DNA from: Zhouia amylolytica
Lineage (GTDB): Bacteria > Bacteroidota > Bacteroidia > Flavobacteriales > Flavobacteriaceae
Assembly (NCBI RefSeq): GCF_900116365.1
Contig: NZ_FPAG01000001.1
Location: 337,924-401,923 of the forward strand
DNA: 64,000 bases
Reading direction: 5' to 3'
The stretch's first letter is position 1; each line of letters opens with the position of its first letter. The notes under the pieces are model-generated. The model worked only from the letters and a program-made list of their open reading frames with translations, did no database searches and had not been told where the DNA came from. The position numbers and the translations under genes were made by a program. Positions 1 through 64,000 of the stretch are shown one piece after another.

Positions 1-1375
1 CGTTGTAAGTTTCAACAATATTTTTCACCATTCCTAAACCGAGTCCCATGCCACTGGACTTGGTGGTAAATTTGGGTTCAAATACCTTTTCGTGATTTTC
101 TTCAGGAATCCCTTTTCCGTTGTCTGAAACAGCTATCTTAACCTGATCCTCAATGGAGGACACCTCTACCATTATCTTAGGATCGACATGGTCAGGCATT
201 GCCTGAATGGCGTTCTTTACCAGATTTGTTACCACTCTTACCAGCTGGGTTCGATCTAATTTAGCCATCACCTCTTTCTCCTCTGAACGAAATTCTATAT
301 AGTCTTCATTAAAGATATCCAGGGATAGCTTCACCACATCCACTACATTCAACAACTCTTTCCTCTGCCTCGGCATTTCAGCAAAACTAGAAAAGGCAGA
401 GGCAATATTACTCATGGTATCGATTTGCTGAATAAGTGTCTTTGAAAACTCCTGAAGCTTTTTCGAGGCATCAGGATCGTTAGGATCAAAGCGGCGTTCA
501 AAGCTTTGCACACTCAGTCTCATGGGGGTAAGCGGATTTTTAATTTCGTGAGCCACCTGTTTTGCCATTTCTCTCCATGCCTGCTCCCGTTCACTTTTTG
601 CTAGTTTGGCAGCACTTTCCTGAAGTTCATCTATCATACTATTATAGGCGTCGACAAGGGTTCCGATTTCTTCGCTTGGTCTTTCCAAGATTATTTTTTC
701 GTTGGTTTTGGTCAACCTCGTTTCTTCTATTTTTTCACTAACGGCTTTGAGGGATCGGGTGATATATTTTGAAATAAAGTAAGCTAACAAAATGGCTAAA
801 AGCAATAAAAAGAAATATACCGCTCCCAGTCGAATTAAAAACTCCCGAAGTTCATAATCGTTAAAACTATCGTCTTCGTAATAGGGGACATTTAAAATGC
901 CAATAGGCTTAAATTTCAGGTCGTTGATGTAAACATATGACGACTGAAAGTCATAGCCGGCTATGTCTCTTTTTACAACAATTCTATGATCAGGATTTAA
1001 CGAAAGTTCTCTCAGGGTTGCTGCATCAATCACAGTTCCATTCTCTTCACGCTTTGGTTTACTGCTAAGGATCAATTCCCCATCCAGGCCATAAATATTA
1101 AAGTTCAGGTTTTGAATGTCTGCTATTTCATAAATCCTGTTTCTAAAGATGTATTGAAGGTTGTCTGATTTAACTTCAAAAGTAGTTTCCCGCAGTTCAT
1201 AATCAATTTGGGCAATCACCTGACTTTCCTTACGTTCAAGTCTTTCGCGATGATAGTCTATGGACTGTTCTTTATATTGATATATGGTCACTGCAGCGAT
1301 TAGCAAAAAAGCTATCAGTACCAATAAAATCATGGTGAAGAAAATCCGGTATCGAAGAGATATTCTTTTTTTCAC
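1..1375 (-). CDS. NtrY-like membrane sensor histidine kinase (3' end cut by window edge)
   Basis: I translated this from the reverse strand; the frame runs off the left edge, so the C-terminal end is missing. A GTG start at 1375 is followed at once by a hydrophobic segment, a periplasmic sensor region, a second membrane segment and a HAMP-like linker. The H-box reads VAHEIKNPLTPMRLS, with the phospho-acceptor His in HEIKNPLTP, the NtrY-type form. It is followed by an N-box (LVKNAIQAM) and G-boxes (DNGKGIP, then GMGLGLGMV). The upstream ATG in the same region runs into a stop, which supports GTG. It lies 39 bases after hemJ on the same strand, so it may be the last gene of that unit. The signal and the cognate response regulator are not visible. 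Confidence 0.88.
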   Translation of the reverse strand, partial: MKKRISLRYRIFFTMILLVLIAFLLIAAVTIYQYKEQSIDYHRERLERKESQVIAQIDYELRETTFEVKSDNLQYIFRNRIYEIADIQNLNFNIYGLDGELILSSKPKREENGTVIDAATLRELSLNPDHRIVVKRDIAGYDFQSSYVYINDLKFKPIGILNVPYYEDDSFNDYELREFLIRLGAVYFFLLLLAILLAYFISKYITRSLKAVSEKIEETRLTKTNEKIILERPSEEIGTLVDAYNSMIDELQESAAKLAKSEREQAWREMAKQVAHEIKNPLTPMRLSVQSFERRFDPNDPDASKKLQEFSKTLIQQIDTMSNIASAFSSFAEMPRQRKELLNVVDVVKLSLDIFNEDYIEFRSEEKEVMAKLDRTQLVRVVTNLVKNAIQAMPDHVDPKIMVEVSSIEDQVKIAVSDNGKGIPEENHEKVFEPKFTTKSSGMGLGLGMVKNIVETYN

Positions 1376-1414
1376 GTTTTCAGTTTTGTGATTTCATTAC
1401 AACATCCTTGCCAA

Positions 1415-1957
1415 TCAGGCTTCCGGATTTTTATCTCGTATTTTTTTATACCATTTAATGCCCAACATAAGTAAAAGTGCCAGTACAAAAATACCAACCA
1501 CCCCAAACACCCAATCAATCGCGCTTTTTAAAATTACCAGGAAAACCACAGAGAACAAGATAATGGTTGATCCTTCATTCCAGATACGCATAAAGCTTGA
1601 GGTATATTTTACCTCATTGCGCTGTAATTGTTTAAAAATCTGATGTGTTTTTAAATGGTAGGCAAAAAGTAACACTACAAAGCCTAGTTTCACATGCATC
1701 CATCCCTGTGTCAACCAACCGGGAATCAAAATCAGTAACCAGACGGCAAAAACCGTAGCCAATATTGCAGAAGGCCAGGTAATGATATACCACAGCCTTT
1801 TCGCCATTAAACTTAATTGTTTCCCTAAAATCTCTTTCTCCGGGGAAGCTTTATGATAGGCCTCTATTTGATACACAAATAGTCGCGGAATATAAAACAA
1901 GCCTGCAAACCAGGTGATTACAAATATTAAATGGAGTGCTTTTATATAATTATACAT
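1415..1957 (-). CDS. hemJ: HemJ-type protoporphyrinogen IX oxidase (CopD/UPF0093 family)
   Basis: A 180-residue integral membrane protein with about four to five transmembrane helices. The N-terminus KALHLIFVITWFAGLFYIPR is the HemJ signature, with His9. The second motif WMHVKLGF gives His88 and Lys90, matching the conserved His and Lys of the family; His101 follows in FAYH. HemJ oxidises protoporphyrinogen IX to protoporphyrin IX, the substrate of ferrochelatase, and neither HemG nor HemY is in this window. The gene starts 6 bases after the Asp-box protein stop, so the two are probably co-transcribed. Automatic pipelines often call such proteins 'CopD family'. Assignment to HemJ rests on motifs and on the nearby hemH, hemA-F and hemB genes. 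Confidence 0.85.
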   Translation of the reverse strand: MYNYIKALHLIFVITWFAGLFYIPRLFVYQIEAYHKASPEKEILGKQLSLMAKRLWYIITWPSAILATVFAVWLLILIPGWLTQGWMHVKLGFVVLLFAYHLKTHQIFKQLQRNEVKYTSSFMRIWNEGSTIILFSVVFLVILKSAIDWVFGVVGIFVLALLLMLGIKWYKKIRDKNPEA

Positions 1958-1963
1958 ACCTTT

Positions 1964-4900
1964 TTATTCTACAAATAGATACTGCAAGTTTAAGGCATTA
2001 AATTCTTTATTAAAAGCCTTTATTTCCTCCGAAACCAATGCATCGAATTTAACCAATTCTTCCTCAATTTTAGCCGTGAGTTGGTTCTTAACTGCAATGT
2101 CTTGATCTGTTGGCGGGAAATCATCTATCGTAACCAGACTATTTAAATGCGCCAGCTTATTTGTAAGCTTAATCGGGAAATTAAGAGGATCCTGGCCACT
2201 GCGATTTTTGGTCTGGTATAAGGCTTCCTCAATCGCTGTAAACTGCTTACTTAGCGTATCGGCTCTTTCGACCAATTCACTCACTGCCTGATCATTTTTA
2301 TATTGCTTTTCAAAAGCATCCAATTGCTTTTTAATCGCTCTGATCTTAGCGATTGATTTGTGAGCCTTATCGACCGTTTTATTTACAGACTCCACAAAAT
2401 CGAACTGTTTTTGCATCTCTGCAACGCTTACCTCAGCTCTGGGGTCCGGTAAAATATTAAATATTTCTGTTTCTTTTTGACCATTTACATCGAGTTCAAC
2501 ACTATAGTTGCCCGGCACGGCTTTCGCACCGCTCAAACTTGCCCACCAAAGGATCATTCCCGGAAGCCTTTCAGCTCCATCATAGCGCGTATTCCATACG
2601 AATTTATTCGCTCCTTTCTGAAGTTGTAATTTATTCTTACTATCAAAATTGCTATAACTTTTTATGGTATCCCCGGCTTTATCAAAATAGGTGAGGGACA
2701 CGCTATCTTTTTCTTTTAGATCCTCTAAGTAGAAATAGGTAATGACCCCATTAGGGTGATTAGCTCCTGCTGTTTTAGAAGCGCTACCTCCTCCACCTTT
2801 CATCCTATAGGCATCTTTAGGAGCAAAAAGAACCTGCTTTTTGTTTTGAACATCTTTTAATTGATGTAAAACGGTAAGGTCGTCTATTATCCATAAACTA
2901 CGGCCTTGAGTAGCGACAATCAGGTTGTCATCTTTCAGAGCAAGATCGGTAACGGGAACCACCGGCAGGTTTAACTGAAAAGACTCCCAGTTCTTACCAT
3001 CATCAAAAGAGATGTACATTCCCGTTTCGGTACCTGCATACAACAACCCTTTTTGCTTCGGATCGGCTCTAAGCACCCTGGTAAAATGCTCTTCATTAAT
3101 CCCATTGGTTATCTGCGTCCATGATTTACCATAGTTCGTAGTCTTATACAGGTAAGGTTGAAAATCACCTAATTTATAGCGCGTAGCCGCTACATAACAA
3201 GTCCCTTCTTCGAAGGCACTTGACTCGATGCTATTAATCATACTCCATTCCGGAAGTCCTTTAGGTGTCACATTTTCCCAGGTCTCCCCTCCATTCCGGG
3301 TAAGGTGAATAAGGCCGTCATCGCTACCAACCCAAAGGAGTCCTTCTTTTAAAGGGCTTTCATCTGCGGCAAATATAGTACAGTAGTATTCTACTCCGGT
3401 ATTGTCTTGTGTGATTGGCCCTCCGGAAGATTTTAATTTTTCCGGGTCATTTGTGGTAAGGTCATCGCTTAATAAGGTCCAGCTTTGACCTTCATCTGTA
3501 CTTAAGTGCACATGATTGGAAAACGTATACAATTTATTTGGATCGTGCTTACTAAACATAATAGGGAAGTTCCACTGGAACCGATACTTCATCCCCTCTG
3601 CTCCATATCCCATTGGGTTATCTGGCCATACATTAATAGCTCTTACGGTACCTGTTTTATGGTTGACTCTTGTTAGAAAACCTCCATAGCTACCACCATA
3701 AACAATATCGTCATTTTCCGGATCGACTGCAATATGTGCTGATTCTCCTCCTGCTGTAGACTCCCAATCATCTTCCCCTATGGAATAACCGTCGCTTCTA
3801 TGATTTATTCTAACGGTAGAATTATCCTGTTGTGCCGCATAAATACGGTACGGGAAATGATTATCGGTTGTAACCCTGTAAAATTGAGATGTAGGCTGAT
3901 TATGGTAGGTGCTCCAGGTGGCTCCTCCATCATAACTGATCTGGGCTCCGCCATCATCAGCAATTATCATCCTATCCGGATTTTCCGGAGCTATCCATAG
4001 GTCGTGATGATCTCCGTGTGGTGCGCTTGAAGAAGAAAATGTTTTTCCGCCGTCCTTTGATTTATGATATTGTACATTCACCACATAAACCACTTCTTCA
4101 TCGTCGGTATCGGCATAAATCCTGGTATAATACCAGGCTCTTTGTCGTAAACTTCTATCACTATTGACCTGTCTCCAGGTCGCTCCGGCATCATCACTAC
4201 GATATACACCACCTTGATCTTTGTTTTCAACAATAGCCCATACCCGATCCGAATTTTTTGGTGAAACCGTTACGCCTATAATCCCCAAGGTTCCTTTTGG
4301 AAATCCTTGTTTTGTTGATATTTCGGTCCAGGTTTCTCCACTATCAGTACTTTTCCATAGTGCAGAACCTTCACCTCCACTACTCAAACTATAAGGAGTA
4401 CGTTGCACACGCCATGTTGAGGCATACAATATTCTTGGATTATTAGGATCGATCATCAAATCTACAGCTCCGGCCATATCATTTACAAATAGCGTTTTTC
4501 TCCAGGTTTCACCGCCGTCCGTGCTCTTGTAAACACCACGTTCTTCGGTAGGTTTATAGATATTACCCAAAACTCCGGCGTATACGATATCAGGGTTATC
4601 GGGGTGTACCCTGATTCTGGGAATATGACGCGATTTTTCCAGTCCCATTTGCTTCCAGGTCTTACCTGCATCAACTGTTTTCCAGATGCCATAACCTGAA
4701 GAGACATTTCCGCGCACTGTTTTTTCTCCTCCTCCGACGTAGATTACATTATGATCGCTTGGCGCCACTGAAACGGCACCTATACTTCCTCCAAAAAACC
4801 CATCTGAAATATTCTCCCAGGTTCTCCCTCCATCTTCAGTTTTCCATACACCTCCGCCGGTAGAACCAAAATAGTACAGATTCGGTTTTCCCGGAACTCC

Positions 4901-5077
4901 GGTTGCAGCTGCCGAACGCCCTCCTCTAAAAGGCCCTATTAACCGGTATTCCAAACCACTATACAGGCTTTGTTCTGTTTCGGTTGTTTTTGATTTCTTA
5001 GATTTCTTTGTTTGTCCCCAGGAAGTTGAAATGCCCAGTATGATTAACATACTGAGAAATAGTAGTCTTTTTATCAT
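1964..5077 (-). CDS. secreted Asp-box (BNR/VPS10-like) repeat protein
   Basis: 1037 residues with a cleavable signal peptide (hydrophobic residues 5-18, ending SWGQ). The N-terminal ~750 residues contain about eleven Asp-box motifs of the form S/T-x-D-x-G-x-T-W, for example KTEDGGRTWENI, KSTDGGETWRKT, STDEGQSWTLL and KTTNYGKSWTQI. This predicts a sortilin/VPS10-like ten-bladed propeller. The remaining part has a beta-sandwich stretch (WNTRYDGAERLPGM) and a helical, Lys/Glu-rich tail. Bacteroidota homologues are usually called 'glycosyl hydrolase' or 'VPS10 domain-containing', but no sialidase catalytic set is evident, so an enzymatic role is unproven. It is probably periplasmic or outer-surface. 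It precedes hemJ by 6 bases; any link to haem synthesis is only by position. Confidence 0.85.
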   Translation of the reverse strand: MIKRLLFLSMLIILGISTSWGQTKKSKKSKTTETEQSLYSGLEYRLIGPFRGGRSAAATGVPGKPNLYYFGSTGGGVWKTEDGGRTWENISDGFFGGSIGAVSVAPSDHNVIYVGGGEKTVRGNVSSGYGIWKTVDAGKTWKQMGLEKSRHIPRIRVHPDNPDIVYAGVLGNIYKPTEERGVYKSTDGGETWRKTLFVNDMAGAVDLMIDPNNPRILYASTWRVQRTPYSLSSGGEGSALWKSTDSGETWTEISTKQGFPKGTLGIIGVTVSPKNSDRVWAIVENKDQGGVYRSDDAGATWRQVNSDRSLRQRAWYYTRIYADTDDEEVVYVVNVQYHKSKDGGKTFSSSSAPHGDHHDLWIAPENPDRMIIADDGGAQISYDGGATWSTYHNQPTSQFYRVTTDNHFPYRIYAAQQDNSTVRINHRSDGYSIGEDDWESTAGGESAHIAVDPENDDIVYGGSYGGFLTRVNHKTGTVRAINVWPDNPMGYGAEGMKYRFQWNFPIMFSKHDPNKLYTFSNHVHLSTDEGQSWTLLSDDLTTNDPEKLKSSGGPITQDNTGVEYYCTIFAADESPLKEGLLWVGSDDGLIHLTRNGGETWENVTPKGLPEWSMINSIESSAFEEGTCYVAATRYKLGDFQPYLYKTTNYGKSWTQITNGINEEHFTRVLRADPKQKGLLYAGTETGMYISFDDGKNWESFQLNLPVVPVTDLALKDDNLIVATQGRSLWIIDDLTVLHQLKDVQNKKQVLFAPKDAYRMKGGGGSASKTAGANHPNGVITYFYLEDLKEKDSVSLTYFDKAGDTIKSYSNFDSKNKLQLQKGANKFVWNTRYDGAERLPGMILWWASLSGAKAVPGNYSVELDVNGQKETEIFNILPDPRAEVSVAEMQKQFDFVESVNKTVDKAHKSIAKIRAIKKQLDAFEKQYKNDQAVSELVERADTLSKQFTAIEEALYQTKNRSGQDPLNFPIKLTNKLAHLNSLVTIDDFPPTDQDIAVKNQLTAKIEEELVKFDALVSEEIKAFNKEFNALNLQYLFVE

Positions 5078-5086
5078 TTTTAAAGT

Positions 5087-5104
5087 AGTGCATTGGTTTG
5101 CACT
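5087..5104. repeat. perfect 6-6-6 inverted repeat upstream of the Asp-box gene
   Basis: AGTGCA (5087-5092), a six-base spacer and TGCACT (5099-5104) form a perfect palindrome 10 bases upstream of the start codon at 5077. It could be a regulator site or a small hairpin in the leader. No poly-T tract follows, so a terminator is unlikely. Confidence 0.4.
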
Positions 5105-5204
5105 TAAAGGTAGGAATAAAATATGATATTGTACGGCCCTTTAAACCAATCTGGCAATTGCCCCACAGTCATCAATTCTGTCTTGAATTTTTAAAAAAGC
5201 CTGA

Positions 5205-5345
5205 TCACTGTTTTGACACCCTGCGTCCTGCTACCTCCCCCAATTGGTGCATTAGTTCAGCTATATTAAAGTACAATACTACCAATATTAAAATTCCAAG
5301 TAATACATATACAGGATTCTTGAATAGGCTTTTAAGGTTTTTCAT
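5205..5345 (-). CDS. possible 46-residue single-pass membrane protein
   Basis: An ATG at 5345 opens a 46-codon frame ending in TGA at 5205, in the 361-base gap between the Asp-box gene and the MATE gene. The translation begins MKNLKSLFKNPVYVLLGILI and continues as one strongly hydrophobic helix followed by a charged tail (HQLGEVAGRRVSKQ). The positive-inside N-terminus, single helix and polar C-terminus look like a genuine small membrane protein, and the overlapping plus-strand frame looks less protein-like. No function can be assigned. Confidence 0.5.
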   Translation of the reverse strand: MKNLKSLFKNPVYVLLGILILVVLYFNIAELMHQLGEVAGRRVSKQ

Positions 5346-5438
5346 TTAGACACAAAATTTCAAGATGAATCTTATTCAATACAACAATGCTAATATATAA
5401 GATTTTTCTTAAAAAAAAGGTAGTCTTTTTGAAAAATA

Positions 5439-6830
5439 TCAAACAGCATTTTCCAACTTTGTCGTACGCCTAATTTCCCTATTCAAAAAATATGCAGTAA
5501 CAATGGTAGCTAAGAAATCTGCTATAGGGAAGGAGATCCATACACCTGTTTCACCATAGATTCCAGGCAATATAAGTATCAGAGGAATAAAGAAAAACCC
5601 TTGTCTGCTCAGGGTCAGGAGTAAAGCGGGGATTGCTTTCCCGATAGCTTGAAAATAGGCTGCTCCAATTAACTGAATAGCTATAATAGGCGTTGCCGCG
5701 AAAACCATCCTAAGTGCATCAGGAGCTTTGGCTAAAATGGTAGCATTGGTTTTTAATTCTTCCGGAGAGAGTGTACCATTACTCTTGAGGAATAGTTTTG
5801 TAAAGGCATCAGGGATAAAGAATATGATCAGGAAAACCAGCAAACCTACAAAACATGCTGTAATTATTGATTTATTGATCGATTCTCGCACCCGGGCATA
5901 TTTTTTAGCCCCATAATTAAAACCGGCTATCGGCAGAAAACCTTGAGTAATTCCCAAAACAGGAAACAGGACAAACATCAGCATTCTACCCACTATGGCA
6001 TATACAGAGACTAATGCCTCCCCTCCAAGGTTGAACAAGATATTATTCATAATCAAATAAATAATACTAACCACAGCCTGTCGTGCCAGGGTTACAAACC
6101 CAAGAGAGCCAATTTCAGAAACAATTTCTCTTTTAGGAATTAAATGAGTTATATTGATTTTAAGCTCTGAGTTTCTACTAAGAAAGAACCATAATATATA
6201 GGCAAAGCACATCAAATAAGACAAGGTAGTAGCCCAGGCGGCTCCATTCATGCCCATGTCGAACACATGAATCAACAGGTAATCCAGAAACAAATTTCCG
6301 ATGGTTGGTATGATCATGGCTATCATAGAATACCGTGGCTTTCCTTCTGCCCGTATTACATTATTACCCATCATGCATAAGGCCAGGAAAGGCACACCAT
6401 AGAGCACCACCGTGTAATATATTTTAGCGGGATCAAAAATGGCCCCCTTACCCCCAAAACTCGGGATGATATCATCGACAAAAATAAGGCCTGGAATTAC
6501 CATGCCGACGGTAATAAGGATCGTTAAAGTGATCTGGTTTCCAAAAGTAGTCAGGGCTTTCTCGGGATTTTCGGCTCCCAAAGCTCTGGAAATGATGGAC
6601 GAACCTCCAATTCCAATTGCCATTCCTAGAGCGGCAATAAAAAATGATACGGGTAATACTACATTGATTGCAGCGATGGCAATCGAACCTACCCATTTAC
6701 CCACAAAAATACTATCGATCAGGACATTCAGAGACATTACCAGAATCCCTACAGAAGCGGGTATAGCCTGCTTTACCAAGAGTTTACCAATTGGCTCTGA
6801 ACCTAAGTCGGTAGCACTAACCTTTGCCAT
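5439..6830 (-). CDS. MATE family efflux transporter
   Basis: 463 residues with about twelve transmembrane helices arranged as two repeats. It begins ATDLGSEPIGKLLVKQAIPA, the usual MATE N-terminus, followed by SIFVGKWVGSIAIAAINVVLP and GIGGSSIISRALGAENPEKA, both typical of bacterial MatE domains. The second half repeats the pattern (LGITQGFLPIAGFNYGAKKY). These proteins export cations or drugs in exchange for Na+ or H+. The start codon overlaps the hemH stop by one base (TAATG), so translation is likely coupled to ferrochelatase. Export of a porphyrin or haem-related compound is a tempting idea from the pairing alone; nothing in the sequence shows the substrate. Confidence 0.92.
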   Translation of the reverse strand: MAKVSATDLGSEPIGKLLVKQAIPASVGILVMSLNVLIDSIFVGKWVGSIAIAAINVVLPVSFFIAALGMAIGIGGSSIISRALGAENPEKALTTFGNQITLTILITVGMVIPGLIFVDDIIPSFGGKGAIFDPAKIYYTVVLYGVPFLALCMMGNNVIRAEGKPRYSMIAMIIPTIGNLFLDYLLIHVFDMGMNGAAWATTLSYLMCFAYILWFFLSRNSELKINITHLIPKREIVSEIGSLGFVTLARQAVVSIIYLIMNNILFNLGGEALVSVYAIVGRMLMFVLFPVLGITQGFLPIAGFNYGAKKYARVRESINKSIITACFVGLLVFLIIFFIPDAFTKLFLKSNGTLSPEELKTNATILAKAPDALRMVFAATPIIAIQLIGAAYFQAIGKAIPALLLTLSRQGFFFIPLILILPGIYGETGVWISFPIADFLATIVTAYFLNREIRRTTKLENAV

Positions 6831-7861
6831 TAAGCGTTGGCTGTTTCAGTTATTGCCCACTCATCAACCCATCTTGACAATACTTTCACCCATTCATCAT
6901 TATCATTCAGGCATGGAACTGCGTAGAATTGCTCTCCACCTGCTGCAATAAAGTCCTCTTTACCTTCCATAGCAATTTCCTCCAGGGTCTCTAAACAATC
7001 AGAGACAAACGCAGGTGTAACTACTGCGAGATTTTTAATTCCTTTTTCAGCCAGACTTTCGATGGTGGCATCAGTATATGGCTGTATCCATGGATCTCTT
7101 CCCAATCTGGACTGGAAGGAGGTTGAATACTTTGAATTGTCTATACCCAGTAATTCAACGACCTGTTTAGTGGTTTCAAAGCACTGGTGTCTGTAGCAAT
7201 ATTGATGGGCTGGTGAATTTGTTTGACAACATACACCATCTATTTTACAATGTGAATTGGTTATATCCGATTTTCTGATATGTCGCTCCGGCACCCCATG
7301 GTATGAAAACAACAGGTGATCCCATTCTTTCCCCTCCAATTCATCTTTAATAGAAGCGGCAAGTACTCTTACATAATCCGGGTGATTATAAAAAGCAGGA
7401 ATATTCGTGAACTTCATTTCAGGGAAATGTTTTTTCCTTTCCTCTTCAGCTTTCACCAGTACGGTTTCAGTAGTAGACATGGCAAACTGGGGATAAAGTG
7501 GAACTATTAACACCTCGTCGACACCCTGGTCTGCTAATTCCTGTAACCCGGCTTTAATTGAAGGATTCCCATAACGCATTCCAAGAGCAACCGGAACCTG
7601 GGTTAAATCGTCTACCTTTCTCTTAAGTCTTTCAGAGAGTACTATTAAAGGCGAACCTTCATCCCACCAAATCTTTTTATAAGCAGCAGCTGATTTTTTT
7701 GGTCTTGTATTTAGGATAATTCCCTTTACTATAAAAGCTCTCAACAGGTAAGGTTTATCAATCACCCTTTCATCCATCAAAAATTCGTCTAAATATCTTT
7801 TAACGTCTTTAGGATTTGTGCTATCCGGCGAACCCAGGTTTATAAGTAAAACTCCTTTCAT
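6830..7861 (-). CDS. hemH: ferrochelatase
   Basis: 343 residues, the normal length for bacterial ferrochelatase, which inserts Fe2+ into protoporphyrin IX. Landmarks are NLGSPDS near the N-terminus, SYHGVPERH with the metal-binding His188, the conserved Glu-rich segment DCLETLEEI (Glu291-Glu295), and SRLGRDPWIQPYTD. A cysteine-rich stretch (Cys205, 211, 212, 222, 227) lies just after the SYHGVPERH loop and resembles those of iron-sulfur-containing bacterial ferrochelatases, although cluster binding here is inferred. The gene is first in a two-gene unit with the MATE transporter. A TATTTTTG box 20 bases upstream is its probable promoter element and is identical to the one before hemA. Confidence 0.97.
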   Translation of the reverse strand: MKGVLLINLGSPDSTNPKDVKRYLDEFLMDERVIDKPYLLRAFIVKGIILNTRPKKSAAAYKKIWWDEGSPLIVLSERLKRKVDDLTQVPVALGMRYGNPSIKAGLQELADQGVDEVLIVPLYPQFAMSTTETVLVKAEEERKKHFPEMKFTNIPAFYNHPDYVRVLAASIKDELEGKEWDHLLFSYHGVPERHIRKSDITNSHCKIDGVCCQTNSPAHQYCYRHQCFETTKQVVELLGIDNSKYSTSFQSRLGRDPWIQPYTDATIESLAEKGIKNLAVVTPAFVSDCLETLEEIAMEGKEDFIAAGGEQFYAVPCLNDNDEWVKVLSRWVDEWAITETANA

Positions 7862-7880
7862 GTCTTTAATTTATTCATGG

Positions 7881-7888
7881 CAAAAATA
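7881..7888 (-). promoter_or_regulatory. putative -7 box (TATTTTTG) of hemH
   Basis: On the reverse strand positions 7888-7881 read TATTTTTG, matching the Bacteroidota TAnnTTTG element. It would place the transcript start about 13 bases before the hemH ATG. No TTG at the usual -33 spacing is evident. Confidence 0.45.
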
Positions 7889-7948
7889 CACTTTTCCTCA
7901 AAGCTTATTTCTAAACCATCCGTTAAGAATATTAATAACTGTATAGAT

Positions 7949-8698
7949 TTATTCAATAGCATTTTCTCTGTTAAGACACCAAAGAATGCCCCCTAAAATA
8001 TGTTTTACAAAGAGCGGTTCATCATAAGATTCATGCGTATGTCCTCCACCAGTATAAAATATTCGGCTTCCTTCATAAACATGACTCCAGGCAATAGGAT
8101 GATTTTCCCCGTTTTTCCCTCCTTCATAACTAGATTCATCAAGGTTAATCAAAACCCTCACATCTGAATTCAGGTTCTTAAAGTTATACCACTCATCCTT
8201 CCGAATCCAGGTATCAGGCAGATGCTTACACGACGGATGATCTTTATCCAATACTTCCAACCTTGCCTCTTGAACTCTTGGATGATCAGAAAAATAGCCG
8301 CCAACCAGTTTCCCATACCACTCCCATTCAAATTCAGTGTCTGTGGCTGCGTGGATCCCTAAAAAACCCTTCTTGCTTTGGATGAAATTTTTAAACGCCA
8401 GTTCTTGCTTAGGGTTTAAAATATCTCCGGTAGTTGACAAGAAAACAATAAGGTCTATATTTTTCAGGAACGAATCGTTAAAAACGGATGCATCTTCTGT
8501 ATGTGTAACATTAAATCCATTTTGTTCTCCCAGCATTTTAACAAGCTTGACCCCTGTCTCTATCGAGCTATGTCGAAAGCCTGCAGTTTTAGTAAACAAA
8601 AGTATATTTTCATTTTGTGAGGAATCAACAGGATTTTGATTGTACCCCCATTGGAATAACAATCCTGCAATAATAGATAGTAAAAGCTTTTTTCTCAT
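7949..8698 (-). CDS. secreted ThuA-like domain protein
   Basis: 249 residues starting with a signal peptide (hydrophobic residues 5-16, mature protein from about GYNQNPVDS). The rest is one ThuA domain, a glutamine-amidotransferase-like fold: ILLFTKTAGFRHSSIETGV, then LIVFLSTTGDILN, GFLGIHAATDTEFEWEWYGKLVGGYFSDHP, and the terminal IFYTGGGHTHESYDEP. In the wider family ThuA proteins act in sugar metabolism (trehalose utilisation in rhizobia), but secreted Bacteroidota forms are uncharacterised. It starts 2 bases after the araC stop, so the two genes form a unit divergent from hemA. The substrate is unknown. Confidence 0.88.
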   Translation of the reverse strand: MRKKLLLSIIAGLLFQWGYNQNPVDSSQNENILLFTKTAGFRHSSIETGVKLVKMLGEQNGFNVTHTEDASVFNDSFLKNIDLIVFLSTTGDILNPKQELAFKNFIQSKKGFLGIHAATDTEFEWEWYGKLVGGYFSDHPRVQEARLEVLDKDHPSCKHLPDTWIRKDEWYNFKNLNSDVRVLINLDESSYEGGKNGENHPIAWSHVYEGSRIFYTGGGHTHESYDEPLFVKHILGGILWCLNRENAIE

Positions 8699-8700
8699 TG

Positions 8701-9561
8701 TTATGAGTTGGTTAAGGACATTAAATATTTTTTTGGTGTGGTTCCGAATTTCTTCTTAAAAGCAGCAATAAAATGACTTGATGTACTATACCCGACCTTT
8801 AAGGCTACTTCATTTACATTATGCTCACCACTTTCCAGCACCTTTCGGGCATACTCCATTTTATAATCAAACAAAAAACTATAAACCGAATCGCCATAAA
8901 CTTGTTTGAATCCTTCTTTCAACTTTTTCAAATTCAACCCTATTTCTTCAGAAAGTTCAGAAAGGGATGGTGGTTCTGCCATTCGTGCTATGACGATATC
9001 TTTTGCCTTACGTATTCTTCGGATGTTGTCTTCATCTATTAAAAAAGGGCATTGTTCGACATCTGCATCCTCGGGTTTATTGAAATACAAACTAATAAGT
9101 TCATATATCTTACCCTTTAGATAAAGTGTCTTAATAGAAGAATGCACATGGTAATTCATTATCTGACTTAAAGCTACTGCCATAGCAGGCGTAATAGGCG
9201 CATTGGTATAATACTTCTTATCTTTGTTATCTTCACTCAAGAAATGAATATAATCGGCTTCCTGGGAAAATAGCGAATGAAACTTTTTGATAGAAATCAA
9301 AACTGAAATAAGCCATGATTTCGGTTCCAATTCTAAATTGATAGGTAAATCCTGTTGTGGATTGTATAACAACAGCGCTTTCTCTTCGTTGACCTCAAGC
9401 GCATATCGCCCTTTATTAAAATTAAACTTAGAACTCCCCTTCAAGCAAAAATGCATTTGAATATAGCTACTATCTGCATGACGCTCATACTGTTGAGGAT
9501 CGTTACCGTCATTCTGTGTTTTTAACAAATAAAATCCGTCTGATATCTGAATTTCTTCCAT
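8701..9561 (-). CDS. AraC family transcriptional regulator, divergent from hemA
   Basis: 286 residues. The N-terminal ~170 form a sensor region with no clear ligand motif. Residues about 190-285 form the double helix-turn-helix of AraC/XylS proteins: PSLSELSEEIGLNLKKLKEG for the first HTH, and HNVNEVALKVGYSTSSHFIA followed by FKKKFGTTPKKYL for the second and the signature end. It is transcribed away from hemA across a 236-base intergenic region, with the ThuA gene behind it. One copy of a 26-bp direct repeat overlaps its start codon and the other lies near the hemA promoter. This suggests autoregulation and control of hemA, which is inference. Confidence 0.93.
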   Translation of the reverse strand: MEEIQISDGFYLLKTQNDGNDPQQYERHADSSYIQMHFCLKGSSKFNFNKGRYALEVNEEKALLLYNPQQDLPINLELEPKSWLISVLISIKKFHSLFSQEADYIHFLSEDNKDKKYYTNAPITPAMAVALSQIMNYHVHSSIKTLYLKGKIYELISLYFNKPEDADVEQCPFLIDEDNIRRIRKAKDIVIARMAEPPSLSELSEEIGLNLKKLKEGFKQVYGDSVYSFLFDYKMEYARKVLESGEHNVNEVALKVGYSTSSHFIAAFKKKFGTTPKKYLMSLTNS

Positions 9562-9585
9562 AGTTCCTGCAGCGTTATTTTTTTA
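9560..9585. promoter_or_regulatory. 26-bp direct repeat, copy 1 (araC start region)
   Basis: The segment 9560-9585 matches 9728-9753 at 23 of 26 positions, in the same orientation; the shared core is AGCGTTATTTTTTTA. This copy overlaps the araC start codon (9559-9561). AraC-family proteins commonly bind direct repeats, so this is a candidate operator. No binding is shown. Confidence 0.5.
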
Positions 9586-9616
9586 ATGATTCTCCTGCTT
9601 TTTAAATTCCTTTTTA

Positions 9617-9633
9617 TTTAGATTCGTTCTAAA
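9617..9633. repeat. 6-5-6 inverted repeat in the araC-hemA intergenic region
   Basis: TTTAGA (9617-9622), the loop TTCGT and TCTAAA (9628-9633) form a perfect short palindrome between the two copies of the 26-bp repeat. It may be an operator or chance in AT-rich DNA. Confidence 0.3.
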
Positions 9634-9727
9634 CAAAAATTTCTAAAAAGGCTTGATTATATCCAAATGTAAGGTATTTTAGCGTTTTCAACCCAATTCA
9701 AGGCCAAAAAATCTTAAAGCGACACAA

Positions 9728-9753
9728 ATAGTTCTTCTAGCGTTATTTTTTTA
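9728..9753. promoter_or_regulatory. 26-bp direct repeat, copy 2 (upstream of hemA -7 box)
   Basis: Second copy of the repeat at 9560-9585 with three mismatches. It ends 13 bases before the TATTTTTG box of hemA, so a bound protein would sit in the -20 to -55 region of the promoter, where activators usually act. Confidence 0.5.
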
Positions 9754-9766
9754 CCAATTGTACTTC

Positions 9767-9774
9767 TATTTTTG
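9767..9774 (+). promoter_or_regulatory. putative -7 box (TATTTTTG) of hemA
   Basis: TATTTTTG matches the Bacteroidota TAnnTTTG element and lies 23 bases before the hemA ATG, giving a leader of about 17 bases. There is no good TTG at -33, which would fit an activator-dependent promoter. Confidence 0.5.
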
Positions 9775-9797
9775 CTACCGATTATCAGATTTATTAC

Positions 9798-11051
9798 ATG
9801 GAAGCATACAACATAGCAAGAGGTAAATCTTTTTATGCCGTAGGGATAAGCTATAAAAAAGCAGATGCAGAGACACGTGGACGTTTTAGTCTGGATACCG
9901 TTGGAAAAGAAAGATTACTTGTTCAAGCTAAAGATGAAGGCTTAGAAAGTTTATTGGTTATTTCTACATGTAACCGTACAGAGGTGTATGGTTTTGCTCA
10001 GCACCCTTTTCAACTTATCAAATTAATTTGTGACAATTCCAATGGAACGGTAGAGGAGTTCCAACAAGTTGGCTATGTATGCAAAAACAACGATGCAATT
10101 GCACATGTATTCAGGGTTGGCACTGGTCTTGATAGTCAAATTTTGGGTGATTTTGAAATTATAAGTCAGCTAAAGCAGAGTTTTGCTGCCTCCAAGAAAT
10201 TGGAATTAACTGATCACTTTTTAGAGCGCTTATGCAACTCTGTTATTCAGGCAAGTAAGCGTATAAAAAATGAAACGGACATTAGTTCGGGGGCTACCTC
10301 GGTTTCATTTGCTTCAGTTCAATACATCATGAACGAGGTTGAAAACATTTCAGACAAAAACATTCTATTATTTGGTACTGGTAAAATTGGGCGTAATACA
10401 TGTGAGAATTTGGTAAAACACACCAAGAATGAACATATCACGCTTATTAACCGCACTAAAGATAAGGCTGAAAAGATTGCGGGTAAATTTAACCTCATCG
10501 TAAAAGACTACTGTGAATTACAAACAGAGATCTTAAATACCGATATTTTAATTGTATCGACCGGAGCTCAGCACCCTACTGTATCCAAAGACCTGATTCA
10601 TCGCACCAAGCCTCTTTTGATATTGGATCTGTCGATCCCTAAAAATGTGGCAAATGACGTGAGCGAACTGGACAATGTTACTCTTGTTCATTTGGATCAT
10701 TTATCACAAATGACCGATCAGACCTTAGAGCGAAGAAAAGCACACATTCCAAAAGCCGAACAAATAAACGAAGAGGTAAAAACAGAGTTCATTCAATGGT
10801 TGCAAACGCGGAAGTTTGCCCCAACCATTAAAGCTCTCAAGAAAAAATTAAAGTCTCTTAAAGATGCTGAAATTGATTTTCAGAGAAGAAAAATTGAAGA
10901 CTTTAATGAAGAACAGGCTACGATTATCAGTGAGCGTATCATTCAAAAGATCACTACTCACTTTGCTAATCACCTAAAAGACAACTCAAACACTTCAGAC
11001 GAAAGTATTGACTTAATTCAGAAGGTGTTTCAACTGGAAACCAAAGCGTAA
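9798..11051 (+). CDS. hemA: glutamyl-tRNA reductase
   Basis: 417 residues. It catalyses NADPH-dependent reduction of glutamyl-tRNA(Glu) to glutamate-1-semialdehyde, the first committed step of C5-pathway tetrapyrrole synthesis. The catalytic Cys58 sits in VISTCNRTEVY. It is followed by GLDSQILGDFEIISQLK, the Rossmann segment NILLFGTGKIGRNTCENL, and LLILDLSIPKNV. The C-terminal ~100 residues form the helical dimerisation domain. hemC begins on the very next base (TAA then ATG), so the two are co-transcribed. The gene is divergent from the AraC regulator. No glutamate-1-semialdehyde aminotransferase gene is in the window, so hemL must be elsewhere. Confidence 0.97.
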   Translation: MEAYNIARGKSFYAVGISYKKADAETRGRFSLDTVGKERLLVQAKDEGLESLLVISTCNRTEVYGFAQHPFQLIKLICDNSNGTVEEFQQVGYVCKNNDAIAHVFRVGTGLDSQILGDFEIISQLKQSFAASKKLELTDHFLERLCNSVIQASKRIKNETDISSGATSVSFASVQYIMNEVENISDKNILLFGTGKIGRNTCENLVKHTKNEHITLINRTKDKAEKIAGKFNLIVKDYCELQTEILNTDILIVSTGAQHPTVSKDLIHRTKPLLILDLSIPKNVANDVSELDNVTLVHLDHLSQMTDQTLERRKAHIPKAEQINEEVKTEFIQWLQTRKFAPTIKALKKKLKSLKDAEIDFQRRKIEDFNEEQATIISERIIQKITTHFANHLKDNSNTSDESIDLIQKVFQLETKA

Positions 11052-11969
11052 ATGAATAAAGTTATTCGAATCGGAACCCGCGATAGCGAATTGGCGTTAT
11101 GGCAGGCTAATACTGTTAAAAAGAAATTAGAGGACTTAGGGTATAAAACTGAGTTAACTCCTGTTAAATCCACAGGTGATCTGATTTTAGACAAACCCTT
11201 ATATGAATTGGGTATTACGGGGGTATTTACAAAAACTCTTGACATCGCGATGATTAATGGCACTATTGACATTGCCGTTCATAGCATGAAAGATGTTCCC
11301 ACCATGCTACCCAAAGGCATTATTCAAGGTGCGGTTTTAGAACGCGCCAATGTAGAAGATCTTCTTATACACAAAGGAAACACTGATTTTCTATCTGAAG
11401 AGCACGGCGTTATTGCTACAGGAAGTTTACGCAGGAAAGCGCAATGGCTACACAAATATCCTTCACATACCGTGGTTGGACTCCGTGGCAATGTAAATTC
11501 TCGCATGCAAAAACTGCATGACAATAACTGGAACGGGGCTATTTTCGCTAAAGCCGGACTTGAGCGTATTGCCCTTAAGCCTGAAAACAATACGGTTCTG
11601 GACTGGATGATACCGGCACCTGCACAGGGCGCCATTACGATTGCCGTCATGGAAAACAACCCATATGTTCAGGAAGCGGTTGCTCAGCTCAATCATATTG
11701 AAACAGAAATCTGCACCAAAATAGAGCGTGATTTTTTGCGCACCTTAGAGGGTGGATGTTCCGCACCAATCGGTGCGCTTGCAACTATTGATAACAATAC
11801 CATTCATTTTAACGCTGCTGTTTTTTCTCTGGACGGAAGTCAGAAAGCAGCGGTTAACACTTCCTTTCCTTTAAAAGATCATCTGAATAAAGGAATTAGT
11901 TTTGGACAACAAGTGTTTAATGAAGGAGGCAAGTCGATCATGGAAGAAATTCGAAAAACAATTAACTAA
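11052..11969 (+). CDS. hemC: hydroxymethylbilane synthase (porphobilinogen deaminase)
   Basis: 305 residues, the family's normal length. It joins four porphobilinogen units into hydroxymethylbilane on a covalent dipyrromethane cofactor, which is attached to Cys236 in LEGGCSAPIGA. Other signatures are RIGTRDSELALWQA at the N-terminus, AVHSMKDVPT (residues 76-84) with the catalytic Asp, and GSLRRKAQWL plus GLRGNVNSR for substrate binding. The start codon directly abuts the hemA stop. The next gene is not hemD but a TrkH-type potassium transporter, 23 bases downstream, which interrupts the usual hemC-hemD order. Confidence 0.97.
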   Translation: MNKVIRIGTRDSELALWQANTVKKKLEDLGYKTELTPVKSTGDLILDKPLYELGITGVFTKTLDIAMINGTIDIAVHSMKDVPTMLPKGIIQGAVLERANVEDLLIHKGNTDFLSEEHGVIATGSLRRKAQWLHKYPSHTVVGLRGNVNSRMQKLHDNNWNGAIFAKAGLERIALKPENNTVLDWMIPAPAQGAITIAVMENNPYVQEAVAQLNHIETEICTKIERDFLRTLEGGCSAPIGALATIDNNTIHFNAAVFSLDGSQKAAVNTSFPLKDHLNKGISFGQQVFNEGGKSIMEEIRKTIN

Positions 11970-11992
11970 AACAGGAACCAAAACCTTGTCGA

Positions 11993-13735
11993 TTGAAAAA
12001 ATTACAGTATGCACGATTGACACTTCTAATTGTCGATTTTATCGTAATTAGCTTTCTTGTTTTCGACTTTGGTTTTATCGTATATGAGAAATTTAAAACT
12101 CATAAACTCATACTAATTTCTTGCTTAATACCTATTTTACTTGCTGTAAACATCTTTAGGTATTATCACCAGAAAAAATCCATAAAAAAAACACTTAGTC
12201 TTACCTATACCATACTATTTTCGATTGTTTTGGTAAGCAGTTTTATTATTTTTCTTTTTTCTCCTGAGCGCGCACTAGCGGATTTTCTTTTACATATGAA
12301 ACCTTACCTTGAGGGTTCCTTATTGCTATATCTGATTATTCGACTCAGTATTCTTATCAGGTATCTTTATAGCATTTATTTTAATCCTGCTATTATTTTT
12401 GTTGGGAGTTTTTTTATCATTGATCTTCTCGGAGCCTTTTTACTTATGTTACCGAAGGCCACCACCCAGGGTAATATTCATTTTATCGATGCCCTGTTCA
12501 CCGCAACCAGTGCTGTTTGTGTAACGGGATTAGCGGTTTTAGACACCTCAAAAGATTTCACAACCTTTGGACAGTCAATTATACTCTTTCTAATTCAATT
12601 AGGAGGCTTAGGGATCTTAACTTTCACCTCGTTCTTTGCCTTTTTCTTCAGAAGCGGATCGTCATTTAAGGAAGGTCTTTATTTAAAAGATTTTGTCTCT
12701 TCAGAAAATTTAAAAGACACCTTGCGTTTTGCTATGCAAATCGTCACCTTTACTTTGGGTATTGAAGCACTTGGCTCTATCCTGATCTACTTTTCTTTAG
12801 ACCATGCATCTGATATTCAAAATCCTGTTTTCTTTAGTGTGTTTCACTCCATATCGGCGTTTTGTAATGCGGGATTTTCGAATATATCCAATGGACTTTT
12901 TAATACTGACTTACAATTCGATTATTCGTTCCAATGGATTATTATGATACTAATTATCTTAGGAGGGCTTGGCTACAACATAGTTTTCAATTTTTATAGC
13001 TACTTCAAAGTTTTAATAAATAACCTAATATACCGAGAGCACAAAAAACCTATCGTAAGACTCATTACTTTAAATTCTAAAATCGTACTAGTAACCACTG
13101 TAATATTACTTATTGCCGGGTTTGCATTTTTTGGTATCAGTGAGTTTAACAACACGATTGCAGTACATGACAGTTGGCTGGGAAAATTTACAACTGCTGC
13201 CTTTCAGTCAGTGACCCCAAGAACTGCAGGATTTAACACAATTGATTATGGAAGCCTAGCCTTACCATCGATACTCTTTGTTATGCTATTGATGTGGATT
13301 GGAGGGTCACCAGCGTCTACTGCAGGAGGTATTAAGACGACAACCTTTGCATTAGCTACACTTAACATACTCTCTACTGCTAAAAATAAGCCTGAGATAG
13401 AAATCGGCACAAGGAGCATCCACAACGATACCATTAAAAGAGCTTTTGCCATTTTATGCATTTCATTGATTACGATAGGAGTCGCGATATTGTTATTGTT
13501 AATTTTTGAACCAGGCAAGGATTTATTGCATATTGCTTTTGAATGCTTTTCTGCCTATAGCACCGTGGGGTTAAGCCTTAACCTAACACCTGATCTCTCT
13601 AATGCCAGCAGACTGGTGTTAATATTGGTTATGTTTATCGGTAGAATTGGAATGCTTAATATTTTAATTGGGCTATTGAGAAGAATAAATTCGAAAATGT
13701 ATCAGTACCCAAAAGAAAACATTTTAATAAATTAG
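11993..13735 (+). CDS. TrkH/KtrB family potassium uptake membrane subunit
   Basis: 580 residues from a TTG start 23 bases after hemC. The N-terminal ~130 residues add extra membrane helices ahead of the core of four M1-P-M2 units. The four selectivity-filter loops are visible: TSAVCVTGLAVLD, SAFCNAGFSN, VTPRTAGFNTID and SAYSTVGLSLN, each with the conserved Gly. GGSPASTAGGIKTTT is the typical third-repeat segment. The protein would form the K+ channel-like pore, regulated by the RCK subunit encoded next. Its placement between hemC and hemD, with short gaps, suggests co-expression with haem genes. An ATG start is absent in this frame near the N-terminus, so TTG is preferred. Confidence 0.92.
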   Translation: MKKLQYARLTLLIVDFIVISFLVFDFGFIVYEKFKTHKLILISCLIPILLAVNIFRYYHQKKSIKKTLSLTYTILFSIVLVSSFIIFLFSPERALADFLLHMKPYLEGSLLLYLIIRLSILIRYLYSIYFNPAIIFVGSFFIIDLLGAFLLMLPKATTQGNIHFIDALFTATSAVCVTGLAVLDTSKDFTTFGQSIILFLIQLGGLGILTFTSFFAFFFRSGSSFKEGLYLKDFVSSENLKDTLRFAMQIVTFTLGIEALGSILIYFSLDHASDIQNPVFFSVFHSISAFCNAGFSNISNGLFNTDLQFDYSFQWIIMILIILGGLGYNIVFNFYSYFKVLINNLIYREHKKPIVRLITLNSKIVLVTTVILLIAGFAFFGISEFNNTIAVHDSWLGKFTTAAFQSVTPRTAGFNTIDYGSLALPSILFVMLLMWIGGSPASTAGGIKTTTFALATLNILSTAKNKPEIEIGTRSIHNDTIKRAFAILCISLITIGVAILLLLIFEPGKDLLHIAFECFSAYSTVGLSLNLTPDLSNASRLVLILVMFIGRIGMLNILIGLLRRINSKMYQYPKENILIN

Positions 13736-13796
13736 AGTCAGCTAATCATATTGTTTATGAGCAACATGAGGTATTTGAATTAATTAAATTAGCATT

Positions 13797-14489
13797 GTGA
13801 AAATTATAATATTTGGATTAGGAAATTTTGGAACCTCTCTAGCCTTGAAGCTTACTGAAACGGGTAATGAGGTTATAGGTATCGATCATAAAATGGAAAA
13901 GATCAATCTTGTTAAAGATAAAATTGCTCATACCATATGTATGGATGCAACAAATGAACTTGCCTATGATGCTATTCCACTTAAAGACACTAATATTGCA
14001 GTGGTCGCCATTGGAGAAAACGAAGGAGCTGCAATCATAACGACTGCCATTTTAAAGAAAATAACAAAAGCGGATATTATAAGCAGGTCACTTTCTCCTA
14101 TTCATGATACGGTTCTGAAAGCTATGGGCATCAATCGCATTGTTCATCCGGAACAGGAAGCAGCAGAAAAGCTGACCTCTAAGATTAACTTAAAAAACGT
14201 TATCGACAGCTTTAATATCGATAAGAACTATTCGATATCGGAAATAAAGATAAATGCAAGAATGGCTGGAAAAACACTGCAGGAATTAAGCTTCAGACAG
14301 CATTATAATCTCAATGTCGTAACCATATTAAGAGACTGTGAAAAGACCAATCTATTAGGAAACAAAATGCAGAAAAAAGAAGTTATTGGCATCCCTAATA
14401 ACGAGACAAAACTGCAAGAGAATGATATTTTAATTGTATTTGGTAACAATAATGATATAACGGCTTTTGGAGTCGATTTAGCTGAATAA
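13797..14489 (+). CDS. TrkA/KtrA family potassium uptake regulatory subunit (RCK)
   Basis: 230 residues from a GTG start. The N-terminal RCK_N domain has the nucleotide-binding loop IIIFGLGNFGTSLALKL, followed by an acidic residue after beta-2 in VIGIDHKMEK. A C-terminal RCK_C domain covers roughly residues 140-225, from YSISEIKINARMAGKTLQEL to ENDILIVFGNN. It would gate the TrkH-type pore encoded 61 bases upstream in response to nucleotide binding. hemD starts 12 bases after its stop, so the potassium pair sits inside the haem operon. Confidence 0.92.
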   Translation: MKIIIFGLGNFGTSLALKLTETGNEVIGIDHKMEKINLVKDKIAHTICMDATNELAYDAIPLKDTNIAVVAIGENEGAAIITTAILKKITKADIISRSLSPIHDTVLKAMGINRIVHPEQEAAEKLTSKINLKNVIDSFNIDKNYSISEIKINARMAGKTLQELSFRQHYNLNVVTILRDCEKTNLLGNKMQKKEVIGIPNNETKLQENDILIVFGNNNDITAFGVDLAE

Positions 14490-14501
14490 AATTATTAGAA
14501 T

Positions 14502-15158
14502 ATGAACACGAAACCTAAAATATTAAGCACCAAGGAGCTTACAGAACAACAACGAAATATGCTGGAAGAAGCTAATATTACGGTTTTTGAAGCTGATTTC
14601 ATAAAGGTAAAAGGGATTGACTTTAGTTGTCCCAAGGAAATTGAAAACGCCATATTTACCAGCAAGAACTCTGTAAAACAAATATCCAATCGTGATATTG
14701 CGATTAAAAACTCGTACTGTGTCGGTGATAAAACAGAAGCTTTTTTAATCGCTAAAGGCTATCCTGTAACGGAAAAAGCGTACCAGGCAAAAGGGCTGGC
14801 CACTAAGATCATAAACAATCATAAAGAAAAAGAATTTATCTTTTTCTGCGGTGACCGTCGAAGAGAAGAGCTTCCTGCACTGTTAAGCGAGCATGGAGTT
14901 GCTTTTAAAGAGATTGAAGTATATAAGACAGAGGCCGACTCTAAACAATTGTTTGAAGAGTTTGACGGAATCATGTTTTTCAGTCCGAGTGCCGTACAAA
15001 GTTTCACGCTTAAAAATCATATTGAAGAAGCTGTTGTTTTTTCTCTTGGAAAAACAACAGAGGCTGAAGTAAAAAAACACACCAACAATATTATCACGGC
15101 AAATAAACCGACCATAGAAAACGTGATTGTACAAGTGATTAAACATTTTAACTCATAA
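14502..15158 (+). CDS. hemD: uroporphyrinogen-III synthase
   Basis: 218 residues. Sequence conservation in this family is low, but the two-domain layout and the location just before hemE support the call. HemD-like segments include AIFTSKNSVKQIS, VGDKTEAFLIAKGYPV, FFCGDRRREELP, GIMFFSPSAVQSF and FSLGKTTEAEVKK. The last two are the conserved second-domain motifs around the active-site cleft. The enzyme cyclises hydroxymethylbilane with inversion of ring D. It begins 12 bases after the trkA-like gene and ends 18 bases before hemE. Confidence 0.93.
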   Translation: MNTKPKILSTKELTEQQRNMLEEANITVFEADFIKVKGIDFSCPKEIENAIFTSKNSVKQISNRDIAIKNSYCVGDKTEAFLIAKGYPVTEKAYQAKGLATKIINNHKEKEFIFFCGDRRREELPALLSEHGVAFKEIEVYKTEADSKQLFEEFDGIMFFSPSAVQSFTLKNHIEEAVVFSLGKTTEAEVKKHTNNIITANKPTIENVIVQVIKHFNS

Positions 15159-15176
15159 AGAAAGACCATAGAACAC

Positions 15177-16199
15177 ATGATAAAAAACGATTTATTTTTA
15201 AAAGCACTTAAGGGAGAAACTGTTGAACGTCCACCTGTATGGATGATGAGACAGGCTGGAAGATATTTACCTGAGTTTATGGCATTAAAAGAAAAATATG
15301 ATTTCTTTACTCGTTGTCGAACTCCCGAATTAGCTGCTGAAATAACCGTACAACCTATTCGTATCGTTAAGCCGGACGCTGCTATTTTGTTTTCCGACAT
15401 TCTGGTAATTCCACAGGCGATGAACATTGAAGTGGAAATGAAGCCCGGAGTTGGTCCGTGGCTACCTAATCCGGTTCGTTCCGCTAAAGATGTTGAACAA
15501 GTTGTTATCCCTGAAATTAATGAAGAATTAGGCTATGTAATGGATGCTATTAAGCTCACAAAGGAAATGCTTAATGACGAGGTTCCTTTAATCGGTTTTG
15601 CAGGTTCTCCCTGGACTATTCTTTGTTATGCTGTAGAAGGAAAAGGATCTAAGAGTTTTGATACTGCAAAAGGTTTTTGTTTCTCTCAACCCGAAGCAGC
15701 CCATGCATTGCTTCAGAAAATAACTGACACCACAATTCTTTATTTAAAAGAAAAGGTAAAAAACGGGGTCAATGCAGTTCAAATTTTCGATAGTTGGGGC
15801 GGCATGCTTTCTCCGGTAGATTACCAGGAGTTTTCATGGAAATACATCAACCAAATTATCGAAGCGTTAGCTCCTTTAACTGAAGTTATTGTGTTTGGAA
15901 AAGGTTGTTGGTTTGCCCTAAACGACATGGCACAAAGTAAAGCCTCAGCACTAGGTGTAGATTGGACCTGCTCGCCTCAAAATGCAAGGTATTTAACGGG
16001 AGGAAATATCACTTTGCAAGGAAACTTTGATCCTTCGCGCTTGTTATCCCCGATCCCAACCATTAAAAAAATGGTTCATGAGATGATCGATGCATTTGGG
16101 AAAGATAAGTATGTGGTTAATTTAGGACATGGTATTTTACCTAATATCCCGGTTGATCATGCCAAAGCCTTTATAGAAGCGGTTAAAGAATATAAATAA
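15177..16199 (+). CDS. hemE: uroporphyrinogen decarboxylase
   Basis: 340 residues, standard length. It removes four acetate carboxyls from uroporphyrinogen III to give coproporphyrinogen III. The N-terminal signature [16 protein letters not shown] supplies Arg25 and Arg29, and [11 protein letters not shown] supplies the catalytic Asp74. [25 protein letters not shown] and the terminal [11 protein letters not shown] segment are all characteristic of the family. The start is the ATG 18 bases after the hemD stop. The following gene starts one base after the hemE stop. Confidence 0.97.
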
Positions 16200-16200
16200 A

Positions 16201-16704
16201 ATGATACCCCGAACGCTTTTAACAAGTTTAAATTATAAGAAACTCATAAGCCTTTCGGGGTTATTTTTCAGGCGGCCGCTTATGGTCATCCCAACCATTA
16301 AAGCAACAAAAAACTGTATCCATATTTCTGATCATTATTTTCCAAACCTGCATCATCTAAATAACAGTTCGAATGCGTTTAGACATGCCTTATGGAATAT
16401 TTTATTAACCAAGGAAGCTTATCAGTGGAACAAAGATTTTGACGAGGCGCTTCAATGGGCTAAAACAATCACTGACTGGCACGAAGAATTTTCTCCAAAC
16501 AAACCTTTGGAGCGTGCTATGGACCTGCACAACAATGCATATGGTCGTACCTTTGTTCACAAAATGTTCAAACGCAACAATATTATTGAGACTGACAGTG
16601 AAAAATTAGCCAAGGAATTATTACAGTTTGTTACAACCAGTAAAAAGGTATCGAATCTTAACGAGCTCAGTACCCTTAAAAATCAACTGGTTCATTTGAT
16701 ATGA
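16201..16704 (+). CDS. DUF6973-like protein of unknown function
   Basis: 167 residues. The core NAFRHALWNILLT and ITDWHEEFSPNKPLERAMDL-HNNAYGR shows a conserved Arg-His and Trp-His-Glu pattern found in a Bacteroidota family of unknown function, which I believe is the DUF6973 type; the His residues hint at a metal site. The N-terminal segment GLFFRRPLMVIPTIKATK is also family-like, which supports the ATG at 16201 over the later ATG at 16282. A hairpin with arms 16206-16213 and 16254-16261 lies within the first 20 codons. The gene follows hemE by one base. No function can be assigned. Confidence 0.7.
   Translation: MIPRTLLTSLNYKKLISLSGLFFRRPLMVIPTIKATKNCIHISDHYFPNLHHLNNSSNAFRHALWNILLTKEAYQWNKDFDEALQWAKTITDWHEEFSPNKPLERAMDLHNNAYGRTFVHKMFKRNNIIETDSEKLAKELLQFVTTSKKVSNLNELSTLKNQLVHLI
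16206..16261 (+). repeat. 8-bp inverted repeat just after hemE, inside the next gene's start
   Basis: ACCCCGAA (16206-16213) and TTCGGGGT (16254-16261) are perfectly complementary, with a nearby GCTT/AAGC pair able to extend the stem. TATTTTT follows. It resembles an intrinsic terminator or attenuator after hemE, but it also lies in the first codons of the next reading frame. Confidence 0.4.
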
Positions 16705-16720
16705 TTTTTAAACAGCATCT

Positions 16721-18283
16721 ATGAGAATAGACCGAATTATACTTGTCACCACTTTCATTGTTTTTTCCCTTACCGGGTATTCGCAACAGTTGAAATTAAG
16801 ACCTGTAATTGATCAGGTATATGAATATGAGACAGAATTAATTTTAGAGGAAGATGACGATATTGCTTTTATGATCAATTTTGATTTTGGCTTAACATAT
16901 ACCAATAAAGACCTCGATTTTGAAATTGTTCTTCACGATATAAAAGGTTCTATGAGCCAGGGTTACAATAACCGTGCTTATTTCCATACTAAAAACATCG
17001 CTAAGGAAAACAAACGGGTTCAAAAATTAGCTAAGCACATCATCAACAAGCCTCTTACCTTTGAAGTTGATAGCAATGGAATTGTTTCAAAAACATATCA
17101 TTTGGATATAAACGATGCCGAAGTGGAGGGTATCCTTAATCAATTAACGGATAAATTTGGCAACAAAAAGATTAATCCCCTTAAAGATATCCAGTTAAAG
17201 ACAGGCTACAACTGGTCGGAACTTGATTCCTTTTCATTTCAAAAAAACAAAAAGCTAGCGGTTCTTGTTGAACATACTATTATCGAGGTGAATAAAGAAG
17301 AGGTTATTGTTGAAAGTCGAGGCATTTTTAAGGTAAAAAAGAACCAAGTGCATATGGGAGGGACTTCCATCTACGATCGAAAAACAGGTATTCAGAAGCT
17401 TACGAAATTAATGCTGAATTTTGGGGATCGCGGAAACATGTATATGCTCACCAAATTACAAGGCTATGATTATCCACCCCTCATCATTGACTATCAGGAT
17501 TTGGCGTTTAAAAAAGTCTATAACAACTGGTATTCAGCCGACAAATATATCGATAAAGCAGCACTCGAATTTTATCCATTTCAGAATAATTTTTCTAACT
17601 CACAAATTGAGGCCTATAGTGAATCTTTAGAAATACTATCTAACAATAGCAACTATCAAAGCATATCCGTTTACAATACCAAAATGGACACTTTATACCC
17701 GACCGGCTCCTATATTGAAGTTAATAACTTTTACCTCCACACTCCTAAGGGCAGAGAGGTTTTAAAGTTAATTCCGGGACAAGAGGACTACGACTCATTT
17801 TCTGTGGGGTATCTAGGAGAATATTATAAAGACATCTACGAACCCTTACCAGAAGGTGATACTATCGAAATTAACTTGTCATTATATATTCCAACAGAAA
17901 GCAGAAATTTGAGTCTGACCAAAAATAACACCAAAAATAAAGGCATTACAGCTCATTTTGACGAGAGCGCAGTAGTATTATCAATACCCAGAAAAAACTA
18001 TAACACGCTCCTATACAACATCTACAAAGCCATCCGGTTTTATGATGCCGATAATAAACAGCTGGATGCCACTTATAATTTCCTCTACAATCAAGATGTG
18101 AAGCTTGATGATAAATATACCCCGGACGAATTAATCACCATATTTAACGACAAAAAAAGAACTGGTTTACCAGCGGTGATCAACTTGGAATTTAAGGTGA
18201 AAAATGCCGCTAAAATTATAATCGAAACCCATCATAAATTTAAAAAGTACAGCACCATTATTACTAAAAAAATTAGTGATTAA
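16721..18283 (+). CDS. secreted protein of unknown function in the hem operon
   Basis: 520 residues with a signal peptide (hydrophobic residues 5-20, cleavage after about TGYSQ). I recognise no family. The protein is hydrophilic and rich in Lys, Asp, Asn and beta-prone segments, without cysteines that suggest metal binding. The middle part carries a Tyr-rich segment around residues 250-300, and the C-terminus ends in an alternating beta pattern (INLEFKVKNAAKIIIETHHK). It starts 16 bases after the DUF6973-like gene and ends 10 bases before a membrane protein gene, so it belongs to the hemE-hemF transcriptional run. A periplasmic or outer-membrane-associated role is inferred from the signal peptide only. 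Confidence 0.65.
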   Translation: MRIDRIILVTTFIVFSLTGYSQQLKLRPVIDQVYEYETELILEEDDDIAFMINFDFGLTYTNKDLDFEIVLHDIKGSMSQGYNNRAYFHTKNIAKENKRVQKLAKHIINKPLTFEVDSNGIVSKTYHLDINDAEVEGILNQLTDKFGNKKINPLKDIQLKTGYNWSELDSFSFQKNKKLAVLVEHTIIEVNKEEVIVESRGIFKVKKNQVHMGGTSIYDRKTGIQKLTKLMLNFGDRGNMYMLTKLQGYDYPPLIIDYQDLAFKKVYNNWYSADKYIDKAALEFYPFQNNFSNSQIEAYSESLEILSNNSNYQSISVYNTKMDTLYPTGSYIEVNNFYLHTPKGREVLKLIPGQEDYDSFSVGYLGEYYKDIYEPLPEGDTIEINLSLYIPTESRNLSLTKNNTKNKGITAHFDESAVVLSIPRKNYNTLLYNIYKAIRFYDADNKQLDATYNFLYNQDVKLDDKYTPDELITIFNDKKRTGLPAVINLEFKVKNAAKIIIETHHKFKKYSTIITKKISD

Positions 18284-18293
18284 CCAATAGTAA

Positions 18294-18929
18294 ATGATTA
18301 GTAGTATTCTGGAAAAATACGATAAGCAGTTTGAGTACACCGGCATCATGATGAATATCATTATAGCCCTACAATTCTTAATGTTATGGATTGATCCGAA
18401 ACCAGATCAAGCCGCACAAATTATGAATTTGGCCATTCTCATAGCCGCCGAGTTTATCATGTTGCACACCGGAATATTCATGGCCGTATTCCCAAAGAAA
18501 TACACCCTCTTTATTTTTTTCCCATTCTATGGGTTATTCGCTTACTTTTTTAATACCCTGGTGACCAACAATCTCATTATAATGGTTTATTTAATTACTA
18601 TTTTAAACCGTATGAGATTTGCCTTCAGCAACCCGAGTCCCGAGCTTAAAAAGCGAACAAAAGTAATGGCCGTTTCTGCTGGCTTCACCTACTTTATTCT
18701 TATTTTTATTATAGGATTTGGTTCACCATATATACCCAGTTTAGGATTAAACGATCAGTTTTTAGATCAATCCGGGTATCACCTTATCAGAACACAAGGC
18801 GGACTTTTCCTGGAAAAACCATATACCGCTATTTGCCTCGGTTTTTCCTATTATAGCATTACCGCCATAATCGAAGCTATTTTATTAGTTTCTAAAAAAT
18901 TTAAACCCATTAGTGCGCAATTAACATGA
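18294..18929 (+). CDS. multi-pass membrane protein of unknown function preceding hemF
   Basis: 211 residues with about five to six hydrophobic helices, including GIMMNIIIALQFLMLWI, LAILIAAEFIMLHTGIFMAV, LFIFFPFYGLFAYFF, FTYFILIFIIGFG and a last one near residue 185. I know no named family for it. It overlaps hemF by four bases (ATGA), the strongest coupling in this stretch, so it is expressed together with coproporphyrinogen oxidase. A transport or assembly role is possible but not shown. Confidence 0.68.
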   Translation: MISSILEKYDKQFEYTGIMMNIIIALQFLMLWIDPKPDQAAQIMNLAILIAAEFIMLHTGIFMAVFPKKYTLFIFFPFYGLFAYFFNTLVTNNLIIMVYLITILNRMRFAFSNPSPELKKRTKVMAVSAGFTYFILIFIIGFGSPYIPSLGLNDQFLDQSGYHLIRTQGGLFLEKPYTAICLGFSYYSITAIIEAILLVSKKFKPISAQLT

Positions 18930-19828
18930 AAGAAAAATTTTATCAATACATACAACAATTACAAGATACCATAACCTCAAAACTTGAAGTTATCGATGGA
19001 GAAGCAACGTTTCAGGAGGACCTATGGCAACGTCCTGAAGGAGGTGGCGGTCGTACGAGAGTTATTGAAAACGGTCGCGTATTTGAAAAAGGGGGTGTAA
19101 ACATATCTGCCGTTCACGGACCGCTTCCGAAAGCTATGCAATCGTATTTTAAAGTTGATGATGTCGATTTCTTTGCCTGCGGCCTTAGCCTGGTACTACA
19201 CCCTAAGAATCCTTTTGTCCCTACCGTTCATGCAAACTGGCGTTATTTTGAGATGTATGACAAAGCGGGTAATATTGTCGATAGCTGGTTTGGTGGTGGC
19301 CAAGACCTAACTCCTTACTATTTGTTTGAAGAAGACGCCAGGCATTTTCATGAAGTTTGCAAAACGGCTTGTGATCAACATAACCCATCTTTTTATCCTG
19401 ACTTTAAAAAGAAATGTGACACGTATTTCTGGAATGCACATCGTGATGAAGCAAGAGGCATCGGAGGATTATTTTTTGATTATTGCAAAGCCAATGAAAC
19501 GATGGATATGAGTGCCTGGTACGATTTTGTGACCGAAGTTGGCGATAGTTTTTTATCTGCTTATGTACCCATCGTTGAAAAACGCAAGGATTTACCCTAC
19601 ACTCAAAAGAACAGAGACTGGCAAGAGATAAGAAGAGGACGCTATGTAGAGTTTAACCTGGTACATGACAAAGGCACCTTGTTCGGACTGAAGACAAACG
19701 GCAGAATAGAAAGTATTCTGATGAGTCTCCCGCCCCATGTGCAGTGGGTTTATGATCATCATCCTGAAAAAGGAAGTGAAGAAGAGAAATTAATCACAGT
19801 TTTAAAAAATCCTAAAGCATGGGTTTAA
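18926..19828 (+). CDS. hemF: oxygen-dependent coproporphyrinogen III oxidase
   Basis: 300 residues, the same length as known HemF enzymes. It decarboxylates coproporphyrinogen III to protoporphyrinogen IX using O2, so haem synthesis by this gene set is aerobic unless a HemN/HemZ enzyme exists elsewhere. Signatures are EDLWQRPEGGGGRTRVIENG, FEKGGVNISAVHGPLP, KNPFVPTVHANWRYFEMYD, WFGGGQDLTPYY, RGIGGLFFDY and RRGRYVEFNLVHDKGT. The start overlaps the upstream membrane protein gene by four bases, and its 3' end overlaps the next gene by ten bases. Confidence 0.97.
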   Translation: MKEKFYQYIQQLQDTITSKLEVIDGEATFQEDLWQRPEGGGGRTRVIENGRVFEKGGVNISAVHGPLPKAMQSYFKVDDVDFFACGLSLVLHPKNPFVPTVHANWRYFEMYDKAGNIVDSWFGGGQDLTPYYLFEEDARHFHEVCKTACDQHNPSFYPDFKKKCDTYFWNAHRDEARGIGGLFFDYCKANETMDMSAWYDFVTEVGDSFLSAYVPIVEKRKDLPYTQKNRDWQEIRRGRYVEFNLVHDKGTLFGLKTNGRIESILMSLPPHVQWVYDHHPEKGSEEEKLITVLKNPKAWV

Positions 19829-20784
19829 AAAAAGCCTTGATCTTACTTTTCATAAGCCACTGCTTTTTCATAACCGCGCAGGGAACTGATAGCATCCACG
19901 AGGATGGATATATAAAAAGCTTTCCGGATGAAGTCGCCCTAAAACTGGCATTTATCCACAACTCGAATAGTTTTGGATATAATGACAAAGATGCCAATAC
20001 AAAATATGAAATATCTCCAAACAAAAAAGAACGCCTGTCTATCACTGCACAATTCAGGTCGTTAGAAGTTGGCGTGGGTATTTCTTCGGGTTTCCTTCCT
20101 GGAAATAGCCATGCTGATGATGCTAATATCATTAACCTTGCCCTAAAGGGTTTTTATAAAAACTGGATACAGGATGTGAGTTTTTATCACCAGAGAGGTT
20201 TTACCATCAACAGGGGTTCCGGAGATGAAATATCTCCATTGATGGAAACCAATAAGATCGGAGGAGCCACAGCATATTCCTTCAACAAAAAATTCTCTTA
20301 CCGTGCTACAAGGAGTCAGCGCGAATGGCAATTGAAAAGTGCGGGTAGTTTCATTCCCAAGCTATATTACTATTACACTAATTTTGTATTACAGTCCAGT
20401 GGCTTTAACCACAACAGCAGTTCCGTAGACATCGCACTTGCTCCTTCGTATTTTTATAATTTTGTATTGAACGAACATTTTATGTTTTCTAGTGGAGCCT
20501 CTGCCGGGTTTGGACTCAATTACAACGATTTTGGAAATGATTATGTACTCACCTCTTTATATGAACTATCACTACAGGGGGTTTTAAGTTTTAATTACGA
20601 TCGTTTTTTTGGAGGAATACAATCTAATGTATTATTTTTAAAAAGTAACAGTACCCGATACATGCAGTTCAGAGACACCATGAATTACCTCAATATTCAT
20701 ATCGGTTACCGTTTTAAGGCTCCAAGAACTTTCACGAAAACTGCTGATAAGATTAATAAAAAACTTAATATCGATAAAAAATAA
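19819..20784 (+). CDS. DUF4421-like outer membrane protein
   Basis: 321 residues with a signal peptide (hydrophobic residues 6-18, ending FFITAQG). The rest alternates short hydrophobic and polar residues in strands ending in aromatic residues, as in outer-membrane beta-barrels: AFIHNSNSFGY, NWIQDVSFYHQRGFTI, FIPKLYYYYTNFVL, LAPSYFYNFVL and NIHIGYRFKAP. This fits the DUF4421 family of Bacteroidota. The start overlaps hemF by ten bases and hemB follows after 7 bases. Family assignment comes from memory of the pattern; the function is unknown. Confidence 0.75.
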   Translation: MGLKKALILLFISHCFFITAQGTDSIHEDGYIKSFPDEVALKLAFIHNSNSFGYNDKDANTKYEISPNKKERLSITAQFRSLEVGVGISSGFLPGNSHADDANIINLALKGFYKNWIQDVSFYHQRGFTINRGSGDEISPLMETNKIGGATAYSFNKKFSYRATRSQREWQLKSAGSFIPKLYYYYTNFVLQSSGFNHNSSSVDIALAPSYFYNFVLNEHFMFSSGASAGFGLNYNDFGNDYVLTSLYELSLQGVLSFNYDRFFGGIQSNVLFLKSNSTRYMQFRDTMNYLNIHIGYRFKAPRTFTKTADKINKKLNIDKK

Positions 20785-20791
20785 TATTCAT

Positions 20792-21781
20792 ATGTTCCCA
20801 TTAAGACGCAATAGAAGACTAAGACAGAGCGAAGCTATCAGAGGATTGGTTCGCGAAACCATTGTTACCCCAAATGATTTTTTAGTGCCACTATTTGTTA
20901 CCGAAGGAAAAGGCGTAAAGGATGAAATCCCTTCTATGCCAAACTACTTTCGTTTCAGCCTGGATGAATTAGAAAAAGAAGTTAAGGAGTTATGGAATTT
21001 AGGCCTGAAATCGGTTTTACTTTTTGTTAAAGTTCCGGACCACCTTAAAGATAACAAGGGGACTGAAGCTTTAAATCCGAATGGATTAATGCAACGTGCT
21101 ATCAAAACCGTTAAGAATACAGTGCCGGATATGTTAGTTATGACGGATGTAGCATTAGATCCATATTCGTCATATGGGCATGACGGAGTGGTTGAAAATG
21201 GCATGATTTTAAACGATGAATCATCATCAATTTTGTCAGAAATGGCATTAAGTCATGCGCAGGCAGGAGCAAACTTTGTTGCACCCAGTGATATGATGGA
21301 TGGACGCATACTTGAAATGCGCGAGATCCTGGAAGAGGAAGGATTTATTAACACCGGTATCATGAGCTATAGCGCCAAGTATGCCTCAGCTTTCTATGGG
21401 CCGTTCAGGGATGCATTAGATTCTGCTCCGGTTGATTTGGCCGAGGTTCCTAAAGACAAGAAAACGTATCAAATGGATTATGCCAATCGCATAGAAGCAC
21501 TACGTGAAACAGAAATGGATATTGATGAAGGGGCAGATATTGTAATGGTAAAACCCGGACTTTGCTATTTGGATATTGTAAGAGATATTAAAAATGAATA
21601 TGATGTTCCAGTTGCTGTTTATCAGGTAAGTGGGGAATATGCTATGATAAAAGCTGCTTCTGAAAAAGGATGGCTTGATCACGATGCCGTAGTGCTTGAA
21701 CAGACCTATGCTATAAAAAGGGCTGGCGCCGATATCATTGCGAGTTATTTCGCTAAGGACGTAGTAAAGCTTATTGGTTAG
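20792..21781 (+). CDS. hemB: delta-aminolevulinic acid dehydratase (porphobilinogen synthase), Asp-type
   Basis: 329 residues. It condenses two 5-aminolevulinate molecules to porphobilinogen. The Schiff-base lysines are Lys196 (MSYSAKYASAFYGPFRDA) and Lys254 (IVMVKPGLCYLDI). The metal-binding segment, residues 118-132, reads TDVALDPYSSYGHDG. The three Cys of the zinc-type enzyme are replaced by Ala, Asp and Asp, so this is the Mg2+/K+-dependent type known from Pseudomonas. The gene closes the hem run. A long inverted repeat begins 12 bases after its stop and may end transcription. Confidence 0.97.
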   Translation: MFPLRRNRRLRQSEAIRGLVRETIVTPNDFLVPLFVTEGKGVKDEIPSMPNYFRFSLDELEKEVKELWNLGLKSVLLFVKVPDHLKDNKGTEALNPNGLMQRAIKTVKNTVPDMLVMTDVALDPYSSYGHDGVVENGMILNDESSSILSEMALSHAQAGANFVAPSDMMDGRILEMREILEEEGFINTGIMSYSAKYASAFYGPFRDALDSAPVDLAEVPKDKKTYQMDYANRIEALRETEMDIDEGADIVMVKPGLCYLDIVRDIKNEYDVPVAVYQVSGEYAMIKAASEKGWLDHDAVVLEQTYAIKRAGADIIASYFAKDVVKLIG

Positions 21782-21792
21782 CACCGGTTAGG

Positions 21793-21848
21793 TGTATTAA
21801 GTTATCTCGACAATACGGAATATTAAAACATTGAGATAACTTAATGCA
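21793..21848. terminator. long stem-loop after hemB (terminator or operator)
   Basis: ATTAAGTTATCTC (21796-21808) and GAGATAACTTAAT (21833-21845) are perfectly complementary over 13 bp. The stem extends to 21793/21848 with one mismatch, around a 24-base loop. A run of eight T follows a few bases later (about 21853-21860). It fits a terminator for the hem operon, but it is equally placed for control of the next gene. Confidence 0.55.
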
Positions 21849-21900
21849 TCTGATTTTTTTTGATAATGAATCCCATTTATTCCCTTTTAGCTACGAAAAT

Positions 21901-22470
21901 ATGTTTTCAGCCATCTCTGACTTTTTTAAAACTGAATTCCCCCTCAATGAGCATGGGCTTGAAGAATTATTTTCTCATTTTAGGTTAACCCATTATCCAG
22001 CCAATAGTATGCTGCTGCAAGCGGAAACAAAAGAGAAAAAACTTCGTTTTCTAAATAATGGTATTGTTCGGGAATATTATTATAACCAGGATATAGAGCG
22101 CAACATTAATTTTTATGTAAAGCCACAGTTTATATCAGATCTGCTTGCATTTAATCAAAATACTTCAACCCGTAAATATCAAGAGTGCTTATCAGCTGTT
22201 GAGGTCTTATCTATCGACAGACACATCTTTTTTGAACTGTTAGAAAAGTATGAATGTGGGAAGTCGCTTGTAACATCCTCCTTTCAAAAATTATTGACAC
22301 AGAAGGAATCTTTTGAATATAACCATCTTACCAAAAATCCGGAAACGCGCTACCAGGAACTGCTGGTGAAAAAACCAGAATGGATTCGGTATATTCCACA
22401 GTACCATATTGCTTCTTACCTGAACATTACCCCTGAAACCCTTAGCCGAATTCGAAAACGTATTTCTTGA
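21901..22470 (+). CDS. Crp/Fnr family transcriptional regulator
   Basis: From the ATG at 21901 the protein has 189 residues, the usual size of the small Bacteroidota Crp/Fnr proteins. An upstream in-frame ATG at 21844 would add 19 residues (starting MHLIFFDNE) but lies inside the right arm of the 21793-21848 inverted repeat, so I prefer 21901. The cyclic-nucleotide-like beta-roll includes LTHYPANSMLLQAETKEKKL, FLNNGIVREYYY and NINFYVKPQFISD. A C-terminal HTH reads IPQYHIASYLNITPETLSRI. No Cys set of Fnr is present, so oxygen sensing through an Fe-S cluster is unlikely. The ligand is unknown. Confidence 0.88.
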   Translation: MFSAISDFFKTEFPLNEHGLEELFSHFRLTHYPANSMLLQAETKEKKLRFLNNGIVREYYYNQDIERNINFYVKPQFISDLLAFNQNTSTRKYQECLSAVEVLSIDRHIFFELLEKYECGKSLVTSSFQKLLTQKESFEYNHLTKNPETRYQELLVKKPEWIRYIPQYHIASYLNITPETLSRIRKRIS

Positions 22471-22533
22471 TTTCAATCAATTCACACCATTTCATTTTCC
22501 TACATTTTTGTATTTCATTTAAATTCAAAGTAT

Positions 22534-23304
22534 ATGCTAAAAGTTCATCATATCAGAAACGCGACCATGGTACTTGAAATGCAAGATCAGGTTATTTTAA
22601 TTGATCCGATGTTAGGCGACCAGGGATTCATGCCCAGTTTTACCCTCTTCAGACATAAAGCCAGAAAGAATCCTACAGTACCTCTTCCGCCCAACAGCAC
22701 CAGCATCCTAAACAAAGTAACACATTGCCTGCTAACCCACCAACATCCAGACCACCTGGACAGTAAAGGAGTGGCATTTTTAATCGAACGGAACATACCT
22801 GTTACCTGCAGTATAAAGGATAAGAGAGCACTTGAGAAGCGTGGTTTACGGGTGGTTTCAGCATTAAAATATTGGGAAAAACAAACATTTTTTAGAGGTA
22901 CCATTGAGGGAATCCCTGCAAAGCATGGCTATGGCTTTGTTTCAAAACTTATGGGGAATGTTATCGGTTATTATATCAAATCAGACACTCAACCATCTGT
23001 CTACCTTAGTTCGGATACCATCTATACGGATTCGGTAGATACCGTTCTGCGAAACTATCAACCAGATATTAATATATTGGCCTGCGGTGCTGCCCAATTT
23101 GATCTTTTCCGACATCTGATAATGGATATAAATGACCTTACCCGATTTGTAAAAAACACCTCTGGGAAGGTAATTGCCAATCATATGGAAGCGATCAATC
23201 ATTGTCCGCTAACAAGAAAGGAACTCAACGCCTTGATGACAGCACAACAGCTGAATGACAAGATTTTGATTCCTGAGGATGGGGACGTAATGGAATTCGT
23301 ATAA
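22534..23304 (+). CDS. UlaG-like metallo-beta-lactamase-fold hydrolase
   Basis: 256 residues. The metal-binding motif THQHPDHLD (His69, His71, Asp73, His74) is a form of HxHxDH. It is followed by a later conserved His in GIPAKHGYG, an Asp in VYLSSDTIYTD and a terminal His in ANHMEAINH. The N-terminus HHIRNATMVLEMQDQVILID is that of UlaG-type L-ascorbate-6-phosphate lactonase-like proteins. No signal peptide is present, so it is cytoplasmic. The substrate cannot be deduced; lactone or phosphodiester hydrolysis are both known in this superfamily. The gene stands alone between the Crp gene and two downstream hairpins. Confidence 0.88.
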   Translation: MLKVHHIRNATMVLEMQDQVILIDPMLGDQGFMPSFTLFRHKARKNPTVPLPPNSTSILNKVTHCLLTHQHPDHLDSKGVAFLIERNIPVTCSIKDKRALEKRGLRVVSALKYWEKQTFFRGTIEGIPAKHGYGFVSKLMGNVIGYYIKSDTQPSVYLSSDTIYTDSVDTVLRNYQPDINILACGAAQFDLFRHLIMDINDLTRFVKNTSGKVIANHMEAINHCPLTRKELNALMTAQQLNDKILIPEDGDVMEFV

Positions 23305-23411
23305 AGATTACAACGAATCATCATGGTGACACCATAGAATTTGAGCATTGGCGTGAGCAAAACGCCTTGTTTTGATTCGATATAGCAGTGGTATAACGAA
23401 TCAGTTAAACA

Positions 23412-23434
23412 TTATAATTCCATTAAGGAATTAT
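23412..23434. repeat. 9-bp hairpin in the MBL-DinB intergenic region
   Basis: TATAATTCC (23412-23420), the loop ATTAA and GGAATTATA (23426-23434) form a perfect stem. It has the same five-base ATTAA loop as the next hairpin. Confidence 0.45.
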
Positions 23435-23455
23435 ACCAAATCATTTTGTACATTT

Positions 23456-23479
23456 AAATCCCGTATTAACGGGATTTTT
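23456..23479 (+). terminator. intrinsic terminator after the MBL-fold gene
   Basis: AATCCCGT (23456-23463) pairs with ACGGGATT (23468-23475) around a short loop and is followed by TTTT. It lies 150 bases after the hydrolase stop and 27 bases before the DinB ATG. Confidence 0.6.
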
Positions 23480-23505
23480 TATGTGTGAAAATTTAAAAAA
23501 ATACC

Positions 23506-24012
23506 ATGAAACACCTACTGATATTATTTATATTTTTTCTCGTTGCAACCCAGGGAAAAGCCCAAAGTGAACCTATCTCTGCCTTCCTTGAAAAATGGGA
23601 GAACTCTAAAAACTATCTTTTGGAAATTGCTGAGGCCATGCCCGAAAATGCTTATGCATATAAACCTACAGAAAGAGAAATGACCTTTGCCAAACAACTC
23701 AAGCACATTCAGGATAATATGGCCTGGTTAAGTAATGCCTATTTCCATGCTGAAAAAAGGGAGGTGCCTAATCACAATACTGATAAAAAAGCTACCTTAG
23801 AAAGTTTACAAACGGCTTTTGATTTAGTGGCAAAAGCTGTAAAAAATACGCCTGCAAAAGAATTAGAAGAAACCGTAGAGTTCTTTGCAGGACCTAAGAC
23901 CAAATTGCAAATTTTAAACCTTCTGCAAGATCACGTAACCCACCATCGTGGACAGCTTATTGTTTACCTGAACCTGAACAATATTAAACCTCCAAGATAT
24001 GTGGGATGGTAA
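23506..24012 (+). CDS. secreted DinB/YfiT-like four-helix protein
   Basis: 168 residues with a signal peptide (hydrophobic residues 4-14, ending GKAQ). The rest is a DinB-like four-helix bundle: FLEKWENSKNYLLEIAEAMP, TFAKQLKHIQDNMAW with one metal-ligand His, and DHVTHHRGQLIVYLN with the paired His residues typical of the family. The C-terminal KPPRYVGW is also common in this family. DinB-type proteins bind a divalent metal and many act as thiol transferases; the activity of exported forms is unknown. The gene stands behind a terminator and is probably monocistronic. Confidence 0.88.
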   Translation: MKHLLILFIFFLVATQGKAQSEPISAFLEKWENSKNYLLEIAEAMPENAYAYKPTEREMTFAKQLKHIQDNMAWLSNAYFHAEKREVPNHNTDKKATLESLQTAFDLVAKAVKNTPAKELEETVEFFAGPKTKLQILNLLQDHVTHHRGQLIVYLNLNNIKPPRYVGW

Positions 24013-24144
24013 GTTTAGCTTACAAAACGTATCTGTTAAATTTTTAAAAAAACTTATAAGAGGAGCACCAAAACATTTCATTGCTCCGTTAGTAAGTTAA
24101 AACCTATAAATTTTATTAAATTAGCATAACAACGACCAAAAACC

Positions 24145-25272
24145 ATGACCCTATTAATAGTTTACGCTGTAATTTCTATTTTCTTTTCATTCTTGTGTTC
24201 GATTCTGGAAGCAGTGTTATTAAGTATTACACCTACCTATATTAACCTTAAGAAGCAAGAAGAGAAAGGTTATGCTCAAACATTGGAAGAACTAAAACAG
24301 GACATCGACAAACCTTTAATTGCCATTCTTACAATCAACACCGTTGCGCATACTGTTGGTGCTATTCTTGTTGGTGTACAGGCAGAAAAGACTTTTGGAA
24401 GTGGAAATAATTCTGTTGGAATTGTTTCGGCGATAATGACCTTTCTAATTTTGGTATTGTCTGAAATCATCCCGAAAACGATTGGTGCAACCTACTGGAA
24501 ACAACTTTCGGGCTTTGCCGCTTCTACCCTGCAAATTATGGTAAACGTATTGAAGTATACCGGCATACTCTGGATACTTCAGTTAACTACTAAAGTAATT
24601 GGTGGTAAAAGTGCCCATGGATCTGTTTTTAGTCGTGAAGAATTTAGTTCAATGGCTGACATAGCACATCAAGAAGGTGTTATGGAAGAATCAGAAAGCA
24701 AGGTAATCAAGAACCTTCTTAAGTTTGATGAGGTAAAGGCTAAAGATATCATGACGCCGCGTACTGTTATGAAAATTGCTTCGGAAGATACTACGATAAA
24801 AGAGTTTTTAACTAAGAATCCTAAACTACGTTTTTCACGTATTCCTCTTTTTAAGGATAATAACGATAATATCTCAGGTTTCGTTCTGAAAGACCAGGTC
24901 ATGGAAGAAATGATCAACGGCCATGGGGAAAGTCCACTATCATCAATCAAAAGAGAAATCATGATCGTCCGCAGAGATATGCCGATCCCTACACTTTTCG
25001 AGGAGCTTATCAGTGAGAAAAGACATATTGCCCTTGTCGTTGATGAATATGGAACCATTGGCGGCCTTGTGACTATGGAAGACATCATTGAGACCCTTCT
25101 CGGTCTTGAGATCGTTGATGAGAGCGATAATGTTGAAGACCTTCAACAGTTGGCTCGCAGAAATTGGCAAACCAGAGCTGAACGTCTGGGGATCCTGAAT
25201 AAGGAAGATTTTTCGAATCTAGATCCTAAAACCAAAGACCCGGGTAATAAACATGAAGAAGATCTGCATTAA
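24145..25272 (+). CDS. CNNM/CBS-domain membrane protein (hemolysin-C/CorC-like)
   Basis: 375 residues. The N-terminal CNNM transmembrane domain runs to about residue 170 (SFLCSILEAVLLSITPTYIN; LVLSEIIPKTIGATYWK). Two CBS domains follow: IMTPRTVMKIASEDTTIKEF and IALVVDEYGTIGGLVTMEDI. The CorC_HlyC domain that normally ends longer relatives is absent. The family is linked to Mg2+ or Co2+ transport, and one relative (GldE) to gliding motility; the substrate here is not shown. The 3' end overlaps the alkyltransferase gene by 20 bases, so the two are translated together. Confidence 0.9.
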   Translation: MTLLIVYAVISIFFSFLCSILEAVLLSITPTYINLKKQEEKGYAQTLEELKQDIDKPLIAILTINTVAHTVGAILVGVQAEKTFGSGNNSVGIVSAIMTFLILVLSEIIPKTIGATYWKQLSGFAASTLQIMVNVLKYTGILWILQLTTKVIGGKSAHGSVFSREEFSSMADIAHQEGVMEESESKVIKNLLKFDEVKAKDIMTPRTVMKIASEDTTIKEFLTKNPKLRFSRIPLFKDNNDNISGFVLKDQVMEEMINGHGESPLSSIKREIMIVRRDMPIPTLFEELISEKRHIALVVDEYGTIGGLVTMEDIIETLLGLEIVDESDNVEDLQQLARRNWQTRAERLGILNKEDFSNLDPKTKDPGNKHEEDLH

Positions 25273-25738
25273 AACACCCCTTGGAAATACTATCATTGAA
25301 GGTGATGAAGCAGGAATTAGTACTATTAGGGTATTAGATGATGACGTTTCTAACGGCAACACAAACACTCATGACATACCTGCTACATTAATGGATTGTT
25401 CGATACAGCTTCAAGAATATTTCAAAGGTGAACGAACGGAGTTCAACTTAAAACTTAATCCCTCAGGTACTTCCTTTCAAAAAAAAGTATGGCAATCCCT
25501 TCAAGAAATTCCTTATGGAAACACCATCTCCTACTTAGACCTTTCAAAAAGGCTTGGAGACGTTAAAGCCATACGTGCTGTTGCTTCGGCAAATGGAAAA
25601 AACCCTCTGTGGATTGTCGTACCCTGTCATCGGGTTATTGGAACTGATGGTTCTTTAACAGGTTATGCCGGTGGTCTATGGAGAAAAAAGTGGCTTTTAG
25701 ATCATGAAAATCCACCTTCCCAGCAATCCCTTTTTTAA
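25253..25738 (+). CDS. ogt: methylated-DNA-[protein]-cysteine S-methyltransferase
   Basis: 161 residues, single-domain O6-alkylguanine-DNA alkyltransferase. The acceptor Cys125 is in IVVPCHRVIG. Upstream, FQKKVWQSLQEIPYGNTISY and the winged-helix RAVASANGKNP are typical. It repairs O6-methylguanine by transferring the alkyl group to itself. No Ada regulatory domain is present, so it is the Ogt type. The start overlaps the CNNM gene by 20 bases; an in-frame internal ATG is present only much later, so this start is retained. Confidence 0.94.
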   Translation: MKKICIKTPLGNTIIEGDEAGISTIRVLDDDVSNGNTNTHDIPATLMDCSIQLQEYFKGERTEFNLKLNPSGTSFQKKVWQSLQEIPYGNTISYLDLSKRLGDVKAIRAVASANGKNPLWIVVPCHRVIGTDGSLTGYAGGLWRKKWLLDHENPPSQQSLF

Positions 25739-25780
25739 AGAAAAAACTTATCTTTAGTCGGAACCTGCAACTTAAAATTC

Positions 25781-26929
25781 ATGAAAGTATTCAGATTATT
25801 TCTTAAATGGATTCTGATTCCATTTGGGCTTATCATAATGTTACTATACCTCTTTGATTACGATTATTTAATAAAAGCGGTAAGGACGATTTATTTAAAT
25901 GGACAAACCACTGCTTATTTAGATGACTACAAGGTTTTTGACAATCGAACAATAGCATCAGCCAAGCCACAGCCATGGCCAAAGCATATAGCATACAACA
26001 CTACTCCTGCAACGGACAGTTTAAATAAGCTTCACGAAAAATATTCGTCGGTAGCGTTTCTTGTTATCAAGGATGATAGCTTGTGGCATGAGACTTATTT
26101 TGATGGTTATGATAAGGACTCCAAGAGCAACTCCTTTTCTATGGCCAAGAGCATGGTTTCCGCGATGCTAGGTCGGGCTATTATGGATGGCAAAATAAAG
26201 AGCCTTGAACAGCCTGTCGGTGATTTTTATCCCGAATTTTCTATGGGTCTCGCTAGTAAAATGACCGTCGGAGATCTTTCTTCAATGTCCAGTGGGTTAA
26301 ACTGGGATGAGGCATACTATTCTCCCTTTTCAATAACAACCAGAGCCTATTTCGATGAAAATTTACGAGATGTGATCCTTAACCTTAAGGTAGTTGAAGA
26401 ACCAGGACAATATTTTAAATATCTAAGTGGAAACACTCAACTACTGGGAATGATCCTTGAAAAAGCGACCGGACAAACTTTGGCAGATTACCTGTCTGAA
26501 AAGTTTTGGAAACCAATAGGAGCAGAAAACGAGGCTTACTGGCAACTCGATAGTGAAGAAGACGGACTGGAGAAAGCCTATTGCTGTATTGCCAGCAATG
26601 CCAGAGATTTTGCCCGCTTTGGAAAACTTTATAAAGATTTTGGTAAATGGAACGGTCAGCAAATACTCGATTCTTCTTTTGTGGTAAAATCAATAACTCC
26701 ACGATTTGAAAATGATTGGATGTATGGATATGGGTTTTGGCTACTTCCTTATAAAGGAAAAAACTTCTTTATGCTAAGAGGTCACCTCGGTCAATACGTA
26801 ATTGTAGAACCCAATGATAATCTGATTATAGTTAGACTGGGCCATGAAAGAGCTGAAAAAAAACCCGATGACCCATTTCGGGATGACATCTATGGTTATA
26901 TTGATGAAACCTACAAAATGCTCAAATAA
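25781..26929 (+). CDS. membrane-anchored serine hydrolase (beta-lactamase class C fold)
   Basis: 382 residues with one N-terminal membrane helix (about residues 7-25) that is probably an uncleaved anchor. The penicillin-binding fold has the SxxK motif Ser120-Met-Ala-Lys123 in SFSMAKSMVSAMLGRAI, a YxN-like motif in YFKYLSGNTQLLGMILE, and a late LRGHLGQYVIV in the position of the HxG motif. Substrates of this broad group range from peptidoglycan peptides to esters, and none can be chosen here. The stop overlaps the next start by one base (TAATG). Confidence 0.9.
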   Translation: MKVFRLFLKWILIPFGLIIMLLYLFDYDYLIKAVRTIYLNGQTTAYLDDYKVFDNRTIASAKPQPWPKHIAYNTTPATDSLNKLHEKYSSVAFLVIKDDSLWHETYFDGYDKDSKSNSFSMAKSMVSAMLGRAIMDGKIKSLEQPVGDFYPEFSMGLASKMTVGDLSSMSSGLNWDEAYYSPFSITTRAYFDENLRDVILNLKVVEEPGQYFKYLSGNTQLLGMILEKATGQTLADYLSEKFWKPIGAENEAYWQLDSEEDGLEKAYCCIASNARDFARFGKLYKDFGKWNGQQILDSSFVVKSITPRFENDWMYGYGFWLLPYKGKNFFMLRGHLGQYVIVEPNDNLIIVRLGHERAEKKPDDPFRDDIYGYIDETYKMLK

Positions 26930-27642
26930 TGCAACGCAAACTTCAAATTGAGAACATTCTTTTTTTAGATATCGAAACAGTTCCTGAAAATGAAAATTTC
27001 GAAAACCTCACTGAGGAGAAAAAAGAGTTGTGGGCTCAAAAAACCAAATATCAGCGAAAAGAAGATTTTACTCCGGAAGAATTTTATGATCGTGCCGGAA
27101 TATGGGCTGAATTTGGCAAAATCGTATGTATTTCAGTGGGGTACTTTACATTTAAAGGTACCATCAGGAATTTTAGGGTAACATCATTTTACGGTGATGA
27201 GCATCAACTCCTTTTGGACTTTAAGAACATGCTTGAGACACATTTTAATAAACCGCAACATTTGTTATGTGCACACAATGGCAAAGAGTTTGATTTTCCG
27301 TATATCGCCAGAAGAATGATCATCAATGGAATTGCATTACCCAATAAATTAAACTTAATGGGGAAAAAGCCATGGGAAATCCCTCATATTGACACTATGG
27401 AACTATGGCGATTTGGAGATTACAAACATTTCACATCACTAAAACTATTAACCAATATTTTAAACATCCCATCGCCAAAAGACGATATTGACGGAAGCAT
27501 GGTTAGAGCTGTTTTTTATGAGCAAAATGATCTCGATAAAATAATCATCTACTGTGAAAAAGATACGGTAGCCGTTGCCCAGGTACTTTTAAAATTTCAA
27601 GGCGATGATATTCTTAGTCCTGAAGAAATTTTACATGTCTGA
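26929..27642 (+). CDS. predicted 3'-5' exonuclease, DEDD (PolB-like RNase H) fold
   Basis: 237 residues. ExoI reads LFLDIETVPE with Asp14 and Glu16, ExoII is in LLCAHNGKEFDFPYIARR, and ExoIII is in IIYCEKDTVAVAQV, giving the full DEDD acidic set for two-metal catalysis. The fold matches the proofreading domain of B-family DNA polymerases as a stand-alone protein. It is translationally coupled to the serine hydrolase by a TAATG overlap. A role in DNA repair or RNA turnover is likely, but the substrate is unknown. Confidence 0.88.
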   Translation: MQRKLQIENILFLDIETVPENENFENLTEEKKELWAQKTKYQRKEDFTPEEFYDRAGIWAEFGKIVCISVGYFTFKGTIRNFRVTSFYGDEHQLLLDFKNMLETHFNKPQHLLCAHNGKEFDFPYIARRMIINGIALPNKLNLMGKKPWEIPHIDTMELWRFGDYKHFTSLKLLTNILNIPSPKDDIDGSMVRAVFYEQNDLDKIIIYCEKDTVAVAQVLLKFQGDDILSPEEILHV

Positions 27643-27715
27643 AGTTTTCTTTAAAAAACTTTAAGTAACTTGTACCTATTCCCCCAAGATTTATTAACCA
27701 CCAACACATTGCAAT

Positions 27716-28249
27716 ATGAAGAATTTGTACTTTATACTTTTCTGTATATTATTTTGGGGTGTTCAATCTTACAGTCAGGAAGAGCAAATAGAAGAGTCCG
27801 AAACTCGCCATTCTATTTCTATCGTTTTAAGTCATGCTAACGTCCTTGAAGGTCGGGATTCTGATGGTGGTAAAGAATGGTTAAAACTGGCAGCATGGGG
27901 AATCAATTATAATTATGAAGTGGATGAAAAATGGGCGATCGGCCTTCACACCGACATTATCCTGGAACAATTTGTAGCAGAAGGAGAAAACGGTGAAGAA
28001 ATAGAACGTTCAAGACCTGTTGCCCCTGCTCTTATGGGCGCCTATAAACCTGGTGAACATTGGTCCATTTTATTTGGAGCAGGAGGAGAGTTTTCTAAGG
28101 ATGAGAATTATTTCCTGAATAGGGCCTCACTAGAATACGGAACACCATTAGCCTCCAACTGGGAGTTTATTGCTGAATTCTCATATGACTTCAGATGGAA
28201 AGCCTATGATTCATTCACCTTAGGTGTCGGTGTAGCCTGGAAATTTTAA
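27716..28249 (+). CDS. small outer-membrane beta-barrel-like protein
   Basis: 177 residues with a signal peptide (hydrophobic residues 3-17, ending SYSQ). Alternating strands such as AAWGINYNYEV, WAIGLHTDIIL, HWSILFGAGGEF, WEFIAEFSYDF and FTLGVGVAWKF end in an aromatic residue, the usual terminus of an outer-membrane barrel. No named family is recognised beyond that. It sits 74 bases after the exonuclease gene and 22 bases before the next membrane protein gene. Confidence 0.78.
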   Translation: MKNLYFILFCILFWGVQSYSQEEQIEESETRHSISIVLSHANVLEGRDSDGGKEWLKLAAWGINYNYEVDEKWAIGLHTDIILEQFVAEGENGEEIERSRPVAPALMGAYKPGEHWSILFGAGGEFSKDENYFLNRASLEYGTPLASNWEFIAEFSYDFRWKAYDSFTLGVGVAWKF

Positions 28250-28271
28250 CCGGAATATAAAATGCATAAAA

Positions 28272-28862
28272 ATGTCTGTATATAAACGACCATCGAGAGC
28301 TTTGATATTAGGAGGCTTATTCTTCGTTATCCCCCTGATCATTTTTATTTTTTTAATCAACAATGCCATTCACCTACTTCTTCCAATAGGAAGGAAACTT
28401 ATAGACCTTTTAAATATTCATACCATTTTTGGTGCTGCAACCCTTACCATTGTTTCTGTTTTATTGCTTTTGGGTTTATGTTACATTAGTGGCTTACTCC
28501 TTGAAATGGGGGTGGTACATCAATGGAGTCAAAAAATGGAAGAGCGACTCTTTACTATTTTTCCTAGCCTGCAAATGCTTAAATACCGATTACTTGATGA
28601 AGAGCAAGACCTAACAAAAGACCATTGGAAGGCTATACTTCTAAAAGAAGACCAAAGCTATATTTTGGCCTTTATCACCAATGAAACTGAAAATGGATTT
28701 TTAAGTCTCTATATCCCGGATGCCCCCAAAATGGATGCGGGAGAAATACGTTATTTGAATAAAGAGAATTGTGAATTTATTTCCATCCCTATGCAAAATG
28801 CTATGAAAGCACTCAATACTTTCGGAAGAGATGGTGAGCTCCCTTCGCATATAAAAAAATAA
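28272..28862 (+). CDS. DUF502-like inner membrane protein
   Basis: 196 residues. Two transmembrane helices lie near residues 13-33 (GLFFVIPLIIFIFLINNAIH) and 51-77 (GAATLTIVSVLLLLGLCYIS). They are followed by a soluble beta-rich domain (AILLKEDQSYILAFITNET; GFLSLYIPDAP). This layout resembles the DUF502 family, although the usual signatures are not clear enough for certainty. It is probably co-transcribed with the small beta-barrel gene 22 bases upstream. The function is unknown. Confidence 0.68.
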   Translation: MSVYKRPSRALILGGLFFVIPLIIFIFLINNAIHLLLPIGRKLIDLLNIHTIFGAATLTIVSVLLLLGLCYISGLLLEMGVVHQWSQKMEERLFTIFPSLQMLKYRLLDEEQDLTKDHWKAILLKEDQSYILAFITNETENGFLSLYIPDAPKMDAGEIRYLNKENCEFISIPMQNAMKALNTFGRDGELPSHIKK

Positions 28863-29237
28863 TTACATCACTACATCTCAACCTGGCGTTAATCCTCTTA
28901 ATTCTTGTAATAGATGGCGTCTTTATTAATGATAAATATTGTGAATTCTGATAAGCCAAAGTGTAGCAAAACTGAAAATATAAGTTGAAATCACTTGTTA
29001 AACACGGGATTTCCTTATTGATTAATTCTTTTTTTTAGTAATTTTAGTATTCCCCCTCCAAATAATTAGTTGATCCCTGACCCCAGAACATACTTGATAT
29101 TAAAAGTTTGATGATTAGTTTATAATTGTTGAGCAATATCAAAAATCATGATACCCCCTTATAGTGATCCTGTAAAACACAATAGATTGCACTAGTAAAT
29201 GACTTATTGATTAGATTTTAACTCAAAATTTTAAAAG
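28863..29237. other. 375-base non-coding gap with two C-tracts
   Basis: I found no convincing reading frame here. The DNA is AT-rich with two isolated runs of C (around 29052-29056, and 29154-29158 within ATACCCCCTT), which resemble the C-tracts upstream of two sulfatase genes. A weak promoter for the DUF4136 gene could be TTG at 29187 with TAGATTTT at 29212. Confidence 0.4.
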
Positions 29238-29816
29238 ATGAAAACAATGCTAAAACCGTTTGGTCCGATCCTGATCTTGTTCTTTGTAATTTCTTTTGGA
29301 AATGCCCAAATTAGAAGTGATTACGATAAAGAAGCTGACTTTTCTAAATACAGAACCTATTCATTTGAAGGATGGGAAAAGAATAGTGATAAAATCCTGA
29401 ACGATTTTGATAAAAAGCGGATCACTGATGCGCTTCAAAATGAATTCTCACTACGCGGTATGCAATTGGTTAATTCAGGTGGAGATGCTGCTATTACCTT
29501 ATTTGTTGTGGTAAACGCCAAAACCAGTAAAACGGCCTACACTGACTTTAATAATTATTATGGCTATGGAGCCCGATGGGGTTGGCGTTATGGAATGGGC
29601 GCCGGCAGTGTTTCCGCAACTACTACCATAAGTGAAAATGATTATAACGAGGGTACTTTTGTTGTAGACATGTACGACAGGGAAACAAAAAGACTGATAT
29701 GGCAAGGCATCATAACAGCGGTTGTACAAGAAAACCCAAGTAAGCGGGAGAAAGCGATACCAAAAAAGATTGGAAAACTAATGAAGAAATATCCGGTTAA
29801 ACCTACGAAGTATTAA
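29238..29816 (+). CDS. DUF4136 domain protein, exported
   Basis: 192 residues with a signal peptide (hydrophobic residues 9-22, ending SFGNAQ). The mature part begins IRSDYDKEADFSKYRTYSFE, the standard DUF4136 opening. A Gly/Tyr-rich stretch follows (NNYYGYGARWGWRYGMGAGS), then VDMYDRETKRLIWQGIITAV and a Lys-rich end. These proteins are common periplasmic or lipoprotein-like proteins of unknown role. No lipobox Cys is seen here. The HAD lipoprotein gene follows after 22 bases, and the two may be co-expressed. Confidence 0.88.
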   Translation: MKTMLKPFGPILILFFVISFGNAQIRSDYDKEADFSKYRTYSFEGWEKNSDKILNDFDKKRITDALQNEFSLRGMQLVNSGGDAAITLFVVVNAKTSKTAYTDFNNYYGYGARWGWRYGMGAGSVSATTTISENDYNEGTFVVDMYDRETKRLIWQGIITAVVQENPSKREKAIPKKIGKLMKKYPVKPTKY

Positions 29817-29838
29817 TCAATCAAAAATTATAACCATC

Positions 29839-30894
29839 ATGAAAACACATAAAAACCATTTCTTCATCCTCCCATTACTTTTTATCTCCCTAATCTTTAC
29901 AGGCTGTAAGTCGAACACAGACCCAAAAACTGACGAATCAGTTATTGAAATAACCGAATCTTCAGAAAATGCAATGGACCCGCTACCATCATGGAATAAT
30001 GGTGCTACCAAAGAAGCTATCATTTCTTATGTTCAAGATGTAACAAATATTAATAGTCCGAACTTTATCGATGTAAATGACCGCATTGCTACTTTCGATA
30101 ATGACGGCACCCTTTGGAGCGAACAACCAGTGTATTTTCAATTCTTTTTTGCTATAGACCGAGTAAAGTCTTTAGCAGCAGACCATCCGGAATGGAAAAA
30201 TGAACAGCCTTTCAAGGCTGTTTTAGAGAACAATATGGAAGACCTCAAAAAGCAAGGGATGAAAGGACTGATTGAAATAATAATGACAACCCATGCAGGA
30301 ATGACTACGGATGAATTTGAGGCTATTGTTAAAAACTGGATTGCTACTGCAGAACACCCTGTTAAGAAAAGGAAGTTCACCGAGATGGTATTCCAACCCA
30401 TGCTGGAATTGCTTGAATATTTAAGAGCCAATGAATTTAAAACCTTTATCGTTTCAGGAGGTGGTATTGAATTTATGAGACCTTGGACGGAACAGGTATA
30501 CGGTATTCCAAAAGATCAAGTAGTAGGCAGCAGTATTCAAACGGAGTACGATTACAATAATGGAAATCCTGTAATTAAACGTCTGGCTAAAATAAACTTC
30601 ATTGATGACAAAGAAGGAAAGCCGATTGGCATTAATCGGTTTATAGGCAAAAAACCCGTTTTTGCTGCGGGTAATTCAGATGGTGATCTGCAAATGTTAC
30701 GGTGGACTGATGCCAATGAGCATAAAAGTTTTCAATTATACATTCACCATACAGACTCTATCCGAGAATGGGCCTATGACCGAAAGTCTCATATAGGTAC
30801 TTTCGATAAAGGACTGGATGAAGCACAGGAAAAAGGATGGACTCTTGTCGATATGAAAAGTGATTGGAAAGTTGTTTATCCCTTTGAATTATAA
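29839..30894 (+). CDS. HAD-superfamily hydrolase lipoprotein
   Basis: 351 residues with a lipoprotein signal ending at Cys23 (SLIFTGCKS), so it is anchored to a membrane outside the cytoplasm. HAD motif I is FDNDGTLW with Asp87 and Asp89. Motif II is in KTFIVSGGGIEFM, and motif IV is in FAAGNSDGDLQML. Relatives are phosphoserine-phosphatase-like. It likely hydrolyses phosphate esters in the periplasm. It follows the DUF4136 gene closely, and the broken beta-barrel gene lies downstream. Confidence 0.88.
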   Translation: MKTHKNHFFILPLLFISLIFTGCKSNTDPKTDESVIEITESSENAMDPLPSWNNGATKEAIISYVQDVTNINSPNFIDVNDRIATFDNDGTLWSEQPVYFQFFFAIDRVKSLAADHPEWKNEQPFKAVLENNMEDLKKQGMKGLIEIIMTTHAGMTTDEFEAIVKNWIATAEHPVKKRKFTEMVFQPMLELLEYLRANEFKTFIVSGGGIEFMRPWTEQVYGIPKDQVVGSSIQTEYDYNNGNPVIKRLAKINFIDDKEGKPIGINRFIGKKPVFAAGNSDGDLQMLRWTDANEHKSFQLYIHHTDSIREWAYDRKSHIGTFDKGLDEAQEKGWTLVDMKSDWKVVYPFEL

Positions 30895-30922
30895 CGACTA
30901 AAACTTCAACCTCTTTGGTAAT

Positions 30923-31078
30923 ATGTCAAAACGGATTTTCTTTTTTACTGTCTTTGCGATGTTCGGCTTACAATTAAGCTACGGACAAATACTTATATCA
31001 TTGTTGTTTGGAGATAAACTAAATTCAGGAAAAGTAGAATTCGGTTTTGATAGAGGACTTGCATTATCAAACATTTAG
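30923..31078 (+). pseudogene. remnant of a beta-barrel outer-membrane protein gene
   Basis: An ATG at 30923 opens a frame of 51 codons ending in TAG at 31076-31078. It encodes a full signal peptide (ending LSYGQ) followed by ILISLLFGDKLNSGKVEFGF and DRGLALSNI. This is the N-terminus of a Bacteroidota outer-membrane beta-barrel family in which the barrel normally continues for about 150 more residues. After the stop the sequence drifts without a recognisable continuation up to the convergent tetR gene. I read it as a truncated or decayed gene; a short secreted peptide is the alternative. Confidence 0.55.
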
Positions 31079-31204
31079 GGAATAAAGATCCGAGATGGGA
31101 GTGTTCGGCAAAAGAAGTCAATTCTTGCTCAACTTAAATTACAGGTTTCAACGATTTTAAACGCTACATCACGACCCATCAGTCTGTTCCAATCCAGGAG
31201 GTTT

Positions 31205-31873
31205 TCAGACCTCTTCCTCATAACGCAAAAATTGCTCTGAAACCCTTGTGAACTCCTTTTTTCCATTTTCAGTCATATGAGGCTTAATGAGATTCCAAAT
31301 ATGTGCGACCATTTCCCCTTCCTCTTTGGTGCCTGATTCCGGAAACACTTCCATTTGTGATAGCCAAAAAGTAATTAGAATTCTAATGGTATGTCTTAAT
31401 CTGGTATAGTCATCAACGGAGGTGCCGTCTATTAAATCCTCATCTAAAAACCCTTGAAACAATTTAACCATTTGGTCACGTCGGAGTAAGAGGGTATCCT
31501 GAAGTACCTCGTTAATCTTTGAAAACGTTCGGGATATCTCTAACACATCCAGGTTAAAAAAACGATACTTCAATTGAAAATGCTCCAGATGCAATAGTAA
31601 ACGGTGGAAATGTTCAAAAGAGGTAGCGGAATCTTTACTTAAAATATAGGATTGAGACATTTCAATTCTCATCTGCCCATAAATTGCCAATAACAGATCC
31701 TCTTTATTTTTATAATGATAAGTTAAGTTTCCATGTGCAATAGCCATTTCAGATGCTATATTCCTAATGGTCACATTTCGAACTCCGTCTTTATTAAACA
31801 GCGCGATTGCCTGATTAATTATCCTTTGTTTGGTCTTTAATTTTTTATTTTTTCCTTTGGAACCTACCGACAT
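31205..31873 (-). CDS. TetR/AcrR family transcriptional regulator
   Basis: 222 residues. The N-terminal HTH spans about residues 17-65: INQAIALFNKDGVRNVTIRN, then IASEMAIAHGNLTYHYKNKE and DLLLAIY, the classical TetR signature. The remainder is a helical ligand and dimer domain with no known ligand motif. A perfect 6-6-6 inverted repeat at 31887-31904 begins 14 bases upstream of the start codon and is a likely autoregulatory operator. It is convergent with the broken barrel gene and does not adjoin an efflux gene. The fucose operon lies behind it but has its own terminators, so control of that operon is unproven. Confidence 0.93.
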   Translation of the reverse strand: MSVGSKGKNKKLKTKQRIINQAIALFNKDGVRNVTIRNIASEMAIAHGNLTYHYKNKEDLLLAIYGQMRIEMSQSYILSKDSATSFEHFHRLLLHLEHFQLKYRFFNLDVLEISRTFSKINEVLQDTLLLRRDQMVKLFQGFLDEDLIDGTSVDDYTRLRHTIRILITFWLSQMEVFPESGTKEEGEMVAHIWNLIKPHMTENGKKEFTRVSEQFLRYEEEV

Positions 31874-31886
31874 GATTTTATTCTAT

Positions 31887-31904
31887 TGTATTATTTTAAA
31901 TACA
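31887..31904. promoter_or_regulatory. palindrome upstream of tetR (candidate operator)
   Basis: TGTATT (31887-31892), a six-base spacer and AATACA (31899-31904) form a perfect palindrome 14 bases before the tetR start, where TetR-type repressors usually bind. Confidence 0.45.
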
Positions 31905-31982
31905 CTAATCCTTCTCTGGTTATAAAAGTATACAAAATTTGATTTATCATTGAACTTTTGGAACCAGTACCATCGCAACAAA

Positions 31983-32009
31983 TAAAAACACTCCGCTAAC
32001 TGAGCGGAG
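31983..32009 (-). terminator. terminator, minus strand, after the fucose operon
   Basis: CTCCGCT (31991-31997) and AGCGGAG (32003-32009) form a 7-bp GC-rich stem with a 5-base loop. On the minus strand it is followed by TGTTTTTATT, giving an intrinsic terminator for transcription coming from the L-fuconate dehydratase gene. Confidence 0.65.
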
Positions 32010-32041
32010 CGTTAAGTCAAACTTAAATGTATATAAAAAGC

Positions 32042-32077
32042 TGCATCCCGAAATTTTCTACAGGGATACATTTTTTT
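32042..32077. terminator. second hairpin with T-tract near the end of the fucose operon
   Basis: TGCATCCC (32042-32049) pairs with GGGATACA (32063-32070) with one wobble. It has T7 on the plus side and CTTTTT on the minus side. It lies 45 bases beyond the dehydratase stop and probably acts with the 31983-32009 hairpin. Confidence 0.5.
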
Positions 32078-32121
32078 AAGACCCAATAACAACCCAATAT
32101 TCGCAGACCCTTAATAAAGAG

Positions 32122-33357
32122 TTATAATTTTAAATCACTGCTCAGACCGGGCTCCATAGGGGTAATGTATTTACCTCCTTCGATCCGTACAGGATGTTTA
32201 AAATAATCTTGTAAATGTGGTATATGTTCTAAAAACACAACAGGATGATTTAGTGTAATATGATTAAAAAGTACTAAATGCTGATGTATTTGCCCCATGT
32301 CGCCAACATGTGGTACCACGGGAATATTATATTTTCTGGACAGCAAGCTTATTAATATGAATTCTGAAACCCCTCCAACTCTTACGGCATCAACCTGATT
32401 AAAAGACATACATCCTGACTGTAAAAAATTCTTAAAGATTACTTTGTTTGGAACATGTTCCCCTAAGGCTAAGTTTACTGGAACTTCCGTTGCTAATTTA
32501 ACATGAGCATTCACATCGTCAGGGTGAGTAGGTTCTTCTACCCATAAAGGATTCAATTTTTCCAACTCTCTACAAATAGCAATCGCCTGAGGTAAATTCC
32601 ATTGTTGATTGGCATCAAACATAATGGTTGCTTCATCTCCTGCGAGAGCTCTCAACATTTCAGCACGTCTGATATCTCTGGCGCTATCTGCACTTCCTAC
32701 CTTTAGTTTCATCGCTGTAAAGCCATTATCCATTGCTTTTTTGACATTGGCTGCAACCTGCTCATCAGAATAATTAAACCATCCAACAGAAGTGTCATAA
32801 CCCGGATAGCCTTCACCTAATATAGGAATTCGCTCACTGATCCCCAGATTATTTTGATTGATTAAATCTATAGCCTCCTGCGGAGTTAATACATCTTCAT
32901 AGTATGAAAAATCAAGTGTTCTCACAATCGCTTCGGGAGATAGATCAACCAAGAGTTTCCACAAGGGAACCCCTTTTGATTTTGCCCAGAGATCAAAACA
33001 TGCATTTACGATTGATGCCAGTGCCAAATGAACGACTCCTTTATGAGGGCCAAGCCAACGAAAATTCGGATCGTCTGCCATGGCTTTATAAGTGCTGCCA
33101 AAATCAGACATTAATTCATTAATTTCTTTTCCTTCTATATGTTTTGCTAAATAATTGATTGCTTGACAAACAAGGGCGTTCCCCGTTCCTAGCGTAAATG
33201 CTAATCCTGTTCCTTCAATTTTTTTATCGGTATGTATTTTACAAACTGCATAAGCATATATTGGCGTAGTATGTATAGCATCGGAACCTGCCCCATCTTT
33301 AAGATTAAATTGCGTATCGACTGCTTCTACCTTTTTTATGTACACGGGTTTATTCAT
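32122..33357 (-). CDS. L-fuconate dehydratase (enolase superfamily)
   Basis: 411 residues. It would dehydrate L-fuconate to 2-keto-3-deoxy-L-fuconate in the non-phosphorylating fucose pathway. The enolase-superfamily catalytic set is complete: KxK at Lys217 and Lys219 (AMKLKVG), metal ligands Asp248 (MFDANQQW), Glu274 (WVEEPTHPDD) and Glu300 (ALGEH), and His350 in VPHVGDMGQ. These positions are nearly those of the characterised Xanthomonas enzyme as I remember it. The N-terminus GAGSDAIHTTPIYAYAVCKI and GLAFTLGTGN also match that family. It is the last gene of the minus-strand set, directly after two alpha-L-fucosidases, which supports fucose as the substrate. Confidence 0.9.
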   Translation of the reverse strand: MNKPVYIKKVEAVDTQFNLKDGAGSDAIHTTPIYAYAVCKIHTDKKIEGTGLAFTLGTGNALVCQAINYLAKHIEGKEINELMSDFGSTYKAMADDPNFRWLGPHKGVVHLALASIVNACFDLWAKSKGVPLWKLLVDLSPEAIVRTLDFSYYEDVLTPQEAIDLINQNNLGISERIPILGEGYPGYDTSVGWFNYSDEQVAANVKKAMDNGFTAMKLKVGSADSARDIRRAEMLRALAGDEATIMFDANQQWNLPQAIAICRELEKLNPLWVEEPTHPDDVNAHVKLATEVPVNLALGEHVPNKVIFKNFLQSGCMSFNQVDAVRVGGVSEFILISLLSRKYNIPVVPHVGDMGQIHQHLVLFNHITLNHPVVFLEHIPHLQDYFKHPVRIEGGKYITPMEPGLSSDLKL

Positions 33358-33413
33358 TTTATCTTTAATTTTTCTATTATGATAGTCTTAGATGAAGTAC
33401 TATTGCTTCCTGA

Positions 33414-35033
33414 TTACTTTTTACGCGTTGGAAGGGTTTCTCCTCCATTACCATCGGCACCGAACTTTTTGCTATTTTCCTCGTTATCTTCTTTTACAGA
33501 TTGAATAGCCACTTTTCTGTAGGGCAAATTCTTAACCTCTCTGGAGCATGAAATTCTAAATACATAAGCAAGTTCTTCACCTAAGAATTCTTCAGGTATT
33601 TTAATTTCTAAACCTTCAGTAGTTAATTCCCAATTCAACTTTTCTTTAAATCCATATTCTACAGACATAATGTCTTCTGGTTTCCATGAATTTAAAGAAC
33701 GTATCAACACTTTTTCACCAGGTTGCTTTAAAGCTATTGCAAACAAGCTTTTTGCTTTTGCAGTAAATCGGAATTCGTCTTCTGAAAATGTATGCCATGC
33801 GCGGGTACCATAGATGGCTTCTCCATTTCTTTTAAACCACATACCGAAATCTTTAAGAATTTTTAAGGATTGATCATCGAAACTACCATCGGGTCGGGGA
33901 GGAATGTTTAACACAAAATTGCAATTCTTCGAAACAACATCAATCATTTCATGTAATAAGCTTTCAGAGCTACGATAACCTGTTTCATCTCCTGTATAAA
34001 ACCAAGGGCCGGTTGAATTTTCTGTTTCCCGGGGTTCTTCAACAATATTATTTTCCCGGGTTCGCTCTAAAACCACTGTAGAGATTTTATCATAAAAATA
34101 TCCGTGATTTTTAATATCCTTTATGACCATTACACCTTGATTCTCTCCATTATGTCTTGAAGCATTATGATTATAATAATGAGCAATTACGTCAAGGCCT
34201 GCCTGACCTTCATCATTCATAAAAGGGCTAGCGCCATCGAAGTACAAATGGTCCGGATGGTAATTATCTATTAGGTCGAACATTCTATTTTTCCAATGCT
34301 CCATCCATTTTTCAGAAGGATTAAGAGGATGTCTGATTTGACTATAGTTGGTTCCTATTTGTTCATGAGTTGCCTTTTCAATGTATAAATCTTCATAATC
34401 AGGGTTATTACCATCATAGGGGATTCCTTTTTTAACTCCTGTGGTATCCGAACCTTTATTCGTTTGAAACCAACTGTAAGATCGTCCCAAATGAGTTCTG
34501 GCACCCCATCGGATCCCCTCTCTTAAGCACGCTTCCCGCATTTCTTTACATACATCCACTTTGGGTCCATAGTTTAACGAATTCCAACGCGGTTGATATT
34601 TCGAGTCCCAGAAATCGAAATTATCGTGATGAACCGCCATGGTTAGTACATATTTAGCTCCAGCCTCTTTAAATAGTTTTACCCAACGGTCAGCATCAAA
34701 TTTATCGGGATTCCAAGCTTCAATAATATCCTTATAGCCCACTTCTGAAGGATGTCCCCAATTCTTTAAATGATCATTGTAGGCAGGACTGCCTTGTTCA
34801 TACATGTGCCTGGCGTACCATCCGCTATATTTACTTTTAGATGCTGATTGGGCATTCCAGTGACAGTAAATTCCAAATTTAGCATCAGCATACCAGTCAG
34901 GAGTTCTATACTGTTGTAATGAAGCAACAGTTGGTTCGAATATAATTTTCTTCTGTTTATTTTCGGTTTTAGAGCATCCGATCGTTAAGATCACGAAAAA
35001 TGAACCAAGAAAACATTGCTTTAAAAGAGACAT
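33414..35033 (-). CDS. GH29-type alpha-L-fucosidase, lipoprotein
   Basis: 539 residues. A lipobox ends at Cys20 (VILTIGCSK), so it is membrane-anchored, probably at the outer membrane or facing the periplasm. The GH29 barrel has WYADAKFGIYCHWNAQSASK, the substrate-binding HH pair in LTMAVHHDNFDFWDSKY (His135/136), and the expected nucleophile Asp266 in DHLYFDGASPF. VLNIPPRPDGSFDD is the usual end of the barrel, followed by a beta-sandwich. The enzyme would release alpha-linked L-fucose from a sulfated glycan. It lies between the other GH29 gene and the dehydratase on one strand. The C-terminus after about residue 520 is low-complexity and charged. Confidence 0.9.
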   Translation of the reverse strand: MSLLKQCFLGSFFVILTIGCSKTENKQKKIIFEPTVASLQQYRTPDWYADAKFGIYCHWNAQSASKSKYSGWYARHMYEQGSPAYNDHLKNWGHPSEVGYKDIIEAWNPDKFDADRWVKLFKEAGAKYVLTMAVHHDNFDFWDSKYQPRWNSLNYGPKVDVCKEMREACLREGIRWGARTHLGRSYSWFQTNKGSDTTGVKKGIPYDGNNPDYEDLYIEKATHEQIGTNYSQIRHPLNPSEKWMEHWKNRMFDLIDNYHPDHLYFDGASPFMNDEGQAGLDVIAHYYNHNASRHNGENQGVMVIKDIKNHGYFYDKISTVVLERTRENNIVEEPRETENSTGPWFYTGDETGYRSSESLLHEMIDVVSKNCNFVLNIPPRPDGSFDDQSLKILKDFGMWFKRNGEAIYGTRAWHTFSEDEFRFTAKAKSLFAIALKQPGEKVLIRSLNSWKPEDIMSVEYGFKEKLNWELTTEGLEIKIPEEFLGEELAYVFRISCSREVKNLPYRKVAIQSVKEDNEENSKKFGADGNGGETLPTRKK

Positions 35034-35118
35034 CTTACTATTGTGATTTTATTTATTAAGGGTTGGGATAAAAATTCTTTCTTTTTTACTTTGCTTCTAC
35101 TTTCCTATGAACTGGTGT

Positions 35119-36645
35119 TTACTCATTTTTTAAAACAATGTTTTTTAATGTTCTCTTAACTCCTGAGGCCTTTAAAGAAACCTCAACATGACTAATAGCT
35201 AAATTCTTATCTGCCTGTGTAATTTTCAGTTTAATTTTTTCGGCGGTAATTGCTTCCGGGAGGTTAATAATTTTGCAAGCACCAATGGAATCACCTATAT
35301 ATAAGACATCCCAGACACCCTTATACATATAGTGTAACTCATAGGCTTTTATTTTAAAGGTTCGAATTTTAGAAAACCCATCTCCCAATGATTTCAAATC
35401 ACCTTTTTCAAAAAGACCGACCCTATCAAAAACAGTAGGTGAATCAAACTCAATCTCCAAATCAGCTAAGGTATCATTGGCCACCCAATAAGTCTCTAAA
35501 CTAGTATCATTGGCATACTTGGCAGGATGTTTTTCTTTAGCACTGCTAGCGGTAATTTTTTGGTTGAATGTTTTATTTATCGGACCGGAAGGTAATTCTG
35601 TTTCTCCGCCTCGGATTCCCAATCGATCAGCAAGGGCTAATATTCGAAGCCTTTCGTTAGTTCTGATTTTCCCTGTATTATCCGGAGGTATATTAATAAT
35701 CATAACATTATTATTTGCTGTACACCAATAGAACAAACTTTCCAATTCATCTAAAGGACGTGCTGCCAATACGTTTTTCTTCTGAAACCAATTCCATCTA
35801 TCTGATATACAAATGGTATGTTCGAACGGCAAATAATGAAGTTCGTCGTCATATTCATAATACTTAGGATCATCCCATTTTGCCAGGTTAGGATCCTTAA
35901 TACGGAAGTCTACCGGAAAATAGCGAATGGGGTCGCCTTTTTCAAAGTCTGTTGGATTTTTAACCTTACTTCTATTTTCATGCCAGCCAATAGTATGGTT
36001 TACGGTTATTAAACAGTTCGGCTGCATTTTTTTCACATATTTGTAGACTTCGGGTAAATTCCATTCTTCGTCTTTTTTACCCCATCCACCATCAAACCAA
36101 AGTTCACAGATTTCACCATAATTAGTCATTAACTCTGTTAATTGATTCTTCATGTATTTGAGGTATTTTTTAGTGTCTTTATACGATGGTTCATGGCGAT
36201 CCCAGAGCGAATAATACAGGCCTAATTTTATACCATATTTTTTACAGGCTTTTGCCACTTCGCTTACAACATCAGTTTTAACAGGTGAAGAAGCAACATC
36301 ATAATCGGTATATTTACTATCCCACAGGCAAAATCCATCGTGATGCTTAGTAATTAAAATAACATACCTGAATCCAGCCTCTTTGGCCGTTCTCACCCAT
36401 TGGTCACAATCCAGCTCGGTAGGGTTATAGCTCGATGGAGGGAGGTCACCTTTAGACCATTCAATTTCGTTAAAGGTATTCAGACCAAAATGAATAAACA
36501 TTCCATACCCCCTTTCTAATTGGTCTATACTAGCTTTTGACAGCTCCACTTCTTGAGAATAAATTACATTATTACTGAAGTAAACCAAAACGGCAGCTAA
36601 TAGTATTCTAATTTTAAATTCCATTTGTAATATTATGTTTAACAT
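35119..36645 (-). CDS. GH29-type alpha-L-fucosidase, secreted, with C-terminal discoidin-like domain
   Basis: 508 residues from 36645. The in-frame ATG at 36624 gives a better signal peptide and may be the true start. The barrel shows RGYGMFIHFGLNTFNEIEWS, ITKHHDGFCLWDSKYTDYDV (His101/102) and ELWFDGGWG, where Asp185 is the expected nucleophile. The barrel ends with NVMIINIPPDNTGKIRTNER. From about residue 360 a beta-sandwich with ASSAKEKHPAKYANDTSLET and WVANDTLADLEIEF looks like an F5/8 type C (CBM32-like) module. The architecture resembles alpha-1,3/4-fucosidases of GH29 subfamily B. It is a soluble, probably periplasmic enzyme in the fucose operon. Confidence 0.9.
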   Translation of the reverse strand: MLNIILQMEFKIRILLAAVLVYFSNNVIYSQEVELSKASIDQLERGYGMFIHFGLNTFNEIEWSKGDLPPSSYNPTELDCDQWVRTAKEAGFRYVILITKHHDGFCLWDSKYTDYDVASSPVKTDVVSEVAKACKKYGIKLGLYYSLWDRHEPSYKDTKKYLKYMKNQLTELMTNYGEICELWFDGGWGKKDEEWNLPEVYKYVKKMQPNCLITVNHTIGWHENRSKVKNPTDFEKGDPIRYFPVDFRIKDPNLAKWDDPKYYEYDDELHYLPFEHTICISDRWNWFQKKNVLAARPLDELESLFYWCTANNNVMIINIPPDNTGKIRTNERLRILALADRLGIRGGETELPSGPINKTFNQKITASSAKEKHPAKYANDTSLETYWVANDTLADLEIEFDSPTVFDRVGLFEKGDLKSLGDGFSKIRTFKIKAYELHYMYKGVWDVLYIGDSIGACKIINLPEAITAEKIKLKITQADKNLAISHVEVSLKASGVKRTLKNIVLKNE

Positions 36646-36683
36646 TGAATTATAAGATGCTTTACAAGCTATTAGTATGCACT

Positions 36684-37745
36684 TTAAAAAGAAACTCCTC
36701 CGTTTTCGTTTGACTCATATACTGTTTCTACCAATCGCATAGTTTCATAAGCATCTTCCAAGCTTACTCCTATATCTCGTTTGTTATCTATAACATGCAT
36801 TTGCAAGGCTGCCATTGGACCCATAAAAGCATCCGGAAACCATGCGCCATCTAAGGGTAGTTCTTGCCAACCTTTTCCATCATTCGACAAGTTATACTCA
36901 AATTTTGGCGGCATTCCCTTTGGGTAATCTAATGACAATCCAATTCTTATTTTTATAGCCCCTTCAGTTCCTTCAATTTTCAAATAAGACTCTTGATGCT
37001 TCAGACCGAAATCATGACCATGATTGGTTATAATACGAGCTTGTGTATAATCGTCGTAATCCAGTATTATGGTCGATCGGGTAGAGGCCAGATCTTTCAT
37101 CTTAGGATGTTTTAAGGTACTCGCATATACTTTATTGGGGGTTCCTAAAAAGCTCCTTGTTAAATCCAAATAATGTATACTATGGTACAACACTTCCACC
37201 CGTGGCAAGGAGAAAAGAAAATCCCATAAATGCCATGGTGTGTAAACACATACTTTCACCTCCATATCATAAACTTCACCTATCATTCCTTCTTCGATCA
37301 TTTTCTTCGCTGCAAGGCAATAAGGTGCATATCGAAGTTGAAAATTAACAGCTCCTGTTAACTTCTTTCTATTACATATATCCAAAATAGCATTAGCCTC
37401 TTCTAAATTTTCACCCATGGGTTTCTGTAATAAAACATTCGCCCCATTGGGTAACTTTTCCAGTATTTCGGAATGTAAGTTAGCGGGTACCGCAAGATCG
37501 TATACGACTTGTTTATTTTTAGTTTCTGAAATCATCTCTTCGAAAGAAGCATAGACCTTTTGAATTTCGGGAAATTTTTCTTTTAGCACCTGGGCTTTCC
37601 GGATATCTATATCGTAAATTCCTTGTATTTTAAACCCTGCCTTAGCATAGGCTGGTAAGTGCGCATCTTTAACGATACCCCCCGCTCCAATAATTACAAT
37701 TGGCAGAGATGGTTGAGGCAATTTTAATGCAATTGGTAAATCCAT
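36684..37745 (-). CDS. Gfo/Idh/MocA family oxidoreductase
   Basis: 353 residues, cytoplasmic. The N-terminal Rossmann fold has LPIVIIGAGGIVKDAHLPAY as the dinucleotide loop. The family's conserved Lys-Pro lies in NVLLQKPMGENLEEANAI, where the usual EKP is QKP. The C-terminal domain carries FQLRYAPYCLAAKKMIEEGM and YHSIHYLDLTRSFLG, the segment bearing the catalytic His/Asp pair. The substrate is unknown. In this operon it could act on L-fucose or a derivative, which is inference. It lies 11 bases after the sulfatase gene and 38 bases before the fucosidase. Confidence 0.88.
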   Translation of the reverse strand: MDLPIALKLPQPSLPIVIIGAGGIVKDAHLPAYAKAGFKIQGIYDIDIRKAQVLKEKFPEIQKVYASFEEMISETKNKQVVYDLAVPANLHSEILEKLPNGANVLLQKPMGENLEEANAILDICNRKKLTGAVNFQLRYAPYCLAAKKMIEEGMIGEVYDMEVKVCVYTPWHLWDFLFSLPRVEVLYHSIHYLDLTRSFLGTPNKVYASTLKHPKMKDLASTRSTIILDYDDYTQARIITNHGHDFGLKHQESYLKIEGTEGAIKIRIGLSLDYPKGMPPKFEYNLSNDGKGWQELPLDGAWFPDAFMGPMAALQMHVIDNKRDIGVSLEDAYETMRLVETVYESNENGGVSF

Positions 37746-37756
37746 AAGGAATATTC

Positions 37757-39304
37757 TTAGATTTCTATTTGATTGCTGGAACCGTTAATTTTATACTGAT
37801 TGAGTAACTCCGTCAATTCTCTCACCTTTTCAGGGTATTCAGCATATACATTATCTGTTTCAGAAGGGTCATTCGAAAGGTTGTATAATTGCCCCTCCGT
37901 TTTTACCGGAAACTCCGGAAGATTTAAACTTCGGCTAAAACCACCAGGACCCTTACCTAAAATAAGTTTCCAAGCTCCTTTTCTAATAGCAAAAGTACCA
38001 TTGATAGCGTGATGTACGATATCAGTTCGAACCGGAGCATCGGACCCCATAAATAAGGATGAAATATCATAACTATCTTCCATGGCATTCTTTTCGTCAT
38101 ATGGTATTTCTACAAGTGAAGCCACTGTTGCTATTATATCTGTCAAACAAACAACCTGATTGTTTATAGAATTCTCTTTTATTTTTTTAGGCCATGAAGC
38201 CACAAAAGGCACACGATGCCCACCTTCTAAAATATCAGCCTTCATTCCCTTCCATGGCTTACTTGGGTCGTGCCCATACTTTTTTACCGACCCAGCAACT
38301 CCAGCCATATTGGTGCCATCTCTTTGTGGCGACCCATTATCAGAAGTAAAAATAACCAAAGTATTTTCGAGCTGACCAGATGCTTTTAAAGCTTCAACCA
38401 CCTGACCAACGGTATAATCAACCTGGTAAACGAAATCACCATAGGAACCAGCTTCGGTTGCTCCTTTAAATTCTGAAGCCGGGGCAATTGGCGTATGCGG
38501 GGCGGTTAGTGCAAAATAAAGGAAGAACGGATTCTCTGTTTTTGATTGTTCTTTTATATAATCAACAGCTTTTTCTGTAATTGTTGGCATCACCTTGTCT
38601 AATTCCCATCCTTCAGCCATAGGTCCCGGCGTTCCAAACATATCTGCTGGCTTTAGGCGATCGGGAATTTGGATCAGCTTATTATTTTCAAAGAAGGTAT
38701 ATGGCGCAAAATTTGGCACATCATCTCCAAAATAGTAATCGAAACCAGCCTCAAGCGGACCACCTGCCAAAGCCTTAGAAAAATCCATTTTTTTCCAAAG
38801 ATCATTTCTTCCCTTGAGTCCATAATCACCTATTTTAATGGTGTCGTTAACAAAGCCATTATCAGTATTCGATGGCCATCGCCAGCCTAAATGCCACTTT
38901 CCTATACAGGCAGTGTGGTATTGTTTAGACTTTAAGAGTTTAGGTAAGGTTAATCTGTTTTTTTCAATTAAAGGTTTATCCCATGCCCAAAGAACACTTC
39001 TTTTTAAAGGAGTTCGCCAGGCGTATCGTCCGGTTAACAAGCCATAACGCGTTGGAGTACATACACTGCTAGGGGTATGGGCATCGGTAAAACGCATACC
39101 GCCTCGTGCCAACTTATCTATATTTGGAGTCGGAATTTTAGAATCGACATTATATATCTGGGGATCGCCATATCCCAGATCGTCTGCTAAAATAATTACA
39201 ATATTAGGAGACTGCTCGGTACCTTTAGTTTCAGAATTACAAGACATCAATCCCACAAAGATTCCTGCGCAAAAAACAAAACGCTTCAATGTTTTAAACT
39301 TCAT
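37757..39304 (-). CDS. S1-family sulfatase, lipoprotein (CTPTR)
   Basis: 515 residues. A lipobox ends at Cys22 (VGLMSCNS). The N-terminal metal-binding ADDLGYGDPQIY supplies the Asp pair. The formylglycine motif is Cys82-Thr-Pro-Thr-Arg in PSSVCTPTRYGLLTGRYAWR, to be converted post-translationally. FTSDNGSPQRDG carries the second metal site, and GKWHLGWRWPS the conserved Lys-His. It would remove sulfate esters from an oligosaccharide; the specific position is unknown. It lies between the SSS symporter and the oxidoreductase in the fucose operon. A maturase must act from elsewhere, as none is in this window. Confidence 0.93.
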   Translation of the reverse strand: MKFKTLKRFVFCAGIFVGLMSCNSETKGTEQSPNIVIILADDLGYGDPQIYNVDSKIPTPNIDKLARGGMRFTDAHTPSSVCTPTRYGLLTGRYAWRTPLKRSVLWAWDKPLIEKNRLTLPKLLKSKQYHTACIGKWHLGWRWPSNTDNGFVNDTIKIGDYGLKGRNDLWKKMDFSKALAGGPLEAGFDYYFGDDVPNFAPYTFFENNKLIQIPDRLKPADMFGTPGPMAEGWELDKVMPTITEKAVDYIKEQSKTENPFFLYFALTAPHTPIAPASEFKGATEAGSYGDFVYQVDYTVGQVVEALKASGQLENTLVIFTSDNGSPQRDGTNMAGVAGSVKKYGHDPSKPWKGMKADILEGGHRVPFVASWPKKIKENSINNQVVCLTDIIATVASLVEIPYDEKNAMEDSYDISSLFMGSDAPVRTDIVHHAINGTFAIRKGAWKLILGKGPGGFSRSLNLPEFPVKTEGQLYNLSNDPSETDNVYAEYPEKVRELTELLNQYKINGSSNQIEI

Positions 39305-39386
39305 AATTAGTAATTTTTAAAATAGTACATCCTATCCTTATTTTTCAACTTCCCTCAGAACTACATTTAGCTATCAAAACTTTAAA

Positions 39387-40985
39387 TTAATAGAAAATAG
39401 CATAAATGATTAGCATTATAACTACCAGGCATATGCTTAAATAATTTACAATTTTAGAAGATCGGGTTGCTTTCAGATAAAAAGTATCCGGTATATGCTG
39501 TTCTGATTTATCAAAAAATGAAATTAGTACATAAATAGAAGAAGAAATAATAAAGTATACATAGGTCTGTCTTAGCCAATTTATTCCTAAACCTTCCGGA
39601 TTTGATATATAATTTTTAATCCCTCCAATGGTAGCATATTTTTCGATTAAAAATATAACTGCTGCGATAAGACTGCCCCCCAAGAGGGTCCAGAAAGCAG
39701 CATTTGCCGTTCCTTTTTTTGACAAAATCCCCCATAAAAACACAGCAACTATAGACGGCGCAAAAATGCTAAACATTTGGTTAATGAGTTCGAATATGGC
39801 TCCCAAATCTCCCAGGAAAGGTGACCAGGCTACCGCAAGAATCAATACAGCAATACTGGTTATTTTTCCAATTTGAATTTTTCGAGCATCAGAAAGATTG
39901 GGCTTCAGCTTATTGAATACATCATATACAATCAGGGTCGAGCAACTATTAAGGGCGGCCGCAACACTGCTCATAACAGCCGCCAATAAGGCAGCTACCA
40001 TAAGTCCTTTTAATCCGATCGGCATTAATTTTAATATCATTACCGGAAGTACACTCTTTGTATTGGCCCCGACATCTTCTTTAAAGAGTGCGAATGCCAG
40101 AATACCCGGAATAACCATTATAAATACAGGGAGGATTTTTAGAAAACCTGCAAACAAAGCACCTAATTTCGCCTGTTTTTCAGATCGTGCACCCAGAACG
40201 CGCTGAACTATCGTTTGGTCGGTACACCAATACCAAATACCTAATATTAGATGTCCAAAAAGAATATCTAAAAATGAAAAGCCCTTTTTAACCTCATCAA
40301 AACTTACAGCTTTAAACCTATCTGGGTCTACGGCTTCTTTCAATGCCTCATAGGAATGAATTCCAACTTCGGGCAATTGATAGATTGCCAGAATGGTTAT
40401 GGTAAGCGAACCTATAATGAGTATAATGGTTTGAACGGTTTCCGTCACCACCACTGAAACCAAACCTCCAATAACGGTATATATACCTGTTGCAATTGCT
40501 ATTATTACAATGGAAATAATAATATGTATTCCAAACATTTTTTCAAAAACAACTGCCCCGGCATAAAAACTAACGCCAATATGCATGAATAGTGCTGCTG
40601 TAATACTAAAAATAGCTAATAGAACTCTTGATCGACTGTCATATCTTTTTTCAAGAAATTCAGGCAGGGTGGTTATTTTGGTTCTTAAATAGAAAGGCAC
40701 GAATATGAATGCCAGAATAATAAGTTCAAAAGCTGAAAACCATTCAAAATTGCCCCATACAATTCCATCAACGAAACCTGATTCAGCCAAACCAACCAAA
40801 TGAACTGTAGAAATGTTTGAAGCAAACAGTGAGGCTCCAATAACGCTCCAGGTTAATGATTTTCCTGCCAGAAAATAGCCTTCACTTGTGTTTTTACTTC
40901 TACGGCTATACCATAAACCTACAAATAGGATGAGGGCCAAATATAGAATAATAACAACGATGTCTATGGCTGACGCTTTTTGCAT
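39387..40985 (-). CDS. sodium/solute symporter (SSS family)
   Basis: 532 residues with about thirteen to fourteen transmembrane helices. SSS signatures are GLWYSRRSKNTSEGYFLAGK, WSVIGASLFASNISTVHLVG, TTLPEFLEKRYDSRSRVLLA, GGLVSVVVTETVQTIILI and VAALLAAVMSSVAAALNSCS. Such proteins cotransport Na+ with sugars, sialic acid or amino acids. As first gene of the minus-strand set ending in L-fuconate dehydratase, it is a good candidate to import L-fucose or another released monosaccharide; this is inferred from position. A TAATTTTG box at 41036-41043 precedes it with a leader of about 44 bases. Confidence 0.93.
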   Translation of the reverse strand: MQKASAIDIVVIILYLALILFVGLWYSRRSKNTSEGYFLAGKSLTWSVIGASLFASNISTVHLVGLAESGFVDGIVWGNFEWFSAFELIILAFIFVPFYLRTKITTLPEFLEKRYDSRSRVLLAIFSITAALFMHIGVSFYAGAVVFEKMFGIHIIISIVIIAIATGIYTVIGGLVSVVVTETVQTIILIIGSLTITILAIYQLPEVGIHSYEALKEAVDPDRFKAVSFDEVKKGFSFLDILFGHLILGIWYWCTDQTIVQRVLGARSEKQAKLGALFAGFLKILPVFIMVIPGILAFALFKEDVGANTKSVLPVMILKLMPIGLKGLMVAALLAAVMSSVAAALNSCSTLIVYDVFNKLKPNLSDARKIQIGKITSIAVLILAVAWSPFLGDLGAIFELINQMFSIFAPSIVAVFLWGILSKKGTANAAFWTLLGGSLIAAVIFLIEKYATIGGIKNYISNPEGLGINWLRQTYVYFIISSSIYVLISFFDKSEQHIPDTFYLKATRSSKIVNYLSICLVVIMLIIYAIFY

Positions 40986-41035
40986 ATAATCTGAGGCTTT
41001 AGACCTTATTTATTAAAATTACAAGTAGCAATATA

Positions 41036-41043
41036 CAAAATTA
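41036..41043 (-). promoter_or_regulatory. putative -7 box (TAATTTTG) of the fucose operon
   Basis: On the reverse strand 41043-41036 reads TAATTTTG, matching TAnnTTTG, about 50 bases before the symporter ATG at 40985. A clear TTG at -33 is not seen. Confidence 0.4.
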
Positions 41044-41272
41044 GTACAAATGCACTATTTTATTTTGAATTTATTTAAACTCGTCATTCACAACCTAAAT
41101 CGTAACGGTCTGAGAAATCATGAAAATAGTTTTTTGCATGAAACACCTATAGATTCACCCTTGCCTTTTAAAATGACTGATAAGCTTAACACATGAATAT
41201 TTAGTGTACGGATGATAATTTACTCCTATCGAAAAACTTTTGTCTTATCCTGGAAACTGAGCAATACGAAGT

Positions 41273-41338
41273 ATATACAAATAAGCAGGCGCTCCACCCG
41301 CAAAAAATGAAACGCCTGTTCCTCTAAATCTTGTATAT
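41273..41338. repeat. nested inverted repeat in the symporter-sulfatase gap
   Basis: Outer arms ATATACAA (41273-41280) and TTGTATAT (41331-41338) enclose inner arms CAGGCG (41286-41291) and CGCCTG (41313-41318). All arms are perfect. It could fold into a long interrupted hairpin on either strand. No T-tract follows directly. Confidence 0.45.
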
Positions 41339-41871
41339 GAGAATTCAAACATAAGTAATCTTTTAAAGAATCAATTCTTCCTTAACATTATTTGGGATAA
41401 GATTAACAATACTACTCAACAATCTCAACCTCAATAATTAGCAAATTACTAATATTGGATAATCACCTCACCTTCTTTAACACAAATATTACAATGATAT
41501 CGTCATGAATCACAAAATTATTTGTAATTTAAAGGTCGTATTCAGTTGATTAATAGCGCTAACGACGAATTCAATGTCGTATTTTCTTAAATTTTATTAT
41601 TAATGCATAAGGAGATTTTCTTTCTATGTTTTAAGTAATTATTGCGCTATATAGTCAACCTGCATTTGTGGTTGATTATTATTAATTAAATAACCTTAAC
41701 CATTAAACCACAAAATAGTTTTATCACCTCATTTTAATCCATTCCGGCTCATATTTAACCCACTCCCCCTTTTATTTTTTCTTCTTAATCAAATTGTTTG
41801 AGGGGAATCATATGGCATATCAAAAGCGTATAAACTCTCAATAAATATTAATTAACTAAAATAAAATAATT

Positions 41872-43437
41872 ATGAAACTACAAAAGCTCAATGTATTAAT
41901 GGTATTGGCTATATCAGTCTTTATGTGTCTCGAATCATTGGCCCAAGACAAACCAAATATTCTTGTTATTTGGGGTGATGATATAGGAACCTGGAACATC
42001 AGTCATAATAATCGAGGGATGATGGGCTACAAAACACCAAATATTGATAGAATCGCTAAGGAAGGGATTGCATTTACCGATTATTATGCACAACAAAGCT
42101 GTACGGCTGGTAGAGCGGCTTTTATAGGAGGTAATGTCCCTGTTAGGACCGGTATGACAAAAGTTGGATTACCCGGAGCTGCTCAAGGATGGCAAATGAC
42201 AGATGTTACTATGGCCACTGTACTTAAAAGTCAGGGGTACACTACAGGGCAATTTGGTAAAAACCACCAGGGAGATAGGGATGAACATCTTCCAACGATG
42301 CATGGTTTTGACGAATTCATGGGAAATCTATACCACTTGAATGCTGAAGAAGAACCTGAAAACTTTGATTATCCTGGAGATAAGAAGTTACAGAACGGAA
42401 AAACCTTCAGAGAGCAATACGGACCAAGGGGAGTTCTCCATACATGGGCAGATGGCAATGGTGGGCAACGCATAGAAGATACGGGGCCTCTTACTAAAAA
42501 ACGTATGGAAACCATTGATGACGAAACAGTGGCAGCAGCCAAAAAATTCATCAAAGAGGCTAATGACGCAGGAACACCCTTTTTTGTGTGGTGGAATGGA
42601 ACGCGGATGCACTTCAGGACTCATGTTAAAGCCGAACATAAAGGAATTAGTGGGCAGGATGAATACTCTGACGGTATGGTTGAACACGACATGCATGTCG
42701 GAGAACTCTTAAAACTATTGGATGAACTTGGAATTGCAGATAATACTGTCGTTATGTATTCAACCGATAATGGTCCTCATTACAACACATGGCCGGATGC
42801 AGGAACTACTCCTTTCCGCGGTGAAAAGAACTCAAACTGGGAGGGGGCCTATAGAGTACCAGCCTTTATAAAATGGCCGGAAAAATTTCCGGCAGGTGTA
42901 ACTTTAAACGGAATTGTTTCTCATGAGGATTGGTTACCTACCTTTGCCGCCATTGCAGGAGCGGATAGTATTAAGGAAAAGCTACGTAACGGTGTATCGC
43001 TTAATGGAAGAAACTATAGAAATTACATTGACGGCTATGATTTGACCTCATATCTCATGGGGTCTACAAAGGAATCTCCACGTCATGAATTTTGGTATGT
43101 TAATGATGACGGCCAGGTTGTTGCCGCCCGATATGACGATTGGAAAATTGTATTTTACGAGAACAGAGGAAAACAATTCGGAGTTTGGATGGAACCTTTT
43201 ACAGAGTTACGTGTACCTCTTGTTTTCAACTTAAGAAGGGACCCGTTCGAAAAATCTCAACACAATTCAAACACTTATTTCGACTGGTTACTCGATCGCG
43301 CCTTCGTCATAGTTCCCATTCAGGGGTTGGCCGCTAATTTCTTAAAGACCATGCAAGACTATCCTCCCAGTCAAACTCCAGGGTCTTTTAACCTAAGTGC
43401 CATTGAAGAAAAAATTAAATCAATAGGTAGTAATTAA
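41872..43437 (+). CDS. secreted S1-family sulfatase with CTAGR motif
   Basis: 521 residues with a signal peptide (hydrophobic residues 8-22, ending SLAQ) and no lipobox. The formylglycine motif is Cys77-Thr-Ala-Gly-Arg in QQSCTAGRAAFIGG, an Ala form of C-x-(P/A)-x-R. WGDDIGTWNISHNNRG supplies metal-binding Asp residues, GQFGKNHQGDRDEHLPTMHG the Lys-His set, and YSTDNGPHYNTWPDAG the second metal site. It is a paralogue of the sulfatase at 46958, with the same motifs in the same order, but both differ clearly from the lipoprotein sulfatases between them. A strong bidirectional terminator follows the gene. The substrate is unknown. Confidence 0.92.
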   Translation: MKLQKLNVLMVLAISVFMCLESLAQDKPNILVIWGDDIGTWNISHNNRGMMGYKTPNIDRIAKEGIAFTDYYAQQSCTAGRAAFIGGNVPVRTGMTKVGLPGAAQGWQMTDVTMATVLKSQGYTTGQFGKNHQGDRDEHLPTMHGFDEFMGNLYHLNAEEEPENFDYPGDKKLQNGKTFREQYGPRGVLHTWADGNGGQRIEDTGPLTKKRMETIDDETVAAAKKFIKEANDAGTPFFVWWNGTRMHFRTHVKAEHKGISGQDEYSDGMVEHDMHVGELLKLLDELGIADNTVVMYSTDNGPHYNTWPDAGTTPFRGEKNSNWEGAYRVPAFIKWPEKFPAGVTLNGIVSHEDWLPTFAAIAGADSIKEKLRNGVSLNGRNYRNYIDGYDLTSYLMGSTKESPRHEFWYVNDDGQVVAARYDDWKIVFYENRGKQFGVWMEPFTELRVPLVFNLRRDPFEKSQHNSNTYFDWLLDRAFVIVPIQGLAANFLKTMQDYPPSQTPGSFNLSAIEEKIKSIGSN

Positions 43438-43456
43438 CGTAAATAATCATCCATAA

Positions 43457-43489
43457 AAAAGCTGGCTTTAATAATTAAAGCCAGCTTTT
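43457..43489. terminator. strong bidirectional terminator between convergent sulfatase genes
   Basis: AAAAGCTGGCTTTAAT (43457-43472) and its exact complement (43474-43489) form a 16-bp perfect palindrome with A-tracts and T-tracts at both ends. It serves the plus-strand sulfatase ending at 43437 and the minus-strand one ending at 43528. Confidence 0.85.
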
Positions 43490-43527
43490 ATTCATTTCAG
43501 GAACTTATTATTATAAATAGGAATATC

Positions 43528-44961
43528 TTATTTATCAAATGAAAATAATGGGTTTTCCGTATGAGATGCTGTCATAATCGAATCCATCATTTTTACTACA
43601 TCCGGATAATCATCAGCTACGTTCTTTTCTTCCGAAGGATCATTCGCCAAATTATATAATTCTATAGGAGCATTACGGTCTTTTTTCACCTTTAAACGAA
43701 TCGCCTTCCATTCATCCTTTAAGACTGCTTGTTTTCCACCGCCTTCATAGAACTCCCAATAAAGATGATCATGTTTTTCCTGTTTTGATTTCCCATACAA
43801 TTCATTAAGAAATGAAATACCTGTGGTGTTGAGGCCCTCAGGGTTTCCACCGGAGAGTTCATAGAAGGTAGGCAGGATGTCCCAAAAAGCTCCAACATGA
43901 TCACTTACCTGATTTGCTTTTATGGTTCCGGGCCAATAAGCTATAAAAGGTTCTCGTATTCCTCCCTCATAAAGGTCTCTTTTAACCCCTTTGTGGACTC
44001 CACTGCTTTTAAAAAAATCGACATCGCTCCTTTGACGGCCACCTTCAATATGGGTTCCATTGTCGCTTGTAAACACAACCAACGTATTTTTATCAAGCCC
44101 TTTCTGTTTTAAAGCGGAAACAACTTCACCTACATAATCGTCTATGCTACTAACCATTGCAGCATACGCAGCTTTCGGAAACGGCTGCCCTCCATAGTGC
44201 CTTCCATCGGGCCATGCTTTCTCGGGAGAGAATACACTATTGCCTTCTTCATCTAAATATTGTTTCATATACTGTTCAGGCACCACCAATTCGGCATGTG
44301 GAACTGTAAAAGAGAGATACAAAAAGAAAGGTGTTTCCTCTGATTGTTCCTTTATAAAACTTAAAGCTTTTTCGGTAAAAATATTATTACCATAACTGTC
44401 TTTAGGAGTGGCTAACTTTTCCGGCTTTCCTTCATTTAAAGTCCAGACAGAATCAGGTCTCTGAAAATGAGCATCAACATGATGGAGATGACCTGTAAAC
44501 TCATCCCAACCCTTTTTCTCCGGAGATCCAGGGGTTCCTTGTACTCCTAACCCCCATTTTCCATACATAGCGGTTCGGTACCCTTGTTTTTTTAGTAATT
44601 GAGGAATTATGGTATCCTGCTCTCTTAATGGAAATTCCCCGTTCCCTCTAATATGGGTGACCCCAGTATGTTGTCCGGTCATTAGACTTGCCCTGGAAGG
44701 CGCACATACGGTACTTCCTGCATAAAATTGAGTAAACCGCATACCTCCTTGAGCCAATTGATCGAGATTGGGTGTTTTTATATGTTTTTGCCCGTAACTC
44801 CCCAGATCTCCTATCCCCATATCATCTGCTATAATAAAAACAATATTGGGTTTAGATGCTGACTGATCAGCTGTTTCTTTTGAATTTGTGTTACAGGAAA
44901 CTCCTGCTATTAAAGTCATCAATACGATTAATCTAACAGGAATACTTAGAATTGATTTCAT
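43528..44961 (-). CDS. S1-family sulfatase, lipoprotein (CAPSR)
   Basis: 477 residues. The lipobox ends at Cys23 (LIAGVSCNT). FIIADDMGIGDLGSYGQKHI supplies the metal-binding Asp pair. The formylglycine motif is Cys86-Ala-Pro-Ser-Arg in GSTVCAPSRASLMTGQHTG. YGKWGLGVQGTPGSPEKKGW and VFTSDNGTHIEGG complete the active-site set. The form resembles arylsulfatase-A-like enzymes of marine Bacteroidota PULs. Its start overlaps the end of the upstream sulfatase gene by four bases, so the two are translationally coupled. It is anchored facing the periplasm or the cell surface. The exact sulfate position is unknown. Confidence 0.93.
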   Translation of the reverse strand: MKSILSIPVRLIVLMTLIAGVSCNTNSKETADQSASKPNIVFIIADDMGIGDLGSYGQKHIKTPNLDQLAQGGMRFTQFYAGSTVCAPSRASLMTGQHTGVTHIRGNGEFPLREQDTIIPQLLKKQGYRTAMYGKWGLGVQGTPGSPEKKGWDEFTGHLHHVDAHFQRPDSVWTLNEGKPEKLATPKDSYGNNIFTEKALSFIKEQSEETPFFLYLSFTVPHAELVVPEQYMKQYLDEEGNSVFSPEKAWPDGRHYGGQPFPKAAYAAMVSSIDDYVGEVVSALKQKGLDKNTLVVFTSDNGTHIEGGRQRSDVDFFKSSGVHKGVKRDLYEGGIREPFIAYWPGTIKANQVSDHVGAFWDILPTFYELSGGNPEGLNTTGISFLNELYGKSKQEKHDHLYWEFYEGGGKQAVLKDEWKAIRLKVKKDRNAPIELYNLANDPSEEKNVADDYPDVVKMMDSIMTASHTENPLFSFDK

Positions 44962-46427
44962 CTCAGGTTAATTTTTAATTTAGCTATTTTTTCTGCTTCA
45001 AACTCGTGGTCATAATCAGGATTTGGATCTACAGGTATGGGGGCTCCCACTTCCTTTCTCCAACGCTCTAATTTTCTTGAAAGTTGTTCTGTTTTTTCCG
45101 GATCCTTAGAAGCAAGGTTATTTTGTTCTCCAAGATCTTCATTAAGGTTATAGAGTTCATATTCGTCATCTTCAAAGAAATGATGTAGTTTCCAGTCTCC
45201 ATCAATAATTACCGAACCTGGACGCGTTCTGAATAAAGGATCTCTTCCCTGGTCAGTTTTGGGCTTATAGGCCTGGAGGTAAATTGGAAAATGAAAATAA
45301 AGTTCACGATCAGGTAATTCACCTCCTTTTAAAGCAGGTAAAAGTGAAATTCCATCCAGAATAGTATTAGAAACCTTTGAACCTGAGATTTCCTTTAAGG
45401 TTGGATATATATCCAGGTTTGTTATGGGTTCAATTGATTTCGTGTTAGCCGCAATAACATTTTTCCATTTAAAAATGTATGGCACTCTGATGCCTCCTTC
45501 ATAATAAGACCCCTTCCCAGCTCGTAGTGGATCCTGAAAGCTGACATCTCTTATACCGCCATTATCGGATGTAAAAATAACCAAGGTATTTTCTTCTAAT
45601 CCTTTTTCTTTAAGAAACGACAATATTCGTCCAATATTTGTATCAACAGTTTCTACCATCCCGGCATATTTGGCATTATGCTGAAATTCATCTCCTCCTT
45701 TTTCCGTGTATTTCTCTTCAAGTTTTTTAAGGGTCTGCAAAGGGGTATGTACTGCATAATATGGCAGGTAAACAAAAAATGGGGTTTCCTTTGCTTCTTC
45801 CATAAAGCTTATAGCCTCAGTGGTAAGACGTTCAGTAAGGTTTTCTCCATTAAGTCCCTGGCCAATTGACGGCACATTATAGGGCGCAAAATACCCTTTA
45901 GCACCAGGGTTCCCCTGCTCGCCACCTCCAATGTTAACATTGAATCCCTGTGTTCGCGGATCTTCTCCCAAATGCCACTTACCAAAAGTCCCTGTGTTAT
46001 AACCAACAGCCTTTAACATTTCAGCTATGGTGATTACAGAGTCTTTTAAAACGGTTGTATTCTGAATGGGAATAATTTTTCTTGTTCTGCTATCACCCCG
46101 GTCTGAATTTGCCACTGTATAAATTCCATGGCGCGGTGTATTTTGACCACTCATTAAACAAGCCCTGCTAGGGGCACAATTTGCAGCACTGGCATAGCCA
46201 CGGGTAAAGGTCATTCCTTCTTGCGCCAATTTATTTATATTGGGAGTTTCATAAAATGTACTACCGAATACCTCTGTATCCTTCCATCCTAAATCATCAA
46301 CATTAATGTAAATAATATTAGGGAGTTGTTTCCTCTTATTTTGATCCCCTGTTTTTCCATTGCAGGATAAAAGAGCAACAAATATTGGAAGTACCAACAT
46401 AAAGTAAACGTAACGCTTAAACATCAT
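44958..46427 (-). CDS. S1-family sulfatase, lipoprotein (CAPSR)
   Basis: 489 residues. The lipobox ends at Cys22 (VALLSCNGK). YINVDDLGWKDTEVFGSTFY carries the metal Asp pair. The formylglycine motif is Cys84-Ala-Pro-Ser-Arg in SAANCAPSRACLMSGQNTP. GTFGKWHLGEDPRTQGFNVN and VIFTSDNGGIRDVSFQDPLR are the Lys-His and second metal segments. The overlap of four bases with the next sulfatase gene makes this a two-gene minus-strand unit, divergent from the sulfatase at 46958. The C-terminal YELYNLNEDLGEQNNLA is typical of S1 enzymes. The substrate is unknown. Confidence 0.93.
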   Translation of the reverse strand: MMFKRYVYFMLVLPIFVALLSCNGKTGDQNKRKQLPNIIYINVDDLGWKDTEVFGSTFYETPNINKLAQEGMTFTRGYASAANCAPSRACLMSGQNTPRHGIYTVANSDRGDSRTRKIIPIQNTTVLKDSVITIAEMLKAVGYNTGTFGKWHLGEDPRTQGFNVNIGGGEQGNPGAKGYFAPYNVPSIGQGLNGENLTERLTTEAISFMEEAKETPFFVYLPYYAVHTPLQTLKKLEEKYTEKGGDEFQHNAKYAGMVETVDTNIGRILSFLKEKGLEENTLVIFTSDNGGIRDVSFQDPLRAGKGSYYEGGIRVPYIFKWKNVIAANTKSIEPITNLDIYPTLKEISGSKVSNTILDGISLLPALKGGELPDRELYFHFPIYLQAYKPKTDQGRDPLFRTRPGSVIIDGDWKLHHFFEDDEYELYNLNEDLGEQNNLASKDPEKTEQLSRKLERWRKEVGAPIPVDPNPDYDHEFEAEKIAKLKINLR

Positions 46428-46957
46428 AATTTAATATTTTGCATTAAACCGGGAAAGTTACATAAAATTGAAACCTAAGTGTTTTTAATCCAAACAGTTT
46501 CTATAATTCACCCATAGTACTTTGATAAAACAGAATGAGATCAGGATATTTTGTCTTTTAAACTCAATCCAATCCCCAAAACTCAAAAACACACACTAAA
46601 CAACTGAATTACCGCCTGTTAAGACGAAAACAATAATCCGAAAAACCCCCGATATTTTTAATCATTTTTTTTATATCTTTAATACCCCCCTTGTAAATTT
46701 GAACTTCATTAAAAACAAAAGGTAAAAGAAGTTCATTCATAATGTAGTAAAAAGTAAAGATTTATCACTCCCCCAATTTAATCTTTAACTTACATTAAAA
46801 TATAGAATTATTAGCATAGAATGCTATTGTACAGCTTGTAATAAAAGTAAATTTATAACTCCCGGATATGTAACAGGACTAATATAAAATTTACCGACCC
46901 TATCATATACATCTGAATATTCAACAACTCATGTTCAATTATAAAATCATTAACCTC
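46428..46957. other. 530-base intergenic region between divergent sulfatase genes
   Basis: No convincing gene was seen. It contains three C-tracts (46646-46650, 46685-46690 and 46770-46774), a TAAATTTG box on the plus strand (46694-46701) and an inverted repeat overlapping it (46700-46735). The element CACTCCCCC at 46766-46774 also occurs upstream of the paralogous sulfatase gene (41761-41769). Confidence 0.5.
46694..46701 (+). promoter_or_regulatory. putative -7 box (TAAATTTG) with overlapping inverted repeat
   Basis: TAAATTTG matches TAnnTTTG. The inverted repeat TGAACTTC (46700-46707) / GAAGTTCA (46728-46735) starts within it and covers the expected transcript start, as a repressor site would. 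The leader to the sulfatase ATG would be about 250 bases, which is long. Confidence 0.35.
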
Positions 46958-48532
46958 ATGAAAAACAATTGTTTAGCAATCAGTATTTTAATCCTTCTTG
47001 CGGGGATGTTAACACAGGGAATACATGCACAAGATCGACCAAACATTCTGGTGATCATGGTCGATGACGTTGCTCCTAACTCCCTTAGCTGTTACAGCTT
47101 AGGTTTACAATACCCTACACCTAATATCGATCGTATTGCAAAGGAAGGGGTTCTATTTACGGACCATTATTCACAACCAAGCTGTACCGCAGGGAGAGCT
47201 GCTTTTATTACCGGCCAAAAACCTGTAAGAACAGGCCTTACTACCGTGGGACAACCAGGTAATCCATTAGGCCTAAAGAAAGAAGACCCTACATTGGCCG
47301 AACTTTTAAAGCCACTAGGTTATATGACCGGACAATTTGGAAAAAACCATTTAGGAGACCGGAACGAACATTTACCAACGGTTCATGGATTTGACGAGTT
47401 CTTCGGAAATCTTTATCACTTAAACGTATCAGAAGAAGAAGAACAAGCGGATTACCCAAAGAGCGAAGAATTTTATAAAAAATACGGACCTCGTGGGATT
47501 ATTGAGTCTTATGCAACCGACACATACGACAGCACTGAGGATCCTCGATTTGGGGTAATCGGCAAGCAAAGGGTAAAAGATATAGGTAAGTTAACCTCTA
47601 AACGCATGGAGACCTTTGACGAGGAATTAGTTGCTAAAACCAAAGATTTTATGAAGCGCGCTAAAGATGCTAAAAAGCCATTTTTTATCTGGCATGCTAC
47701 CAGCCGTATGCACGTATATACCCATTTAAAAGAAGAATCCAGGAATCTGGCAACACCCATTAGCACCGATATGGACTTATTTGGTTCCGGTTTAATGGAA
47801 CACGATGGTCATGTAGGAGAAATATTGGATTATTTAGATGAATTAGGGATGGATGAAAACACCATTGTTATCTATACAACCGATAATGGCCCCGAGCAAA
47901 GCACATGGCCTCATGCCGGAGTTACCATGTTCAGAGGAGAGAAAATGACCACTTATGAAGGTGGAGTTAGAGCCCCGTTTATGGTACGCTGGCCTGATGA
48001 AATTCCTGCAGGAACTATAAAAAATGGCATTTCTGCTCATGAAGATGTTCTACCTACCGTTATGGCTGCTGTTGGTAATGACCGTATTAAAGACGAATTA
48101 AAGAAAGGTAAAACGATTGGCGATATGACCTATAAGGTTTATATCGATGGATTTAACAACCTGGACTACTGGACTGGAAAGGCTGATAAATCAGCAAGAA
48201 ATTATTTTTTTTATTACTATGAATCAGGATTAACAGCGATGCGTGTAGGCCCATGGAAGATGCACTTTGCTACCAAAGAGCGATATTTCGATGATATGGT
48301 AGCGCATACCATGCCACAATTATTCAATCTGAGAAAAGACCCATTTGAAAAATACGACGATATTACCGGGTTTCATTTAATCATGAATAAATCCTGGGTC
48401 ATGCAACCCGCCATCGGATTATTGAGTGAGCACTTATCGACATTTAAGGAATTCCCCCCACGTCAGGCTGCAGCTTCGTTAGATATTAACAACGCCATTG
48501 ATGCAATCTTAAAATCAGATACTCGTCAATAA
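46958..48532 (+). CDS. secreted S1-family sulfatase with CTAGR motif
   Basis: 524 residues from the ATG at 46958. The frame extends to an ATG at 46931, but the later start gives a clean signal peptide (MKNNCLAIS to GIHAQ). The formylglycine motif is Cys-Thr-Ala-Gly-Arg with Cys76 in PSCTAGRAAFITGQ. MVDDVAPNSLSCYSLG, GQFGKNHLGDRNEHLPTVHG and IYTTDNGPEQSTWPHAG are the other active-site segments. It is a paralogue of the 41872 sulfatase. It heads a plus-strand run with a beta-barrel protein, an amidohydrolase and a DUF748-like protein. A hairpin after the stop may reduce read-through. Confidence 0.92.
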   Translation: MKNNCLAISILILLAGMLTQGIHAQDRPNILVIMVDDVAPNSLSCYSLGLQYPTPNIDRIAKEGVLFTDHYSQPSCTAGRAAFITGQKPVRTGLTTVGQPGNPLGLKKEDPTLAELLKPLGYMTGQFGKNHLGDRNEHLPTVHGFDEFFGNLYHLNVSEEEEQADYPKSEEFYKKYGPRGIIESYATDTYDSTEDPRFGVIGKQRVKDIGKLTSKRMETFDEELVAKTKDFMKRAKDAKKPFFIWHATSRMHVYTHLKEESRNLATPISTDMDLFGSGLMEHDGHVGEILDYLDELGMDENTIVIYTTDNGPEQSTWPHAGVTMFRGEKMTTYEGGVRAPFMVRWPDEIPAGTIKNGISAHEDVLPTVMAAVGNDRIKDELKKGKTIGDMTYKVYIDGFNNLDYWTGKADKSARNYFFYYYESGLTAMRVGPWKMHFATKERYFDDMVAHTMPQLFNLRKDPFEKYDDITGFHLIMNKSWVMQPAIGLLSEHLSTFKEFPPRQAAASLDINNAIDAILKSDTRQ

Positions 48533-48548
48533 AACTCAACAGATTTAC

Positions 48549-48580
48549 TTAAAGGGCTTATTGTGTTATAAGCCCTTTAA
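48549..48580 (+). terminator. 13-bp hairpin after the sulfatase gene
   Basis: TTAAAGGGCTTAT (48549-48561) and ATAAGCCCTTTAA (48568-48580) pair perfectly around a six-base loop. The tail is TCAAATAA rather than poly-T, so termination may be partial. Confidence 0.55.
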
Positions 48581-48615
48581 TCAAATAAACTTAACTCGAA
48601 TTGAAACTACGAAAA

Positions 48616-49422
48616 ATGCAAAAAAGAATAAAAAGTCATCTATTCTTGTTCACCATCCTTTTTGGCTTTTCGCTTATTTACGGACAAGAAGACGGCCCAT
48701 CGGCCGACGAATTAGCAAAAAAATTACAAAATCCCGTTGCCAGTCTGATCAGCGTTCCCTTTCAGGGAAATATGGATTTTGGCGTTGGCCCAGATGATGG
48801 AACCCGATTCACAATGAATATTCAACCGGTAATTCCCATTAGTATCAGTGAAAACTGGAACTTAATAGGGCGTGCTATTTTACCAGTTATTTCTCAATCG
48901 GATGTTTTTGGGAATAGCGGCAATCAAACCGGACTTGGTGATGCTGTGATAAGCGGTTTCTTCTCACCAAAAGAACCGACCAAAGGAGGGATTATCTGGG
49001 GAGCAGGTCCAGTAATGCTGGTTCCAACCGCAACTGATGATCTTCTGGGCACCAAGAAGTTCGGTTTGGGTCCGACAGGAGTCATTTTAAAACAAATTGG
49101 AAGTAATACCATTGGTGCTTTAGTTAATCATATATGGTCAGTAGCAGGTAATCAGGACAGAGCAGATGTAAATGCCACCTTTTTACAACCTTTTATTGCC
49201 CATAACTTTTCTGGAGGTTACGCATTAGCATTTAATACAGAATTTACCCAAAACTGGGAAGCAGACACCTCATCCGGTAGTTTTCATTTGGTAGGATCTA
49301 AAGTTGTATCGTTAGGATCACAATTAGCTCAAGTTTTTGTCGGACCCCGAATTCACTATGGTAATGGCAATGCTGCAGACTGGGGTATAAGAGGAGGGTT
49401 AACACTTTTATTTCCTAAATAG
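48616..49422 (+). CDS. outer-membrane beta-barrel protein (transporter/'neuromedin U'-type annotation)
   Basis: 268 residues from the ATG at 48616. The frame extends to a TTG at 48601, but the ATG is followed by a better signal peptide (KRIKSHLFLFTILFGFSLIY, then GQ). Strand-like stretches include MDFGVGPDDGTRFTMNIQPV, NWNLIGRAILPVI, GAGPVMLVPTA, FNTEFTQNWEA and a final GGLTLLFPK. Proteins of this kind are often labelled 'transporter' or 'neuromedin U', names that say little. It is probably an outer-membrane barrel. Its position between a sulfatase and an amidohydrolase lipoprotein suggests passage of the substrate or product, which is inference. Confidence 0.75.
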   Translation: MQKRIKSHLFLFTILFGFSLIYGQEDGPSADELAKKLQNPVASLISVPFQGNMDFGVGPDDGTRFTMNIQPVIPISISENWNLIGRAILPVISQSDVFGNSGNQTGLGDAVISGFFSPKEPTKGGIIWGAGPVMLVPTATDDLLGTKKFGLGPTGVILKQIGSNTIGALVNHIWSVAGNQDRADVNATFLQPFIAHNFSGGYALAFNTEFTQNWEADTSSGSFHLVGSKVVSLGSQLAQVFVGPRIHYGNGNAADWGIRGGLTLLFPK

Positions 49423-49458
49423 CAAATATGGTATACTATTAAATTAACTTATCAGATT

Positions 49459-51174
49459 ATGAGGATCATTTATTTATTAATTGCTTTTTGCATAATATCA
49501 TGCTCAGAAAGTAAAAAAGAGACTGTCCAATTAGACAGTATATACTTCAATGGTGATATAATCACTATGGAAGGAGATCAACCTGGCTATGTGGAGGCTA
49601 TTGGTATTAAGGATGGAAGAATTGCTCGTGTCGGGACTCAGGAAGAACTAATGAGCATGGTTGGTGATTCAACGATCCAAAAAGACCTGAATGGTAAAAC
49701 ACTTTTACCTGCATTTTTAGACGGACATGGTCATTTTTACAATGTCGGTTTTGCTTCAATTGTAGCCAACCTATTACCTCCTCCGGATGGACCAGGCCAT
49801 AATTATGAGTCGATCGTAGATGCCTTGAATCAATGGAAAGAAAGCGAAGATGGTAAATATTTCATCGATAAATTCGGCTGGATTATTGGAAACGGCTATG
49901 ATGACTCTCAACTAGAAGAAAAGGATCACCCCAAAAGCATAGATCTGGATAAAGTAAGTACTGATATCCCTATTATCATCTTGCATCAGTCCGGACACCT
50001 TGGAGTTATTAATTCGAAGGCGAAGGAAATCTTAGGAATAACTAAAACTACCCCTAACCCCACCGGAGGCTCCCTGAGAAAAGATAAAAATGGTAATCCG
50101 AATGGTGTTCTTGAAGAAAATGCCATGTTTAATGTTTTATTTCCCATTCTGGGCAAAGCCGATGAAAACTTTGATACGAAATGTATCAAAAAAGGACAAG
50201 AAGAATACGCCAAAAAAGGATATCTCACAGCTCAAGATGGCAGAAGCTCGACCGCACAAATGGCTGCTTTTATTAAGGGAGCAGAAAAAGGGCTTTTTTA
50301 TATTGATGTGGTATCTTACCCTGATATTACCTTAGGACCTGAAAACGTAACTGAAGATTACTATAGTGCAGATCACCAATATAAAAACAATTATAGAATA
50401 GGAGGGGTTAAATTAACCTTAGATGGTTCCCCACAAGGTAAAACTGCCTGGTTAACCCAACATTACCACGTTCCGCCTCAAGGTCAGGATAAAGATTATA
50501 AGGGCTACCCGGTCATGCCAGACTCCATGGCGATTAAATATGTGAAAGAAGCGTTTCAAAACAAATGGCAAATATTATGTCATACTAACGGTGATGCTGC
50601 TATTGATCAGTACCTCATGGCTGTAAAAGCTGCCGAAGAAGCTTATGGATATGACGACCATAGAACCGTAATGATTCATGGGCAAACTTTACGTAAAGAT
50701 CAAATACCAGCGCTGGTAGAATTGGAAATTATGCCCTCGTTGTTTCCAATGCATACCTTTTATTGGGGGGATTGGCATGTTGAATCCGTTTTAGGACATC
50801 CTCGGGCTGACTACATTTCACCATGTCGGGATGTTATTGATGCAGGCCTTAAAATCACCTCCCATCACGATGCCCCCGTTACCTTCCCTAACTCCTTGAG
50901 AGTGCTGGATGCTACGGTGAACCGGGTTACAAGGAGTGGTGTCGTTTTAGGACCTGAACAACGCATTAGTCCGTATGAAGGATTGAAAACATTAACCGAA
51001 TGGGCTGCTTACCAATATTTTGAGGAAGATCACAAAGGAACCATTACGGAAGGAAAACTGGCAGACTTAGTAATCTTAGATAAAAACCCATTAAAGATAG
51101 ATCCTTTGAATATAAAGGATATACAGGTTTTAGAAAGCATCAAAGAAGGTAAAACTGTATTTCAACAACCGTAG
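49459..51174 (+). CDS. YtcJ-like amidohydrolase lipoprotein
   Basis: 571 residues. A lipobox ends at Cys15 (AFCIISCSES). The amidohydrolase fold is clear: SIYFNGDIITMEGDQPGYVE at the N-terminus, LLPAFLDGHGHFYNVG with the metal ligands His90 and His92, later His residues in LCHTNGDAAIDQYL and VMIHGQTLRKDQIPA, the Asp in ITSHHDAPVTFPNSLRVLDA, and GTITEGKLADLVILDKNPL at the end. It belongs to the YtcJ/exoenzyme-regulatory group, where substrates are mostly unknown. A surface- or periplasm-facing amidohydrolase beside a sulfatase could act on N-substituted sugars or aromatic sulfates. It starts 36 bases after the barrel gene. Confidence 0.9.
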   Translation: MRIIYLLIAFCIISCSESKKETVQLDSIYFNGDIITMEGDQPGYVEAIGIKDGRIARVGTQEELMSMVGDSTIQKDLNGKTLLPAFLDGHGHFYNVGFASIVANLLPPPDGPGHNYESIVDALNQWKESEDGKYFIDKFGWIIGNGYDDSQLEEKDHPKSIDLDKVSTDIPIIILHQSGHLGVINSKAKEILGITKTTPNPTGGSLRKDKNGNPNGVLEENAMFNVLFPILGKADENFDTKCIKKGQEEYAKKGYLTAQDGRSSTAQMAAFIKGAEKGLFYIDVVSYPDITLGPENVTEDYYSADHQYKNNYRIGGVKLTLDGSPQGKTAWLTQHYHVPPQGQDKDYKGYPVMPDSMAIKYVKEAFQNKWQILCHTNGDAAIDQYLMAVKAAEEAYGYDDHRTVMIHGQTLRKDQIPALVELEIMPSLFPMHTFYWGDWHVESVLGHPRADYISPCRDVIDAGLKITSHHDAPVTFPNSLRVLDATVNRVTRSGVVLGPEQRISPYEGLKTLTEWAAYQYFEEDHKGTITEGKLADLVILDKNPLKIDPLNIKDIQVLESIKEGKTVFQQP

Positions 51175-51209
51175 TTTATTGTTTGAAATTTAATAAATGA
51201 ACCCACTTA

Positions 51210-53408
51210 GTGAAAATCAGGAAGCGACATATAAGGAATGGGCTATCCCTATTATTCTTAGTTATCATTATAATAATGCTAGCACTTCCTTCCTTTGCTA
51301 AAAACTATTTGATCAAAAACAGCAAAGAACTAGTGGGAAGACAGATTGATATGGAAAAATTAAGTATCAATTACTTTACCAGCACACTGAAAGTTTATAA
51401 TTTTAAAATGTACGAAGCCAATGATAAAGATGTCTTCACTTCCTTTGATACTTTATTAATTAATGCAGCACCATTAAAATATTTCAGCAATGTTAAGGCC
51501 TTGGAGCAATTTTACCTGGAAGGCTTAAGGGTAAATATCTCCAAAAAAGACAGCGTATTTAATTATGATGATCTCATCGCATACCATTCAGTCTCAGATT
51601 CAATTCAGGCAAAACCCTCAGAAAAGGAATCTGTTAAATACTTATTGGAAAACCTCGAATTAAAAAACGCCTCGTTTCTATTTTACAACGCTAATGTTGA
51701 TGATGAAACACGTATTGACAACTTTTCCTTTTTCATCCCGAGAATTAGTTGGGATCAGGAACAGGAAAGTAATGCCAATCTAAAATTCAATTTGGATAAT
51801 AATGGCTACATTGAATCTGATTTTAATATGTTTCCACAAACCGGCGAATTTAATGGAGCCATACGAATCAACGAATTACAGCTCAATTCCTTTTATAAAT
51901 ATGCGGCGCAGTATGCCCGTATTAATACATTGGAAGGTACTGTGAACGCCACTTTTAATTTTAATGGAAATAGTAAAAACCCTAATGAAACTGTTTTATC
52001 AGGTGAAGTAGAAACCCTAAAATTAATGCTAACCGACCAAAACAATCAAAAAATTCTGGGAGGGGAGAAAGTTACTTGTAAATTAAAGAAAATCGACCCA
52101 GCCAAAGCTTCATATATCATAGAATCCCTGAATGTTGAAGAACCTTACATTAAATTCGAGCTTGATACTGTTTCCAATAATCTTTCTCGCATTTTTAATC
52201 CCTTTGAAGATCTTAAGGAGAGTGATGAAAAAAATTCAGAAAATTTGTCTGGTGAAAAGAAAATTTATTACGCTATAAATAATGTAGAGGTTAAAAATGG
52301 AGTCTTAGATTATACCGATAATCTCACCGGAAAGCCATTTGATTACCATCTTAGCGAAATTCTGATAGACACTGACAGTATTAATAGTGAAAGTGAATGG
52401 GTTGAGTTCACTTCCGACATGCTTCTAAATAATAGGGGGACCCTTAAAGCTGAGGTTGGTTTTAATCCTGCCAATTTAAAGAACATGCATCTCGATATTG
52501 CCATTAAAGACTTTTTACTCTCAGACCTCAACATTTATGCGAACTATTATGCCGGACACTCTGTACTGCGTGGTGATATGTTTTATTTTACTGATTCTAA
52601 AATTACCAATGGCATTATAGAAAGCAACAACAACTTATTAATAAAAAATGTTTCTGTTGAAAATATTAAAGGTGGACTTTATTCTTTACCGTTGAAATTT
52701 GCTGTTTTATTGTTAAAAGACAAGAATGGAGACATTGAGCTTACAGTACCAGTTAGAGGTGATTTAAACAAACCTGAAATAGATGTCTGGAAAATTGTTT
52801 GGGCTACCTTAAAAAAGCTCATCTTTAATACCACCAAAAACCCAGTAAAACATTTAGCCCAATTGGTAGATGCAAAACCTAAAGATCTGGAGCAAATTAC
52901 CTTTAAATATCCCGATACAATTATCAACACCGAGCAACAACGAAAATTAGATCTCTTACTACGATTGGAAAAAATTAAACCCGGATTGCAAATTGAGATG
53001 AATTATATTGCGGATAATGATCTGCTTAGAGAAGAAATAGCCAAAGCGAATGGCTTGGACTCCTTAACAAATGCATCTGAGGACACCATTTACGAAAATA
53101 TTAAAACTAATCTTCCAGCTGACAGCCTTTCAAGAGATAGTTTAAGTGTGGAAATTGGTTTAGAAAAATCAAATCTCTCTCCACAACTAGACTCTATAGC
53201 CCAACAATATTCAGATGCTTTAATATTGAATGTAAAAAATTACCTGAAAACAAAACAGCCGGAAACCATCATTAAAGTTCAGAAAGCTGATCAAAAAAAA
53301 CCGGAAAATATAGGAGCTGTAACCCAGTTTAAAATGAAATACACTATGAAAGATAGTTCAGCTGGTAACAAGGAAGAGCTACAGGAAACTCCCTACGATA
53401 AAAATTAG
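51210..53408 (+). CDS. AsmA/DUF748-like envelope protein
   Basis: 732 residues from a GTG start, with one N-terminal membrane helix (LSLLFLVIIIIMLALPSFAK). The periplasmic part has AsmA-like repeats: LIKNSKELVGRQIDMEKLSI, FYLEGLRVNISKKDSVFNYD, YYAINNVEVKNGVLDYTDNL, and SDLNIYANYYAGHSVLRGDM near the conserved C-terminal domain. The final ~150 residues are charged and helical. AsmA-like proteins bridge the two membranes and are linked to lipid transport or outer-membrane assembly in other bacteria. It follows the amidohydrolase by 35 bases. Its connection to the sulfatase set may be only positional. Confidence 0.82.
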   Translation: MKIRKRHIRNGLSLLFLVIIIIMLALPSFAKNYLIKNSKELVGRQIDMEKLSINYFTSTLKVYNFKMYEANDKDVFTSFDTLLINAAPLKYFSNVKALEQFYLEGLRVNISKKDSVFNYDDLIAYHSVSDSIQAKPSEKESVKYLLENLELKNASFLFYNANVDDETRIDNFSFFIPRISWDQEQESNANLKFNLDNNGYIESDFNMFPQTGEFNGAIRINELQLNSFYKYAAQYARINTLEGTVNATFNFNGNSKNPNETVLSGEVETLKLMLTDQNNQKILGGEKVTCKLKKIDPAKASYIIESLNVEEPYIKFELDTVSNNLSRIFNPFEDLKESDEKNSENLSGEKKIYYAINNVEVKNGVLDYTDNLTGKPFDYHLSEILIDTDSINSESEWVEFTSDMLLNNRGTLKAEVGFNPANLKNMHLDIAIKDFLLSDLNIYANYYAGHSVLRGDMFYFTDSKITNGIIESNNNLLIKNVSVENIKGGLYSLPLKFAVLLLKDKNGDIELTVPVRGDLNKPEIDVWKIVWATLKKLIFNTTKNPVKHLAQLVDAKPKDLEQITFKYPDTIINTEQQRKLDLLLRLEKIKPGLQIEMNYIADNDLLREEIAKANGLDSLTNASEDTIYENIKTNLPADSLSRDSLSVEIGLEKSNLSPQLDSIAQQYSDALILNVKNYLKTKQPETIIKVQKADQKKPENIGAVTQFKMKYTMKDSSAGNKEELQETPYDKN

Positions 53409-53434
53409 AGACTCAAGTAATAAAACCCTCTTAT

Positions 53435-53827
53435 CTAAACTCCATTTCGTTGCTTACAACATTTTGAGCAATACCCGGAAATTACACCGTTGAAATTAAT
53501 GGGTTCATAGCCCTCTGGCAATTGAACTCTAAGCTCATTCTTTATACAAATTACATTCTGACACTCAATACATCTAAAGTGAAAATGATTATGCTGATGC
53601 CCATCTTTAGTACAATTACTGCAAAAGGCAAAGTATTGCTTTCCATCATCACCAACAACTTTATGAACGATACCATCCTGACTAAACCTATTTAAAATGC
53701 GATAAATTGTCGCTCTATCCGTATTTAGGCTCATTTGTTCCTGTATCATTTCATGATTTAAGGCCAGCCCCGATTGTTTTAAAATATCTAAAACTTCCTG
53801 TTGCGATTTCGTATTTCTTCTACTCAT
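53435..53827 (-). CDS. Fur family metal-responsive regulator
   Basis: 130 residues. The winged helix contains LALNHEMIQEQMSLNTDRAT followed by IYRILNRFSQDGIVHKV. The metal sites are HQHNHFHFRCIECQNV (His77/79/81/83, Cys86, Cys89) and the C-terminal YCSKCC (Cys120, Cys123, Cys124). The structural zinc pairs CxxC/CxxC are therefore present. An extra CSNC at Cys69-Cys72 is less usual. Fur, Zur and PerR cannot be separated from sequence alone. It is divergent from the gene at 53908, with overlapping promoter boxes between them. Confidence 0.92.
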   Translation of the reverse strand: MSRRNTKSQQEVLDILKQSGLALNHEMIQEQMSLNTDRATIYRILNRFSQDGIVHKVVGDDGKQYFAFCSNCTKDGHQHNHFHFRCIECQNVICIKNELRVQLPEGYEPINFNGVISGYCSKCCKQRNGV

Positions 53828-53843
53828 AATTAACGCGACTATG

Positions 53844-53872
53844 TTGCAATAGCAAATATATTATTATCTTTG
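53844..53872 (+). promoter_or_regulatory. promoter of the DUF2938-like gene (TTG-N18-TATCTTTG)
   Basis: TTG at 53844-53846 and TATCTTTG at 53865-53872, with an 18-base spacer, fit the Bacteroidota consensus. The ATG is at 53908. Confidence 0.6.
53853..53860 (-). promoter_or_regulatory. putative -7 box (TATATTTG) of the fur-like gene
   Basis: On the reverse strand 53860-53853 reads TATATTTG, 25 bases before the start at 53827. It lies inside the spacer of the opposing promoter, so the two units cannot fire at the same time without interference. Confidence 0.5.
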
Positions 53873-53907
53873 AAATCCTAAAATCCCATTAAAATAAAAC
53901 TACGCAA

Positions 53908-54396
53908 ATGGAACTCATTCTCAAAACAACCTTGGTTGGAATTGGCGCTACCATCTTTATGGACCTATACGCCTTAACACTTCGAAATCTTTTTAAAATC
54001 CCTTCATTGAACTACGCCTTACTAGGTAGATGGCTTGGCCATATCCCCAAGGGTAAGTTTTATCATCTGAATATAATTACCGCTACCCCCATTAATAAGG
54101 AGCTTGCTCTTGGTTGGATCGCCCACTACAGCATCGGTATAGGTTTCGCTTTTATTTTAAGACAGACTTATGGCGAAGCATGGTTAAGCGACCCCACTAT
54201 TCTGCCAGCTATTATTATTGGTCTTACAACAATCATTGCCCCTTTCTTTATAATGCAACCCGCATTTGGCTTTGGTGTAGCAGGCTCAAAACTTCCTCAA
54301 CCTAATTTAGTCAGATTAAAAAGTTTACTCACCCATTTAATATATGGTCTTGGATTATATGTAACCGCTAAACTCATTTGGCTTCTTACACTTTAA
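53908..54396 (+). CDS. DUF2938-like membrane protein
   Basis: 162 residues with about four hydrophobic helices. The start TTLVGIGATIFMDLYALTLR, followed by NYALLGRWLGHIPKGKFYH and LALGWIAHYSIGIGFAFIL, matches the DUF2938 family as I recall it. PFFIMQPAFGFGVAGSKLPQ and SLLTHLIYGLGLYVTAKLIW complete the pattern. No catalytic motif is known for this family. It shares its upstream region with the Fur-family gene and has a good own promoter. The function is unknown; control by the Fur protein is possible from the divergent layout. Confidence 0.78.
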   Translation: MELILKTTLVGIGATIFMDLYALTLRNLFKIPSLNYALLGRWLGHIPKGKFYHLNIITATPINKELALGWIAHYSIGIGFAFILRQTYGEAWLSDPTILPAIIIGLTTIIAPFFIMQPAFGFGVAGSKLPQPNLVRLKSLLTHLIYGLGLYVTAKLIWLLTL

Positions 54397-54558
54397 AGCG
54401 CTAAGATGAATAGACGACATTGTAATATATAGTAGGTTATATCTTTCAAAAAACAATTATCATTCTTTCTTTAGGACAAAATATTTTTATGTATTTTTAT
54501 AAAGAGTAACGCAAAACTGCGTGTCTTCATAACTGAAATTCAAAAACTTAATTAATCT

Positions 54559-55212
54559 ATGAAATCAAAATTACTACTAGTCATTGGTTTGGTAATGGTT
54601 GCCTGTGGGAGTAATACCAAAATCACCGGGGCATGGACCAACAAAGAAAAACTAGAAAACAAATCATTCAGCAGTGTTTTCATCGCCGTGCTGTCCTCAA
54701 ATACAGCTGCCAAAACCCTTTTAGAAGATCAGCTCGGTTATGAAGCTCAACAGGCCGGTATCAAGGCAATTAAATCGCACAATACCTTTCGTACGACCTT
54801 TACTAAGGAAAGTAAGCCTTCAAAGGAAGAGTTGCTTTCAGTTATAAGAGGCACCAACTCCGAAACTATTTTTACGGTTGTTCTTAAGGATCAACAAAGC
54901 GAAACTCGTTACGTTCCGGGAACTACAAACTATGCTATGGGCTACGCTCCACTAGGGTATTATGGTTATTATGGCAGTTTCTGGGGATATTATAATAACA
55001 TTTACCCCTATGCCTACGACCCTGGTTATTATACCACAGATAAGGTTTATTACTTAGAGAGTAACCTATATGATGCTAATACGGAAGAACTTTTATGGTC
55101 CGCTCAGTCCAAAACTTACAACCCGTCTGATTTGGATAATTTTGTTGAAGGGTATACCAGTGCTATAATTAAAGAACTCGTTAAGGATGGCGTACTGAAA
55201 TCAATAAAATAA
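54559..55212 (+). CDS. Tyr/Gly-rich lipoprotein of unknown function
   Basis: 217 residues. The lipobox ends at Cys16 (LVMVACGSN). The N-terminal part TKITGAWTNKEKLENKSFSS followed by VFIAVLSSNTAAKTLLEDQL resembles exported proteins of DUF4136-like type, which bind no known ligand. A middle segment is rich in Tyr and Gly (GYAPLGYYGYYGSFWGYYNN), and LYDANTEELLWSAQSKTYNP follows. It is probably membrane-anchored on the periplasmic side. It lies 35 bases before a DUF481-type barrel gene, so co-expression is likely. No function can be assigned. Confidence 0.78.
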   Translation: MKSKLLLVIGLVMVACGSNTKITGAWTNKEKLENKSFSSVFIAVLSSNTAAKTLLEDQLGYEAQQAGIKAIKSHNTFRTTFTKESKPSKEELLSVIRGTNSETIFTVVLKDQQSETRYVPGTTNYAMGYAPLGYYGYYGSFWGYYNNIYPYAYDPGYYTTDKVYYLESNLYDANTEELLWSAQSKTYNPSDLDNFVEGYTSAIIKELVKDGVLKSIK

Positions 55213-55247
55213 ACACTATTAACTGTACAAAAAGATACAAAATAAAC

Positions 55248-56288
55248 ATGAAGTTTTATCAACCAAACAAAGGCGCATTCAAACTTATATATGTTTTTTT
55301 GTGTCTTTTTTTCTTCAAAGCCCATGGGCAAAACGACACCATTACACTGAAGAATCAGGATCGACTTATTGGTGAAATCAAACAAATGTCTAAAGGAGTC
55401 CTTACTATTGAAACTGATTATAGTGATGATGACTTTAAAGTTACATGGGTAGAGATACAACAAATTATAAGTACTCAGGATTTTCTTGTCACTCTCAAGG
55501 ACGGACGCCGAATAAAAGCTTCTCAGATAAGCCATAAAGACAGTTCTGATGAGATTATATTAAAAGAAGAAGATAATAACATTACCACCATTAATGTGGA
55601 AGACATCGTTTTTATACGATCTGTAAAAAAAGATTTCATCTCTCGACTGGATGCCTCCCTTTCTTTTGGGTTTAACTTCACAAAATCAAAAAACCTCAAA
55701 CAGCTAACCGTTAGAAGTACCCTGGGTTATACGGCAAACTTTTGGAGTGTGGAAGGCTCATATAACTCGGTAAGAAGTAATCAGGATGATTCTGATGAAA
55801 TTCATCGTACAGATGCTTATGTTGCCTTTAACTACTTTTTAAAAAAGGATCGTTTTATATTATTTTCGTCGGAGTTCCTGGCTAATACAGAACAACAATT
55901 GGACCTCCGTCTTACTCACAAATTAGGTTTTGGTAAATACTTCGTACACACCAATCAAATGTATTTGGGAACTGGGGGTGGAATTGCTTACAACAATGAA
56001 AATTACTTCAATGATGCCGATGACCGGAAAAGTGCTGAACTTTTCGGGATGGTTGAGGTTAACATGTTCGACTTCGAAAACATCAGTCTACTTTCTAATC
56101 TCACTGTATATCCCAGTTTAACTGAAAGCGGAAGGTGGAGAACTGATTTTAAGGTGGACTTAAAATACGATTTGCCTTTAGAGTTTTTCATCAAATTAGG
56201 CATAACGTATAACTATGACAATCAACCCGTACAGGGATCGGCATATGATGACTACATTTTACAAACCACTTTTGGTTGGGAATTATAA
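55248..56288 (+). CDS. DUF481 domain outer-membrane protein
   Basis: 346 residues with a signal peptide (hydrophobic residues 12-23, ending AHGQ). The N-terminal ~100 residues form a small beta domain, TITLKNQDRLIGEIKQMSKG and LVTLKDGRRIKASQISHK. From about residue 125 a DUF481 beta-barrel follows: LDASLSFGFNFTKSKNLKQL, NYFLKKDRFILFSSEFLANT, LGFGKYFVHTNQMYLGTGGG and the final LQTTFGWEL. DUF481 proteins are salt- or stress-linked outer-membrane barrels of unclear function. The gene is followed after 25 bases by another outer-membrane protein gene. Confidence 0.86.
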   Translation: MKFYQPNKGAFKLIYVFLCLFFFKAHGQNDTITLKNQDRLIGEIKQMSKGVLTIETDYSDDDFKVTWVEIQQIISTQDFLVTLKDGRRIKASQISHKDSSDEIILKEEDNNITTINVEDIVFIRSVKKDFISRLDASLSFGFNFTKSKNLKQLTVRSTLGYTANFWSVEGSYNSVRSNQDDSDEIHRTDAYVAFNYFLKKDRFILFSSEFLANTEQQLDLRLTHKLGFGKYFVHTNQMYLGTGGGIAYNNENYFNDADDRKSAELFGMVEVNMFDFENISLLSNLTVYPSLTESGRWRTDFKVDLKYDLPLEFFIKLGITYNYDNQPVQGSAYDDYILQTTFGWEL

Positions 56289-56313
56289 TTGAACTCCATT
56301 AAAAGGATCGTAA

Positions 56314-57762
56314 ATGAAAAGCTGCAGTAAACTCATAACAATTCTTGTTTTTTTCAGTAACCTGATTGTGTACAGTCAGGATACGCATTATTGGAGTCAG
56401 CAGTTCGGAACAGAATCGGCCTTAATGTCAGGAGCTGTTATAGGCGGTGCAAACGATAATACCATGCTCTTTTACAACCCAGGTGCATTAGGATTTCTGG
56501 ACAACACCTCCATTTCTGTAAATGCGAACGCCTACAGGATTGAAAATATTAGTATCGCAAATGCTTTGGGAGAAAAAGCCAGTTTTAACAGTAAGCAATT
56601 AGGCTCTGTTCCATTATTAGCAGGAGGAATGATTGACACCAAAAATGAAGACTGGAAAATCGCTTATGGTTTCATGGCCCCCGTTAACTTTGATTTTAAA
56701 GCAATCGCCAGGCGTGATGGAAATTTTGACATTATTGCCAATGATGAAAGTCCGGGATTAGAAGAACTTGTTGGCGAATCCAGCATTACCAACAAACTAT
56801 CTGAAATTCTAGTTGCCTTTGGGGTAGCTCACCGATTTAATGACAACTGGTCATTTGGGGTAAGTAATCTCATAACTGTCAGATCACATACATTTAATCG
56901 CAACTATTCGGCATATGTTTTTATGAACGACGCCAATAGCACCCTGGTAGGAGGTAATCTTTCTCAAAATATCGATTACTATAATGTTAGGTATGCGGCA
57001 AAATTGGGTTTATCTTATCAAAAAGGAAACTGGAAAACAGGGCTAACCATTACGACCCCTTCGATAAATTTTATGGGAATAGGAACCGTAGCTTCGAATA
57101 TCGCAGCAAGAAACCTTAAACTTATCGATGATGAAAGAATTAGTGGTGTTGCCACGGATAGACAGGCAGAATTGAAAACCACTTACAAATCGCCATTTTC
57201 GATTTCCGGTGGCGTTAATTACAATAAAGATAAATCTAAAATTGGAATTGCTTTTCAATATTACGCCAGTATCGATGTCTACGATATCATGGATGTTGCC
57301 CCAAATACATTCGTACGACCAGCCTCACTTGCACCAGAATTAACAAGCGATGATTTTATGAGGGCACAGGCAGCGGCCAAAGATGTATTTAATATGGCCG
57401 TTGGATATGAGTACATGCTGAAAAATGATTTATCCCTCTATTTAAGCGGACGTAGTGATTTAACATATTTTGATAAAAGATTGAATGAATCGAATGGAAT
57501 TAAAGCCACCATAAGTGACTGGAATCTATATCACTTTGCTTCCGGTATCACCCTAAAGAAACAAAAAAGTCAATTAAGTCTCGGATTGCTTTACAGTACT
57601 GGCGTTACCAACAATTACGAGCAAAAAGGAAGCTTAAACAATCCGGCTGAAGGAGACCTTTTACAAGGTTCAAGAACCATTACGAAAGCCTCATACAACT
57701 CGTTAGGGTTCTTACTTGGCTATACGTTCTATTTTAAAAAGTTTGAACTTCAGAATGATTAA
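56314..57762 (+). CDS. OmpP1/FadL-like outer-membrane protein
   Basis: 482 residues with a signal peptide (hydrophobic residues 7-20, ending VYSQ). The mature start WSQQFGTESALMSGAVIGGA is followed by NTMLFYNPGALGFLDNTSIS, the typical 'NPA/G' N-terminal hatch of FadL-like barrels. Later strands such as WSFGVSNLITVRS, KIGIAFQYYASIDVYDIMDV and SLGFLLGYTFYFKKFEL match a 14-strand barrel. FadL-type proteins take up hydrophobic compounds. It is last of three envelope genes (54559, 55248, 56314) that run together. Confidence 0.82.
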   Translation: MKSCSKLITILVFFSNLIVYSQDTHYWSQQFGTESALMSGAVIGGANDNTMLFYNPGALGFLDNTSISVNANAYRIENISIANALGEKASFNSKQLGSVPLLAGGMIDTKNEDWKIAYGFMAPVNFDFKAIARRDGNFDIIANDESPGLEELVGESSITNKLSEILVAFGVAHRFNDNWSFGVSNLITVRSHTFNRNYSAYVFMNDANSTLVGGNLSQNIDYYNVRYAAKLGLSYQKGNWKTGLTITTPSINFMGIGTVASNIAARNLKLIDDERISGVATDRQAELKTTYKSPFSISGGVNYNKDKSKIGIAFQYYASIDVYDIMDVAPNTFVRPASLAPELTSDDFMRAQAAAKDVFNMAVGYEYMLKNDLSLYLSGRSDLTYFDKRLNESNGIKATISDWNLYHFASGITLKKQKSQLSLGLLYSTGVTNNYEQKGSLNNPAEGDLLQGSRTITKASYNSLGFLLGYTFYFKKFELQND

Positions 57763-57875
57763 ACTTTAGCCCCGAGCTTCAGTGAAGCCAAACCAATTCA
57801 CAATAACTAAACACCTCACAATCAAAGACCCTTCCAATTTAGAGCTCCTTAAATTTATACGCCGTAACAAGCAAT

Positions 57876-58625
57876 TTAAAAAATCTTGAGAAGTTGTAGC
57901 CCTGTAGCACTTTCAGCTTTTAATACCTCTAGTTGTCCAGACACCTCCTGGTAGAAACAAATACCCAAAAAAGCAAACTTTATACCTCCCTCTGTGGGGA
58001 TGTCTTTAGATCTTAACGCAATTGTACTACTATCAAAATCCTTTCCTATCACTCTGGACTTTGCCATATAGGTTGTAGCGCTCAACGTATCAAAGTCCAT
58101 CCGAACAATCCCAAATCGCAATTCAAAATGTGAGGCATTTCCATAAAATTTAAACTGTTCAATATTAAACTCTGATATACGACAGATATAATTATCCTTA
58201 TCAAAGGTAATCTTACCCATAAGACTGGTGGCAACATCCCTTTTAGGAGTAATTCTAAAATCCAGTAACAACTTGCATCCGGCATCAGATTTTAACCCAT
58301 TGCCTACTGTTCGTTTACCACGTTCCGACAAAACATCACAAACCTTTATTTCTTGAAATAATCTCATCATTCTACCATGTAAAGTAGGATCCTTATAATG
58401 TATTAAAAAAGGATGCAGACTGTTTTTAAAAACTTTTTTGGCACGTGAGCAGAGACCAAACTCACTGCTGTTTTCCCGTACTCTTTTCATTTTTGGAGAT
58501 TTCTTTATAGCCTCCGAGTTAAAGCCTCCACCGGCTTTTCGAGCTACCGGAACACCTTTTCGATAATAAAAATTAATATCGCCAATAGTGCCTGTTAATT
58601 TAATAATGCCTTTTTGCTTTGCCAT
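57876..58625 (-). CDS. Bacteroidota conserved protein of unknown function (MAKQKG...GTIGD type)
   Basis: 249 residues from the ATG at 58625. The open frame reaches 58664, but the protein family I recall begins MAKQKGIIKLTGTIGDINFY, so the later start is chosen. The N-terminal half is basic (RKGVPVARKAGGGFNSEAIK followed by KSPKMKRVRENSSEFGLC) and the C-terminal half forms beta strands. I recall similar proteins in many Bacteroidota, often as several copies per genome, but no role is known; a phage- or island-related origin is possible. No signal peptide is seen. An AT-rich tract with repeats lies directly upstream. Confidence 0.72.
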   Translation of the reverse strand: MAKQKGIIKLTGTIGDINFYYRKGVPVARKAGGGFNSEAIKKSPKMKRVRENSSEFGLCSRAKKVFKNSLHPFLIHYKDPTLHGRMMRLFQEIKVCDVLSERGKRTVGNGLKSDAGCKLLLDFRITPKRDVATSLMGKITFDKDNYICRISEFNIEQFKFYGNASHFELRFGIVRMDFDTLSATTYMAKSRVIGKDFDSSTIALRSKDIPTEGGIKFAFLGICFYQEVSGQLEVLKAESATGLQLLKIF

Positions 58626-59127
58626 GCCAATAAAGTTTGGTTCAGTCAATATATAAATATACATAGAATATATTTATAGTATATATACATCGTATTTATA
58701 ACATGTATATAGCGTATATATAGCGTCTTTTATATATTTCAAAATCTGACTATCATGTAATCATCTGAGACAGTAAACACGAAAAAGAAAAAACGACTTA
58801 AGCCCTTTGAAGTGCGCGTTTGGAACAATTCAGACAGACTGGTATTGAGGGGCCTATTCCCATCGGGACTCACTTAGAAAATAAAAAAGTAATAATTAAA
58901 TAGTTTTATCCGATTTAATGACGTTACTTTGCACAGCTTTAGCAACATAGAGCACAAGGGCTAGCAATTTTTTATTCTTCACACAATAATTTATTCCTAA
59001 TTTTTGATTCTTTGCTGGGTAACTATTGATGTTATCGTCAATTGTTCGCAAGAGGGTTTATACTACTTCTTAAGGCAATTTGTATGAATACATCAATATA
59101 ATTTGAACATTTTAAATTTAATATACA
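58626..59127. other. 502-base region with AT-rich repeat tract, a broken frame and the csp leader
   Basis: From 58650 to 58735 the DNA is almost pure A/T with repeated TATATAGCGT (58706-58715 and 58717-58726). From 58761 to 58877 an open stretch of 39 codons (RLKPFEVRVWNNSDRLVLRG in its middle) looks protein-like but follows ATG-TAA directly and has no start of its own. The last 200 bases are probably the leader and promoter region of the cold-shock gene. Confidence 0.4.
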
Positions 59128-59322
59128 ATGAAACAAGGAACAGTAAAGTTCTTTAACAGAACCAAGGGATTTGGATTTATCACAACAACTGACTCTAACG
59201 AAGATATCTTCGTTCATGAAAGCGGATTAATTGACAATATCAGTGATAATGACAAAGTACAATTTGAGACCGAAAGAGGAAAAAAAGGCCTTAACGCAGT
59301 AAACGTTGAAATCATCGACTAA
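59128..59322 (+). CDS. cold-shock protein (CspA-like)
   Basis: 64 residues, a single cold-shock OB-fold domain. RNP1 is KGFGFITT and RNP2 is DIFVHES, both intact, with the usual opening MKQGTVKFFNRTKGFGF. It binds single-stranded RNA or DNA and acts as an RNA chaperone. No gene lies in the 250 bases upstream, which agrees with the long leader of cold-shock mRNAs but does not prove it. A strong terminator follows 10 bases after the stop, so the gene is monocistronic. Confidence 0.95.
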   Translation: MKQGTVKFFNRTKGFGFITTTDSNEDIFVHESGLIDNISDNDKVQFETERGKKGLNAVNVEIID

Positions 59323-59332
59323 CTGATAAATG

Positions 59333-59360
59333 AAAGGCCATCTTTTAGATGGCCTTTTTT
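59333..59360 (+). terminator. terminator after the cold-shock gene
   Basis: AAAGGCCATC (59333-59342) and GATGGCCTTT (59348-59357) form a perfect 10-bp stem with a five-base loop, followed by further T. It touches the stop of the convergent EEP nuclease gene (59359). Confidence 0.88.
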
Positions 59361-60348
59361 ATTCATTTTTCCTTAATAACACATAGACAGGAAAATGATC
59401 ACTATAACCTCCAAGATATTTTCTTCCGGCAAATGTTCTAAACGGATTACCTTTAAACCGACCATTCCACGCCCTCAAAAATCTTTTATCAAATACATCC
59501 GCATGGGCAAATGAATGAGTTCCTGGAGTATCTTCAAAAAAATTATTGGTAAATATAATCTGATCAAACAAATTCCATCTTGAGCGATAACTCAAGCTCC
59601 CTTTATTAAATGGATCCATTAGTTTGGACATCGGATTATACAAATCGGGGAGCATTAAATGATCTTTTATACTCGTAGACATCGGATCATCATTAAAATC
59701 TCCCATTATAATAACGTTAGGGTCAGCTTCTTCTTCTTTAATACCATCCATTACGCTATGAATTGTTTTAGCGGCCTCAATGCGCTTGTAATCAGTTTGA
59801 GCAGCCCCATCTCTCCTGGAAGGCCAATGATTTACCAATACATGTACTTCCTGATGGTTTAAAACTCCTTTTACATACAATATATCTCTCGTATAATCGC
59901 GGGCACCATCTACATTATCAATCAATAAAGGAATGGCTTCAGAGTTAATTACTTCAAAATCCCTCTTACGGTACAAAAGAGCAGTGTCAATTCCTCTTTC
60001 ATCGGGAGAATTGAAATGTACATAACCCATATCATATCCGTTCAAATTTTCAGAATCTATCAGATCTTGCAGCACATATTGATTTTCAACCTCTGCAAGC
60101 CCCACTATTGAAGGAGCTGTTTTTGCAGCCTGATAACCAATTTCCGATATAGCCTTTCCTAATTTGTAAATTTTATTTTGATAACGCTTGTCATCCCAAC
60201 GTTTTTCCCCTCCCGGGGTAAAATCATCATCGAGCGTATTTGGATTATTTCTGGTGTCAAATAAATTTTCAAGATTGTAAAATGCAACTGTATATAAATT
60301 ACTAGCAGATTTTTCAGAAAATGGCGGTGTATGTTTAATATCTTTCAT
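59359..60348 (-). CDS. endonuclease/exonuclease/phosphatase (EEP) family protein
   Basis: 329 residues. EEP motifs are VAFYNLENLFDTRNNP, SIVGLAEVENQYVL with the metal-binding Glu, VLVNHWPSRR with the His, VIIMGDFNDDPMS with the Asp-x-Asn pair, and GGYSDHFPVYV with the terminal Asp-His. The set is complete, so it should be an active Mg2+-dependent hydrolase of DNA, RNA or phosphoester lipids; the substrate cannot be read. It has no signal peptide. It is divergent from hflX across 50 bases. Confidence 0.9.
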   Translation of the reverse strand: MKDIKHTPPFSEKSASNLYTVAFYNLENLFDTRNNPNTLDDDFTPGGEKRWDDKRYQNKIYKLGKAISEIGYQAAKTAPSIVGLAEVENQYVLQDLIDSENLNGYDMGYVHFNSPDERGIDTALLYRKRDFEVINSEAIPLLIDNVDGARDYTRDILYVKGVLNHQEVHVLVNHWPSRRDGAAQTDYKRIEAAKTIHSVMDGIKEEEADPNVIIMGDFNDDPMSTSIKDHLMLPDLYNPMSKLMDPFNKGSLSYRSRWNLFDQIIFTNNFFEDTPGTHSFAHADVFDKRFLRAWNGRFKGNPFRTFAGRKYLGGYSDHFPVYVLLRKNE

Positions 60349-60374
60349 TATTTAAAAATAGTAAATCAAATACT

Positions 60375-60382
60375 TACCTTTG
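60375..60382 (+). promoter_or_regulatory. putative -7 box (TACCTTTG) of hflX
   Basis: TACCTTTG matches TAnnTTTG and lies 17 bases before the hflX ATG. It gives a leader of about 10 bases. No TTG at -33 is apparent. Confidence 0.45.
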
Positions 60383-60398
60383 TACTTTAATCAAATAT

Positions 60399-61619
60399 AT
60401 GCTTGAAAAGAAAACATTAGACTATGAAAAGGTTGTTCTTATCGGTGTTGTAAACCAAGAACAAGATGAGGAAAAATGTAAAGAATATTTAGACGAACTG
60501 GAATTTCTGGCCTATACAGCTGGCGGTGAGGTTATTGAGCGGTTTTGGCAGAAAATAGACACGCCAAATCCCAAAACATTTATCGGAACCGGAAAAATGG
60601 AAGATGTTCGTGCTTTTGTAAAAACTCACGACATTGGAACCGTTATTTTTGATGATGAATTAAGTCCGGCGCAACAAAAGAATATTGAAAAAATTCTTCG
60701 CTGTAAAATCCTGGATCGTACCAGTTTAATTCTCGATATTTTCGCGCAGCGTGCTCAAACCAGTTACGCACGAACACAGGTTGAATTAGCTCAATACCAA
60801 TATTTGTTACCTCGATTAGCCGGGTTATGGACTCACCTTGAAAGACAGCGAGGGGGTATCGGAATGAGAGGTCCGGGGGAAACAGAAATTGAAACTGACC
60901 GTCGTATTGTACGTGACCGAATCGCTTTATTAAAAAAGAAGCTGGAGAAAATAGATAAGCAAATGGCTACTCAAAGAGGGAACAGAGGTTCTTTAGTTCG
61001 AGTGGCCCTTGTAGGTTATACGAATGTCGGGAAGTCTACTTTAATGAACGTACTTAGTAAAAGTGAAGTTTTTGCCGAAAATAAATTGTTTGCCACCCTG
61101 GATACAACCGTTAGAAAAGTTGTTATTGGCAACCTTCCTTTTTTATTAAGCGACACGGTAGGTTTTATAAGAAAATTACCTACACAGTTGGTAGAAAGCT
61201 TTAAAAGTACCCTGGACGAAGTTAGGGAAGCTGATTTATTGCTACATGTGGTAGACATCTCTCATCCTAATTTTGAAGAGCATGTAGCCTCTGTAAATAA
61301 AGTCTTAGATGAGATAGAAAGTGCAGACAAACCAACCATCATGGTGTTTAACAAGATTGATGCTTACGAACATGAAAGCATTGATGAAGATGATTTGGTG
61401 ACCGAAAAAACAGCAAAGCACTTTACGCTTAAAGAATGGAAGAACACCTGGATGGGGAAAATAGGCGATTACGCCCTCTTTATCTCTGCCCTGAACAAAG
61501 AGAATATGGAAGAGTTTAGAAAAAGGGTTTATCAGGAAGTTCGAAAAATACATATTACCCGCTTCCCGTATAATCATTTTTTATATCCCGAATACGACGA
61601 AATGGAAAAAGACTTATAA
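60399..61619 (+). CDS. hflX: ribosome-associated GTPase HflX
   Basis: 406 residues. HflX is a GTPase that binds the large ribosomal subunit and splits stalled ribosomes under stress. The N-terminal HflX domain includes TFIGTGKMEDV, LSPAQQKNIEKIL, and the signature GGIGMRGPGETEIETDRR (residues 152-169). The G domain has G1 GYTNVGKST (206-214), G3 LSDTVGFIRKLP and G4 MVFNKIDAYE. A strong terminator follows directly. It stands alone between two divergent or convergent genes. Confidence 0.96.
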   Translation: MLEKKTLDYEKVVLIGVVNQEQDEEKCKEYLDELEFLAYTAGGEVIERFWQKIDTPNPKTFIGTGKMEDVRAFVKTHDIGTVIFDDELSPAQQKNIEKILRCKILDRTSLILDIFAQRAQTSYARTQVELAQYQYLLPRLAGLWTHLERQRGGIGMRGPGETEIETDRRIVRDRIALLKKKLEKIDKQMATQRGNRGSLVRVALVGYTNVGKSTLMNVLSKSEVFAENKLFATLDTTVRKVVIGNLPFLLSDTVGFIRKLPTQLVESFKSTLDEVREADLLLHVVDISHPNFEEHVASVNKVLDEIESADKPTIMVFNKIDAYEHESIDEDDLVTEKTAKHFTLKEWKNTWMGKIGDYALFISALNKENMEEFRKRVYQEVRKIHITRFPYNHFLYPEYDEMEKDL

Positions 61620-61620
61620 T

Positions 61621-61648
61621 AAAAAAGCGCCTTGTCAGGCGCTTTTTT
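61621..61648. terminator. bidirectional terminator between hflX and the DUF3078 gene
   Basis: AAAAAAGCGCCT (61621-61632) pairs perfectly with AGGCGCTTTTTT (61637-61648) around a four-base loop, with A/T tracts on both sides. It lies between two convergent genes. Confidence 0.9.
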
Positions 61649-61668
61649 ATACTATTATATTTTCTTTA

Positions 61669-62583
61669 TTAAAAACCTAAATTCACTCCTAAACCAAAAA
61701 CTTCTCTCAGCTGTAATGCACTTACAGCATTGTCATCATAAACTGTTTGCACTGTAAGGTTGGTTGAAAGGTATTTATTGATCTTCATTACAATATTCAT
61801 GGTATAGTCCAAATCGACATTTTGCGGATCTTCAAGGTAATTTGAATACAAACTCAAAATATTCTCCATACTCACATTTTCCATGATATTAAACTTGTAA
61901 TAACCAGAGGCATAAAAACCTAATTCATAACGAAATGTATCACCAGGATCAATTCCATAGGCTTGTAATGCATTTACATTATCAATCCCACTGTGCTGCA
62001 CAAAGCTTCCTAAATCAGAATCGTATATATACAAATCATCTTTAATAAAAGTCATTTTTGAGGTAGCCGGTGATAAATTAAACTTAAGATTATCACTTTT
62101 CTTCCACTCCATACCTGGTCCAAAGGTTAAGTATGCCGGATTGAACAAGCCAGAAGTAGGAAAATCAGAATCCTCATCATTATCATAATCATACCCGTCT
62201 GTAAACTGAGTTTTAAAGTTGAGAAAGAATGAATAATTCCAATTATCGAAGGCTTTTCTACCTACCAATGAATTCAATTCAAAACGATCATCCGTTTTGC
62301 GCGTACCCAGATCTTTGGTATTCGTGAGACCATACGAGGCTATTACCTTGTTGTCCCAAGACCAATCTCCTTTTAAATAATTAAAATCATAATTAACTCC
62401 AACAGTTCCAGAAACATTGTTTTGCCCTCCTGCTACCCAGTTCTTAAATGCCGACTGATTGAGTAAAAAAGTAAAGGTTCCTTTCTTTGTCCAACCTTCT
62501 TTTTGTTTTTCTTCAGCAGCTTCTTGCGCATAACTAAAAGAAACTCCTGTTAAAATGAATAAGGTGAATAAAACTTTCTTCAT
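61669..62583 (-). CDS. DUF3078 domain outer-membrane protein
   Basis: 304 residues with a signal peptide (hydrophobic residues 5-15, ending SYAQ). The DUF3078 opening is GWTKKGTFTFLLNQSAFKNW followed by VAGGQNNVSGTVGVNYDFNY, then WSWDNKVIASYGLTNTKDLG and TRKTDDRFELNSLVGRKAFD. Later strands (YLTFGPGMEWKKSDNLKFNL, TFRYELGFYASGYYKFNIME) and a terminal EVFGLGVNLGF are typical of the barrel. The function is unknown, although the family is very common in this phylum. It is separated from DUF2480 by 62 bases and may be in the same unit. Confidence 0.92.
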   Translation of the reverse strand: MKKVLFTLFILTGVSFSYAQEAAEEKQKEGWTKKGTFTFLLNQSAFKNWVAGGQNNVSGTVGVNYDFNYLKGDWSWDNKVIASYGLTNTKDLGTRKTDDRFELNSLVGRKAFDNWNYSFFLNFKTQFTDGYDYDNDEDSDFPTSGLFNPAYLTFGPGMEWKKSDNLKFNLSPATSKMTFIKDDLYIYDSDLGSFVQHSGIDNVNALQAYGIDPGDTFRYELGFYASGYYKFNIMENVSMENILSLYSNYLEDPQNVDLDYTMNIVMKINKYLSTNLTVQTVYDDNAVSALQLREVFGLGVNLGF

Positions 62584-62645
62584 AATAGATTCTTTGATGT
62601 TTGATAGTATATAAGGTTACTTTTGTTTAAGCCAGTAACTAGATC

Positions 62646-63155
62646 TTACTTTTTTCTTTTATAAAGCGGCACGGAGGAACAAGCTTCGCCATACATCATA
62701 CTCTTCACAATTGGCTGGAGCTTTTGAATAAGGAAAAGATACGCATTTTTTGGAACTGGTTTATCAGAACACCCTTTAATAATAACCGGAAGATCCCGAT
62801 ATGCTGAAACATCTAAAGCTGCAATCTGTTCCTGATATAAGACAGACTCCAGCATTTCCAAGTCCCCAACGACTACCTTTCTGGCATATGAGGACAAATA
62901 GGTTGTTAGTAACATATAGGCCCATGCAGGAATTATAGCGTCGGTTGAGCAATATAATGCTACATATTTATTGGCATATTGCTCCCATTCGTGCTCCTGG
63001 GCCTTGGTACGAAAATCTTTTTCACGAAGTAAGAAGCCTTGTTCTAACCAATCAGAAACATCAATTTGAATTCGCGCTCCTTCCGGATAAAAGTCTTCAA
63101 GATTAATGGTAACCAGTTTACTTTGGGCTACCCTATTTACAATTTCATCAGCCAT
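62646..63155 (-). CDS. DUF2480 family protein
   Basis: 169 residues, cytoplasmic. It begins MADEIVNRVAQSKLVTINLE and continues DFYPEGARIQIDVSDWLEQG FLLREKDFR, the standard opening of the family. The C-terminal part carries DLPVIIKGCSDKPVPKNAYL and SVPLYKRKK. No catalytic motif is recognised. It lies 25 bases after the DUF59-type SUF gene, and this order (sufE, DUF59, DUF2480) recurs in Flavobacteria as I recall, hinting at a link with iron-sulfur assembly. No function is proven. Confidence 0.92.
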   Translation of the reverse strand: MADEIVNRVAQSKLVTINLEDFYPEGARIQIDVSDWLEQGFLLREKDFRTKAQEHEWEQYANKYVALYCSTDAIIPAWAYMLLTTYLSSYARKVVVGDLEMLESVLYQEQIAALDVSAYRDLPVIIKGCSDKPVPKNAYLFLIQKLQPIVKSMMYGEACSSVPLYKRKK

Positions 63156-63180
63156 TTAAACAATTTTTGATAAGCCGACC

Positions 63181-63510
63181 TTATAAAAGACCGAGCTCCA
63201 GTTTGGCTTCTTCACTCATTAAATCCTGACTCCATGGTGGATCGAAGGTAATCTCAACCACACAGTCTTTCACCATATCAACTGTTTTAACTTTCTCTTC
63301 CACCTCAACAGGTAAAGTCTCTGCAACCGGGCAGTTAGGCGTCGTTAACGTCATTAATATTTTTACTTCACTATCCTCATTGACAAAAACATCATATATC
63401 AATCCAAGTTCATATATATCTACTGGAATTTCCGGATCATAGATGGTTTTTAAAACCGTTACTATTTTTTCTCCTAACTGTGCTGTATCTATAGTTTGTT
63501 GATCGCTCAT
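63181..63510 (-). CDS. SUF-associated DUF59 (MIP18/SufT-like) protein
   Basis: 109 residues. The MIP18/DUF59 fold shows TVLKTIYDPEIPVDIYELGL followed by IYDVFVNEDSEVKI, and the conserved Cys60 in TLTTPNCPVAETLP. Proteins of this type help mature iron-sulfur proteins, and in Bacteroidota the gene accompanies sufE. It starts 18 bases after sufE and precedes the DUF2480 gene, all on the minus strand behind one promoter at the right edge. Confidence 0.93.
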   Translation of the reverse strand: MSDQQTIDTAQLGEKIVTVLKTIYDPEIPVDIYELGLIYDVFVNEDSEVKILMTLTTPNCPVAETLPVEVEEKVKTVDMVKDCVVEITFDPPWSQDLMSEEAKLELGLL

Positions 63511-63528
63511 CGTTTAATTTTTATAATT

Positions 63529-63951
63529 TTAATTCAGTTGAGTTTGATAGGCCACTGCATACAATTTAAGCTGCTTGATCATGCTCACCAAGCCATTAGC
63601 CCGCGTAGGTGATAAATGTTCCTTCAACCCAATTTCATCAATAAAGTCTGTTTCTGCATTTATAATATCTTGTGGCTTTTGATTTGAAAAGGCACGTACC
63701 AAAATGGCAATAATCCCTTTGGTGATAATAGCATCACTATCGGCAGTAAACACTAATTTATCATCTTCAAGCTCTGCATGTACCCATACCTTACTCTGAC
63801 AACCTTTAATCAGGTTTTCATCTATTTTGTATTGGTCATCTATAATAGGTAACGATTTTCCAAGCTCAATCATATACTCATAACGCTGCATCCAATCATC
63901 GAACATCGAAAACTCATCCACTATATTGTCCTGTATCTCCTGAATAGTCAT
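63529..63951 (-). CDS. sufE: SufE family sulfur acceptor
   Basis: 140 residues. SufE accepts persulfide sulfur from the cysteine desulfurase SufS on its active Cys, here Cys51 in LIKGCQSKVWV. It starts MTIQEIQDNIVDEFSMFDDW and continues YEYMIELGKSLP, and ends with HLSPTRANGLVSMIKQLKLY, all typical of the family. It is the first gene of a minus-strand unit with the DUF59 and DUF2480 genes. SufS, SufBCD and other partners are not in this window. The promoter directly upstream is one of the best in the region. Confidence 0.95.
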   Translation of the reverse strand: MTIQEIQDNIVDEFSMFDDWMQRYEYMIELGKSLPIIDDQYKIDENLIKGCQSKVWVHAELEDDKLVFTADSDAIITKGIIAILVRAFSNQKPQDIINAETDFIDEIGLKEHLSPTRANGLVSMIKQLKLYAVAYQTQLN

Positions 63952-63968
63952 TTCTATTTATTTTGAAA

Positions 63969-63999
63969 CAAAAATACAATAAGAATTACTGCTTTTCAA
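63969..63999 (-). promoter_or_regulatory. promoter of the sufE unit (TTG-N20-TATTTTTG)
   Basis: On the reverse strand TTG (63999-63997), a 20-base spacer and TATTTTTG (63976-63969) match the Bacteroidota consensus fully. The sufE start lies 18 bases downstream. Confidence 0.7.
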
Positions 64000-64000
64000 C

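Follow-up and report, generated by a model that had tools for sequence, protein, structure and literature searches.

The locus described here raised the question of whether the AraC-family protein encoded beside hemA in Zhouia amylolytica directly controls haem synthesis and its own gene, through which sites it would act, and to what signal it would respond. A preliminary description of the window, by which the whole 64,000-nucleotide stretch of DNA analysed here is meant, had proposed such direct control from a 26-bp direct repeat bracketing the araC-hemA intergenic region. A literature search, covering listings and abstract openings with subscription papers mostly outside its scope, returned no description of this regulator, and the matching of haem synthesis to iron or haem supply in Flavobacteriaceae seems to be undescribed. 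In alphaproteobacteria, haem synthesis is tied to iron and haem status by Irr and HbrL.

A regulator gene within a haem gene cluster

The genome that contains the window comprises 3.9 Mb in 17 contigs, and Flavobacteriaceae such as Galbibacter were the nearest named relatives of the locus among the loci fetched. In the window, araC and hemA form a divergent pair.

8701-9561, minus strand: araC, AraC-family regulator of 286 aa, HTH_18 (open reading frame; Pfam HTH_18, 7.1e-19; AraC-like fold)
9798-11051, plus strand: hemA, glutamyl-tRNA reductase (Pfam GlutR_N, Shikimate_DH and GlutR_dimer)

Downstream of hemA were found hemC, a hemD-like gene (below the NCBIfam cut-off), hemE and hemB, and hemH lies on the opposite flank of araC, which places the regulator within a haem cluster. 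Two open reading frames between hemC and the hemD-like gene (11993-14489) looked by eye like a potassium uptake pair of the TrkH/TrkA type. Between hemH and araC, positions 7949-8698 encode a protein of 249 aa whose N terminus is signal-like and for which no NCBIfam match was found at 1e-10; the position of this gene suggests that it is co-transcribed with araC.

Predicted operators in the araC-hemA intergenic region

The two copies of the 26-bp repeat were found on the same strand with 23 of 26 positions identical, as first described, and their likeness extended over 44 nt (77%). Among 200 dinucleotide-shuffled versions of the region, the best direct repeat of 26 nt had 15–20 identities. The sequence GTTCNTNNAGCGNTATTTT matched the 3.9-Mb genome perfectly at two places, each within the araC-hemA locus, and the next best among the genome matches listed had 2 mismatches. 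Also confirmed were the perfect 6-5-6 palindrome TTTAGA-TTCGT-TCTAAA inside 9616-9634, the distance of 13 bases from copy 2 to the hemA -7 box, and the absence of a TTG at -33 of the hemA promoter. The TTG is rare in homologous hemA promoters too, being present 17–25 bp before the -7 box in 31 of 223, compared with ~127 expected when the same letters were shuffled.

9560-9585, plus strand: repeat copy 1, at the araC start codon (sequence comparison)
9571-9587, plus strand: operator 1, single predicted AraC half-site in the leader of araC, AGCGTTATTTTTTTAAT (distance to the araC start unchanged in 224/226 regions; no 21-bp partner)
9664-9671, minus strand: araC -7 box TACATTTG (position; conserved block; CAAANNTA at this place in 151/227)
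9718-9734, plus strand: predicted left half-site of operator 2, AGCGACACAAATAGTTC (its CG found 21 bp upstream in 222/226)
9728-9753, plus strand: repeat copy 2, end of the left half-site and most of the right half-site (sequence comparison)
9739-9755, plus strand: predicted right half-site of operator 2, AGCGTTATTTTTTTACC, over the hemA -33 region (motif position; lag-21 identity)
9767-9774, plus strand: hemA -7 box TATTTTTG (site-2 motif beginning 36 bp away in 223/226)

The likeness of the copies stood, but the repeat did not hold as a functional unit of 26 bp: copy 2 makes up the right-hand portion of a 38-bp tandem (operator 2, 9718-9755), whereas copy 1 consists of a single half-site with a tail. 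The right half-site of operator 2, AGCGTTAtTTTT, has A.CGAtActaAaaGTtC exactly 21 bp upstream, and the identity at lag 21 was 5.14 of 8, compared with 0.8–2.96 for the remaining lags between 14 and 29. Because of this 21-bp tandem, the repeat first seen can be read as the end of one half-site followed by the next. No 21-bp partner was detected for operator 1, with identities of 2.81 at lag 21 and 2.82 at lag 26. AraC-family dimers use direct half-sites 21 bp apart. Both elements of an ara-type arrangement were sought and found: a pair of neighbouring direct half-sites at the target promoter (the tandem of operator 2) and one distant half-site (operator 1). In the window they are 168 bp (16 helical turns) apart. 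The position of its -7 box would place the araC promoter between the two operators, and the araC leader would then contain the palindrome and operator 1.

Conservation of the sites in Flavobacteriaceae

An AraC match (E ≤ 1e-35) was found in 236 of 249 genomes of the family and in 222 of 235 genera. In the first 110 loci (109 fetched plus the window), hemA was divergent from araC in 110/110, with a gap of 213–331 bp (230–241 bp in 100 of them). Their alignment showed near-invariant blocks within a variable spacer, namely the araC-start site, the palindrome, the minus-strand -7 box, a long block with copy 2, and the hemA -7 box. Altogether 227 regions (110 + 40 + 77) were scanned with motif models built from 110 of these. 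They represent 147 of the 236 AraC-bearing genomes, those with the better matches, plus 80 loci of another set, a census that favours genomes with closer AraCs; 209 of the 227 intergenic sequences were distinct.

Both sites scored above 8 bits in 226 of the 227 araC-hemA intergenic regions, and in 198 when the set was thinned to 199 dissimilar sequences; the exception (L227) had a poor site 2 of 2.4 bits. Site 1 was at a single offset from the araC start in 224 of the 226, and site 2 was 36 bp before TANNTTTG, the hemA -7 box, in 223 and 37 bp before it in the other three. The spacing of the sites was 164–170 bp in 220, the rest being 145, 147, 147, 156, 158 and 172 bp. Among 17 further loci of the same family, 14 were hemA-linked, two of these 14 being from genomes already counted, and all 14 had the sites; in the remaining three (L276, L278 and L279, one genus) AraC was detached from hemA, other genes lay upstream of AraC, and no AraC sites were found by the araC start. 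Beyond the 227 regions, the 12 hemA-less genomes were read apart (see below), and the reading of the further loci covered five of the 77 remaining AraC-bearing genomes, with the sites present in four (G125, G119, G174, G131) and AraC detached in one (G127).

In f7, a sister family of the same order, the araC-hemA gene order was kept in 4/4 loci read, suggesting that the hemA-linked arrangement came first. The AraC motif was unrecognisable in families f7 and f11. The preliminary description had made its reading depend on the repeat being kept in relatives with the same gene order; this held within the family (226/227, at fixed positions) but not recognisably in f7. The detached AraC in three genomes and the lack of a recognisable motif in f7 count against universality of the arrangement.

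As for helical phase, the spacings of 145, 147, 147, 156 and 158 bp are near whole turns less, and those of 172 and 164 bp are off phase; at the haem-uptake loci described below, 135, 135 and 136 bp are near phase and 122 bp (L197) is off. A period test on the deviants was weak, and the evidence for phasing is only suggestive. Compensating indels, considered as proof of looping, were discarded, since the effect came from shifting calls of the araC -7 box.

Pattern searches of the window's own genome for further AraC targets gave no second convincing target beyond hemA. The tandem pattern with up to 3 mismatches had 3 hits there, compared with 2 in the reversed control, and two of the 3 were the operators at the araC-hemA locus. 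The third (L397, G000 C8:18053; 3 mismatches) lies before a gene that by eye is cysteine desulfurase-like, and it may be due to chance.

A predicted Fur box in the araC leader

The accessible passages of PMC5609570 give a predicted 19-bp Fur box for Riemerella anatipestifer, ATTTAGAATTATTCTAAAT, with EMSA support at four promoters including that of hmuR, and those of PMC10434265 describe one at feoAB of Riemerella. The palindrome of the window lies within a box of this kind.

9616-9634, strand not assigned: predicted Fur box ATTTAGATTCGTTCTAAAC in the araC leader, holding the palindrome (15/19 to the published Riemerella box)

The araC leader matched 15 or more of the 19 Riemerella bases in 223 of 227 loci, compared with 33 of 3980 mononucleotide shuffles. 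The leader carries the 19-bp box by which a Fur-regulated leader is recognized, and the palindrome is, as its sequence indicates, a putative Fur box and not an AraC site. The palindrome as an AraC site was rejected on its match to the published Fur box; moreover, the uptake loci that keep the tandem have a best Fur match of 12–13 of 19, which is the shuffle level. The palindrome as an RNA hairpin was also rejected, its changes being by eye uncompensated among the rows shown. Since the palindrome matches the published box and lies in the araC leader, araC is probably under iron control. As in the Riemerella regulon described in the accessible part of PMC5609570, the 19-bp box is near a promoter and a start codon; unlike there, the box of the window is in the leader of a second regulator rather than of a transporter gene.

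No enrichment of the palindrome could be shown in its own genome, with 58 + 70 matches against 86 + 78 for the reversed control. A further six distinct sites were found there when up to 1 mismatch was allowed. Two precede TonB receptors, one immediately follows a ferritin gene, one is located between an SPOR protein and, by eye, a CxxCH open reading frame, and two are near non-iron genes. Matches with 2 mismatches, picked by eye, included one before feoAB (feoA-feoB) and those near an Mrp-like gene and an sdh-like gene (below the Pfam cut-off). The nearest AraC paralogue in this genome (L378 / L129, G000 C17:69167-70201; 30%) is encoded beside a TonB receptor gene with a Fur-like box upstream.

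The AraC protein and its linker Cys-Pro

The protein has the C-terminal double HTH of the AraC/XylS family (Pfam HTH_18 and HTH_AraC above cut-off) and, in the predicted structure, the N-terminal AraC-like barrel and dimer domain. The AlphaFold2 model (mean pLDDT 80.7, pTM 0.54) consists of a barrel, a floppy linker (residues 162–175, pLDDT <50) and an HTH domain. A PDB search with this model returned ToxT, Rns and the AraC dimerisation domain (1xja, 2arc; TM by target ~0.54–0.57), with a full-length TM of ~0.3. The NCBIfam equivalog names shown for this AraC were far below their cut-offs. Its HTH region presumably resembles that of PchR, a siderophore regulator; PchR-type regulators bind ferri-siderophore and control siderophore genes.

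9046-9051, minus strand: codons of Cys171-Pro172 in the interdomain linker, candidate haem-regulatory motif (Cys-Pro in 147/148 rows; linker pLDDT under 50)

The linker Cys was present in 148/148 rows and Cys-Pro in 147/148, amid variable residues and including f7, f11 and the uptake-linked proteins; the 148 rows comprise 127 (109 loci, the window and 17 further loci, three of them hemA-detached) + 12 + 5 + 4. All rows shown read CPF[LI] except L203 (CPNL) and L204 (CEGL). An ungapped comparison with 17 paralogues from the own genome detected no Cys-Pro in the corresponding stretch, which is missing from two of them, L381 and L382. According to the accessible parts of PMC4127239 and PMC4618611, a Cys-Pro core followed by a hydrophobic residue is a mark of haem-regulatory motifs, and this core and residue are found here. 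The basic residue that usually precedes the Cys was absent in most rows: the position is Q in the window protein and in the hemA-linked rows shown, and K, S, A or N in others.

Loss of hemA and association with haem uptake

At thresholds of 1e-35 for AraC and 1e-40 for hemA, 224 of the 249 genomes had both genes, 12 had AraC without hemA, 2 had hemA without AraC and 11 had neither; several of the genomes scored as hemA-less are incomplete. The two hemA promoters in genomes without AraC had no sites (2/2), and the -7 box TATTTTTG was kept in one of them (G023). The 11 members without AraC and detectable hemA (G016, G041, G095, G116, G136, G146, G167, G187, G192, G208 and G216) are perhaps haem auxotrophs or incomplete genomes.

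In six of the 12 genomes with AraC alone, araC was divergent from a TonB receptor gene followed by HmuY (L195, L196, L197, L200, L201 and L202). The 21-bp tandem was found in five of these (not in L195), and no Fur box was found in the five. A single site near the araC start was also observed in L196, L197, L200 and L202, at 135, 122, 135 and 136 bp from the right half-site, respectively, and the site at the araC start of L201 reads, by eye, AGCGATATTATT. In L197 and L201 the distance from the tandem to the -7 box is the same as at hemA, here before a haem-uptake operon. Of 30 loci in a survey of receptor-family promoters, based on the best of 55 matches, 28 were readable: 20 had Fur boxes only, five the tandem only, and three neither. 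HmuR-HmuY serves haem uptake in Porphyromonas. The six hemA-less relatives named above likewise have a TonB receptor and an HmuY-family protein, placed beside AraC; in five of them an AraC-type operator stands in place of Fur boxes.

In the other six genomes, the contig ended at araC (L199), or AraC was beside a hemC-hemD fusion with no sites (L193), beside a helicase-like gene as judged by eye (L194), or beside a neighbour without Pfam match and with AGCG half-sites that are not at the 21-bp pitch (L198); the last two were remote AraCs of 36–39% identity with the tandem still upstream (L203 and L204). There, the tandem and -7 box face by eye a short stretch with a terminator-like hairpin and no long open reading frame (L203 ~5300-5570, L204 ~5220-5490); in L204 this stretch may code for a His-rich peptide of 14 residues or for a small RNA. 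In the protein tree, the uptake-linked AraCs together with L194, L198 and L199 formed one clade of nine (support 89/95), and L193 was nested among the hemA-linked rows. The same regulator and operator before a haem-uptake operon in hemA-less relatives suggest that AraC acts as a haem-supply regulator.

Proposed mechanism and alternative explanations

Direct AraC control of hemA and araC, as claimed in the preliminary description, is the best reading because the sites are kept at fixed positions within the family (226/227) and are absent in the two AraC-less hemA genomes; on these comparisons it is well supported. AraC binding, the sign of regulation, looping and haem sensing are inferred. We consider it likely that AraC is a dedicated regulator of hemA and its own gene, with the loop, Fur and haem inputs proposed here. 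An AraC dimer on the direct half-sites 9718-9734 and 9739-9755 would lie over the missing hemA -33 element and recruit RNA polymerase. The single half-site 9571-9587, 168 bp away, probably lets AraC bridge the region, as E. coli AraC does from O2 to I1. In one state operator 1 and the near half-site would be bridged, which would keep hemA and araC repressed until one subunit is shifted by a signal to the neighbouring half-site; in the other, the two adjacent half-sites would be filled and hemA activated. Iron-loaded Fur probably limits the AraC level, given the published box, and the signal is probably haem, acting via Cys171 of the linker Cys-Pro; the clues toward haem are the place of AraC beside haem uptake in hemA-less relatives and the invariance of this Cys-Pro.

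The passages of PMC7408454 on E. coli araBAD describe adjacent direct half-sites (I1-I2) at the promoter and a lone distant half-site (O2). The locus in the window shares with araC-araBAD an AraC-family gene that diverges from its target, adjacent direct half-sites covering the -35 region (the -33 region in the window), a remote half-site on the leader side of the regulator gene and, probably, the same helical face at the commonest spacing. In contrast, the spacing in the window is ~168 bp (211 in ara), a Fur box lies inside, no CAP site was identified, and the target is the biosynthetic hemA with a promoter of the -33/-7 type; the loop and the ligand are here predicted. Like Irr and HbrL, the window AraC would be a transcription factor linking iron and haem status to haem synthesis, but those belong to the Fur and LysR families, whereas this regulator is of the AraC family, with different operators and in a different phylum. 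Irr is listed among haem-regulatory-motif proteins in the accessible text of the motif literature.

An activator of hemA that is itself repressed by Fur would be most abundant under iron starvation, where its benefit is not obvious; AraC may therefore act in starvation mostly as a loop-forming repressor, and become an activator with ligand. An alternative, in which AraC binds all these sites but is mainly a repressor that is made when Fur releases araC in starvation and that shuts hemA to prevent porphyrin build-up, would agree with the Fur box in the araC leader and with the overlap of operator 2 and the hemA promoter. Irr in rhizobia shuts haem synthesis in iron starvation in this way and prevents porphyrin build-up. 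We regard it as unlikely here, however, since hemA promoters without the -33 TTG suit an activator and since the same tandem stands before a haem-uptake operon (L197, L201), without a Fur box, where repression in starvation would hardly be useful. It is very improbable that a different factor binds the sites, or that they are elements of the promoter or of a leader RNA, with AraC a mere neighbour. Site 1 does touch the araC start codon and could serve translation, but the sites are gone where AraC is gone and hemA kept (2/2), they move with AraC to a different operon in 5 of the 12 hemA-less genomes, and direct half-sites at 21 bp are typical of AraC-family dimers.

The direct control preferred above could also answer to a signal other than haem, namely redox, iron or a ferri-siderophore, through a Cys thiol switch or a PchR-like siderophore sensor. 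This deserves serious weight, at somewhat under even chances: the Cys-Pro cysteines of haem oxygenase-2 act as a thiol/redox switch, according to the accessible part of the literature on them, the linker Cys is mostly preceded by Q, K or S in place of the usual basic residue, and the nearest paralogue is beside a TonB receptor gene with a Fur box. Against it are the gene contexts, which are haem synthesis and haem uptake, and the absence of Cys-Pro from the paralogues. The fullest form of the haem reading is a family-wide haem rheostat, in which a haem-sensing AraC would use its Cys-Pro to switch an ara-like loop across a Fur-controlled leader and so set the first step of haem synthesis, and in lineages that lost hemA would have been rewired, together with its operator, to import, replacing Fur; it is offered tentatively, as a conjecture that we consider less likely than not.

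Significance

The control sites between araC and hemA probably match haem supply to need. The locus offers a named regulator, exact predicted operators, a probable iron input and a candidate sensing residue, together with a natural experiment in which hemA is gone and the regulator is kept, now beside haem uptake. If the proposal is true, the ara layout would occur in a distant phylum, serving a housekeeping pathway with promoters of the -33/-7 type. If the rheostat reading is true, a haem-sensing, AraC-type loop switch would be the main haem regulator of Flavobacteriaceae.
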